From: Chrysomallon squamiferum
Taxonomy: Eukaryota; Mollusca; Gastropoda; Neomphalida; Peltospiridae
NCBI GenBank assembly: GCA_012295275.1
Contig: CM022671.1
Span: 29,702,750 to 29,766,749 of the forward strand
DNA length: 64,000 nt
Direction of reading: 5' to 3'
Below the pieces are notes generated by a model. It had not been told where the DNA came from, made no database searches, and was given only the letters and a program-made list of their open reading frames with translations. Below are positions 1 through 64,000 of this stretch, in pieces (position 1 is the first letter of the stretch; the number at the start of each line of letters is the position of its first letter). The translations under genes and the position numbers were made by a program.

Positions 1-331
1 AGGAAGGTAAATTCAGTTTCTGGTTAACATCTGTACCATACAAGTTATCAATAATTTGCCTCTTGGAATGGGCACTGCCCCAGGCTATATTTAACCACCT
101 TTTTTTTTTTTTTGTATGCAAAAAATACCTGCTCTTTGACTGTTAATATCCTTTCTTTAATAACCAGGACCTGTCCATACGAATTATCAACACCAATTCA
201 TCAGAAATTCAAATTTCTTATGACTATATTAATAACTTGCACTGAAAACACCATTAAAAAGCTTGTTTTTTTTTTGTTTTTTTTTTAAATTTTCACAAGT
301 CAATGAAAAGATAACAATTTTTCTTTTTCAG

Positions 332-938
332 TGTGAAATTTTTGTGAGTATTTGTTGGTGTCTTAGACACTGTAAAGCAGGGTGGCATCATGAACCAGAT
401 ACAGGTAACATTTTTCACACACTAATTGCATGTGACATGAATACAAATGGCAGTATGAATAAACACATGCTTACATGAGTACACAGGTATAACATGAAAT
501 AAATAACAGATGTGTATATATATGCAATTTCTTTGTGTGATTATAGCAATCAAAATAAAGCACTCCTCTTATTAAAGGTTGAGGAACATTAGTCGGTGAC
601 TTAATTAGAAGAAAATACATCTGACGTTTAAAACCCAGAATCTAATTCTTAAATGTCTGCTTTGGTCCGAAATTTGAACCACGATTCATCACAATTAATT
701 TCACTGTAACCCTGCATACTTTATTCTCACTAAAAGTTTTTGAAATGATTTTACAGTTTATCTTTATGCAACAAATCAAAGCATTCCTGATAAATCATGA
801 GCAGATTCTAAACAGAAGGAACAAAATCGAAAAGAATTTGACTCTGCTACATCTTGCAAATCTCTCCGCCAATCTACAGAAACTAACACAAAACTGTATA
901 CACCAGTTAGTAATGGAGGACTGGTGTCTGAACTGTGA
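332..938 (+). CDS. 3' end of an unidentified gene (two terminal exons, likely membrane protein tail)
   Basis: Two exons can be joined in frame. Exon A is 332-404: it follows a strong acceptor (pyrimidine tract then CAG at 331), stays open for 24 codons, and ends at a GT donor at 405. It encodes a Cys/Trp/Ile-rich stretch followed by KAGWHHEPDT, which looks like the end of a membrane helix and its cytosolic edge. Exon B is best placed at 805-938, giving a 43-codon hydrophilic tail with Ser, Thr and Lys, ending LYTPVSNGGLVSEL and TGA at 936-938. The acceptor at 804 has a poor pyrimidine tract. A better-looking acceptor at 756 would end the protein at the TGA near 796. The 5' part of the gene lies outside the window. 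I do not recognise the family. Its 3'UTR converges on that of LIS1. Confidence 0.4.
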
Positions 939-2035
939 TGGTGTTAAAATTAATGGAGATAAGATTATATAAGATTCTAAAACTCACTCTAGGATAGAAT
1001 TTGTTGATACTGATGAACAGGGATAATGCAGTTAAAGTTTTATTTTTTTTTTTTAAAAGAAAGAAAGAATGAATGAAAGAAAAAAAAGACAGAAAGAAAA
1101 AGAAAAGATAGTGATAATTACAGTACTATTTAGGATACAAAGAACACACACAAAAAAATGTACAGTGTACATCAGCACTCGGTCCCTCAGTTACAGAGTC
1201 TTGTTGTAAGTGCTGGGTACAGGTTGCCATAGTAATTGTTGTTTTGTTTTTTTATAGTTAAATATTATTTATTTTGCAAAGCACAATTATCACACAAGCG
1301 AAGCAGTTTCACAGAGCGTGGTCTGGTTAATGGTAGACAACTGGCGGAACGAACCTCTTTTCAACCTTTTTGTTCGAATACACAATTCTAGACATGGGTA
1401 ATTGCCATTCTCTTTACAAAAAAATAAATAAATAAATAACAGCATTACATAATCTGAACCCTTCTCCTTCAGTAGACCAATGTTCTGTATGTATGTATAA
1501 TTAATATTAAATTTTTTCCTGTGAAATTTGTAAATAAAATCTTCAGTTTTTATGAAAAGGTTATAGAAAAACTTTCATTTATAAATTGTTAGCTGTTGTT
1601 CAGCTGCCCTATTCATCCTAACAATTCACAATAGCAAATTATGTAACTGAATCGACAAATCTTATCTTTAAGATTGTTTAAGACCAAATGCAAAAATTTT
1701 GATTTAAAATGAAAGAATTCAGAATATCTAGATGCCAGTACAACTGTCTTTGGTTGTCTTGAGATCACTATTTTTGTTGTTCAATTTTTTTTTTTTTTTT
1801 TAAATATATATATATATATTTTTTTTTTTTTAGAATCATGTCCCAACCCCATCCTCAAAATGTCTGAAAGACTTTTGGAAAAAAAATATATTTAATGAAA
1901 AATAAATATCACTGTTGGTACTGTAATAGTATTACCAATATCTAGAGTTTGTATGATGTAATGTTCCCATAGCTTCCCTGTGACCTGCATTCAGATAAGT
2001 TCTTCCACTACACTGTGACTAATGAAGAACCGACG
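939..2035. other. tail-to-tail interval between the left-edge gene and LIS1
   Basis: No coding exon is seen here. The interval should hold the 3'UTRs of both convergent genes. A LIS1-strand AATAAA lies at 1273-1268, about 770 nt after the LIS1 stop, and plus-strand AATAAA motifs occur near 1425 and 1534, so the two transcripts may overlap at their 3' ends. Poly-A, poly-T and AT runs (for example 1783-1831) make up much of the rest. Confidence 0.4.
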
Positions 2036-2986
2036 TTAACGGCACTCCCAAACTTTCACTGTCTGGTCTACACTTCCAGTTATCACATAGGGAGCATTCC
2101 TGTGCATGTCTGCAAATTTAAAGATGAAAAAAATAAAATATAAGTGTTACAAATTTAGGTTTGTTTTGAAACCTGAAATTAATAATTACAGGTGACAAAA
2201 TTGTCCACGAATAGATATTTAACGTATGTACATGTATATGTATGTATTGATATATGTTTTATATATATGTTTTATATTTATATATATATATATATGTATA
2301 AAATAGAACAAAAAATAAAATTAAACAAAACAAAATACAATCAAAATCATATAATAAAAATGAATAAATCCTAAATTTTCATAAGGAAGCAGATTGCAAA
2401 TATAAATTTCTGGAGTTACTTCCCTTGATACATTTTATTATAATCTTACTTTCGCAAGAAATGATCTATCCTCCCCCCCCCCAAAAAAAGAACTGACAAC
2501 TCTGAAATTTACTAATAAATGTAAGAGAGTTACAACCAGGATAGACTAAGACCTATTTTGAGACGATGCTCAAAGAAAGGTTATAAACTGGTCTTATAAG
2601 AGATAAAATAAATAATATTGTAACACACACACATACAACACACAACACACAACACACACACACACAAGAATTAACAAGAACTGAAAACAGATTAAAGATG
2701 AATTACCTAAAGAAGTTACAAAGTGAGAATGGGCCTCAAGTGTTTTGTGGTTTCTCTTGTTTTTGATGTCCCACACTCGTAGTGTCTTGTCGTCCGAAGC
2801 ACTCAGGATAAACTTGCCTCCAGGATGAACCACCAGTCCACGGACCCAGTTGTCATGTCCCTCCTGATTTCAACACAACAACAAACAACTTGTTTCATTT
2901 CAACAACATCACAGCAAAATATTGTAAAACAGAACAATCTGGTATTTTTGAAGAAAAGGAATTTTTTGAATTTACGAAGAACGCAC

Positions 2987-3027
<41 letters not shown>

Positions 3028-6000
3028 CTGTTATCCAACTAAGCATCAAAACATGATTTATTCTTCCTAAAATTATTTATTATATAACTATTTATATAAA
3101 CACACTGATATACATTAACTCTCTGCATAATAAATCAAAAGCAAATATTTAGGAAAACAAGTACAGTAGAAGTAACACAAGACAGTAATTACCAGTGAGA
3201 ACAGACAGATGCCGACGCTGATGTCCCACATTTTAATGGTCTTGTCCCGGGATCCAGATATCAGGAAAGGTCCAGTTCGTTTTTGTTTTCCACCCTGAAA
3301 TAATAAAGAAAAATTATTTTTAGCATATTTCATTAAAAACAAAAACAACAACAACAATGAAATAGATAAATATAATCAATTTTTTTTTTTTTTTTTTTTT
3401 TAAAATTAAGCTAATGTTGACCAATTAACAATCCTGTTGAAAAACTGATTTATCATCTTTTTCAAACATGTTTGTAGAACCCCATTTAAATTTTTCCTTC
3501 TGAACAAAACAATCTAAATCTACGGTCTGGTGTCATTAAATTACTCAACAATCCACTGACAAAAATCTCTTTAAATAATATAAATTTATTTATCCAAAAT
3601 CAAAAATTATTCAAAGAAACTTTACACCTGCTTTATTACAGGCAAAACTAATAAAAAGAAATAAATATAAAGAAAATTTTAAATTTACAAATTTCGTTAT
3701 TAATAATTAAAATTTTATTACACTTTTTAAAATTTTATGGTCTCTGATTTATTGTTTGTATTAAGAAAGTACATTATTATTATTATTATTCTTTTAAATT
3801 TTAATGGAATCAGAGGTATTTCACATATGGATGACATGTGGAAGTACAGGTTAAAAGACTCACTCCAGTCTCCGCAGCCTCAGAGATGGCAGGCTGTGCT
3901 GATTCCGGTGCCCATGCAATACACTCCACAACATGCTTGTGTTCTCGCAGTTCAGCCTTGCATTCCTTCGTGGCCACAACCCAAACACGAACAGTGCTGA
4001 AAAAAAACACAACAAAAAAACAAACCATAATGAAATAGTTATACTACAAGTATAAACCAGCATCATATTATTTACTGAAACATTAAACTACAGGGGAAAA
4101 CTTTTTTTTTTTTTTATATCCCATTTCATTTAATGAAATATTTGTGTTACTGGTATAAACAGGTTTCATAAGGTTTTGTAAATTATTTATATGTATTAAG
4201 TGGAAGCTATCATAAATCTACTTGAAATAACATTACTATGCAGGAAACAATCATTATTAACAGAGAACATGTACAATGTAACATAATTAGCAGATTTTAT
4301 ATAAACAATGTATTTTATCATATTTCTTAAATAAATGATATTATTACCATGTATACAAATGTATATTGAATCTTGTCCTATGCAGTAAATAATATTTTTA
4401 TTTATTCTTCTGTCATTATCTGTCATTAGCACTTTTAAAACTGCTTTTTGTAAAAAATAAATATCTTTTAGATGCACCAAAGTAGCCTGACCAAGTTAAA
4501 TTTCATTCTACTAATCTAAACTTAAATTTCTGGAATTATGTATTCAATGAAAATGACTAAAATAAATGACATCTTAGTAGTTAATATAAAACTGAATTAA
4601 GTCTGGTAGAGATAAAGGCGCGAGTATTATTATGGTGTGATTTAAATTCATTTTGTTACCTGATCATTAGAGCAGCTGGCCAACAGCGATCCATCATGGT
4701 ACACTCGTATCATGCGTACCCATTCTCTGTGTCCAGTGTATGTCTTTACACAGTAGCTAACAAAAAAAAAAAAGATAATTTTTATGCTAAGTTTGTTTCC
4801 ATGCTGCTTTCAAAATTAAACTGATCAAAAATAAGAAATAATTAAAGTAATAATTATATAAAATCAAGGATAAAATGGACAATAATCACATAAAGATCAT
4901 ACTGCATCATATGACAGTGAAAGCTAAGAGATTCATATTGAAAATGAAGGAAAGAATAAATTCAAACTTAAATAAACCGTATAATAATACATACCCAGTA
5001 GCTACTTCCCACATTTTGATAGTTTTGTCTCTTGAACAGGATACAATAAAATCTCCACTGGGCATGAAAGCCACACTCGAAACATTGTGGTCATGTCCTG
5101 AAATCAAATTTTCTATGTTAATTCTGTTAAACAAAATACTGATGAATCCTATTTTCAAGAAACAAAAATTAATAAATAAAAACATATAAAAAAAATATAT
5201 AATAATTTGGTCATGTTATGTAAATCTAACAAACTAATGTTACTTTGGTTATGGTTTAAAAACATTTTTTTTTTAATGTAGTATTATTAAAAATTAAGAG
5301 TCGTTAAACCATCAAATTAACTATTAACTCAGATAGTATGATACATCTTTTAGTTAACTACACAATAACCTTTCCACACAAAAACACACACACAAACACC
5401 GACAAAAGAGAACAATGTGTGTATTATTGGTATTTAAAGCTTTCATTACTCATTTTTATTATTTGTTGGATAAATGGTTACCATGCAAGGTCTTGATGCA
5501 CTCATAAGCCTGGAAGTCCCATAGCTTCACAGCCATATCAGCTGAACAGGATGCTGCAATGAAACAATAAAATTGTACATACTGAATTAAAAACTTTACC
5601 TGTCTGTCTAAATAAATAGTGAAAATGCTAATAGAAATAACATAGAAGAGAAATAAATCTTAAAAAAAAAAAATACAAAAAAATACAAATAATAAAAACA
5701 AACTTTCGGATCATTAACATGTTTGTATGTTTTTAATATTCACAACTAAACTGTTATTTAGTTCATTTTTTCATAATAGTATTTTTCATTTTTTCAAAAT
5801 CCATACCCAAAAATTTTCCAGACTGGTCAAAAGCAATATCTTGTACTGAATCTGTGTGTCCTTTTAAAGTCCTCTCGTAATCGCCAGCTTCAAAATCCCA
5901 AATCTGTCATTAAAACAATTAAAAATTAAATAACATTTCAGCAAAAAAAATAAAATAAAAAAATAAAAATTATGACAATAAACTATAAAGTTGTACTTAT

Positions 6001-9000
6001 ATTTTGTATGCGTTACCTTACCATGTGTGTTTTGTGTTATTTGGTTTAAAACTACCAAGAACATAAAAAAAAAAAAAAAAAAAATCTAAACTACACTAAT
6101 AATATTAAGAATGTGGCACAATTTCACATTCATATTACAAAAATATTTCAAAGGAGAAAAAACAACTGTTGAAGTAAATTTTAGAACAAACATTTAAATA
6201 AAAATCTGCACCAAAATGAATCATGAACAATGACCACAAAAGTCTTTTAAAAACTAATAAACAGAACAGAAATAAATAAGAACAACAGAGAATTAATGGA
6301 GAAACAACAAAACACAAGCCCAACAATAATAAAAAAAAAAAAATTTACTAGGGAGAGGAAGTAAGACACAGTAAGAATGGTCCAGTTATAAAACTTGACA
6401 AATGATATCATTTAATTAAAAGTGATGTTTTACTTTAATAGTGGCATCTTCACTGGCAGTGACCATGACACTAAAAACTGGGTGGAAGAGAACTCTAGTA
6501 ATTGGGCTTCGATGGCCGCTGAGGGCGTATCGTTCTGGTGGTCGTGGAATCCACTCAGAGGGACTTCGTTTGTCACGTGTTGGGGCACCGGTATTGAATT
6601 CTTTTTCTGCTTCAGCAAGTTTGGCTTCCAGTTCCATAACCTACACAATTATTATATCACATATAACAAATGTAATTATTTCTACTACAAATGTATCTCT
6701 TATTATAACACTTAAAACCAAAAATATTAAGAATTAATTAATTAAATTTTCTAGCATTATCTTTCATTAACAGCAAACAAACTAATTATAGTGTAAGTCC
6801 TTAAGTAATAATGTTTTTTAAAATATATTTGATAAAACTGAAGAAAATCTATGCCAAACTAATTTGATAAAATCACTGATTTTATTTTTCATTTCTACTC
6901 TTAATAATGAAACAATAAATTTTTAATGCAAATAAAATATACAATAACATTTAAAACAAAAATAAAACAAACATACCTTATTGAAGTATTAAATATTGAT
7001 CAATTTTAACATTTAATTAATATTAAAGATTTTACAATTTAATTAATTCAGTTGCATTTGAACTCTTTTGATGCTTAATTACATTCATAAAATAAGTCTA
7101 AAATGATATTTTGATCAATATTTTAATTTTTATGCCTTGAATTAAAAAGTACCTTTTTCTGAAGCCTAATAACACTAGTCCATTTTTTCTCCAAAAGTCC
7201 TGCATACTTCTTTTCAATTTCAAGTGGCTACAAAAAATAATTTTTTTTTTTTTTTTTTTTAATATTATATTACTAGAATATAAATGTTCATTAACCCAAT
7301 TATAAACACAAATATAACTGGAAAGAGCACAAAAAAAAAGAAAAAAAAAAGAATTATTTGAAAATTATTTCTACACCAATTTAAAAAGACAAACAGACCC
7401 CCCGCCATAATTAAAACAATTACTCCACCGAAAAACAAGAACAACCCAACCCACTTTTTTTGTCAAACTTACCAAGCCAGACTCCTTTTGAAAATGTTCG
7501 AAAGCATTCATATAGCCATTAGCACTCAGGTAGTCGGCAATTGCCTTATTTCTGAAAATAAATTTTATAGTTAAAGCATATTTTATTAATTTTTAAAATA
7601 AATAATTTAAAAACAAAAAGACAAACTTTTTATTTGCATGTAAAGTGACATATTTTTATTTGTTAGTTTTAAAAACAGATTAAAAATATCTGAATAAATT
7701 AGATATAAAATTACTATTATGATGCAAACAATCAAAACCAAATTAAAAAAAAAATGTCTAACAATTTTTTTTTAGAAATAATTAATCATGGGATCTGAAG
7801 ATCTAAAGATCTGAAATATGTTAAATGCTTAACAAAAAGATACAAACTCTAATCCTATACGCACGACTAATCCTCTTATTTAAATGACTGGGGTTAATTG
7901 TTTTTACAATTTATGAACAATTAAACAGAATGTATTTAGGATTTATGCAAAAGAAAAATCAATATTTATAAATACAGATGCATGTACTTCATTCATCTGA
8001 TATTGAAATGCATCGCAATTCCCAGAAGATTTAACATCATCGATTCTTACTTATCATCCTAATGAATGACAAATGTTTTCCCTTAGTTCCATACAACAGT
8101 TATGCACAGACATGATAAAACATCTGTTTCAGAGCTTTGTACTTAACGGTATGTTGAGACAGTGTCTTTTTATACTGCCACAAACCGCTAGCAGCATCTG
8201 CTGATTCTATGGGTGGAGTGAGGCAAAACATTTCTCATTCATTACTTACAGATAACAGAACATTCCAAGCATTCCTCACATAAACTCAGTTATTAATGAA
8301 CATACAACACGAAACTGTTAATTCTAATTAAAAATATAAATTAATATTTTGTTTCAAAACAGCATAATTAGCCTTAGTGTGTGTGTGTGTATACACATGG
8401 GTGCACACACCTAGACTATTGCAAAAATAAAAATAGACAAAATGATTCAAGCGTATGCTTTAAATGCCACATAACATATGGTGTATTTATCATATCTGGT
8501 ATTATCATATCCAGCTGACACAGCATAAATGAACATTATAATTATTATATTTAACATATGCACACGGTTTGTTTGTTACAATGTTGCATAAAACTAAGCA
8601 GAAATACATAGATCTTATCAATTAAAAATTATAATAAAAAAATAAAATGTGAGATAGAAACAGAACCAAGTATTCAGTCAAATAACGCTTGTCACTGTTT
8701 TATTATTTTTATTTGATTTTATATAATTTTCAAGCTGAACAACTGAAATATAAGTTGCTGGAGATGTATACACGTAACGAATATTACAGACATTCATTAA
8801 AAAGTAACAATGTGTGTATTATTTAACATAATAAATAAATAAATCCACAAATAATCAAACTCAAAATGATACATTAATACAAATGCCTCAACCTACAGTA
8901 TAACAGATCTGTTTGCAAAATCTGATTCACACATTATATGCACGAGTAGTTCACAGAGAATAAACTAACGTATGTACACATCATGTTCATGTTAAGCTTA

Positions 9001-10075
9001 GTTTGTGGACACACATCCTATCTGCATAATTTACCTGCTTTCAATTCAAACAGACACAATCAGCAGTGATAATACAATCTCACTGTTTTATTAAACTTGA
9101 ACACCATTTCCCTGATGTTATTATATGAGAAAAATAAAATTAAAAAACCCCACAAGGAAACCATTCAATAAAAAAAGTAAATTAAATAAAATATATAAAT
9201 AAATAAAAAATTAATTAATTAATAAAAAAAATAAAAATGAATAATTCCTGAGGATGTGAAATAGAACCACTGATTAATCTTTTAAGGTCAACCCCCCCCA
9301 CAAAAAAAAAACCCACAAGGAAACCATTCAATAAAAAAAAAAAATATATAAATAAAAAAATAAAAAAAATAAAATTAAACTATAAAAATAAATAATACTC
9401 AAGTAAGTGAAATAGAACCACTGATTAATCCTCTAAGGTAACAACAAATATTTGAAAATTAATAGTTTCAAAATCAAATGATCATATGTTAAAAATCTTC
9501 CATTTTAAAAGAATTTTACAATATAGTTTCCAAATGTGGAGCAAAGCAATTTACTTTTCATTCTATATTTTTATGAGAAGTTATTTCTTAAACTAATAAC
9601 TGACATTCAAGCCGTGACCATGTCAACGATAGTTAAGAGATAATAACGACAAAAAGATAATGATTATCTCCTTCCACATGAATGATTTTATTATCATAAA
9701 GATATAAATATTTCAGTGTGAGAATCTTTTGTTGAAAGAATGTACTGGAAGGTGAATAACGAAGATGTATAATTCTGTATGCTGACCTACAATTACCAAA
9801 GCTGTACTTACAGAGCTCAAGACAAAACCTGTTTACAATACACACACATTAATGTCTATGTTAAGAGCATAGCATAATCATGAGATATTTCTTTTTACAT
9901 TCACCTGTGCAAATTTCTCTTTGTTTTTGAATACCTTTTATAGCTAGGACAGTTTTATGTATGTCTAAATGGCTGCAAATGTCACATTTAATCCATTTCT
10001 CATCTGAACATTTAATTTTATGATGTGTAACAGGCTTAGATTTCTTAACGCACACTTATGCACATGCAAACACAA

Positions 10076-10128
<53 letters not shown>

Positions 10129-12143
10129 AATAACTAATAATTCCTCTATCTTCACATTATCGATACATCTATCCATTAACTGATTTATATGCAAACAGGA
10201 CTTGCTACATCCAGTAGGGCATGAAAACAGCATTGTTTTGGTCACAAGCCACACAAAGACTTAACTATAAATTACAATAATGAACACAATGAGTCATGGT
10301 ACTTGTAAAAACTAGTTATTTAACTCAGTGTGAAGCACACACATAACATGGTCGACACAGCTTTTGTCTGGATGAAAAACATGTCATCTTCAGATATATT
10401 TCTAATCTTCAAAAGCGAATTTTAATGTACACCAAGCTGTTACACATAAGAGCTGTAGAAAAACTCAATGTAAGTATTATGTACACAAGAATGGAAGCTT
10501 CAGTAATACATGTTTATATAACTGTAACTATATTCACAGGTGTAATGACTATTGAACATTTGTCACTTGCACTCATGCACTGACACTTGTTTTTCTTTTT
10601 TAAATATTATATAAATGTAATTATATACAGTACTGTAATAACTGTTTAGTATCTGTCACCTGTATTCATGAATCCGACATTTTTTTTTAAAACCTTTTAA
10701 ATAGCCACTGTATGCTGTTGTTTATTTAAAATAACAAATGTTAAATTTCATTCCAAATACAAAAATGAGTTCAATATAACAAATAAAAATAATAATAATA
10801 TAAGTAAAAAAATTGGTCAAGTGAAAAAAAAAAAAGGAAAACAAAGTAATGAAATAAAATAAAATAAAATAAAATAAAATAAAATAAACACATTAAAATA
10901 TTCATTAATTCAGTATATTCAGTTTGGATATACCTGTAACAAAATGAACATTAAATGCAAGCAAAGGTTAATGAAAAAAAACACACCCCAAAACAGACTC
11001 ATCACACTGAACAGGTCTTAAGCTGCATTCTGACCAGTTAAAGTTAATGAACATTTTCACACTGAAATGATGATATATTTAAACGTGTTTTTAACAAAAT
11101 ACCAAATCAAAAATTATTTTATCACTCCACTATAGCTGGCTAAACCTCAATACTTGCCCATGTTATTTAAGACTTAGATCAAATAGGTTACAAATAAAGT
11201 AATAATAATAAAAAAAAAAAAAAAAAAAAGAAGATCGAAACATTTTCAACAATATAATGATTACAAGTTACTTAGTTTAAAAAATAAAACAAACAAAAAA
11301 ATTTAAAATAAATATCCACCAACTGATTTGTTATTGCTAAACATAAGACAGACTGGTTACTTTTACAAGTAAGAGCCTACAAAACACAATAAATGTTATA
11401 AAATTTATCAAAATGCACATTTTAAATTTGATGTGACCAGACTGAAGAATTATTAATCTATATATCTATATATAAACAGCTTTTATTTTTTCAAATATCA
11501 CACGTCTACTTTTTAAAACAGATTTCTGTAGATGGATATATAAACTATTATTTTAAAATAAAATAAAATAAACTTGAAAATATTTTTAAAATTCTAAATC
11601 TGGTTAAAATTAACAATATAATTTTAAGGTACTTTTTAAATTTCCAACACCTTTCAAACAAAAAGCTTTTGTCATTTTCTCTTATTCATGCCACAAGAAA
11701 TTAATCAGTACACGAGTCTGTATTAAAGTAATAAAATTCTGACAGGTGAAATGTTATCAAATTAGGGCAAGAAAAACGGCAACAGACTGCAATGATTTAT
11801 TACATCAGATTAGCATAAGTATTAACAAGGAAAGGTAATAAAGAAACTAGTGACAGATTACTGTCGTAAGAAAATGAATGCAAGGATTTAATGCAAAATA
11901 TTTATCATTCTTACAAATCAGTAAAGAATATATTTGTTGCTGGAGAATAAACATAGCAAGACAGCGATAAATTGATTGTTAACAAGCAACCACAAAAAAA
12001 TCAATACTTGAAACAAGCTACCCACCCACAATATGTTTTACATTCTTGTCCAGTTTTAAAAATATATATATAATCAAATCTATATTATAACTACAAATAG
12101 AAAAATAAAGATTGTTGAGGTATTTTTGGGGGTGTATGTTTAT

Positions 12144-12179
<36 letters not shown>

Positions 12180-13047
12180 AAAACAAATGTTCATATCAGC
12201 TTTATATAACAGATGAATAGCTGACTGATATGTAAATAATTAACATGGTCAAACATATTGTTTTGATTTGTAAAAACAAAAAAAAAAAAAAAAAAATTAT
12301 TATGACATGTTTTTTTTTTTTCCTTAAGTAGGAAGATTAAGGATTAAATGATACTGATTAATCTAGGTATCTGTAACCAGGTAAAAGTATTAAACTGGTT
12401 TGTAAAAAAGGAAATAAATATTGTCATTTCAGGGGTTATTTTTGTTGGGAGTTTAAATGCTAATAATTATTTTTATTTTTTAAATGGGCATAGACCTCAA
12501 ATGACAAACTCAATAAGACTCAATCAATCAATGAATGAAGAAGTTAACATTTTTAATTAATAAAACTTGTCGATTTCTGAAACTTAAAGCATGGCAGACT
12601 CAGAGCCTAATTATACTGTTATTTGGAACATTGGAACATTTAAACATGATCAAGTTGACAAATGATTCATTTGTGTATATATCCATAATAATAATAAAAA
12701 AATTAGAATGTATTATGTAACATGGACTATAATAGAACCTGTTTCTCATAATAAGTATATAACATTTCAGTTATTTTAAAAAATCAGTAAAATGTTTAAC
12801 TATAGTTGAAGTAACTGACATCCAGCCATCATTCTGGATTGAAGAAAAGATGCTACAAAACACTGACAATTGTGAGAACACTGCGACCAGTAAAGCAGTC
12901 ACTTCATGAAGAGGGAAGTCAAATGTGCATAAGAATTTAAATCTCTAATTCTGTTTTAATAATTATCTTAAATTTCTTTGTAAAAAAATAAATAAAATAA
13001 AATAAAACTACTTACAAATCTTCTTTTTGTCTTTCTGACAGCAACAT
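2036..13047 (-). CDS. PAFAH1B1: LIS1 / PAFAH1B1, platelet-activating factor acetylhydrolase 1b regulatory subunit, dynein regulator
   Basis: LIS1 binds cytoplasmic dynein (with NDE1/NDEL1) and acts in nuclear migration, spindle orientation and cargo transport; it is also the non-catalytic subunit of PAF-AH 1b. Twelve coding exons, 5' to 3': 13047-13016, 7551-7473, 7227-7153, 6640-6434, 5903-5807, 5553-5482, 5097-4995, 4756-4660, 3996-3864, 3294-3193, 2863-2707, 2109-2036 (TAA). The protein is about 408 aa (human 410). Exons 1-2 encode the LisH motif (starts [11 protein letters not shown], then [13 protein letters not shown]), exons 3-4 the coiled coil ([18 protein letters not shown]), and exons 4-12 seven WD40 repeats ([35 protein letters not shown], the [15 protein letters not shown] blade, [11 protein letters not shown], and the final [13 protein letters not shown]). 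All junctions keep phase except 4660/3996, which has one extra base. The start is fixed by homology and by the exon 1 donor. Confidence 0.96.
6434..7551 (-). CDS. PAFAH1B1: LIS1 exons 2-4: LisH dimerisation motif, coiled coil and first WD40 strand
   Basis: Exon 2 (7551-7473) completes the LisH helix pair, which dimerises LIS1. Exon 3 (7227-7153, 25 codons) and the start of exon 4 (6640-6434, 69 codons) give the coiled coil, residues about 45-85. Exon 4 then has the basic linker [20 protein letters not shown] leading into blade 1. The exon borders fall between folding units. WIPRPPE and GHRS are near-invariant in the family. Confidence 0.95.
9148..9440. repeat. tandem duplication, two copies of about 150 bp
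   Basis: Both copies begin with CCCACAAGGAAACCATTCAA and end with a shared block beginning GAAATAGAACCACTGATTAA and closing with AAGGT (ends near 9290 and 9439). The A/T-rich middles differ in length. It is a recent local duplication inside LIS1 intron 1. Confidence 0.8.
10079..10124. repeat. (CA)n microsatellite
   Basis: Uninterrupted CA dinucleotide run of about 22 units within LIS1 intron 1. Confidence 0.97.
10854..10886. repeat. (AAAAT)n microsatellite
   Basis: About six tandem AAAAT pentamers inside LIS1 intron 1. Confidence 0.9.
12149..12177. repeat. (GT)n microsatellite
   Basis: Uninterrupted GT run of about 14 units inside LIS1 intron 1. Confidence 0.95.
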
Positions 13048-13156
13048 TTTTTAATCTTATGTAGCTGTTTGCTTGTATTTAGTAATTTTACTCTTATAGA
13101 ATCCACTTGGTTGAGTCAGTGATTTAGGCAATTTATGCCTTAATTCATTCTTGAAA
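13048..13156 (-). other. PAFAH1B1: LIS1 5'UTR portion of the first coding exon
   Basis: On the minus strand a long pyrimidine tract ending TTGTTGTAG lies just above 13156, a good 3' splice site. The 109 nt from there to the ATG at 13047-13045 have no upstream start that stays open into the coding frame, and the A-run before ATG is a usual context. LIS1 genes of other animals also have non-coding leading exons. This is an inference from splice signals. Confidence 0.45.
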
Positions 13157-13689
13157 CTACAACAAAAAGAAAATTAATAAAAGTACAACAGTTCAAAATA
13201 CAATCTTTCAAATGTTCAGTCAACAAGCGATTTATCATTTGCCGAATATTAATTATAGAACAATAGGGTATTTTATTTTATATAAGCTATAATCTATTGT
13301 ATAAACATTCTTAATTTCATATAAATTATAATTATATAGAAAACACTTAAGTCTTAACCATATTTAAACAGCAAAATGAATGAATATTTTAACATTCTGC
13401 CCAAAGTTATATCATATTTGTGTAAACTGGACAGGGTATTTTACTGCATAAAGAATATAAATGAAAGATGACATAAGAAACAGTTCCATACTGCGACTGT
13501 CAGTTTTGAGTTTGAAACACCTGTCCAAACAGCTTCAAATATATTTTTAAACACTGTCACATTTTATCAGCCAGAGAAACGTTCTATATCGATGAAATCT
13601 TGGGATGTTAAAGAAAATCAAGTATTTTGGTTTTATTACTGTTTCAGATCAACAATATTTCAGCTTTGTTATGGTAGTGTCATTAATAA

Positions 13690-14045
13690 TGATAATTTTT
13701 GCAGACTTCTTTTGCATGGCCGCCATGATTGGACACCAGTCGATGACTGGTAGACAGCAACTGTCAGTGAAAAATTCAAAATCAAATCAAACCGTATTTA
13801 TAACATACTAAACATATTATAAGTAACCGTATCTTAATTACCTTTATGTTTCTCTACCAAAAATGATTTGTCTTCTGAAAGATTAAAAGACGAAAAATCT
13901 GGCTAACCCAAATAACAATAATCCTCTTCCTTCTGTTCTGGCGATCGACGCACCCTTTTGCGCACACGGAAATGATGCCACATAAACCCTGGCGTAATTT
14001 CCTTCTCGTCATCGGGTCACTTATTTTTAGAAAAACCATCTCGAT
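13690..14045. promoter_or_regulatory. probable shared promoter region between LIS1 (-) and METTL16 (+), with possible LIS1 5'UTR exon ending at 13842
   Basis: The two genes start 2.2 kb apart, head to head. This segment is less AT-rich than its surroundings. It holds an inverted CCAAT box next to a GCCGCCAT motif (about 13719-13734), typical of TATA-less YY1/NF-Y promoters, and a cluster of CG dinucleotides around 13940-13960. A minus-strand donor (AAAG|GTAATT) at 13842 could splice to the acceptor at 13156. On the plus strand a weak acceptor at 15210 could join a METTL16 leader exon. The start sites are not visible from sequence. Confidence 0.35.
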
Positions 14046-15224
14046 TAATTTTTTTTTACAAATAGAAATAAAACTTGTAAAAGTTTAGATATTTATTGCA
14101 CAAAATAACATCATGATGATGATGATATGGCATTGTCTGATCAGGATAACAATAATTATTATTTGTGAAAAACTGACGAATCACTATTGAACAGTTCTTT
14201 TTAATGTATTTCTTCTCCAGTGGAAATTACAGTCAACATAAAAAAAAAAAAAATTATTTTGAATTTCATTGTTTTTAATATATAATTTTACAGATCTGTA
14301 AGAAGGGGGAATTATGAAATATTCAGAAACGTAATTACAGATTTTGAGTTTTTGTATTAGTATTAATTTTTAAATAATGTATTTTAATTTGATTACCATC
14401 ATTAATGTCAGTTTTGACATATTTGTTTCCAAAGTAAGAAAATATTTTTAAAAAATCAAGGTAAACAATAAACAAGTATTTATGCGCTTTCAGCATGTAA
14501 CATATGCGAAGAAATAAGTAAAAATGTATCGTAAAATTTACTAAATGTATGATGTTTTAAATTATTATTAAAACTGAGAAAGGAACTCTCTGACATAATA
14601 TATTAAAGTCTAATGGCTACTTAAAAATAACAAAAATGTACGCATTAAATTATACACAACGGTCTTTAATAAACCAGAAGGCGTTTACTAACTGAAATGA
14701 AACATATCTGAAATACTGGAAGCTTTTTCTTATTTTATTTGTGATTCTTAAAGGAGGAAAATAGACCTAACTGATTGGAATGGCAGCCTTCAGAAGCATC
14801 GTGTTTACATATAATATATAGTTACAATAATGAATTCTTTGCTTTCAGATATTGCCAACTTATGTAAAATTAACGACTGAAAAGAAAATAATTATATCTT
14901 TAGAACTTTATCTATAAGTACGTATAAAAAGTAGTATTGAGATAGAAATTGAGTTTTCTTTCAGTTACACTATTCATTACCTTTTACCGCAACTAACCTT
15001 ACTTCGATTTAAATCTTTAAAACGTAAATGATTGTATTGTTACACGTATAAAAACTATACATAAGTTCGGTCGTATTATATAAATAAAACTATAATAATA
15101 ATAATAATAATAATGTTTAAATGAGAGAGAAAAAAATATAGATTTACGAGAGGATGGGGCTAGTCCATTTTTATCGATAATAAAATCCAGTGTTATTCTT
15201 GTAATTGCAGCAATAAAAGTCAAA

Positions 15225-18200
15225 ATGTCTTTGAACAAGTTTATGCATCCAAGAAACAAATACAGAAACCAAAAACCTAACTTTAAAGAGCTTGCATCAA
15301 AATATCCAGAGTTTGCACAGCACACCACGACAGACGAATCAGGAAAGGTACATCTTGACTTCAAGGATCCAAATGCACTTCGAGCCTTAACCAAAACTTT
15401 GTTAAAACATGATTTTCAACTTGAAGTGGACTTGCCATCTGATCGTCTGGTTCCAACTATACCACTTCGTCTTAATTACATTCACTGGATTGAAGACATT
15501 CTTGGCAGTAAGGAAGCAAATGTCAAAGGGATTGATATTGGTAAGAGTTAAACTTAAAGTGAATCATTGCTGGTGTGTCGATGCCATAACAATTTGACAA
15601 GGATTTTCAGTTCATTAAAAAAAAATATTCTGAAAAAAAACTCCAACAAAAAAACAAACATTGTCAGACTTCATACATCCTCTTGAGTTTCTTGTTTTAC
15701 AGTTGTAATTTATGATTAGCAAAGATTGCCATTAATAATTCAATAATTATTTGGAAGTAAAACCTCTAAAAATACTCTTTAAATTTTGTTTAAAAGTATT
15801 TTCTATTTTTAATGTGAAAATTGCAGTTACTATATTAAACAGTAAATGATTTAAAAATTATTTGCATAGTGAATGCATAAAATTTCACTGCCAATACCAA
15901 AATGTCCCAAATGTAAAACAAACTGAAATTTAAAGTTCATAATATATATTTATTATGTAGTTAAAAACAACTTTATAAAAATGTATTAATAATTATTAAT
16001 AAATACATTTTAAAATATTAGAGTGTAATAGATTTTAGAGCTATTGTAATATAGATACAGTATTAATTAACTAATTATTATTGTTTATTTGTTCTTTTTT
16101 ATTTATTATATAAATGCTTGTGTAAAATATTTGATAGATAATATTTTCTCTCACTAGGAACGGGATCTTCGTGTGTATATCCCCTTCTTGGCTGTCGACT
16201 CAGTAAGTGGTCATTCCTGGCTACAGAAATAGATGCACAGAATGCTCATTTTGCAGCCAAAAATGTGGAAAAGAATAAAATGGAAGACATGATCAAAGGT
16301 TTGTTACTCTGATATCTGGAACTGTATTATTTGTTTAATTTAAAAATACATATATATATTAAATAGTTTCACTTATTCATTTTAATTAACTAGAAACCTT
16401 TTTGAAAATACAGTGATGCATACATGTCAATAAATGTATTCATCAAATCTTTTTGTATATTTTTTAATGTTTGGTTGTAGTGAAAAAAGTTTCAAAAGGA
16501 GACATCCTACTGGCTGCTGTGAAGGATCTTGACGAGTCCTATGACTTCTGTATGTGCAATCCTCCTTTTTTTGCCGATCACCTCGAGGCTCAGGCAGTTA
16601 CGACGTCACGCAGCATAGACAGAGCTGACCCGTTTTCTGTGAGCACTGCCAGTCCCGAGGAGAGTATTTCTGTTGGAGGAGAGACAAACTTCATCTCGCA
16701 GATGATAGATGAATCAGTAATGCTGAAAGAGAGGATAAAGTTAGTGTAATTCTTACCTGAGTTGAGTGTACTGTAATTTGTTGGTAATGATAATTAAAAT
16801 GTGTAAATACAATAAGTTTTAAGTCATTGTTTTTGTAATATGACAGACATTTCAACTGCCTGTTTTTATCTCTCTGTCTGTCTGACTGTTGTATGAAGCT
16901 GGTGTTGTCTCCCTTACCACACATGCCAATAATATTGTGGGTTTTTTAAGTTTTCTTATCAAATACATATATGTTTGTTTTGTTAACTGAAACAATAAGC
17001 TGCACTATTTCAGGATATTTACAAGTATGGTTGGAAAGAAATCAAGTTTACCACAGCTGAAAGAAAAACTTCGATTAACACAGGTACCAATAATATTTTC
17101 GAAATATTTTTAATAATAATTAGTACTGGAACATCTGAAATAAAACATTTTTAGATAGATAATAAAATCTTTGAAGAAATTAATGTTAATTAATTCCATA
17201 CATTAACAACTATAATACTTTTGTATAATTATTAATATGTAATAATTTCACCTGTAGGTCTGTATTCAAAATTCAATATTTCCATTCCTTTGAATCCAAA
17301 GTGAAGAACCTTAAACAGATACAGTTTTTCTATAGTAACAGTAATGCATTTTTTTATAATTTTTCAGGGAGCCAGTTTTGCTACTACTGAATTTTGTCAG
17401 GGCAAAACAATGAGATGGGGAATTGCTTGGACATATGACAATTCTGTTACATTTCCAGTAAGAGGCAGAGATAATGAAATAATTTTTATATTAAACTGTC
17501 TGTGATGTACTAGATTATAATATATTTATTTTTATGTGATGAAAAAAAAAAAAAATTATTCAAAATGTATAAAATTAATGGAAAAGGGTTCGCTAAGTAA
17601 AAAAAACTATTACAAAACATTCATTTCATATGAGTTTTTAAAATGTTTATATTATATTCCAGTTCATAACTAATTCCTGTTTTAAAATAATGATGTTTGT
17701 GTCAGAAATTTGATTTGGATATAATGAAAAATTGATTTAATTAGACAGATTTGGTAACCCCTAAATATTCACTAAATATTCATTTATTAAATACATGATT
17801 AATCTTCATTAATACACATTCAGTGAAAGATTAACCATTACTGTTCGTGTAGTTTCTGGGAATTTATGAATGAATTACATTGGCTGTTCTGAAGTTAAGC
17901 CAGAAGAAACTTATTTTTATTTATTGTTCCTCACAGTTAAACTAACTTGGTAACTGAGTGTAACAAAACAAATTCTGTCAAATATAGATCTCTGTATTTA
18001 AGACTACAATTTTGTAGAAATCACTTTTCCACGCGACAAGGAAAGAAAAACCTCCACTGCAGTACGTGATTCCCCTTGGAGCAGGTTGTTGTCTTTATGA
18101 AACAGCCGACCTCACTCAGTACATCAGAAATTTACTCACAGAACTCCAGGTAAGTCGTTTTAGGTAAATATAATCATTATTGTTCTCAGTTCATTAAGCA

Positions 18201-19567
18201 CACAATCTGGCTGCAGCATGTTGTGACAGGAAGACAAGTTAACTGTTTGTTAACATAATTCAGTGAATGGCTGTCTAATTGTAAAATTAGATTTTAATTA
18301 GATTTGAATATTAGAAACTATAAAAAAACAAAACAAAACCAAAAAAAAACCCCCATACTTTTTTTTCTAATTAAATATATTTATGAAAGAAAATTGTTTG
18401 GTAAAAATAATTTAATTTTTTGGAATTAGAAAAATATTTAATGGAAATCTTTTTATTTTATTTTTTTCCTTAGCATAATTGTGTGACATTTATTTTTTAA
18501 TATTTTTTTAAAAGATTAAATACAAAGAAGGAAAAGGAGATGCTCTGTGCTCATCCTGGTTTATAATTGCAAAAGACAAATCTTGGTTAAATCAGAGACG
18601 AAAAAGAAGACAGTTGCTAAGGGAAACTGACAAACAGAGAAACACGGACCTTTCAAAAAACACCTTGGATTCTAAAACAGTACAAGATGATTATAAAACA
18701 GTACAAGATGATTCTAAAACAGTACAAGATGATTCTAAAACAAACTTAAACAATAATAATAATAATAACATCAAGGAAGAAGAATGTGACAAAAACACAG
18801 ATGAAAAAGTGACAGGAAAAAGAAAACTTGATTCTGTTGAGACTAATTACCAAGCCAAGAGAATGCATTTAAATACTGATAATGCTGAACTGAACACTGA
18901 TAAACTGGAATGTAATAAAAATGAACAATCTAGCACTGCACAGATCACATATACTGCCGATAGTCAGGTTGTAAAATCAGCATCAGATATTGTCATGATT
19001 ACAGCAAAACACAAACTTGAATCGTCTGAAGATACAGAAAATCAGACAAAAAAGTTAAGATTAGATAATGATGACCCAAAAAATAAGAACAATGAAGAAC
19101 AAAATGTTTATTCAACCAAAGCTCAAAAATTGCCAGCTACACTGAATGATACCAATATTTCAAGCAGACTAGATAATCATGGTAAGCAGGCAGATTCAAG
19201 TGCTAGCCAAACAGAATGTAAGACTGGTTTTGAAACCAAAGCTATGGAACTGGCATTTACATCAGACAATATCAGGATCTCAGATAGTCTCAAAGTAGAT
19301 AACCATGGCAACCAGACAGATTTAAATGCCAACAGTTCTGGTAAAAAGCCTGTTACTGATATTGTTGGAAAGTGTGTGCCAGCGTCAAGTAAAACAAAAG
19401 TGCTGCCAAAAGTAGAAGAAAGAGAAGACTGTGTTTTGAAATGTTACATAAATCTGAAAAAGGTAGACAAAGATTTTGTTCTGGAACTGGTTTGGGTTGA
19501 CGGTGAAAGCAGAGAAGTGATGTTTCAGTTGATGCAATATTTCAAAAACAAACTAAAGGCCCCATGA
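15225..19567 (+). CDS. METTL16: METTL16, RNA N6-adenosine methyltransferase (U6 snRNA / MAT2A hairpin)
   Basis: METTL16 transfers a methyl group from SAM to the adenosine of UACAGARAA in U6 snRNA and in MAT2A 3'UTR hairpins, and so controls SAM synthesis; it acts in the nucleus and cytosol. Seven exons: 15225-15540, 16158-16298, 16481-16739, 17014-17083, 17368-17457, 18018-18149, 18515-19567. They join in frame to 686 aa (human 562). The N-terminus MSLNKFMHPRNKYR is the basic RNA-binding leader. The SAM motif GIDIGTGSS is at residues about 102-110 and the catalytic NPPF at 179-182, within YDFCMCNPPFF. Residues about 293-380 match the first C-terminal conserved region, and 641-686 match the second. 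In between is a long low-complexity tail. The start is set by homology; the gene diverges from LIS1 and converges on CLUH. Confidence 0.96.
18515..19567 (+). CDS. METTL16: METTL16 last exon: RNA-binding C-terminal regions with a long disordered insert
   Basis: The exon opens with WFIIAKDKSWLNQRRKRRQL, matching the Trp/Arg-Lys-rich end of the first vertebrate-conserved region that positions U6. About 250 residues rich in Asn, Asp, Lys, Ser and Thr follow, with no fold recognised and repeated KRKL/KKLRL-type basic clusters (possible nuclear localisation signals). A 21-bp unit encoding KTVQDDS-like heptads is repeated three times near 18677-18740. The end (LKCYINLKKVDKDF...VWVDGESREVMFQLMQYF) aligns with the extreme C-terminus of human METTL16. 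The insert explains the 124 extra residues. Confidence 0.9.
   Translation: MKYKEGKGDALCSSWFIIAKDKSWLNQRRKRRQLLRETDKQRNTDLSKNTLDSKTVQDDYKTVQDDSKTVQDDSKTNLNNNNNNNIKEEECDKNTDEKVTGKRKLDSVETNYQAKRMHLNTDNAELNTDKLECNKNEQSSTAQITYTADSQVVKSASDIVMITAKHKLESSEDTENQTKKLRLDNDDPKNKNNEEQNVYSTKAQKLPATLNDTNISSRLDNHGKQADSSASQTECKTGFETKAMELAFTSDNIRISDSLKVDNHGNQTDLNANSSGKKPVTDIVGKCVPASSKTKVLPKVEEREDCVLKCYINLKKVDKDFVLELVWVDGESREVMFQLMQYFKNKLKAP
18677..18740 (+). repeat. METTL16: in-frame 21-bp tandem repeat within METTL16
   Basis: Three successive 21-bp units encode (S/Y)KTVQDD heptads. Because the unit is a multiple of three, copy-number change would not break the frame. It lies in the disordered linker. Confidence 0.85.
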
Positions 19568-22500
19568 AAGAAAATTTTTGACCAAAATATGTTTTGTATA
19601 TTATCATAAAATATTGCTTAGAATTGAAATACCAGGCATATTAAATCAAAATTCAGAGCTGAAAATGTCACTTATTTTTCTTTTCTTTCTGGTTGTTTCT
19701 TATTAAATTAAAGGTGATAATTTTGTACTCCATACATACATATATACATATATACTACAACAAAAATTTAAATTCCATATTGTTACTAGTTGTTTTTGTT
19801 ATTTGTTCCAACTTAATTAATAAATCTCCACAATAGTTTTGAACTGTGTGTTTTGACTCGTGTTTCAAAATTCCATTAACTTTCTTTATTACTAATATAT
19901 GATGTTGTAATTTATCCGAGTACAGCTGAACAGGGTTTTAAACCAGTTATATTAATATAAAAAAATATATGTCCAACATGTCTATAAAAATTCCATACAG
20001 AAATAGCATTTTGCTATCAGTTGTTGCATAACAGATCTTACAAGTGAATATTTGGTTAATGACAACACTATAAATTTCTTTATTCCTCTTCAAAACTTGA
20101 TGTTAAATGAAATTAACTCCTTTATTTCAAAATTATTTGCATCACATGTAGATTTATACAAACACATACTCACTTTCACACATGCATATGAACACACATA
20201 TATAAATATTCAAATTTTCAACATGATCAAAGACAACACCAGGCCAATTTTGTTAATATTTTTTTTATTGCTTTTCACTCTTGATTATAAATTCATATGT
20301 CACTCTGGATTGTAAACCTACACATACACATACAAGCACTCCACACTAATAAACTAGGCAACCAAACAAAAAACAAAACAACCACCTACACTTAGTTGAT
20401 GCACAAATAGCAATGAAATGTTCTAAATAGTTACACTTAATGAACACAGTGACAGAAGGAATCCATAGTTTCATCATTTCAACAGCTGTTCCAACATAGT
20501 GAGATTGGGTATTTAAAAAAAAAATTTGTGCCTATTACTGAAACAATTGTCCAAATACTTGATGAAAAATTAAAAAAATAATAAACAGCAAAGTGGAAAA
20601 AAAAATTGAATTTGTTAAAAAGTTTGCTAAATACAAATGTTACCTGCATTTATATTAAACTTGTTTAGTTTCTTGTGATTCATGACATAGTAAATTAAAG
20701 AGCCAATTGATTTCATAAGTTATTTTGGTTCTAGTATGAATGTGCGCTTTGAAACAGGCACAAGATATTCCTGCAGAAATATATATATATATATAAATAT
20801 AATATGTGTATGTATGTGTATGTATATAAAAAAATGTGACTGGGAACAGCAAATTTCATTTATGTACATATAAAATAAAGTGTATCAGACCTCTTAAACA
20901 AAATGCATGAAGCTGGTAGCCCAATTCATGCTTTGTTTTATTAAATATCAGCTCTGTAAAATGGCTACCCTTGATACTGAATCAATGTACAGGTAGGTGA
21001 CACATGAATCATTCTCCTTTATTACTGAACACAGCAAATAAAAATTCTAGTAATAACATAGTAAAAAAAAAACAATAAGAAAAACAAATGTACAACAAAT
21101 TGAAAAAACATGAGCACACGCAAACTGGTTAATAGAAAGTGTTAACAAATCTAACAAATAAATCTATTCAGGAAAGTTGTAACAAAACAGAAGTCAAATC
21201 AAGATTGATTTCAATAAGAGTTGATTACAAGATGTAATTTAAGCATTAATGTAAGAATATTTTAAAATAATTACTTAAGATAATTAAATTGTGAAAAAAA
21301 AAAAAAAAAAAAAATATAGCTATGTCACTTTCTTTCAATGTTTTTAAGTTAAAACTGAAGAGTGCCCTAAAAACAGCTATCTTGAAAAACAAGCATGTCT
21401 GTCTGTGCATAATAGGTCTATTCTTCGATATTAATCTTTTAAAAAAATAAGTGATAAAAAATAAATTTCAACAAAAAACCCTAACAAAGCACTTGGAGAT
21501 GTAACAAAAAGAAGAAAAAAAAAGCTTGATTTGGTTAGGAATATATTGAAATGATTTTGTTTTTAATATAATTTTAACTTTGAGAATACCAATATTCAAC
21601 TGCTCAAGGAAAGTAACAGCTTGTTAATAATGGTTTTAACCCTCCACGCAATTAAATGCATTTTCATAAAGCAACTTAATTTTGTCAGTGTGATTCTGAA
21701 CAGATCCCAAACAATTTTTCCTTTTCAGGAAAGTGTTACTATCTAAAATTATTTTTAAAGAGCCAACCAAACTATAGCTAATCCCACAAAATGATGTTTT
21801 CCCTTCCAACATCCAATACTGATGTAAACTTTTCTCTCATTTCTTTCACTGTAACAAACAAAGCAATTTATTTATTTATTTATTTATTTAAAATTACTGT
21901 TGAACAAAGACTTTTCACCTTTGGACAATATAAAATACAATTCACTCTGATGAAGTATGGCATATTTAAAATACTGAAGTTTTATATTTATATCAGAACA
22001 AAAAATAATAATAATAATCAAACCATATTGGTAAGATTTGATAATATAACAACAAGTTAAGTATATTATATTCCCATAGTTACTTTATTCCATTTAAAAG
22101 AAAAAGAGAATATTCTGAAACTCTAAAAATTAATTTGAATGTGAAAATAATTTCACTTTTCTTTAGATGAAATGCCATTTCATAAAATGTAAATATACTT
22201 TGCAACAATTAAAGATATTAAACAGTGTGTAAACAAGAAAATACAAACTGAAGAAAGTGCAATATTACAAATTTAAAAAAAAAAAAAAAAAAAAATGTTA
22301 CTAGTGCTCATATTAAATTAGATTTCTACAAATATGTTTTGTACAACAACTGTATAAAATATTATCTCTTATGATTGATTATATTTTTGGTAAATATTCT
22401 TCAACTTCCTTTACATACATAGAAAGATCATATTACTTGCATTACTTAATTTTCAGTAGGTCTTCACAAATACTAGATATGGCCAAGTCTGTGTAAGGAT

Positions 22501-24702
22501 TATGTACAAAAAAAAAAAAAAAAAAAAAGAGGAATATTCAGGTATTTCTTAAATCATGGAATGTATACTACACAAGGATCTACGTAAATTATCCTGTTGG
22601 TTACACTATAATCTGTGAACATAATGGTGAAGATAATGCAAATAATTTTAAGTAGACAAAAAAAAAAAAAAAAAAAAAAAAAAATAATAATAATAATAAT
22701 TTCAATACAAAATATAAATGATTGATGAGATTATTAACATGATGATGAAATTTTTTTTTAAATTTAGAAGGTATCAAAGAGATGTTTTTAAATTTTAGTA
22801 GATTTTACCTTTCTGAATAAAATCCCATGAATCTTGTAACAGTATAGTAACAGTACATCATTTTAAACAAAAAACAAAACTGGTTAAAAAGTTATTCATT
22901 AAATTGTTTAAAAAATATATATATATTAATTACATAGGACCCTGAAATAGTTCAGAATTATTATTTTTTTTTCTTAAAAGTAATTATTAAGAGCAAAAAT
23001 TTGTTATTAACTGCCTGCAGTTTTAGTAGAGCTATAACATTTTGTAAGAAATATTCACTTACAATGTAAAATTTTAAATATTAAGAAACTATTTCAATAT
23101 GGCTGTAAATTTTTAACAAATATATATAACATTTTTTGAAATGTTTAAATTTTCTTTAAAATATTTAAATAAATATTTAGTCATAATATTAAGTCTTTTA
23201 AGAAGTGTCACTTAGTATTGTGAATATTTAGTAAATATTAACAACCTGAGAAAAACTAAAGTATTTATAGTAAAATAAACTTTTTAACAAAGATTAACCA
23301 TTTTTTCTTTTTATGATCTGTTTTTATTAGCATTAAAACTGATCCATTATTAAATTATCTGAAAATTAATATAAACTAACATGATGATATGAGACAACCA
23401 ATAAAAAATTAAAAATTTTATATTTGAAAAATTAATCCAATAACATGCAGGTGAATTTCATATTTTAGGTTATACAATAAAAAAAAAATCCACAAAAAAC
23501 AAAAACAAAATTATATGAAAAATATATAATTGTACACATTCATACATATCAACTATTCCCTTCTATCTATATCACAGATGTAATTCACCTAAATACTTTT
23601 TAAACTTTCACAAAGTTTATTATTAAAAATATCCTGAACCTCCTACAAGAATTTTTTTTTCACTCAAAAACTAATCTATCTGGTTTTAACATGGTTGGTG
23701 ACAGAGAATTTCATACACTTTATTATTATTTTTTTAAAATATTTTATATATGATGTCTTCATCCTATGATTTTCTGGTTATGTTGACCATATGAGGATCT
23801 TGTTTATGTTAGTAAGTAAAACCTCATCCAAGGTTTATCATCATCATCATTATTATGCCACTAATGGACCATCTCCCAAATGTTAGTGAAAACATAATAA
23901 ATTAACAAAAACAATTTCTTTTTATAAGTAAAACTCTCAGAGCTTCACAAGTCTGATATATCAAAAAAAAAAAAAAAAAAAAAAATAATCACCAGTTCAT
24001 ATTTATGCATTTTCAATTTCAATTTATGCTATAAATTTTGAGAAATGTAACATTCTCTTTACTCTCCAGGTAAAGATAAAAAACGTTTTTATTTATTTAT
24101 TTTTTTATTTTTTAAAATGACAAAAAATTATAATTAATTATTCAGTCCTTTTGTATATATTTTTTAAATGCCTGGTCCTTCAATGAAAACAAGGTTTCAG
24201 GACAATTCTTGGAAACAAGATCAGAGTAGCAAAATGAAATTAAAAGCAATTTATAGAAGCTTTTAACAAGTTGAATGAAGAGGTACTATCAATACCTTTA
24301 CAGAAACAAAGCATCACAGTGGAGTCATATATCAATACTAGCATATCTCAGTATATCTAGTAAGAAAAATCTTGTGTTTCTCAGATATCCAGTAAAAATA
24401 TCATTAATCTTGTCTTAAACCAGACTAGGGCTCTTGTATTTATAATACCAACAAGATTTCAGAATATCTGTCTAAGTGGAGCAGAAAACATGGTAACCAG
24501 TAATTGTTATTTAAAAAAAAACACAAAACAAAACAAAACAAAACAACTAATGTAATTTTCAGGTAAACAATGCTCGTAAACAGTCTACTTTCATTAGGAC
24601 ACCTGTAGGGATACCCGGAGCACCTCTTCATTTCAAAGACATTAATGATTGATCTATGATACAATGTTATTTATTACAAAGTACTTAAATAAATGCCAAA
24701 CA
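19568..24702. other. tail-to-tail interval between METTL16 and CLUH
   Basis: No coding exon is seen. A plus-strand AATAAA near 19817 could end METTL16. A minus-strand AATAAA at 24675-24670 lies only 28 nt after the CLUH stop and could end a short CLUH 3'UTR; longer forms are possible. The rest is AT-rich, with A runs at 21295-21314, 22275-22294, 22509-22528 and 22659-22684, an ATTT run near 21868-21890, and AT runs. I see no mobile element. Confidence 0.5.
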
Positions 24703-27700
24703 TTATCCATCTGTGACGGCTACTTCTGTCAGTTTTGTTTCAGGGTTTGTGTCTCCGTTAAGTATCGGAGTAGGTGCATTATCGAGTTTGATTTGCAATT
24801 CATCCTTAATGCACTTCTCGGACGAGTTTTCAGTTTTGTCTTTGTGATCACAACATCCATCAGTCTGTGCGTCGGTGATTTCAGTGATTTTTGCTTCACT
24901 TTTGTTCCCTGGGTTTCGTTTTGACATCTCTTGTCGGAAACGCTCGATATCATCCGGGCTGTAAATTTTGCAAAATATTCAACCAATCATTTCAATATTC
25001 TTTCTTCTACTGATTAAAATGTTATTACTTTAATAATGTGGAACTAATGATAAATTTCCTAAAAATTATTATTATTGGTTTTTGTTTTGTTTTTTAACTA
25101 ACATTTTTCAAAATGGCAAAATGAAATTGCAAAATAAAATGTACATTTACACTATTAAAACACTGTAGAGCTTTCCTGTGAATTGATATATATATATATA
25201 TATGAAAACTGAAAAACATGCTTTGTGTCTAGGTTATTATGTGTCTGGCTCTATGTGTATATTGTACATGCTCATTTAAACTTCTTTTTTTTTGTCAGAA
25301 CAGAATGATAAAGAAAACCAAATAGATTTGTGAATCAGAAATATTTACCTTATTTGAACAAAGACGATGCCATTGATTACATTCAGTGTATCCAAAACAC
25401 TTGATAAAGAAGGTGTCTGAATCTGAATAAAAAGTGATGAAACGATTTAAAAATTAGAAACTCCTAAAAACACTTTTTTCACAAAACAAAATTCACTGTT
25501 GAATGTTACCTAAATTTTAAAAATATTGGTATTTTGGATGACTAATGAAAGCACCCGCTACCCAAACAAATTTTTTTAAAATAAATTTTCTATCTAATTA
25601 AAACAATGATCGACACTTTACAGTTGTATACTTTGTTCATTTTAAAGAATTAAAAGTAATTTCACTACAAATGGTTACTTCATTTCAACAAAAGAACTGT
25701 ACCAAACCATAATGTGACTGTGTTTTTAACATGACAGAAATATTCTCTTGAATTTTAAACTGCACTTGTAACCTTGATCTTACCTTGTCTATAGGAGGAA
25801 AACCACATAAAACTGGCAAAATACAAAATGGAAATACCTTTCCTCCAATGAGTAATAAATAAAGCTATGAGCATCAACCTACTCACTGAATAATTTAAAA
25901 CCACAATTCCGGTTTACCTGAATAGGAGGAAAGATGATGTTCTTGTCTCCTTTGTAAATCTCGTTCATCTTTTTCTGAAAGACAACAGCCTGCTGTGTGA
26001 GATGTTTCAAACACTCGGAACTCTCCTTAGTCCGGTCATGCTCCTCTCCAAGCTGCAAAACAACAACTTTATTCATTACCAGTTACTTGTGTTTTCTCGT
26101 TTCCCCAGTGTTAAATGGTTTATGCAATAATTTCTAGTGGGGAGATCAGTTCAACTTGGAGCTATGAAGTTTTGGTACCAAATCAGTTACAGATCAGCCT
26201 GACACAATATACCCAGACACACACAAATGATCATTATAAATGTGTAACAGTTTGTGATTACAATATAAACAGCACAAGGAAAACGATGTCTAAATACATA
26301 ATAATTCAAATTACCATCTGCTTGTAGATTGCGTATGCTTCCTTCTCACTCTGAAGTGCTGCACGGAAATCTCCACGACAAGAGTGAGTCCTAGCAACCA
26401 GATGGTAACTCATGGCAACCTTTAGACTCTTAGCACCAAAGTACCTACAAAGAAAAACAACAACATTTAACTTTAAAATAAAATACTGGCTGGACAAATT
26501 TTAAAATAATTAAGTAAGTTCACATAAAAGATTGACCAACACTGTTTAAGATCAATTTTGTACCCATGGCATGAAGCACCAAGCTCCATAAAGAGAAGGT
26601 GAGATTAACATGGAAATATTTCTATAACCTCAACTGATTATGAGAATTGTCATGGCCAAAAGGCTTGAACCCTTGCCCGTGAGGTTTATGTAAGTGTATG
26701 ATAAATATAATTGTGCCACGTCAGAAATGACTTTTAGAAAACAAATTTGCAGTCTCATCTTTGCAGAATATCTACTGCACATAGAAATTGATGATATTTT
26801 TGTAGAAATTATTAATATAAGTAGAAAAGTTTCTTTTCTTTTCTTTTAATATCAAGCTAAATCATAAGAAAAATGTACACACATTTAATATCAAAATGAC
26901 AGATTTAAAAAAATGACTACTAAATATAATAATTTTATTTACTATATTGTATCCATGGCATGAAGCACCAAGCTCCATAAAGAGAAGGTGAGATTAACAT
27001 GGAAATATTTCTATAACCTCAACTGATTATGAGAATCATCATGGCCAAAAGGCTGGAACCCTTGCCCGTGAGGTATAAATAATATAATTTCTGAACTATT
27101 TCAACAGCCCAGATACACAGCTGTTTCATGTATCAAAATAAGCAGTGTAAAAGTGTATAGAGTTTTAATTCATTACACATTTTTTATTTTTGTTTCCAAG
27201 CTTAATGAAGCAGTCATAACCAAATGTAAGGAAAAGTAAGGAAAACATTCACAAACAAAATCATCAGTTACTATGAATGAAACAACAAATTTTGAAAAAC
27301 CTGAATTGTATAGGAAGATATTATCATTCGTTTTGTACCCATGGCATGAAGCACCAAGCTCTATAAAGAGAAGGTGAGATTAACATGGAAATATTTCTAT
27401 AACCTCAACTGATTATGAGAATCATCATTGCCAAAAGGCTTGAGCCCTTGCCCGTGAGGTTTAAATACAATTTCTGAATGTTTCAACAGCCCAGAAACAT
27501 AGCTGTTACATACAACATAAAAAGCAGGGTAAACTTGTGTGTAATTTTAATTCATTACAAATTTTGGATTTCTCAGCTTAATGAAGCAGTGATAACCAAA
27601 TACAAGGAAAAGCAAGGAAAAGATTCATAAAACAGTTGTTTTTGTATCCATGGGAAAAAGCTCCATAAAAGATGATGGATTAAATGGAAATTCAAACTCA

Positions 27701-30700
27701 ACTGATTATGAGAACCATCATGAAAACCTGGAACCAAGGTTTTACTGAATGTTTATGGATAAAACAGGGTAAAGTTGTTTTAATTATCCATTTTGGCTCA
27801 GCTTAATGAAGCAGTGATAACAAATACAAGCTCCATTAAACTAGTTGTTTTGTATCCATGGCATGAAGCACCAAGCTCCATAAAGAGATGATGAGATTAA
27901 CATGGAAATGTTTCTATAACCTCAACTGATTATGAGAACCATCATGACCAAAAGGCTGGAACCCTTGCCCGTGAGGTTTAAAAAAAAGTGAAAACAAGAT
28001 GCCAAAGCAAAACCTCTTTAGTAACAGCTTTAAACAGAAGTATGAATACTGTCTATATACTTTTTCTGTCATGATGAAACAAGCCAGTTCTGTTTCTTGC
28101 TCTACATATTTGCAGTAAATTGTCTCATCTGAAACTTTCCACATACAGAACTTACTTAACATGTCTTTGGTCAATGAATTAGAGTTGTGTGACAGTTTGA
28201 ATGAGAAATTACTCAGTGGGAACAAGAGTCAATTCTGTTGTAATTATTGAATACAGCTTAATTAGAAATCTAAACTGGTTATTTTTAAGCAGCTTAATGA
28301 AATATTTGATAATACCCTTAAAAATCACTCTACAACAATACTGTTATCATTCTGTACCCATGGCATGAAGCACCAAGCTCCATAAAGAGATGATGAGATT
28401 AACATGGAAATATTTCTATAACCTCAACTGATTATGAGAATCATCATGACCAAAAGGCTAGAACCCTTGCCCGTGAGGTTATCAAAAGTACAGGTAAAAA
28501 CTGAAATAAATGAAAAACCTGTACCTGTATATATGATGCAGTGTACATAAAATTACATCACAAACATTTATTGATGATGAGTAAAAGTATCTTATAACTG
28601 TTTACAAAAAATCACAACAGAAATTTGGATGTGACCATCAGAAACTGCAAGAAGTAAAGTCCTGTGAAAACAAATCAAACTGGGTACTGTGCCACAGAAC
28701 TGCAAAGTTGTACTCAAAGAAGAATAGGCAAGAGTAACAAGGAAATGTGTCTAAAGCTCAAAACTGATTTTAAGTTTTATTACAATGAAAATTAAGCCCA
28801 GAATACATGGGCTCCAGAGGAAGATGTTTGAGAAGGGACATGGAAATACAGACACAGACCGTAACAGCGTAAAACTGTCAGATTCCTTTAAAATATAGTT
28901 TGAATCTTTTTAACATTTTCAACTTGGTATTCGGTTCAGTATGAAAGAAAAAAAACCTGGTTGAGCATTTCAAACTGTTTTTTGTTACTGGGTTTTTGCA
29001 TTTCATTGTCATCTTGAAAAAAATATTAAATAAATTTAATAAATGGTTACACTGGTGCAACACTAATAGAAGTGGTACTTTTAAAAAGGACAAGGATTTA
29101 ATAAATACAGAGAATTAAAATAAATATATATTAACTAAGAAGTAAAACTTTAAAAAAAGGTACTTTGATAAATAAAATATATGCTTCTTCACAAAATTCA
29201 ATAGAAAATCTTTCCTGATCTTAATGTAATGCTACTGGATTTCTTCAACGTTTGAGACCAAACCTATAAAGTAGCTTCTGGAACAAAAATCTCATATTCT
29301 GTACCCATGGCATGAAACACCAGCCTCCACATGGAGCGAGCAGGTGGGATTAACATGGGTTTCTGTTTACTGTCACCTCAACTGATTATGAAGACCATAA
29401 AAGCCTGTAGGCTTGGCTCCTTGCCCGTGAGGTGTACAAACATGGAATATGAAATATTTTAAATTAGTGAAAAAAAAACCCAATTATATTCACTTTCTAA
29501 AAATAAAACTTCAGACAAAGCAACTGATATAAAGTTAACTTTTGTTATTGCTAGAGATTGTAATAGTATTGTTAGAATATGATGTTCTGAAACAAATTGT
29601 TTAAATTAAATTGCAACAGAATCTTACCTGACGTTCAGCTGTAGTGTGTGTTCAAGAAACTTCAGTGACAGTTCATACTCCTCCACAGCATGCAAGATCA
29701 GACCAATGTTGCTCTGAAAAAAAAATAAAAACTTTAATATCTCAGTATTTTATAACATCTCATAAATGCATTCTTTTTCCCCATCTGCATTTCACTGGTA
29801 ATTCAGAAGGAAAAAAAAAAAAAAATCATGTCACCTGTTTGTTAATGACCAAAATTTTCAATACCATAAACAATATCTTGATACTAAATTTTAGGTATAA
29901 TTTCCTTTTAAATTTAAGATGATGAATTAACATTGTTTTAATATCTGAACATGAATATATTTTTTGTTTGTTTATTTGTTGTTTTTTGTGGGGGGGTTGT
30001 CATCAAATATTATTAAAAGTATAGGACATTATTGACTAAGAACAAGAACTTTTCTTTTTACATGTACCTTCCCATAAACAGAACAGTAGTTGTCTGTCAT
30101 TATTTCATGCAGTGGGTTTACCAAGTAGTACTGATTTTGTAATGTCAGTGAAGGTCTGTTACCAATTTCCATGAATAATTCAGACATAAAAAAAGTTTTA
30201 CTTACATCAATGAGTGCAACATCTGGATGGTTTTCTCCGTGACACAGGATGGCCAGGTAACGAGCCCTGTACATCAGTCTCAGGGAACTTGATACCTGGT
30301 TGTTGGCAAAGCAGTACAATGCCAGATGTGTCTGTACAAACAAAATAATTAAATAAATTAAAAAATTTTTTTTTTAATAAAATCCCCAACTACTTACATT
30401 GCAGTTAAACCTAATACTAGAGTTTAAACTAACAATTATTAAAAGAAAAATAGTTTAGTCCAGAGGATACACAATGCAATATTTACTACTTTGTCAAACA
30501 GGACTTTAAGTGATGAAAGATAAAGACTGAGCCTTTTTTAATAAATAGATCACCATTTGTTTCAAATAAAAACAAAAATCTTCTCAAAAGTTGATGTTGT
30601 CATTTTCAAAAATCTTTCAAAATGATTTCTAAATATATAGAATTCACCATATTTTAAAACAATGCTGAAACAATCACATTTATCGTCACAATTTACTACT

Positions 30701-30979
30701 CACGTATTCTGTGATGGTGTTTGGATGGTCAATGCCAAGCACACGCTCGCTCATGAGAACAGCTCGCTGTTGGTATGACAACGCTTCTCCATAGTCACCC
30801 ATGATGTAGTTCAGTCGTGCCAGAAGTCGCAGACAGGCAGAAATTTCTGGGTGCATTGCACCGTAAACATTATTGAGGAGATTCAGAGCTTCACTGATCA
30901 GTTCATAGCCCTCTCTCAACAAACCCTGCTGAATTTTAGACTGTCCACTCGTAAAGAAGTGATAAGCATCAGTAGCCTA

Positions 30980-31049
<70 letters not shown>

Positions 31050-32217
31050 AATAAAATAAAATAAGTTTACCAAAGAAAAGAAAGAGATTATGCTACTGCA
31101 GCCACTAATAGAAAACAATATATAGTACTTGATTAAATTAATAAATATGAATATCTCTGGAAGCATTTGGAAATCTGGGCAAAGACAAATATATCAAGTT
31201 TAACCTATTTTGCAATGTATTGATCTCCTTACTCATAAATTTTAATTTTAGTGGCATTTATAATTCCTGGCAAAGTGTTAAGAATAATTTCACAATTTAC
31301 ACATTTAAAAATTTATATGCTTTTTAATAATTTATAATTTTACTAGTTCCCAAAGTATATATATATATATATAAAAAATAATCAATGTAATTAATACCAC
31401 TTACTTTAGGATGTATATGCTTGACAATAGGGTATACATTGACAATGTCCTCTTCAAAGAAAATCTGCTTGTTGCGAATGTCCAGATGGTACTCTCTCAG
31501 CAGAACCTGGATTCCCACCGAGCGACAGAAAGCTCTCATAAGTGACACACGCTGCAATCCATACTTCTCTACCGCAGAGTCCACAGAATCACTGCAACAG
31601 AAACAAGCTAATAAGTGTAAAATGAATCACAGTATTCAATTGTGTATTAATAAAATAAAATAAAATATTCAACATCACTGGACAACAATGTATATTGTAT
31701 TCAACATCACTGGACAACAATGTATATTGTATTCACATGTTAATACAGCCCATCTCTGCTATATGCTTTATATTAAATTATTCCATCAATCAAACTTAAT
31801 AAACCGTTTAATAAAATACACTGAATTTCATAAAGTATAGCAATATATTTAAAACAATCTGTAAATAATTATCTTATAGTTGAAGACATTTTCTATTTTG
31901 TTGGATTTAACTGTAATTTTACATGATAAATCAGGTAGTTAACATTAACAAACTACATTTCATTTCCATTACTTAAAATAAATTCGATAATAAAAAACTT
32001 TTATTCCTTACTCATACTGAACTGTAACTTATTTTAAGAATGTCTAAATTAATTTATTCATTATTTATAATTATGGATCCACCACAAACAAGTTTTTTAA
32101 CTTTAAGGCCATGTTATCTCACTCACCACTCGAGGGTGTAAGTGTAGTAGTCACTAACTTCATCAACAATCTTCTTCCACAGAGTTTTGGGCGTTTCAGA
32201 AACCCACTCACTGCTTT
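24703..32217 (-). CDS. CLUH: CLUH exons 27-35: TPR domain and divergent C-terminal tail
   Basis: Exons 27-33 (residues about 937-1279) encode the helical run and tetratricopeptide repeats that bind RNA and partners: [95 protein letters not shown] and [18 protein letters not shown]. Exon 34 has [16 protein letters not shown], the last conserved motif. Exon 35 (85 codons with stop) is an acidic, Lys/Thr-rich tail without family conservation. Exons 31 and 32 are separated by a 3.2-kb intron full of snoRNA copies. Confidence 0.94.
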
Positions 32218-35200
32218 CTGCAAAAAGAAACATACAACAATATTTACTGACTATTAATATTAGCGAACTACATTTCATTTTCATTACTTGTTGTTATCAT
32301 TATTACTTTACGTTTTTTTTTAGATTTTTGAAAGTCAAATCTAAGAACTGATCTTCAGGCGTCATTGAACTAATTTCTATAATATCCAAACCTTTAACAG
32401 CCTTTTCAGAATACCATTATAACAATCCCTAAAGAAAGGTAATATATATAATTCTAGACATGAACAATGAATTGGTATTTAGGCAAGCCAAAGTCTGTGA
32501 AAGATACAGCACGGCCTGGCTGGGAATCACTGCTACAGTTAAAAAATAACCATAAAATTATCAAAAAACTTAAAAATAACTCACCAACACTGAATACAAA
32601 GCTGTGCTTATTCTTCTTCTTGCTTTTGCGTTTAGCAGTTCTGCTGGGTATCTGAAAAAAGACAACAACAGAAACCTCTGAAACATTTGTCATGTGTTAT
32701 TGAAAGCACATAATGACCAAATACTCCAAATACTTATTTTACTACATGGCATTAAGAAATGTTTCAAATATTTAACAAAATTAAAACCAATGACATGCCA
32801 TTGATGTATACAATTAATAAAAAAAAATTAAATAATAAAGGCTATTTATTTGGGTTTTTATATATTTTTTTTATTATTAATCACAAAATGTTGAAGAAAG
32901 ATTGCATTTAAAAAAATGTAATGAAATTAACTTAATCTTTCCTTCTCCAACCCCCAAAATTTTATTGAACACCAATGGTACAAAATATGTCTTACAGAAC
33001 AAAACATGTTTCAGGTTAGATAAAACAAAACAAAAATGTAAGCAAATGAAAAATCAAAAACAACAAAATAACAACAAATAAAACAAACATTTCAATAAAT
33101 GTTATTTCCAAAAGATGTTGCATTTTGAAAAACTTTAAAGAAAAAATTAAAAACTGGACCTGTTTAATTAAAAAAACCAGCATTATCATAGAAGGAAAAA
33201 TTATTTGTAACTCTTTTAAAAACTCTTCACCAATATCATTTATTTGTATCCATGGCATGAAGCACCAAGCTCCATAAAGAGATGATGAGATTAACATGGA
33301 AATATTTCTATAACCTCAACTGATTATGAGAATCATCATAGCCAAAAGGCTAGAACCCTTGCCCGTGAGGTACAAAACATATTTTTTAACATGTAACAAA
33401 AACATGAACTCAAAACTGAAAAAGAATGTCAAAGAAACTACCATCTTGAATTCATGACAAACTTGAAAATAAAGTAAATTGTTTTTTTAATCCACTCGAT
33501 CCTGTTAATGGGTAAAAAAAAAAAAAAAGAAAGAAAAAGAAAAAAAAAAAAAAGAAAAAGGAAAAATATTAAGCTGGCAACAACTGACATGTATTATCCT
33601 TCTGGAGAGAACTGTTAAAGACATTTGTTCATCAACTGAACATTACAACTAGGATTAGAGTAATCCATAGTCTGGGAATTAAACTGAGCGATATACATAC
33701 ATATACAATATATATAGATTAAATTTTAAACTCAAAATGTAGCAAGTGATTGCTACTATACAGAAATGATTATTAATCACTCTACCATTAATTCAGTTAA
33801 AATGAATTCTTCACATGCAAGTTTATGCATCAAAATAAATCTGTGGTGTATTTGTTATCGCTGATTTTATCTGTTGGTAATTAAAAAAGAAAAGATTAAA
33901 AAAATCATATCTACTATTATTCAGGTACAGTACATAGAGCAACGAAGAACATTTTCCTTTTAATCATTAATGTTTATGAAAAATGACCTTATTTACAGTT
34001 ATAATATTATGTTATATACAGGAAGACATCAACAAAATGATTACAAATAAATAATGTATACAGCTGTACCCATGGCATGAATCACCAAATCCAGTAAAGG
34101 AAACAGTGAGATTAACATGGACAGTTTCTTATCACCTCAGCTGATTATCAAGTTCATAATGGCCAAAAGACTAGACTCCTTGCCCGTGAGGTTTCATACC
34201 AACTGATCATTATTCCAAATATCCCTCAGAAAAACCATCACAATAATAATAATAGTAATAACAATGACAATAACAATTACTATAGGAATAATAACAATAA
34301 TAATAGTAACTAACAATAAGAAGAATAAACTGAAAACAACATCTCCTTGTGTTATCAGAAAAAGTGTAAACATCTCATGAGTAAAAGATTTCTACAAATA
34401 TCTTTATCCTTTTCCCAGGATGAACAATTAAAACCATCAAGTTTATATACCAACACCCGTTAATTATCTACGTTATTACATACCTCCTCAGTTGTCACTT
34501 GAGCATGCGGTGTGGGGTATGAGCCAAGGTAACAGTTGAGAAAATGGCTGATGGCAGAAGAGAGGTTGACCAGGTCGACACCCTGCATGTACGTCTTGAA
34601 GATTCGCTTAGCAGCACGACAGATCAACTCTCCTATAGCTATACTCTGTACAGATATTTAAATAATTAAAAAAATAAATTAAAATTTATAACATTTTAGT
34701 ACTGTATTATTTGCTATCATTTATTCAGAAGTAAAATATTCCAGTAAATTTTAATATTTAATACAAAAAAAAAATAAAAATAAAAAAAAAACAACAACAT
34801 ATGCATCAAAAATTAATTCAATAAAAATAATTGTTTATCCTTATTTTTAGAAAGAACTAAACTGTCTTATGTGATGAATTAAACTGAACATTTTTCTTGT
34901 GGAAACAGATTCATGAAAAACTGGTAATGTTTCTAAAATAATTCATAACATGAAAAATAAAAATAAAAATAATTGCAGAAATATATAACAGAAAAACAAA
35001 AGATATATATTTACTCACAAAGACATATGATACTGTTGAGTATTTGGAAAATATGTCTGCCACTTTGCCAAGGTAACGCATGTTTATTCCACGATTGTGC
35101 ATTGCTTCGCTCAGCGTCAGCCCGTCAATTGGAGAAGATGTGTGATCTAAACAGTCATTCACCTGAACAATTCACAAAACACAAATATAACTGAGCAATT

Positions 35201-38200
35201 TACAAAGCAACAACCCTGAGTAAATCCCAAATCAGAAAATAATAATCAAAATCAAGCATTTGCCAAGAAGACTGAATTAGATTCAAAGACCTTAACCAAG
35301 ATCTGAACAAATGTTTCTAACTTTTGAACAGTTTCAAACCAGTATTACGTTTTTTCTTGTCAAAAGACATGAATAAAAATCGGAAGAGTAAATTTCAGAC
35401 TTACCAATGTAGGAATCTGGTGCAGTAGAAGAAATTCTGCAGCATCCTTAACCAACTGTTTCTCCATCTTGAACATTTTGCTCTACAAGGAAACAAATAT
35501 ATCTGTTTAATACAGTTTACCATACTGACTCACAGAAACACAGACATGCACACACAGACACTGACACACATACACAGACACAGACACACACAGTCACTTA
35601 AGGACATCATTTTATTCAAAATCATAAATTTCTCTTTGAACAAAGACATTTAATGTGAACTTACTTACAAATGAATTTATTTCACATCCTTACTTCAAAC
35701 CAACTATGAAATAATTTGCCAGAGGATTTTTTAAAAAAAGAAAAGAAAAAGAGAAATTTCTGTGAATGTACATTATTATTTCTGTATATCAGACAGTTAA
35801 GATAGAGTATAAATAAATACAGAAAGTGTGTGGAAGGACAAATGAATGACTGAAGATGAGGAGGAATGTTTTAACTCACCTCAGGATCAGCATGCTGAAC
35901 ATGTGGCTGAAAGACGTCTGGATTAAAGGTCATGGTGAATTCTGAAATAAAACAAAATATAAACTTTTTAAAGACACACAAATCATCAAATTTACTTCTT
36001 TGGAAATCAGATGCACTTAACAACAATAACAATACTAATAATTAATAGCAAAAACAGGCAATTTTGATCACACCATTGAACTGCCTTAATATTACTATAA
36101 TATCCTTATTAATATTAATAACAGGTTTGCTTATGTAAAACAAGATCATGTTTGTGATATATTTACCACACAAAAACAATGTTTTTTTTACCTGTTTCAC
36201 TCAAAGACCCCACAGCTTTGGCAGCTTTCTTTACAATTTCTCTTGTGCTTTCTTCAACTGAAAGTAATAAAACTGATATTAAGATTCTACAAGACAAATA
36301 CACTAATCCTTTTCAGTTTATACTGTCAATGTTACTTGATTTTCATGAACATTAGGAACACCAAAATAATCAAAATAACATGTAAATATTCCCTGTACTT
36401 CAGTTTTAAGAACATTTTAACTGCAAAAACACTGTAAGATAATAATACAACATTAACACTATGCTGAATGAATGAATGAATATCAGTGATTTGTGACTTA
36501 AATAATTAAGCTAAATTAAAAAAAAAAAAAATTTAAAATCAAGCTAAAATACTGTAAAGAGCTATGCCACCATTAAGATAAATTTAAAAATAGTGTGAAC
36601 ATTATTTACATGTCTGATTGTCTGTTCCTGTGAGGGTCTCAACAATCTTCTTTGCTTCTTCTGTAGCAATGTCATCGTCAGACTTGTCCTTTTTGTTACA
36701 GTCATGCTGTTCATTTACCAGCTCTTCTGTCGACTGAAGTACATACACAAAGTATGAAACATTTATAAAATCTGGAAATTTTAGGATGAGAAATATTCAG
36801 TTATTTTCAAAGTTTATGATGTAAACCCACAATGTGTTTTTCTATTTCCAAGAAGTGCTTTTATTTTTAAGAGATAAATGTTACAAATGCAGAACTCGAC
36901 ATACCTTGATTTCTACAGTTTTCTTTTCTAGTTGAGTTTCTACGTCAGTGGTGTCCATCTCTTTCACTTTGTTCTGTTTGGCCTGCTGTAGCTGCTGGAA
37001 CTGGAAGGCAGCGTGACGCACGAAGGCAACATATCGGTTTCTGCAATTTATCAATGAAAGAAAATTTTAATAATTAAAAAAATCCAGAAAATTTACATAA
37101 ATTACTTATTTAAGATCTTGTGTTAAGCATATGGATTGTCATTAATATATAAAGGTAATTTCAGTTTCAGCAGGAAAATTTTCCCCTTTATTTATTTTTT
37201 TCTTCTCACTAACATATATCATGTAACACAAAGAATATAACTTATACAAGCAGTCAACATTCTTAAAAATGTATATATATTTTTCAATAATCTAACCATA
37301 TGGAAAAGTATTTTTTAACAAGATTTGAATAAAAACCAATCGATTTCTCACTTTCTTAATGTAAAACATGATATACATTTATAAAAAAATTATGAAATAC
37401 ATTTATAAAAAAAAAAAAAAAAAAAAAAAAATTAAAAATAGAAAACTAACAAAACCGCTCAACTTAAATGGACACTAATAAATATACACAAGTCACTCAC
37501 TCAACAAATGCTTCTATCAACTCCTGTCTCAAACAAGCCAGCTTGTGTCTGTGGTTTTTAGGGTAACCCTGATCCCTCACTTCTTTACTCAGCTCATCAC
37601 TGTCAACTGCAATATCAATAAAAATTGGGTAAGTATGGGAAGAAAAAACACCCTGTATACATAATTGTGGATTAGAATACATCTGGTCAAAGAAAATTTT
37701 AATTTATTAGTAAGGAAGGCATAGCTTTTAAATTATTTTTAATTTTCTTATTTTGTAGGGTTGTTTATAAAAGATATCTATTACTGTAATTATGGTTAAC
37801 AATAGAGAAGCATATTTAAACAAGAGGGGGTAGACTACAAATACATTAAATGTTAAGAATTCAGTCTCCAAGAGGACAATAGTTTATATACTAATGATTA
37901 CATTTAAGAATGGTATAATTTTTTTTTTTTTTTTTTTTTATGTCTTAATATAATCAGTTCTCCATCTTTCATTTAATATGAGTATAATAAATGTATTTTA
38001 AAAAATTTATGAAATTTTTTTTTTTAATATATAATTGTAATGTAGTATTATTAAAAATACTATCAGTTACCTGGAAGATAGTTGACATCAGGAGGAAATG
38101 TTCTGAGCAGGTCAAGGACGTAATGTCGCTGATCATTACCAATTATTCCCTGAAAATTAAATCAAAATATACTTTTTACTGACATTATATTTCTTAAAAA

Positions 38201-39349
38201 AATTTTTAACATATTTAAAAAAATTAAAACTAGCCAAAAATAAAAAATATAATTTTACTACAGCAGAAAATATCAGTTAACACACATCTGTGCTGAGCAA
38301 AAAAAACTAAATTTTATTTACTGTCCACAACTTGATATAAACTGTAAAAACAAGTGTGTAAATGACACATTATTTGTAAAACTGACTATTCAAGTAGCTC
38401 TATATTCTTCAGAATCATCAAGTGAACAGAAAATAATAAATTCTTGAAGAAAAAGTTATTACACACCTTGCACTCAATGGATGAATACAGTTCTATTTCT
38501 TCATCTTTGTTATTTAGCACCCTTTAAAAAAAACACCAGTAATGTTATAAAGATTTAGGTGAAAGAAACATTATATAATCCAAGATACAATTTGATCAAA
38601 ATATTTTAAAGGTCAAATAAATATTATTGTGAGATATTTTCTGTGTCAATGTAAAATTTATCTAATTATAGTTTTTTTATACTGAATTCAGCTATTATAT
38701 TTCAAATCTAAAAAAAAAAAAATAAATTTAAAAAAATTTTTTAGTAAGACATTTCTAAAACAAGTTTACTTACTTGTGTGGCCTAATCTTCAACTGCTGT
38801 GCAGTTTTTGAAGCTGAAAAGAAATGTATTTAATGAAAATATAATACAGTTAAACTAAAGAGATCAAAGATAAATAATTCTTTATATATGAGGATTCTCT
38901 AAAATATTTATTACTGCCAAATCTATTATTACTTGCAATGAAAATTCATAAATTTACTTGACGAATAAATCAAATGTTTCAGCATTTGAAATCAAAATAT
39001 GTAAATATAACTTAGCTAAAAATGTTTCTGCACTCCAGAAGTAAAAGAACATTATAATTAAGTTAATAAAATAAAAAAATAATAAAAAATAAAAAATAAT
39101 AAATATATATATATATTTGATAATGACAGACTATATGAAGATCCACTGGTTTAATGAATTTGCAAGTATTTTTGAAAATCATACCAGCTCTTTGTATTTT
39201 TCATGTGTAACAACTGTTTTGCCAAAATCTACAGATCCGTAGACCACTGACTGTTCTTGTTCTCTCTCGAGAATTCCTAAATAAAATAAATATTATTCTG
39301 TTTATTTTAGAAAGTATCAAATGCCACAAAAAATGTTAAAATTTAACTG

Positions 39350-39394
<45 letters not shown>

Positions 39395-42300
39395 GCATTG
39401 TCAGTTTCAGCCCATACTATTGTTATTTATTCATTTAAAAAGAAAAGAAGACAAGATTTTACTGAAACCAAAGACTTAAACATATCTGAGTTTACATGTA
39501 TAACTATTCTAAAGATCTACAAAATTTTTGATCTGAATGTTTAATATATAAAAGTTTAGTGATGTATTTGCATCTGCAAACTGCAAGGAATATAACATGA
39601 AGTGTTAGAAAAAGTGGGTACAAACCTGGGATAATGGATTGAGCAGTAACTCGGTAACCACGATAGTCAATGACAACAGTTCCTAAAGTGTACAGATTTT
39701 CTGGATCAATTCCAAAGTATGCTTTAACTCCCTGCAAGTCACTTCCCTGAAAAAAAAAGAAGCAAGAATTATCAGGGTATTTTGGTTAATGTCCTGCAGG
39801 TGCACACTCTAAACCACACCCTAATTGTAATTTATTACTTTTAAATCAAGTAAAATATTAAACTATAAATCTATTGACTTAAATATTTCCTGACTTCCAA
39901 CAAAGGCGATGATGACTTTCTTATAACGAGCAAACCATCATTACTCCATGAAACTACACTTAGCAGCAAGTGATCTATGACTTGCACTCCCCCACAAACA
40001 GGAAAGCACATATAATCACCACTGGATAAACCAGTATAACATACTGATTACTGTTCAGAAACAAGTCAATGGTGCTCTAAAAAGGACTGATCATGCGATC
40101 TAAGGAAGAATATTCATTGGCCTTTGATAAATCATTATATGGGGAAATGAATCCAAGGGAGATACTAATAAGCATAGAATGCTTAGAATTCGTATCTGGA
40201 AAAATCATGGTGACAACCTATCTGTGCCAACTGTTAGATATACCCAATGATGTATTGTATAACAAGTTTTAAATTCTGTACAACAGCCACCTGTGTATAA
40301 CAACTACTACTGTCTGGCTGTCAAAGACATGATACATGTACTGAAAATTTAGAAATTTTTAGAACTAAAACATACCGGAGCATAGTAAGCTGCAGCATCA
40401 CCTCCAAAGTCTTTGTAATGATCCTTAACATCAAAACCCAGACTGAAGAAAATGTTGTTCCAGATAAACATCTGCATTCTGTAATACAGCAAAATCAAGT
40501 ATGTGAATATTAAATGCCATTAAATATTTTCACTGAAGGTGTGAATATATAAAGTTTAAACTGTGTGAAATAATTCAGGATTTGAGAAATAACATGTACT
40601 GCATCCTCGGTAAAAACTAAAGTTAAATATTTAACCAAAGATATGATAGAGAAATTATTACATCCCATATAAAATGGTTAAATTCTATCACATACTTTAC
40701 ATTATGTCACATGTATGTTCAAATATAAAACACAGAATATGACATCCTAGAGATAAAACTAAATTATTTGAAAAAAAAAAAAAAAAAAAAAAAAGAAATA
40801 GTCAAACATATGTTGCAGTCGATATTAATTATAATGTATTCCATCCTTTGAAAGATGAATACTTATGTTAATTTATTCAGGTAATCTGTTTTTAACCATT
40901 CCATCTGTGACAAGAAATGCTGTAGATACTTAGGATGTCAACCCAGTATATCAGTTGAAAACTTTATTCAAGTCAATTATAATAAAAAAAAAAATAAAAA
41001 AATTCTTTTTATCTCACTTTGCATCTTCACCAGGATTAATGGCCATAACATTTCCATCAATGACGGCCACCGCACCACGTGTAGCAGCTGCTACAAAATC
41101 ACTGTGTACCTGCACGAGAGAGAGAGAGGAAACAATAGTTGTTTAATTTTTCACTCATGGACATTGTGTAGAATATTTAAAAATAAATTTAAAAAAAAAC
41201 AACTTTTTATTTGAAATACTATGTAAGAGGATAATTATTAAAGCTTTAATTATTTAAAAAAATAAAAAATAAACTTTGTGCTGAATTAATAAATTTTGTT
41301 ACTTTGAAAATGGCTCTCTCTCTGATAAGTCTCTCAGGCAGGTTTTTACGAGACAGTTCTCTTGTTGTTTGTATTTCCTCGTTCCAGTCTCTCGTCTGAC
41401 CAGGAATATGTTCTTCATAACCCAATCTCGTGGAAAATGCTAAAAAAAACCAAAACATTATAATCTTCCAATATTATTTAAATATTATACAAAATATGCA
41501 AGAGCTACATGACACTTATGTTAATAGTAATATTTTTGTTATGAATATTACAAAATGTCTGGAAAAAAAAATTATGAAGAAAAAAATTCTAATTATCTAA
41601 ATGAAAGTTTAAAAAAAAACTACTTCTTTCATGTATTTTAGTAATGCAAATTTTATGTAAAACTTGGTGTAAAAAGGCTGTGAAAGATATCTTATGACTT
41701 GATTGTGAAAATGCAACTGTAAATAAAATCAATAATTAATTTCAGTTTGTAGACAATCAAAAGCCTCCATTAAATAAGGAAATAAAAAAATTAAAACCTG
41801 CTGGTTGAGGATTTATCCATTTTTATCAAGTATAACCAAAAAAAACATTTTTTTTTAATAAAGAACGTTTCATCATTCTTCCAATGTTAAGCTAATATAG
41901 TTCTAATCAGTAACTTATCAAGACACAGAAGCAAACTCCCGAGAATGTCTATGTAAGAAAAACTTAAAATATCATCTTGTTCTTACCATCCTCTGCTCTG
42001 ATGTAGTCAATGACATGATCAGGGTGAGGGGCCATCCAGCTGTACACCTGGTATGGACTAGGCACACGTTCAAATGGGTGTTTCTGTGATCTCTTTTTCA
42101 ACAATGTGGAGAAATTCTTTTTAAATGCTGGGCTAATCTGTTTGGAAAAGAAATAATAAAATATGTATTCACTGGAATTGAAATATTTTATATTTAAAGT
42201 TTATGTCTCTATATTAGTCCTGTCTTCTTTTTCTCTTTTTCTTTTTTATTTAAAATAAAGTTATGGTAATTTTTAAAAAATAAATCAAAAAAAAGTTTTA

Positions 42301-45300
42301 TTCAAGAAAGTATTTTGTATAAAGAAAAGCAAAATAATTCAAAATTTACTTTTAATGTGTTCTCTCAAACATTTACTTGTAACCAATCATAAATTATCTT
42401 TTTTTTCATTGGTTTACATTGCAAAAACCTGTTAAAACCTGTTTTTGTTGTAAAATACAAACAATTTTGCAAATACCTGGTTGAGAAGATCAATGAGGGA
42501 ATGTGATAGGTATTTAGGCTGAGCAGCCTTAGGGTTGAAGTCATCTTCGGTTGATCTGAAAAGTTAAGAAAATAAACTTGTAAGACTAGAAAAGCCTTAT
42601 TATTAAAACTGTTGGTTTATTTTTTTATTATGTAACAGAAAATTACAAACTATAAATTTAACATAATTCAAAACCATAACACTTTTTCTCAGCTTTAACA
42701 TACACAATTTTGAAAAACAATTATTTACTTCTGAACCTATCTCATAATACAAGATATTATGTACAAGGAAAGCAGTCACAAATACAATCTTAAGAAAACA
42801 ACAAAGAAACAAAAGCACTGTTTATAAACAAATTTACAGAGTGATTACACCATCTTTAGTAATTTATTTAGAAAGTGTTTGCAACTTGAGTGTACCTGGA
42901 ATAGATGCTAATGAGGAACAGATAGTTTGGTATAAAGTTTAACTCACTGATTAAGGTAAAAACCTCGAGTAGATGCTGTCACATGATACTTCTTGTCCTC
43001 CAGAGTCACAACATAGAGATAAAGCAAGTCACCTGTCAACAAATTAAACAAATACCACTACGATGAAATTGAAAATAAAAAACAAACAATCCAAAAAACT
43101 GAATTTCAGATATTGCACACGGTATTTATATATGAACAAATGAAAGAGAATACTTTTTTAAAATTTTAAATACTTGAAAACATTTTATGGAATATATATC
43201 CTATATATTATTAAAAAATAAATAAATATAACTACAACAAAAGAAACAATCAATCAATTACACTGTTACATCTATCACTATTTAAAAAGTTATTCCACAT
43301 ATCAATTTAAAAAATAACATTTTAAAAATTAAAACATTAGCTCTATTAGTAGTTGTAATTCAGAAGTATAAATGTACAGGGGCAACATTTTGGAATTATT
43401 TTAATGTATACTGAAGACCAATTTGAACAGGTGTATATTAAGAAAACTGAACGTACCATGCATTCGTCTGTTGCCTGGAGGTGGATTCCAACCACTGTAT
43501 GTGAGAACTTTCAGACATGTTGGACCCTGTTAACAGACAGGTATAGGTAATAATTAAAACATGTCTTTGATAGCTGATGTTTGGAACATCATGTAAATAT
43601 AGAAAAACATAGCCTTTACATACACACACACACACACACTGTAGGTATATAAATCAGTATAATTCAAACCTACCTTTTCTCTGCAGATTAAATTCTATAT
43701 AAATTTAAGTCTTATATATAGCTTGTATAGATAGTCTCTACAGTTATTTTATATAATATTTTTAATAAAGGTTCCATAATTTCCTTTAGACCTTTGTTTC
43801 TCTCAACATATGAACTAATATTATTATCCATTTGCATTTGTGTATAAAGTTAAATATTGATTATCGTATTACATGAGTGACTTTGTACACATTATGATAA
43901 TAATACCTTGAGTTCTTTTACTGCTGGATGCAGGGGAGTTAAAGGTCTTGTGTTGGCTGATGGCATTATGTACTCAGGTGGGGTGCAGTCCATGGAACTT
44001 TGGGCTGACCGTTTCTTTTCTAAAAATAGGATTCTGATCAGATAATTACTTTAATACTTCTGTAATAGATAAATAAGTCCATTGTTGCCGTATCTATTTT
44101 CTAATCATACAGCAGTAAAATTTATATCATAAGTTAAACCCTAGAATTTAAATACAAAAAAAAAAAAAATAATAATAATAAAAAAATAATATACAAATTT
44201 AAAGTAGTATTTTAGTTTATGAATTAAAAAGTAAAAACTACAAATGAGATACAGGCATAAAAAAAAAATCCCCACCCCCAAAAAAAACACTTCAAGAAAG
44301 ACAAACAGGGCAAATCAATAAATTATACCATTTAAGACGTAAACAGAAGAATTACAACAAATTTATAATCCGAACCTAGGATGTCACCCGCAGTTATTGT
44401 GTTGAGGAAGGACAAAGAGTTGCAGTCAATTCCGTTGTACGCATCAGCAGGATCCACAGATTTCAGCAAATCTCTGACGTGTCGAACGTGAATCCTTGCT
44501 TCTCGTACTGTGTAAGGCTCTGAAAATTTGAACAAAATAAACTTTTAATCCTTTCATAGGAAGCCTAGATATGAAACTTCCTTATGAAATGATTTACTGA
44601 TTCGTTAAGATTCTATTTACAGTCACTGTTTCTAGGGCATGTAGAGATAAAGAGTAATAGTTGTATTTAAAAAATACTGATGTTATTAATTTTAATTATT
44701 ATTTTTTTTTATCTTAGTTATACTGACATTATTAGTTTTTATTATTATTTTTTTTTTGTCTTTGTTTAATGTCAGAAAACATTCAAAAAATAAAATAGAA
44801 CAATAATGAAAAATCTGAATAGTATTAGTTTAGATATGTTTTATTCCTAATCCTTTACATACAAGATAAACAAAAGTAATAACAAATAAAAAATGAAATA
44901 AAACAACAAAATTTAAATTAAAATGCATTAAAATAAATGGAAATAAAAAAAAATGAAAATAATATTTTTTCTTCGATGACAAACCTGTAAAAGAGATTTA
45001 TTTGCTATCTAATTAAAAATTAAACTAATCCAATTTCTTATTAGATACAAAAATCAAAATACAAAAATACCTGACCATCAAGCCTAATGAAGTAAAACAA
45101 ATCTAAATCTACCTTCTACTACTTTAAGGTGAGACCCTTCTTCTAGACCCTCAATGGTCTTCAGTTCTGCGAAGTTGTCCAGTGTGACACCGTCCAGCTG
45201 CAGAGAAAAACATGTCCTGTGACACGTATCTTCACGATCCATCAAAACCTGGTGGATCTCCTGAACCAGCTCCATAGAGCTCACCTGATAAAAATAAACA

Positions 45301-48300
45301 CTTCTTGAACTGCAGGACAGCACACACCAAAGTTATAAAAGAATACACATATTTGTAATAAATAACCTATCACCAGTAATACCTGATTAAGGCTTCTTAT
45401 AGTAATTTTGATATATTATCTATTGTTACAAGAAATAAAATAATATTCTAAAATATTTTATATATATAAGCTTTTATCTTTTAAAAAAAAAATAATAATT
45501 TAAACAAAGTGCTTCATAACAAAGCATAGTGCTTTATTTTGAACTGGAAATAAAATGATAAATTCTAAATTAAAATGAATTTAGTAATTCATTACGTCCA
45601 TGAAAGTTTAATAAAATTCAATTAAAATCATTTGAATACATTCTCTAGCAGTAAATTAGTTTTGATATCCCTTCCTGCCCATCAGTAACAGAAATTCTTA
45701 AAACTGACCTGAATTTTTTATACATTTTTTTTTTCAAAATGACTTTTTACGACAGATCTGTAAGAATGGAAATGTACGTAATTGTTACTAACAGGCAGTT
45801 CAAATGATTCAATTCCTGGTGCAGAAAGTTTGACTGTGAAACCTGTATCTTGTATGAGAACAAGTTCCTGTTCTTTCTTTTCATCATCGTCCGACTTCTC
45901 GTGATCTGCATCATCTGATTTTTCAGGCACTGTCGGGCTGCCTGGGGCACTGTCATCTGAACTCTTGTCCTCAGAACCAGAGTCGTCAGTCCCATTTATC
46001 TCCATATCTTCCACTGAAAAGATAAAACAGTTTAAACTGAAAAACTAATTATTCCAGATTTGTTTTAAATACAAAATGTCCAACACTGAGCCAGCAATTC
46101 CTGAGACCGAAGATGGCAGTATTATGCTATCAGAAATCAGATACGGAAGGTGCCATATTTGAATTGTATGAGCAGTACAACAGTTTATTACCTTTTACCT
46201 TCTTAATTATGATCTAAATACAAGAGAGGTCATCTTATAATGCTGTATTTTCCATCTAAAAATTGAAATCTTTTACCCAGTATGAAATCGATCAGAACTG
46301 CACAAGCAATCCATAGTAATATTGGTTAACAAGTTTGATATACAGATATGAAGTATATTTGACTATTTTTAATAAAAGCAGCATGATCATTATGAATGTT
46401 ACACACCTTTTGTATCACTGTGAAATCTGTTATTCAGCACTCTAAAATTACTGTTATCTTTCAGATAATCAAAAACAATGCATACTTTCATGTTCATTGA
46501 AATACAGTAATACTTCACTGATACTCAACAGATGTTAAAGAACTCTTCTCTGTTCCAATAACACCTGAACTGAAAGAAACCTAATAGCCAGAGATAAAAC
46601 ATTTTATCAGTGATTACAGGAACAATGATCAGACCCATAGTTACCATGCAGTTATTACCTTCCTATGATTATTTGTGAAACAATTGAATTCTGTTTCTTT
46701 CTGTTTATTTTTTTTATGTAAATGAAGCTGATTTATACACCTTAGATTTTATATCTGTAGTTTAACCACTGCACTTGAATTTCAAATGTTTATATTTTTA
46801 AACTGTCTACAGAATTCTAATGAAAGTTACACTTAGCATTAATAAAACAGAAAGAAAATGTCAGAAATGAAACTTGTTTTGGAAAGCAGCAGATTCTTTT
46901 CCAACCATTCTTGACTAACTGAAATATGCAATACTACTACTACTACTCACATTGTGGATGTTCATAGTTTTTAACAGATGAACAGAAGAACAGTCCAGTT
47001 ATATTCAGTACAAGAAATAAACGTCTGCATTTCAGGTAATGTAAAACTTGTAAAAAGATTTTTACTTCATTACAAATTTATACAACATGATAATTATTAA
47101 GTAATTCTCTTAGAAAGGCCTTTCCCCACAGCATCCAGAACAAAAATTTGGTTTAACACCTGAAATAAATTACTTTATTATTGTAACATTTTCCCCACTT
47201 GGATTCAAGATAAATGTAAAGATATTTGTTTTTGATATATTACATTTAATTTGGATATATTACTTTTAAGGGAATCTATTATTATTATTAATAAAATATA
47301 TTTTTTCAATGTTGAACATGTATGTGGATCATGTTTTAATCACTTGAATAATCTTTATTTTTAAACACAATACACTACATGTTGTCAAAACATAAATCAT
47401 TGTCTAGGACTTGGTGATAAGATCTTGTTGCCTTCCAGTGGATAGCATTTCTTGAGATCAATGTAAAGTCTTGTGACAGAAAGAAAACTAGTACCGTGTA
47501 CTGTAAAGTTCACCAAGACAGGGCATGAACTACCCATTTTATCTAACCAGTAAATTAATGTTGTATTATTTAGGTATTCAATGCCAATAATTTAATGTGC
47601 ATGTCTTATAATGCGTAGATATGGTTATATGTATTAACTGGTTGGTCAATATAAAATTAGTTTTTATTTTATTTTTTTTATTTTTTAAAGCATTAACAAT
47701 AACAAAAACAAGCTAATGGGGGTCAAATAACTTAAATAAGGGTGATTAAAGGAATTTTTTTTAATTTATTTTGTTTTTTAAAATGTTTTTATAATATTTA
47801 TCACTGAGAATTTAATAAATATATATCTTTGTAGCATATCCAGAAATTAAAACCAATTATTAGGCATCTAACCACTTCTGATTTTAACACCAGTTAACAT
47901 ATGAAATATGGAATCACAAATACCTACCAGTTTCCACTCTCACGGCTATGAACAGGAATACAAGATGTACAGTTATCACACAAAACCATACAAAACATGT
48001 AACTGAAATATTAATGATGTGTGTTCATGTACTGGTACTTGCACAAAGAACAGAGAACAAACAAGTCTATAATCTCTCTTATGACATTGAGAATAATCTG
48101 ATTTTCCACTGACTGCTTATTCTTATTAATGTTAATCTGAAATGGTTTACAGTTGCTGTTCTCTTTATTCAATTAACATGTATGACGTAATGTGTGTATC
48201 TTGATATACTTCATTAAAGTACATTCAGTCTATTTTAGTACAACAAATGTTTATGTATGTGAAGTAAATTTAATTACATTAATATTGAAGAACTAAATGA

Positions 48301-48581
48301 TTTTAAACATTTTAAAATTGTTTTTATAAACTTTTTTTTTAGTCAAAACTTTTGTGGAAGTTATAAACATATTTTATCCTTTAGGTAAATGTTTTAAATC
48401 AAGCTTTAAAAATGTTAAAGCTTTTCCCACCATTCTACAAACAAAATAATACTGCATAATGTTAATGAAACTTGAAACAGTCCAAAATCTTAATTTGTGG
48501 AAAAAGACATTCAGTATAATGTAATATATCATGGCACAACTTGGTCAGTATTATATATATTATATACATAAAAACAGTATA

Positions 48582-48614
<33 letters not shown>

Positions 48615-51600
48615 TATAATGTGTATGTATGTATTTACCACTAATTAATCCATATTTATCGATTAGTTTAGAATAGTTTTAATGTTTTAATGTCTGGTTT
48701 GTTCACGTACATTTTGTAAACAGCATGTTTTCAAGATTCCAAAGGATGACAATAGATCAGTTTTAAATTTAAATTTCAAGTATTGGTAATAACTGTTGCA
48801 ATATCACTATTATAGTACCTCACAAAACAGATGCTATGACCTTTCACTAACATTTTTGAAACAAAACCTTTCAGAAACTAGGTAAAAAGTGTTTGTGATA
48901 AAGATGGCTTACATTAGGTTGGAAACATGTGGGGGTGTTTATCGTGTGACCTTCAGTAAGGGGTCAAAACGTGCAGTTCTTTCACCACAGCGTTCTGAAC
49001 AGTACAAGGTTTTCATTATTAAACAGGTACACTGTAATGCACACCAATACAAAAACTAATTTTCATATATTCATGGTACACACTTTCCAAATCTGAATAA
49101 TCATTCGTGGACATTTGCCAGTGGAAGACAACAAATTCTATCTGGCCAGTTAATCTGCATGAACATCAGGTGCTTGTACAATTCACCCATACTGTGTGAT
49201 CCCACTGGCAGCTGAAGAGATTTGATTTCAGAATATCTTGATTCTAAGAAGAATTAGCCTTTTTACAAAGAAGATAAAACTATTTTTAATTCATTTTTAA
49301 ATGCTTTATAACATCAACAGACTAAGTCTTGCTTGAAAACAATGAACCAATATTTTAAATTTAAAATAGGATAGATACATACATATAATTTTGAATTTGA
49401 TACTCAATTATGATTTTAAATTAATAATCTGCTTCCTTTCTCACTGTTTACTCCTTATCGAAACCTCACTTCCCTGTGTACACAATTTGAAAGGCCATTT
49501 TTCTTTTATCAGAATTTTTTTTTTCATCTGTTAATTATCTATAAATAACCATATTATTTCTTTCGCAGCACTGTTAAAATGAAATACAGTCTAAAACTTT
49601 CAGGGTTAATGTCAAAACTTAAAGCAGTGCATAAAGAAAATACAATTGTACAAATATTATCCGTAGAGGATGTTTTAACCTTTTTGCAAACGGTCGTAGA
49701 TAATGACATTCAAAATAAAACATTTTAAATACAACAAAAGTTAGAAAATTAATATACAAATCAACCCAGTTTTAATCTTTTAGCCATTTTCAATCAGGTT
49801 TTCTCAAAATGTTATTTGGAGGAATGCAGTCATGTAAAATAATATGTGACATTACAATCAGTTGAATGATTTTAGTAAAAAGAACAATCTGCCTTTTAAA
49901 CTGTACATCATTACATACAATGAAAATATCATACAAATTATTTACAACTTTTCTTGCAGTATGTGGTTTTTCAACTATTTTATTTATGCACATAACTGAA
50001 TGGGAACAAAATTTAGTGGGGTTAACAAAAAAATGTTTAAACTTTACAAACTGAAAACTTATACCCTCCTTGTTTATGTTTGAAGAAGCAGTAGTTGGCT
50101 TTGAACCAGCATGAACTTCAGAACAAGACAGACATGTCCGAGTTGGCTTACTGACCTGATTCATTCAGGTTAAGCAAAACTTTTGGTCTTTTAGGTATTG
50201 GTGATTATTAAAGTTAGAATCAAACTGAACAACTGTATAGCATAGTCTAATTACTCTGCTGTTACCAGTAAAAAATGATCACTGATTTGTTGTTTCTACT
50301 TTTTCAGTATGGTTTAGTGGGGTTTTTTAAATTAAGCTTAGAGGAATGCTAGTTTTTGGCAGAGGGGAGAACAACTGTATCCCAATGGTTTCTTTTGTCA
50401 GTGAAACTTATTTTCTGCCTTTTCCTTACATTTATGTTAAACTAGCAATACAGAGTGGCTGTAGATCTTTCAGTCTAGATGGATAATCTGTGATTGTTGA
50501 CAGTTATATTTACAAGGTTTTGGTCCTGTCTTGACCACAGTTGAAAATGGCTGGAAAAGAGGTAAACGTTTTTTGTATATAATCTTACATACAACAGAAT
50601 TGGATGAATAAAAATAAATACATGAGCACTGACCTGAAACGAAGGTGACATTGTCAGATATAAAATAATAATTCGAAACTCATAGTCAAATGCAGTGCTT
50701 TAGGATATTTTAAAATGTACAAAGCAATTAATCAGTCCAAAACTATTTGTATTCATTCTATGCTTACAGTATGTACAACAGATTCTGAAATCAGCACACT
50801 CAAAAGATTGTAATATGTCACAGGTGGTGGGGAGGGAAGACTGCCAAAATACGCATAATATTCAGAGACCGAAGTAACAAACTTTGAGACCAACTCATAT
50901 ACCCGTATTCCATTACAATTATAGGTTATATAGTTTATAAAAACGTAAACAGACCATTATTACTTCATTTATTTTATTTATGGTGTTTAAAAGTCCCTAA
51001 GTACATTTGTAAAGTTTCTAGTAACTTTTATGTTTTCAGTCTTTTATAATATAACAAAATGTACTCAGGCTGTATGCTTAACCAGCATGTGCTACACTTT
51101 ACAACAATATGTACAATCAAGTCTAGGAAACAATGTAAAAACTACAATGTCATGCTCTTCAGAAGTGACCTAGAAACATCCTAGAACAACAACCTAGATA
51201 CATCACAAACTGATAATGACACTAACTTTCAACACATTTATTAAGAAAAACAAAACTGTACAGTATTTAATCAGCAAACTGCAATGATTACCTCCAATAA
51301 GCTTTTAATCCCAAAACAGATTAACATACATACAATTTATATACAAAAAATGAACATACAAACCCTAACATTTCGTGTTTCTGACGATGTATTCATCTAA
51401 AATGTAGTGTATGTGCATTGTCATTCAGTCGTGTGACAGCCAGTTTTTCAACAGACGAACTAATTATACTTCAGACTTTGTGCAGGTAAAGACAGGCACT
51501 TATGGCATTTTGGGTTTCATAATCCTTGCACAACAAAGCAGAAACATGAAACTGACCATTTTCATACCAATTCTCGAGTATTCAAAACCAAAGATTTTTT

Positions 51601-52905
51601 CACCATGATGCAAAAGTTAAGAGGGCCAGCATGTATGTCCATTTCAACAAACTCTATCATGGCTGCGTGTAAAGAATTATAATTCTATATTTACAAAACA
51701 AAATTAAGCTGGTACCTTTACATACATTATTTGTACAATACTCGATCATACTAGTTAATATATAAAAATGATAAATGGAATACGCTTTTGAATACATTAT
51801 TAATATAAATAAAGAGGTTTGTTTTGTGTTTTTGGTGAGTGGTTTACAATTTCAACAAAAAATTTTAACCCTCAAATTTAAAATTAATTTGGTTGCACAT
51901 GTATGTAGTAGATCTATACAAAAAGAAAAATAGTTCATAAAAAATATTTTTAACCAAAATGCTGCCGTAAACTTCATTTTTCAATAATAAACTAATTCAT
52001 CAGTAATGCACATCCAATAGTCTGCGTAACAATATTAAGAATAACAAATAAATTACAGAGACTAGTACCAAGCAATAGAACGAAACACGTGAATTTTTAA
52101 TATCAGTTTTAAAGGTTCCCATTTTCTTCCTATTTAATGATTTACCCGTGTTCGACACGCTACAATTGTAATAAGTATCAAATGTGAAGTGTTCGCATGC
52201 CGATATGTAATTAGTTTAATTTTTATTATTTAAATAATTTAATAATGCAAACGTGATCAGCGAAAATACATACCCACATGCTAAATGTGGATGACGTAAT
52301 ACCCATGCTTCTTGCATAGGCCAGCTGATTGCGTGAGATTTGTTTGGCAGGAGGTCAGTGTCACGACCCTTCGACCTTGAATAGTAAATTTTGTACGTTC
52401 GCCGCACTGATCCAAGCGATCAACTTTTTTTCTAATGTCAGTGAATCAAATATGAGATGCATAAGAAAAAAAGTATTTCACAACGCAAATTAATAATGTT
52501 AATTTAAAAAAATCACGTATTCACATGGTAAGAAACTAGGTACTCGGGTAATAGAACACATTCATGATTCAACGATTCAATGCAGAACATGAAAATGTAG
52601 ACTCGACAATGCATGATCTGATATAACAGGATTACTTCCGACTAGGCGACACCAAACCTTTCATTGATTTGTATATATGTTTAATAATAAAAGTAAAAAC
52701 CAAATGAAAATAGATTATAGCTATGTCATATGACGTATGAAAACATGCAAAGAACATTTAGTTCAGACTTTGCCCTTACATGCTAATGTAACATACCATG
52801 GCCATTCATTTGCACTTCATTAGTACTCTCTGTCGCCTCTCCATTTGTATCTCCATTACTGCTATCCTGTTCATGTTTTTCGTCGGGTGTTGTTATTCCT
52901 GCCAT
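24703..52905 (-). CDS. CLUH: CLUH / clueless, clustered mitochondria protein homolog
   Basis: CLUH is a cytosolic RNA-binding protein that binds mRNAs of nuclear-encoded mitochondrial proteins; its loss clusters mitochondria. 35 coding exons, 5' to 3': 52905-52797, 46013-45793, 45284-45113, 44519-44376, 44019-43907, 43526-43457, 43032-42948, 42555-42477, 42137-41987, 41439-41303, 41109-41018, 40478-40376, 39746-39626, 39276-39185, 38813-38774, 38521-38467, 38149-38071, 37606-37501, 37040-36905, 36733-36610, 36257-36192, 35941-35880, 35482-35405, 35162-35019, 34645-34484, 32651-32585, 32217-32127, 31591-31405, 30976-30704, 30331-30206, 29713-29628, 26444-26315, 26052-25918, 25422-25349, 24958-24703 (TAA). 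About 1388 aa (human 1309). Only the 39185/38813 junction is out of frame (one base short). Two introns host H/ACA snoRNAs on the sense strand. Confidence 0.95.
26556..26685 (-). ncRNA. H/ACA box snoRNA copy 1 (CLUH intron 31)
   Basis: Read on the minus strand. 5' hairpin closed by ACCUCA (26685-26680) with UGAGGU; hinge AUAGAA fits box H (ANANNA). 3' hairpin closed by CCAUG/CAUGG; upper stem CACC-UU-CUC with GAG-CUU-GGUG over loop UUUAUG. The ACA box is at 26561-26559, three nt before the end. Pocket arms UUAAUC and UUCAUGC fit 28S rRNA GCAUGAA-UG-GAUUAA, with 15 nt from upper stem to ACA. Confidence 0.82.
26945..27074 (-). ncRNA. H/ACA box snoRNA copy 2 (CLUH intron 31)
   Basis: Same architecture as copy 1, ACA at 26950-26948. 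Here the base before ACA gives GGAU instead of GGGU, which turns a U-G closing pair of the lower 3' stem into U-A (UCCAUG/CAUGGA). Upper stem CACC/GGUG kept and both pocket arms unchanged. Confidence 0.82.
27331..27460 (-). ncRNA. H/ACA box snoRNA copy 3 (CLUH intron 31)
   Basis: ACA at 27336-27334. In the apical part of the 3' hairpin the loop changes so that CUCU can pair with AGAG, a longer stem than in copy 1. H box AUAGAA, lower stems and both arms of the 3' pocket are kept. Confidence 0.82.
27640..27740 (-). pseudogene. decayed H/ACA copy 4 (CLUH intron 31)
   Basis: An ACA triplet, CCAUGG and the central UCAUAAUCAGUUGAG block remain, but the 5' ACCUCACGGGC arm and the GGUGCUUCAUG segment (3' guide plus stem strand) are deleted, so neither pocket can form. 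The duplicated flanking DNA is still recognisable on both sides. Confidence 0.7.
27848..27977 (-). ncRNA. H/ACA box snoRNA copy 5 (CLUH intron 31)
   Basis: ACA at 27853-27851; H box AUAGAA. The upper 3' stem reads CAUC against GGUG, keeping four pairs by one G-U wobble relative to CACC. Lower stem UCCAUG/CAUGGA is fully paired; pocket arms are unchanged. Confidence 0.82.
28350..28479 (-). ncRNA. H/ACA box snoRNA copy 6 (CLUH intron 31)
   Basis: ACA at 28355-28353 followed by GAA. ACCUCA/UGAGGU closing stem, AUAGAA hinge, CAUC/GGUG upper 3' stem, and unchanged UUAAUC and UUCAUGC arms. One of the cleanest copies for folding. Confidence 0.82.
28684..28812 (-). pseudogene. strongly decayed H/ACA relic between copies 6 and 7
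   Basis: A weak but collinear resemblance to the other copies runs through this stretch (plus-strand landmarks AACAAGGAAAT, CTCAAAACTGATTTTAAG). The ACA box, CCAUGG stem and guide arms are gone. It would be an older dead copy in the same array; chance similarity in AT-rich DNA is possible. Confidence 0.4.
29297..29433 (-). ncRNA. diverged H/ACA box snoRNA copy 7 (CLUH intron 31)
   Basis: The most diverged copy in this intron (137 nt) yet fully structured. ACA at 29302-29300; hinge ACAGUA fits box H. Lower 3' stem grows to CCCAUG/CAUGGG, upper stem keeps CACC/GGUG, and the apical stem is CUCC/GGAG instead of CUC/GAG. The 5' hairpin gains a perfect AAGCC/GGCUU tip. Guide arms UUAAUC and UUCAUGC are unchanged while surrounding bases differ widely. 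Confidence 0.82.
30981..31047. repeat. (A)67 run; on the CLUH strand a 67-nt U tract at the exon 29 acceptor
   Basis: Uninterrupted A run on the plus strand. In the CLUH pre-mRNA it is 67 U followed by GUAG and exon 29, so it serves as an extreme polypyrimidine tract. Confidence 0.95.
31666..31731. repeat. tandem duplication, about 33-bp unit, two copies
   Basis: Two adjacent, essentially identical units beginning ATTCAACATCACTGGACAAC in the CLUH intron between exons 27 and 28. Nothing suggests function. Confidence 0.9.
32585..37606 (-). CDS. CLUH: CLUH exons 18-26: acidic linker, central helical region and basic patch
   Basis: Exon 18 carries [18 protein letters not shown], the conserved end of the CLU region. 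Exons 19-20 encode a Gln/Lys- and acid-rich linker that is variable in the family. Exons 22-25 hold the central helical region (eIF3-p135-like in domain databases): [54 protein letters not shown] and [15 protein letters not shown]. Exon 26 is a short, strongly basic block ([10 protein letters not shown]) matching the KKRNKRRKN patch of human CLUH. The intron between exons 25 and 26 carries two H/ACA copies. Confidence 0.93.
33242..33371 (-). ncRNA. H/ACA box snoRNA copy 8 (CLUH intron 25)
   Basis: In the intron between exons 25 and 26. ACA at 33247-33245, H box AUAGAA, UCCAUG/CAUGGA lower stem and CAUC/GGUG upper stem; pocket arms unchanged. Its close similarity to copies 5 and 6 in another intron, with unrelated flanks, suggests a recent jump or gene conversion between introns. 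Confidence 0.82.
34062..34192 (-). ncRNA. diverged H/ACA box snoRNA copy 9 (CLUH intron 25)
   Basis: Diverged but well-formed copy. ACA at 34067-34065; hinge AUAAGA fits box H. The upper 3' stem is CACU/GGUG and the apical stem UCC/GGA, so both strands changed relative to CUC/GAG and pairing is kept. A U-A pair is added below the upper stem. The 5' hairpin keeps ACCUCA/UGAGGU. Arms UUAAUC and UUCAUGC are unchanged. Confidence 0.82.
38071..43032 (-). CDS. CLUH: CLUH exons 7-17: CLU domain
   Basis: These exons cover residues about 277-621 and hold the signature CLU domain. Recognisable blocks are [130 protein letters not shown] and [15 protein letters not shown], all closely matching vertebrate CLUH. 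Introns are 150-800 nt. The exon 14/15 join (39185 to 38813) needs one more base to keep frame. Confidence 0.94.
39350..39393. repeat. (AC)n-(AT)n compound microsatellite
   Basis: CA run followed directly by TA run in the CLUH intron between exons 13 and 14. Confidence 0.95.
43457..52905 (-). CDS. CLUH: CLUH exons 1-6: acidic N-terminus and CLU_N ubiquitin-like domain
   Basis: Exon 1 starts [14 protein letters not shown] at an ATG in GAGCGATGG context (52905-52903) and ends at a GTATGT donor. It joins exon 2 (acidic, with [14 protein letters not shown]) across a 6.8-kb intron; the join H|V is in phase. Residues about 85-110 ([16 protein letters not shown]) and exon 3 ([20 protein letters not shown]) form the CLU_N beta-grasp domain. 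Exon 4 has [19 protein letters not shown] and DCNSLSFL, both strongly conserved. Exons 5-6 give [12 protein letters not shown] and [14 protein letters not shown]. Exon 1 itself is assigned from phase, start context and its acidic composition, since this part is poorly conserved. Confidence 0.88.
46014..52796 (-). other. CLUH intron 1 (6.8 kb)
   Basis: Separates the first coding exon from exon 2. No further exon is recognised. It contains an AT/ATGT repeat (about 48575-48613). A less AT-rich patch at 52255-52410 has, on the minus strand, a TCAAGGTCG nuclear-receptor-like half site and a GTATGT donor-like signal, and might be an alternative leader exon. Confidence 0.55.
48575..48613. repeat. 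(AT)n/(ATGT)n compound microsatellite
   Basis: AT dinucleotides passing into about six ATGT tetramers within CLUH intron 1. Confidence 0.9.
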
Positions 52906-53015
52906 CGCTCGCTATTGACTAAAACACGTGCGACCACAGTAGTCTTTGAAGGACGTCACCCCATATATGGAAAATGTGCACATACTACTTTCTAAGTCGT
53001 TATTCCATTGGCTTT
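52906..53015 (-). promoter_or_regulatory. CLUH: CLUH proximal promoter / 5'UTR with CCAAT, CArG, CRE-like and E-box motifs
   Basis: Reading toward the CLUH start codon on the minus strand: a CCAAT box at 53011-53007, a perfect CArG box CCATATATGG (52970-52961), a CRE-like TGACGTCC (52958-52951), and an E-box CACGTG (52930-52925), which is 20 nt above the ATG. The four sit within 90 bp in otherwise AT-rich DNA. Some may lie downstream of the transcription start. Motif matches of this length can occur by chance; the clustering is the evidence. Confidence 0.4.
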
Positions 53016-53761
53016 CCACTGTATCATAGATTAATTAATCAATACTCCGATCAACAAAAGAAAAGTATGCTGATACACAATTGTTTCTACAGAATTTGAG
53101 TATAATTTATACCGTTAAAATGAGAAATTTTAATTCATAAAATTAATCTATATATGTTGTATAATTAGTAGTCTTTCGTTTTCTCGTCCAGTCCGAATGT
53201 CGGTATTATACGGAGATAGCCGACGCTTTGTTACATTATTCAGTTATTTCAAACGGCAGGTACTTATATTAATTTTTCAGTTTTTATATACAGAAACAAG
53301 TTGTTTAGATGAAAAAATTAAGATTAAAAAGAAATGCAGGACGTCAATAATTTAAAACAGTTTAGCATCAACAGTGATGTTTTTAAATAGTCGGTTTATA
53401 ATTTCACTAGATGTAGAAGTTTTAATTACGAGTTGCTGTAATGAAAGTGACAGATGAAATTTAGAATAAACGTACTTTAAATTTTCAAGAAGAAAATTGA
53501 AAGTTAAAATCATGAAAGTATAGAACATTTGGAAAGTATAAAAATACTGTTTGGTCAGTTTTATATTTAGTATTATTTTATTTGTTAACATGACTGGTGA
53601 CCTAAAAGAATAAAATTATAATTTAGAAATATAAACAATGGTATGTTTGTTTATTTGTTATTATTTGATTTGATTTTATCATACCGCCACACGTACAGTT
53701 TAAGAATAAACTTGGTAAACAAAAATATCGGACTTAGTTATTAACACTATATTATGACACG

Positions 53762-54044
53762 AGTTTTACTGAGTTGAATATAAGTGAAACATTACTTATA
53801 TTAATCATAATAAATCAGTAACAAATTCTATTAATAAAGATCTTAAACTGAACTATTCCAGTGAACTAAGAAGCATAATTTGTACTCTTTATAATTATCT
53901 AGTTTTACTAACTAGAATATAAGTGAAATTTACTTAAATTAATCATAAAAAAATCTATAATAAATTATAATAATAATAAAGATCACAGTTAAATTGAAAT
54001 AGTCCATTTGAACTGAAAGGTATAATTTATATTTTACATAATTA
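53762..54044. repeat. tandem duplication, two copies of about 140 bp
   Basis: Copies start with AGTTTTACT at 53762 and 53901 and share blocks such as AATATAAGTGAAA and TTAATCATAA with scattered differences. An older local duplication. Confidence 0.75.
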
Positions 54045-54611
54045 TGCCGCAAGTAGTAATGTTCGCGAAGTTTTCTGTTTTTAATTTGGTTAACATGAGC
54101 TTGCGACAGGTGTGATAAACATCTGTCTAAAAGAGAAACTGAATAATGTAATTATAATATTTCGAGATAATTATGGACACGTAAATAAATAAATAATTAT
54201 TCTGTTAACTTTCTGTACGTACTTTTATAAATGTTTTTGCATAATTTTAACAAACACAAAATTGATGTCAATTAAAATGAAACGAAGTAAGCTTATGATG
54301 ACTATATATATAATTGATATTTATTAAAATAATGGAGGAGGATGTGCACACAGTTATACATACAAAAATTTAATAATAAATAAATAAAATAAATAAGCAC
54401 TAAAATAGTAAAAGTAAACAAAAATCTTACTTCAGTTTTACATTATTTTTTTTTTTTATTATAACGAACAAAATATTCTCGTAAAAATGTTCTTTAATTA
54501 TAAAAACAACAACACGGGCAACTGCCCGTAGTTTGTGTCGGTTCAAGGTTTTATTTTCAAGCCGCGTCCATCATAGTTCGAAATCTGCACAGCATCACGA
54601 AGGGCACAAGG

Positions 54612-54842
54612 TTAAGGAACGGTCCAATGGATCGTGAAGTGGCCTTGTAACGGCTCTTCTAAATCGTTAGAGGGGCCATGACGGGGATTGTAGACCCTCC
54701 AGACTTCAAGGTCGTAGCCCGAAGGCGCTTTTTTAGTTTCATTCAAACAATCAGAATTCGCCTGAACATAACACCATAGTATTCTGTCCGTTTTGAAGAT
54801 CATTTGATACACGTTCCGGTTTTGTATTAAGGACCGAGGCCT
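54612..54842 (-). pseudogene. short orphan reading frame in a GC-richer island (possible gene relic)
   Basis: On the minus strand a frame is open from about 54842 to a TAA at 54614-54612, ending GHFTIHWTVP, with an AATAAA about 55 nt further on. It holds well-mixed residues, including CYVQANSDCLNETKK and YDLEVWRVYNP, unlike the Lys/Asn/Ile/Phe-only frames of the surroundings. Just upstream the same frame has a TAA, preceded by more plausible codons (GIGEVHIVLAAE). There is no convincing splice acceptor. It may be a retrocopy or pseudogene, or an exon of an unseen gene. Family not recognised. Confidence 0.3.
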
Positions 54843-55057
54843 TTACTCGGCCGCAAGGACAATGTGTACCTCACCGATGCCCCTTTCTAATGACCTCGGC
54901 GAATTTAAAGGGTCATTTTATCGTATTCATATAATCGTTACTTCGTGGTCCATGGAACCAATAACACATGCTTAACGACAAATGAATTTCGTTGGTAACA
55001 TCTGTAAATGAAGACATGCTAATAAAAATGAGGTTTCTCATAAGCGTTGCTGAAGAG

Positions 55058-55060
<3 letters not shown>

Positions 55061-55111
<51 letters not shown>
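55061..55111. repeat. (AAT)n microsatellite
   Basis: About 17 AAT triplets without interruption. Confidence 0.95.
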
Positions 55112-55112
<1 letters not shown>

Positions 55113-56172
55113 GTTAAATGAATTAAATAAGTATACAAAATATTTATTTTAAGGGATGGAAGTGGGGGGTACGCTTTAAGTAATCCGAACATGTGATTTG
55201 TTTCAAGTTTGTCCATGTTGTTGAAATTCAAATATGTACAATTTGCACATCTTTTATTTGCAAAAATTAACCCCCAAAAAACGAACAAACTATTTAATGA
55301 AGGTGTAAAACGGGATTCTCATATATATAATAAAAACAAAAACAAAACAAAACAAACAAAACAGTTAATGTGTGAAAAAAATAAACATAAGAGATTTAGA
55401 TTATATGTTAGATTTTGAAAGTAAATTTTTAGACTTCTGCTAGGTTAATTCTCAAAATACATGAAATCATAATGTGAATTCGGTCTTAAAATAAAAAACA
55501 CAACAATAGAAAATATTTAAATTTTTCTTTTTTAATAAAATACATAGCATTTTTGTGAGGAGAGAATTTATAAATAAATAAACAACTGTGAACCTTTAAT
55601 AAATCCTTAGATACAATATAAAAATATTATTTTGCCGTATCTCTTTGGTGAAGAAAACAAAATTTAATTGTCTTAATACATCTTCCATTTTAAGGAAACC
55701 AACCTTTGTTAAATATGTTATTGACTTTTGAAAATGCATGGAGACTGCCATTATTCTCATTTCACATTACTTTAAAACCCGAAAAAAACAAAACATATAA
55801 GATGAGTTATTTCAAAAATGTTATATCATTCAGACTATGTTTTATTGTTATTTTTATTAATATAAATATTTTTATGTATTACATGAAATGACATTATAAA
55901 AACAAGGATAATGACAGTTCCCAAGCATCATCATAAGCTTGTTCTTGTCATACTTTAATTATTAGCAAAGGTTGACGTAACAATCCTGAAGAAGTATACA
56001 AAAGAGATATAATAGTCTATTTGTCCATATCACAAGTATACTTTATCTTCTGCAGTGTGATAGCTGTGTGAGGTATAGTCACTAGACTTAGTTAAATTGT
56101 AATATAAATAATAATAATAATAATAACATTATGTAAGAAATCTGGAATTTATTTTCTATTCAGAAATGTTTA

Positions 56173-56192
56173 ATAGTAGTAATAGTAGTAGC

Positions 56193-56222
<30 letters not shown>
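56173..56222. repeat. (TAG)n microsatellite
   Basis: TAG triplets with a few substitutions over about 50 bp. Confidence 0.93.
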
Positions 56223-56223
<1 letters not shown>

Positions 56224-58297
56224 ATTACAATAATTATAGTTTCCAGATTTCTTATCCTGTATCCAGAAAACAGAGAGAGAGAGATATATATTAAGCTTTG
56301 GTTCACAAAATGAGATTATCCAAAAATATGGATAAACCCTGGTCCCACGTTAGGATCATACATTTTATGATATGTGTAGTAACAACAGTATTAATAGTAG
56401 CAACCATTCACCAAACTTTTCAAACTAAATAGTGTGTGAGTAAAACTTTTAATCACTCTTATTTCAAAACTGCAGAATTTAAATGCCATTTAAAAAAAAG
56501 AAAAAAAGAAATAAAGAAGTAAAAAAAAAAAGATGTATAGAAAAACATCTGCCTTTAACAGAAATTTACAGAAATAGGCAAGATTAAAAATCAGAAAATG
56601 TATTAAAAAATATCACAGTTTAGAAAACAAAAGGATATAAATAGTAAAAAAATTATGTATTGAGAATGACACAAGTTCCCCATGTGGTATTAATATTATA
56701 CACAACATTAAGGGTCTTCCTTCATTTGCATCACTTTCAAGATGCTAAAAATTAAATCTAGTTCTGGGGATTTGACATTGACATTGAATATGAAATTTTT
56801 AATAAGTAGTACCAGATAGTCCCATTTGTTCATTTCATACAGACAGTCTAAAATTGCTTACTGGAGATAGCACACAATATTTTTTAATATTTATATACAA
56901 AATGCCTTTTAACGGTAATGCTATTTATAATTTAACAGAATTAAACAGTTTTGGTACATTAGTATGTAAAACAAATATGTAATATAAAAAGATTCTGTTT
57001 CATATGTTAATATATATTCATGTATATGTTTTCACCTGTTATTTATTATGCTTTGAAAGATAAAATATAAAAAACTTACAAAAAACATTCTCAGTCTAAA
57101 TAATGTTTTTTTTTTTAACTTTTTTTGTTTAAATACCTATATCTATATATATGTATATACAGATAGATAGATAAATATACTGGTAAAAATTCTGAATGTG
57201 TAAGTAATTTTGGGATTATAAAACCATTTTACTTAATAGCTAAGAAAAAACTGACTCTAAATAGCAAGAAAATGTTATTTGAAATAAATATATAATTTTT
57301 AAATTGTATTTAAAAAAAAATATATATATAAACATTTTCCTTTTCCTAAATCCTTCTCTCCCTTCTATAAAATTTAAAGACAATATGTTTCATCCACACT
57401 GTTTTTCAAATGAAGATAAAAAGGTAAACACCCCCGCACAAACATTTAACAATGCAACTGTTTTTAAAATATATCAATACATATAAAAATAAAACAATAT
57501 ATCTTTGGTTAAATGACATATGGCAAAGTGTGAGCAGATTTATGAAAATATTACCGTTAAATAAAGCTAACACAAAATCCATTTCACATTTAGTATTTAA
57601 CATAAAAACTTTTGTTACTGTGTCTCAAACATTAGTAAAATTCAGTATATTACTTGCTGACTGTCGAAACAGCTGAGCTTCGAAACAAAACATTTGTTGG
57701 TGTTGAATTATTTACACTGATTCACTGAAAACACAAGGCATAATTTTTAAAAACAAATGGATTATAAATAATAGATAATCCAGTTACTTGTACTCTGCAA
57801 TCTCTTTTTTAGTTTTTTTCAAAAATATTTATATTTGTTTTAATATATATTATGCCATGAAGTGAGTTTTCAAGAATTAAGAATTAAACATCTGAATACT
57901 GGCACCTTGTGAATCTATGGAATCTATTTTTATAGGTCTAACTCTGCATGTTCCTGTTTGAATTAAAAGATTTTAATATTTTTAATTCTTGTTTTAAATA
58001 ATTTTTGTTCAAAGATAAAAAGAAAATATACTTTTGTTTAATTTTATAATATACAAGCGGAATTGCTAATGATAAATGTGAGTCTTTTGAATAACAAATC
58101 CATCTAATTTCATATTTTGCTATAAAATCTTTTATACAACAATTTGTCGAATAAAAATAAATATTAAAATAATCCATGAGCAAAGATCTGCAACTTGGTC
58201 ACAATGCGATTAATAAAATAGAATAATGAAAAACAATATCAAGCACATTCAATTTCCTTAGCAACAGTATTGTTTTTGTTTATTCATTTAAACAAAC

Positions 58298-58690
58298 CTG
58301 TTCTTTAGATGGAAAGGAACATTGATACAGGCATGAAACTGTTACTAAGATGGAAGGGAACAATGACCTAGATGAAAAACTGTTGCTAAGATGGAAGGGG
58401 ACATTGATACAGATATGAAACTGTTGTTAAGATTGAAGGGAACAATGATATAGATGTGAACTGGTTGCTAAGGAAGAAAATAATAACTCATGTTGTTACT
58501 AAAGTTAAATAAAATGATGATCATGAGAAGACCCTTGTTACTGAGAAGTAAAGCATCAACAACAACAACAACAAAATAATTACTGACCTGTTGCTAAGAT
58601 ATACCTGAACAATAATGAAGATGTGAAATGGTTGCTAAAATAGAATGAAATAAAGATGTGAAACTACTATTCAAATGGAAGGAACAATTA
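58298..58690. repeat. 41-bp minisatellite
   Basis: Units begin CTGTT-CTAAGATGGAAGG and continue with an AACA(A/T)TGA block. Four 41-bp copies (58298-58461) are easily aligned; units after that carry indels and fade out near 58690. It lies in the 3' flank, or a long 3'UTR, of the right-edge gene. Confidence 0.8.
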
Positions 58691-59412
58691 TTAGAAAATT
58701 TACTAGTATGGAGTGGAACAGTGATATGTATGAAATTCGCTACTTTGCTTATAGACAGATGTGGTTACAATTTTATTTATTTATTGTCACTATTTTTTTC
58801 AATGGCACATGCATGCTACACATCTAAAGTTCATATTGAAGTTATATATTTATTGGAGATGGCAAAGTCATCTGTGACATGCTCAAAATTAAAAACAGTT
58901 TTAATGTAACATGATAATTAGGTGGATTAGTACATCCTTACTGTTGAAAAATCAACTTTATTCTCCGACCTTTTATAATGCAATTTTAGGCTCTGAATGT
59001 CTCAGGGTCAGTCTTGTAAGTACCAATTCAGAATAAATAAAAATGAGCAAAGCTACAAATAAAAAAATAGTGATGAAATAAAAAAAATAAGCATGACGAT
59101 GACTATTGTAATAAATAATATGGCTTACTGGTCGTCTGTTGTATGTCATAATTTTTTTTTTTTTTTTTTAGAAATGATTTGTGAAGAACCTGCCTATAAT
59201 ACATAAAAAGATATTAAAAAAATATCACAGCTGCATCAGGTAAAATATTGATTCCAAAGAATTCATACATGAATCAAAAATCACAGAATCAAAAATTAGT
59301 TTTTTTCCTTTTACAAATATACTGCCATTAAATTTTATAACAATATTTAAAAAACAACTTTGAGGACTGTGACAAAAGGTGTCATAGTTCTGTTGAGCCA
59401 TTGTCTCAGAAA

Positions 59413-60511
59413 CTATTTCATTGACTCACTGCTTTTAATTTTCACAGGACTACATGACTGAGATTTTCTTTCTGTAACTGAATGACTTGATCTCGAGCTC
59501 ATAACAGATCTTGAGCTCATAACAGATCTCGAGCTCATAACAGATCTCGAGGAGTAAGGATTAGTGATGGAGGAGGAAGATTTGTGTGGTCTCTTCCTCC
59601 TCTCATCTTTGTGACTCAAATCCAAGTCTAAATCTCTTCTTTCTGCACTACTGTGTCTGTCAAGTACATCTCCTTGTGCTCCTGCACCTACTTCTCTTTC
59701 TCCGGTGGACTGTTTTGACACTAATGACGCACTGGACGTTATCTCCTGAAGAGTCAGACATGTAGGGTTGTTTGGCTCTGATGCATACTCAGGCTTTCTG
59801 CCTCTCTCAGACTTGGCACTGAGTCTTCTGTCTGAGAGAACCACCACGGAGTCTGGAATGGGCAACGATCTGGAATCAACAACAGAAGGACGCTTTCTCA
59901 TGTAATGCTTTTCGAAGTACCCATTCCTGCTCACGTGAGTTACCAGCACTGCATTTCTGGAAATGTTTCTTCCAAAGTCGATGGAGGCATGCGGATGAAG
60001 ATCAGTGCTTCTGTATGTGATGGTGACGTCTGGGTCGTTTGGCACAAGGTGCATGGAAAAGCCACAACAGTTGATTCTTTTGAATTCTAGTAAGCCGCAA
60101 TCAGATGAACAACACTGTGTGGGGGAAAAAAATAAAAAATAAAATCAGAAAAATAAAGATGAAAAATTCAGAAATCATTATTTTGAACCACTGATATGAA
60201 ATTGAAAGAGAGAGAGAAACAAATTCACCAAGAAGAAAAAAAGAGAGAGCACAGTTAGTTAAACTTTTGGATTATATAGAATTGATAACTACATTCAAAT
60301 ACATGTAAAAAGATTCATTATATTTGAAATTTAAATATATTTCTTTTCCTTCATGTATAGATTAATTTAAGCTATTCTAGTTGACAGAATAGATTATACA
60401 TTTAATATTAGGACAAATCACCATAGCATAGGATTTCAATTTAGGATTTTGAATTTGTCATTACAATTATTTATCATTCAGATTATTTTATTATACTGGA
60501 AATATTAGAAG

Positions 60512-60551
<40 letters not shown>

Positions 60552-61923
60552 AAACCATCAACAAAAACATGAGCAACTGAAGCCTTTTCAATCAAAGCAG
60601 AATACGATGATTTAGTTAAAAATATCTGCTCTGTGTTATGTTTCTTCACTGCTTTTCTTTTTTATCATCAGTTTTATTTAATTATAATTATACATGCTTA
60701 CAAGGCAAGGACAAACATGCTTTAATATAATTCCCATAGTTACTTAGTATTTACCTGATACAAGAAAAGGATAAAATTGTTTTTAAAAATCCCAGATTAA
60801 TACACAGTTTACAACAGATTCAACATTTTTGGAATAAAATATATTTAGCATGCATTTTTATAGATAAAACAAACTGATACATAAAAGATTTCTAGTAATC
60901 TACACATAGTTTTGCATTTCTAAAAAGTAATAGCAATGAATTAAAAAAAGGAATGTTAAATGAAGAATATATTAAAAACTTTATTTGAGCAATAGTTAAT
61001 TCAAGTTATTCCATAACAGTTATGATAAAAGTAATTCATCATACTTATAATTAATTAGCATATTGCTGTTGTTGATGTTATTGTTGTTGTTATTATTATT
61101 ATTATTGAAAATATTCTATCAGTATTTAATGAATTTACACCAAATTAATAATTTTGTACAGTTTACAAAGACCTAATTACTTTTTTCTTTTCCATTTTTT
61201 AAATATAATGATTGTGATATACATTTAATGGGAACGATTGCTTTAAATTTTTTTTAAAAAACTCAACAAAAAACATCAGAAGTAAAATGCCTATGAAAAA
61301 TCTACATTAATGAATTAAAAAAGAATTAAACAAGATTAAAAATCAAAGCTCTATGTCGAACTACTGTAACATATTTACTATTTTCGCCAAGATGAATTAA
61401 TGACTGTTTTTATTATCTATTCAAATACACATTTAATCAGATAATTATATCCATAAAATGAATGCTATCAAATTTAATTTGCTTTGAGCATACACACAGA
61501 TGATAAACACTTGTTAAAATAACTTCTAAAAGTGTTAGGAAAAAACATATTTGTTACTGCTGTTAGAAATTATTTATACAACCCTTTTTGTTAATGAAAA
61601 AAAATAAAATAAAATAAAATAAATAATAATATTAATCATAAATAAAGGTAAAAAGAGAAAATTGTTACAGTATAAAAGAAGGATATATAATAAAATGTAA
61701 GGAAGGAATTTTTTGATAAAATGCCGAGGCTTAATTTAATAATAAAATACATGGGAAAGATTTAATAATATAATATAAGGCAAGAATTTAATATATATAT
61801 ATATATAAATGAAGGTTTTAAATAACTGCAAAATAATTTTATTCAAATTACTTTAACATCAGAAAGCAGGGAAATTAAGCTGTCACTGACAAAACACCCA
61901 CTTAAAAAAAAAAAAAAAAAAGA

Positions 61924-61994
<71 letters not shown>

Positions 61995-62313
61995 GAGCCA
62001 TTTCTATAAGCACATACAAGCAATAATCCAAACAGAATATACAGTTGTGCAAGTACAGGCAGGTGCAAATTGTGCAACAAATAACACTAGTAGTTATATA
62101 AAATAAAAAAATAAAATAAAATAACACACACACACACACACACTAAACTGTGACAGAGATGTTAAGGCAAGAGAAGACAACTATGCAAGGATGTCAAACG
62201 ACCTTTTCAGGCAGTGCTATGGAAAGCAAGAGTGCATCATACTTACTGCCACAAGAAGAACATTTTTAACAGCCAAACTACGGCTGTGTTTCACTTCCAC
62301 ACTGATAGCACCG
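59413..62313 (-). CDS. 3' end of an unidentified gene (two terminal exons)
   Basis: Exon A, 62313-62247, lies between a good acceptor (pyrimidine tract then GTCAG) and a consensus GTAAGT donor. It encodes GAISVEVKHSRSLAVKNVLLVA. It joins in phase to the terminal exon, 60114-59413 (acceptor CCCACACAG; stop TAG), which starts CCSSDCGLLEFKRINCCGF, continues with a likely beta-rich part (HLVPNDPDVTITYR, SIDFGRNISRNAVLVTHVSRNGYFEKHYM), then a long Ser/Arg-rich tail. The tail has an 18-bp unit encoding SSRSVM repeated three times. The conserved-looking part covers about 110 residues; the tail is probably disordered. The first methionine in the last exon (60054) is internal. I do not recognise the family. 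The 5' part lies beyond the window. Confidence 0.65.
59483..59551 (-). repeat. 18-bp tandem repeat encoding SSRSVM
   Basis: Three full in-frame units plus a partial unit, nearly identical at DNA level, each with a CTCGAG or near match, in the Ser/Arg-rich tail of the right-edge gene. Confidence 0.85.
60514..60547. repeat. (AT)n microsatellite
   Basis: About 17 AT units. Confidence 0.95.
61929..61993. repeat. (AAT)n microsatellite
   Basis: About 21 uninterrupted AAT triplets; on the minus strand it reads as poly-Leu or poly-Ile frames, which are not genes. Confidence 0.96.
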
Positions 62314-62886
62314 CTGACAACAGAAAGAGACAGACACCATTTGTAGACACAAAACTTCATAGGAAGAATACAACACATTTAACCAACTCCATAGTCACCC
62401 TTCATTTTAACATCTTATTGAAAATTAGATTATTTTATGATGTATATAAAAAATAAAAATAAAGGCATGTTTTGTGTTGTTTTCATTAGCTGAAGCAGAC
62501 AACCAAAAATTACTCATACCTTTCCGTAAGTACATTATTAAAATGTTACTCTTTCATTGATTGATCTGAAAGTTAATGTTTAAAAAACAAAAAAACATGG
62601 TTTGTGTTGTCCTGGATTGTTGAATTTTAGAACAAAAGAATCTAAACCCTTCTAAGTATATTTTATTCTATTCTGAAAAGTCACATGAAACTGTCCCCCT
62701 CTCAAAAAAATAAACAAAAAGACAGCCTCGTCCAGAGAACATGGAAGATGTACTGGTTTGTAAATGCATAGTTTGGACTTTTGCAGGTTTATCTTTTCAA
62801 TCAACCATATAATATACACACATCAGTTTGTTGATTTAATGTATTAACTGTAAAATTATAGCATATGTGAATATCTCAGTTTGCTT

Positions 62887-62917
<31 letters not shown>

Positions 62918-64000
62918 AAACAAATAAGACCAAGTAAAGTGGTTTGTAAATTTTTTGTTCAATATTCATATGGATTTTAACCAAGATTATGGCCTTTTTG
63001 TCCACTGAATGATACCAGATTCAAAAACAATGCAAGACTGAAGAATGCCAAGCCATGCTTTTCTATTCTAAGACTGAACCATTCCTCTGTTACTCAGTAT
63101 AATAAAGTAAATTTCTGGTTAAGCTTCCAGGCTACCATTCTAAACAGAATAAACTTTCAGATGATTGTTTTCATTGACACAATCAGTAGTGGAATTGTTT
63201 TGACTTGTTAGAGAATAGGCAGGATTGCTTAACTATGAAAACTGGAAGGATTGCTTAACTATGAAAATTGGAAGGATTATTTAACTATGAAAATTAGCAG
63301 GATAGTTTTAACAGAATCAGCTGCACTGATCTACAATGAAATGTGACAGGACTACTTTGCTTGTATGTAATACACAGGATTGTTTTAAGAGAAAGGTAGG
63401 ATTATTTTGGCAAACAGAACTGTCAATATTATAAAATTTTAAGAATCTGTTCAGTAAGTATAATGTAAATAAATGATCAAATATATACTATTTGTGTGAT
63501 AATTATGTATTTTATACAGCTTTGTAATATAATTATATCATTATTACTGTATTGCTATTATTACTGTTATTATTCATCTTATTATTATTATTATAGAAAT
63601 TAAAAAATATAAATTGTTAATAAATAACATTGGAACATTATGTTCATTAAACATACAACTGAATAATACATAAATAATAATATTATATCACTCTAAGTTA
63701 GAAAACGATAAGTAACTATGATATATAAAAAAAGTTTAATTCTTTTAAAAATGATTTTAGTTAGGTAAGTTAGTAATATTGTTTGGCTAACATATTATAT
63801 TCTAATTTCAAAACTGATAGTATAATATAGCTGGAGAAGCTACATAATATTATTTTAGAAAATTTTATTGTAATTTTTCATTATCAATATTATTACTACA
63901 GCAAACCATTTATGATAATAAAAAAAAGTATTGTAAGCAATGTTAAAATCTCACAATCCACAACCACTATTTTTTTTTCTTTATTATTAAAAAAGTAAAG
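62314..64000. other. AT-rich non-coding stretch, probably intron of the right-edge gene
   Basis: No exon is found by splice signals plus open frame. It contains an AAAT run (62886-62925) and a 26-bp tandem repeat (63221-63303). Confidence 0.45.
63221..63303. repeat. 26-bp tandem repeat, three copies
   Basis: Three units beginning AGGATTGCTTAACTATGAAA with a few substitutions, plus a partial fourth. Confidence 0.85.

Follow-up and report, generated by a model that had tools for sequence, protein, structure and literature searches.

The usual pattern is one snoRNA per intron, and two snoRNAs within a single intron can yield sno-lncRNAs, as stated in the available part of PMC11028025. In vertebrates, for example, chicken, cis-duplication within the host gene is an established route to intragenic snoRNA paralogues, and in the accessible text of PMC2653536 the chicken H/ACA variants number at most three per snoRNA. 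In humans, among H/ACA families with at least two expressed members, just 7.3% have all of these within a single host, according to PMC8178906. By comparison, the array described here, identified in a 64,000-nucleotide window (the whole stretch of Chrysomallon squamiferum DNA that was analyzed), has eight intact copies in the CLUH gene, six of them in one intron. The RNA kind is known, and six intact copies in one intron is unusual. The copies are very probably a box H/ACA snoRNA family that is processed from CLUH introns and has been amplified within the gene. At the level of sequence, they combine the H/ACA layout with compensatory changes, invariant stems, pockets, and ACA amid drifting loops and flanks, and confinement to CLUH and one other intron.

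The nearest described systems are those sharing a predicted target. Yeast snR86, reported in the available part of PMC2551606 as required for LSU2314, has the same predicted target uridine as the 3′ pocket (25S Ψ2314), and its conserved part is likewise a 3′ hairpin with a pocket; the likeness is one of description. The length of snR86 is about 1,000 nt, against about 131 nt and two pockets for each CLUH copy. Human SNORA48/ACA48 shares the predicted target 28S-3797 but differs from the CLUH array in host (SENP3-EIF4A1; table in PMC6466398) and copy number, and it gave no Rfam match even at an E value of ≤10. Yeast snR32 shares the target predicted for the 5′ pocket (25S Ψ2191; table in PMC8307265), whereas the CLUH copies carry pockets for both 2191 and 2314 in a single RNA.

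The Rfam covariance-model search suggested in the first-pass annotation returned no family at its gathering threshold. The sub-threshold matches were not accepted, and assignment to any family, SNORA48 included, was rejected on this ground. The best sub-threshold H/ACA model, plasmodium_snoR31 (RF01606), has CGGGCAAG and UAAUC in common with the copies where the 5′ pocket is aligned, but its 29.1 bits (E = 0.94) against a gathering score of 60 do not confer membership. Nothing was found in the literature on Plasmodium snoR31, which has no occurrence in PMC2656528.

Copies and their host introns

CLUH is encoded on the minus strand, as placed by tblastn exons, with its CLU domain (PF13236) at positions 39507 to 39785. 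Intron A holds six intact copies (c1, c2, c3, c5, c6, and c7), the degenerate c4, and the possible fossil c10, and intron B holds two intact copies (c8 and c9), provided that no small exon was overlooked (Table 1). All are on the same strand as CLUH, bearing out the host-sense orientation in two CLUH introns that had been claimed. The ten related elements originally counted stand only in qualified form, because eight are intact (131 to 138 nt) and the remainder comprises one wreck, c4, which lacks the 5′ strand of pocket 1 as well as the 3′ strand of pocket 2, and one weak and doubtful fossil, c10. The scores of 129 to 158 bits are self-scores, as the covariance model was built from the eight intact copies themselves, with c4 and c10 left out. 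Within the window, the motif ACCTCACGGGCAAGG with up to two mismatches was matched eight times, always on the minus strand and inside copies, against 0.01 matches expected from shuffles.

Table 1. Positions in the window of the copies, two example pocket strands, and the host introns
Feature	Position	Strand	Basis
c1, intact	26556..26686	-	cmsearch, 154.2 bits; fold
c2, intact	26945..27075	-	cmsearch, 156.1 bits
c3, intact	27331..27461	-	cmsearch, 158.2 bits; flank alignment
c4, degenerate	27640..27741	-	cmsearch, 26.7 bits, E = 0.00019
c5, intact	27848..27978	-	cmsearch, 151.6 bits
c6, intact	28350..28480	-	cmsearch, 154.5 bits
c10, possible fossil	28685..28813	-	cmsearch, 17.4 bits, E = 0.033; 82.5% match to c5 over 40 nt
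c7, intact, divergent	29297..29434	-	cmsearch, 132.3 bits; minimum-energy fold
c8, intact, intron B	33242..33372	-	cmsearch, 156.3 bits
c9, intact, divergent, intron B	34062..34193	-	cmsearch, 129 bits
AAUCAGU, 3′ strand of 5′ pocket, c3 example	27408..27414	-	counted position and pairing scan
UUCAUGC, 3′ strand of 3′ pocket, c3 example	27344..27350	-	counted position and pairing scan
CLUH intron A, 3,183 nt, GT-AG (GTAAG...TTGTAG)	26445..29627	-	splice sites and flanking tblastn exons
CLUH intron B (GTATGT...CAG)	32652..34483	-	splice sites and upstream tblastn exon; assumes no small exon inside

A whole-element search of the genome, whose counts are lower bounds, identified two further divergent homologues, d1 and d2, on contig 8. 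Both lie in host sense in the same intron of an EGF-repeat gene, and the host-sense orientation is thus common to all ten intact copies (eight in CLUH plus d1 and d2), each of which has a distinct sequence. No CLUH-hosted snoRNA was found in searches of the available literature for CLUH together with snoRNAs, in line with the first-pass annotation, to which no such H/ACA cluster was known.

Layout, folding, and conservation

As had been read from the sequence, the closing stems ACCUCA/UGAGGU and CCAUG/CAUGG, the A-N-A-N-N-A hinge, and the ACA triplet are present in all eight intact CLUH copies, which at the sequence level have the hairpin-hinge-hairpin-tail arrangement and H box of a box H/ACA snoRNA. 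The ANANNA was also seen by eye in d1 and d2, although it is a weak criterion alone, the hinge being A-rich. In box H/ACA snoRNAs, the ACA directly follows the 3′ stem and lies 3 nt from the end of the RNA. The triplet occurs in all ten copies, and the homology of most pairs stops within about 4 nt beyond it.

Compensatory changes, seen in both hairpins, support this layout. As canonical structure, the minimum fold of c7 minus the pocket pairs was used and judged via pair counts. Among the eight CLUH copies, five pairs had both partners changed, with 88.7% of cells paired, and with d1 and d2 added there were 10 such pairs (20 cells; 88.8% paired), compared with 31 to 45% paired and zero to two such pairs in shifted-partner controls, over which the structure has an advantage because it derives from a single member and because A4, the alignment used for counting, was fitted to this structure. 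In one covariation measure, further pair types, the count was not above that in shuffles (171 of 500 for eight copies and 94 of 500 for ten). A MAFFT alignment of the ten (A3) was not counted, one base of d1/d2 being misplaced at the 5′ pocket, and RNAalifold's own consensus was set aside, its 5′ hairpin being noncanonical.

When the 3′ hairpin was folded alone, its free minimum was the canonical pocket fold in every one of the ten copies. For the 5′ hairpin, folding with an open pocket costs 1.4 to 6.9 kcal/mol over the free minimum, again in all ten, with c7 closest to canonical. In whole-copy folds, both lower stems formed in four of the eight CLUH copies (c1, c7, c8, and c9) and in both contig-8 homologues, only the 3′ lower stem formed in c2 and c5, and neither formed in c3 and c6; the minimum-energy fold of c7 is the nearest to the textbook two-hairpin form. 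Energies were only mildly under those of shuffles for copies and homologues (z from −0.15 to −1.7), which is unremarkable. The stable two-hairpin fold that was to be checked has mixed support: it is borne out by compensation and by the isolated 3′ hairpin, but by whole-copy folds in only half of the CLUH copies and not by the energies.

Across the six most similar copies, none of the 54 stem, pocket, and ACA columns varied, against 16 of 77 elsewhere, and across all eight copies the figures were 1 of 54 and 57 of 84; as the functional columns were picked with the alignment known, P values are descriptive only. The proposed pattern, in which flanks and loops vary while stems and ACA stay, was thus recovered. 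The wreck c4, the failure of c3 and c6 to form either lower stem when folded whole, and the nearly canonical 5′ hairpin of c7 would fit an H/ACA-derived but mostly dead array, in which one or two copies such as c7 work and the near-identical rest are recent unexpressed duplicates; this is unlikely, given that those same six near-identical copies are invariant at every functional column and that the isolated 3′ hairpin is canonical throughout.

Guide pockets and predicted rRNA targets

In H/ACA snoRNAs, the pocket pairs with both flanks of the target uridine, about 14 to 16 nt from the H or ACA box. The 3′ pocket of the copies offers 7 + 6 nt of pairing inside the loop, with 15 nt to the ACA (counted), and the 5′ pocket offers only 5 + 5 pairs in the CLUH copies or 5 + 7 in d1, with 16 nt to the H box. 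Eukaryotic LSU sequence was sought as contamination, giving seven genome contigs and one 3′ piece (L008); in viral contigs, neither the target of the 3′ pocket nor an 18S pattern was matched. In six of the seven genome contigs (all but L004), Rfam detected a long LSU stretch in L002, which comes from a eukaryote and is labeled a bacterial MAG, two LSU pieces in L003, and none in the other four. The main scan covered L002 together with bases 1 to 361 of L008, and a wider scan added an 18S sequence and the remainder of L008, a non-rRNA stretch.

The best site of the 3′ pocket was U2683 of L002, an LSU that is not the host's own rRNA; its score was reached by 0 and 2 of 500 shuffled guides in two runs of the same guide and by 0 of 300 in the wider scan. 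For both the CLUH copies and the contig-8 homologues, the best site of the 5′ pocket was U2560 of L002, with 6 of 500 shuffles reaching the score of the homologue; 37 of 500 reached that of the CLUH copies (78 of 300 in the wider scan), which is not significant alone. No match to the 25 bases around the uridine targeted by the 3′ pocket occurs in the 404.6-Mb assembly, and the target is thus assumed for the host species.

We take U2683 to be yeast Ψ2314 and U2560 to be yeast Ψ2191, sites first numbered on a yeast sequence. This numbering was checked by the spacing of the two uridines, 123 nt as between yeast 2314 and 2191 and between human 28S 3797 and 3674, and by the offset to helix 69, counted as 67 nt on L002 and equal to 2258 − 2191. 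The 3′ pocket fits the uridine equated with yeast Ψ2314 (snR86) and human 28S-3797 (SNORA48), and the 5′ pocket fits that equated with yeast Ψ2191 and human 28S-3674, more weakly in the CLUH copies. In humans, 28S-3674 is 99% Ψ and 28S-3797 is 100% Ψm. As the pockets fit two known pseudouridine sites, the view of the copies as functional snoRNAs gains support. After splicing, each copy would bind dyskerin, NOP10, NHP2, and GAR1, with the 3′ and 5′ hairpins most likely guiding pseudouridylation at the equivalents of Ψ2314 and Ψ2191, respectively, and the multiple copies probably providing dosage.

Retained rRNA complementarity in both pockets and the presence of d1 and d2 in an unrelated gene make it improbable that the array acts in cis on CLUH, either by switching splicing or through a stable intron RNA with snoRNA ends, rRNA guidance then being secondary, even though a snoRNA pair in one intron can give sno-lncRNAs, as noted above, and the outermost copies lie close to the boundaries of intron A (193 nt ahead of c7 and 111 nt between c1 and the next exon, from the coordinates).

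Genomic distribution, amplification, and the intron A array

In the 404.6-Mb assembly, the opening motif with up to one mismatch occurs eight times, always in CLUH and in host sense; with two mismatches, there were 11 matches against 10 for a reversed-pattern control. No target site duplications were found, the longest own-flank match averaging 6.0 nt and that of mismatched flanks 5.9 nt. Comparison of 60-nt flanks in all pairs gave clear similarity only upstream of c2/c3 (z = 10.7) and downstream of c4/c5 (z = 6.3), the next best being c6/c8 downstream (z = 2.8). The upstream flank common to c2 and c3 extends for about 180 nt and differs at 16.5% of sites, compared with 5.3% in the element. 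Because these flanks are held in common, amplification is, as judged from them, partly local tandem duplication. In most pairs homology ceases near the element ends, and between d1 and d2 the element has diverged at 2.2% of sites and the flanks at 50.5%. Retroposition could give such ends and such a difference, but a SINE or other transposon, perhaps snoRNA derived, piled up in CLUH by chance is very improbable and largely refuted, as the copies are confined to CLUH and one other intron (with at least two homologues besides the eight), lack target site duplications, and center their invariance on guide and box columns; the genome-wide spread in both orientations expected of it was sought across the assembly and not found, in keeping with the original rejection of a SINE.

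For an amplified H/ACA family, one tentative and rather doubtful extension is that intron A is polycistronic, with six H/ACA RNPs released from one 3.2-kb intron via internal cuts or a single RNA capped by c7 and c1. If true, this would break the usual pattern of one snoRNA per intron and tie the supply of two LSU pseudouridines to CLUH expression. As host, CLUH would link the gene of a mitochondrial mRNA-binding protein to rRNA modification; in the available part of PMC11625335, its fly homologue is needed for 40S and 60S biogenesis. The family contributes a candidate H/ACA guide with two targets, and with six intact copies in one intron the CLUH array is a natural case for the number of snoRNAs per intron. 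Since all copies differ in sequence, reads could distinguish them.

Arrangement and constraint of the copies in CLUH

Judged from sequence, the copies show H/ACA anatomy, covariation, constraint, uniqueness and complementarity. On the minus strand of the window, repeat search, alignment and covariance search identified eight intact copies (131 to 138 nt) together with a wreck and a doubtful fossil. The first-pass annotation had counted ten related elements in CLUH; the covariance search upheld the eight intact copies and the wreck, all on the minus strand, while the tenth can be kept only as the doubtful fossil. CLUH is itself encoded on the minus strand, its exons matching fragments of human CLUH, with a CLU domain located upstream. 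Flanking a CLUH exon on its intron side, a run of 67 A residues (window 30981-31047) is possibly an assembly or slippage artefact.

Locations of the host introns, contig-8 homologues and neighboring genes
Feature	Location	Strand	Details
CLUH intron with six intact copies	window 29627-26445	minus	GT-AG
CLUH intron with two intact copies	window 34483-32652, provided that no small exon was missed	minus	
d1	L039 6672-6810	minus	89 bits
d2	L039 4393-4531	minus	81 bits
L039 region with d1 and d2	G000:C8:3096392-3098809		
LIS1/PAFAH1B1-like gene		minus	LisH_PAC1 and WD40 domains
METTL16-like gene		plus	Methyltransf_10 domain

Duplication of snoRNAs within one gene is reported to be established (PMC2653536). 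Animal snoRNAs are described as occurring mostly one per intron (PMC11028025), whereas one CLUH intron holds six intact copies, and human H/ACA families with all expressed members in a single host are reported as rare, at 7.3% (PMC8178906); by these norms, six intact copies in one intron are unusual. Among the matches listed from the open-licence literature, no report of a CLUH-hosted snoRNA was found.

Across the six most similar copies, none of the 54 stem, pocket and ACA columns varied, compared with 16 of 77 columns elsewhere. Divergence between copies c2 and c3 was approximately threefold greater in the still-alignable upstream flank (16.5%) than in the element (5.3%); the uniformity of the element could be due in part to gene conversion. 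When the 60-nt flanks of all pairs were compared, clear likeness was confined to c2/c3 upstream and c4/c5 downstream, c4 being the wreck. The repeat search also found the spacers around c2, c3 and c4 to be duplicated (window 27099-27255 and 27481-27631), and therefore a copy and its flank have undergone local tandem duplication.

Copy number in the assembly and homologues on contig 8

The family had been set apart from SINEs in the first-pass annotation, and the genome-wide distribution agrees, as SINE-like dispersal is not seen: with up to one mismatch, the opening motif of the element has eight matches in the 404.6-Mb assembly, all eight of them CLUH copies. Allowing two mismatches yielded 11 further matches, compared with 10 in total for a reversed-pattern control. 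Searching the assembly with the whole element, for which counts are lower bounds, gave at least 11 places, comprising nine of the 10 CLUH copies and two divergent homologues on contig 8, d1 and d2; the doubtful fossil was not among the matches of this search. With the contig-8 element as the query, at least five places were found, namely, both contig-8 copies and three CLUH copies.

Two exons of an EGF-repeat gene on the minus strand flank the contig-8 homologues; the gene was identified by its EGF domains, and both donor and acceptor were found. The donor and acceptor are approximately 5.3 kb apart, representing one intron provided that no small exon was missed. Like the CLUH copies, d1 and d2 are in the sense of their host, with two in one intron. 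They are 98% identical to each other, with unrelated flanks, and retain GGGCAA, AAUCAG, GUUAAUC, UUCAUGC and ACA. In the first lower stem, the innermost pair is A-U in the CLUH copies and C-G in d1 and d2. In the tree, one split (100/100) set the contig-8 pair apart from the CLUH copies, and splits within the latter were without resolution.

Predicted rRNA targets

The candidate guide pockets were scanned against the uridines of L002, a long eukaryotic large-subunit (LSU) rRNA stretch labelled as a bacterial metagenome-assembled genome, and of the 361 nt of L008 that are LSU. The best site for the pocket of the second hairpin (3' pocket) was GCAUGAA-U-G-GAUUAAC, at L002 U2683, with 7+8 pairs scored and 7+6 within the loop; shuffled guides scored at or above the observed value in 0/500 and 2/500 cases. 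For the first hairpin (5' pocket), the best site was UGAUU-U-C-UGCCC(AG), at L002 U2560, with 5+5 pairs in the CLUH copies and 5+7 in d1, and the observed score was equalled or exceeded by 37/500 and 6/500 shuffled guides, respectively. The 5' pocket of d1 and d2 fits the rRNA target better than that of the CLUH copies. Overall, the pairing predicts the 3' pocket target with much better support than the 5' pocket target.

The two sites are 123 nt apart on L002, the same spacing as yeast Psi2191-Psi2314 and human 28S 3674-3797. The yeast positions are attributed to snR32 and snR86, respectively (PMC8307265), and the human positions are given as Psi (99%) and Psi-m (100%) (PMC6182160). Modification of LSU2314 is reported to require snR86, the conserved part of which is described as its 3' hairpin (PMC2551606), and the guide for 28S-3797 is listed as SNORA48 (PMC6466398).

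The 25-base 3' pocket target pattern had no match in the Chrysomallon assembly, the target sites being those read on L002 rRNA. An exact copy of this target was present in a contig assigned by binning to the endosymbiont of Escarpia, a tubeworm and thereby an annelid. The terminal part of L001 (4792-4868), a contig attributed to a tubeworm endosymbiont, is a stretch of eukaryotic 28S that starts near what we take to be the insertion site of R2-type rDNA elements. The contig has the appearance of misbinned host rDNA carrying an insert, and L005 and L007 may be similar, judged by match position.

We infer that the copies are expressed, bound by protein and active in modification. Most likely, spliced CLUH introns would release them as H/ACA RNPs, which would most likely guide pseudouridylation at both LSU sites, with the redundant copies probably supplying dosage.

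Gene neighborhood

A LIS1/PAFAH1B1-like gene, a METTL16-like gene and CLUH lie side by side in the window (1290-46044). LIS1/PAFAH1B1, METTL16 and CLUH are presumably near neighbors at human 17p13.3 as well, and therefore the arrangement may represent old microsynteny.
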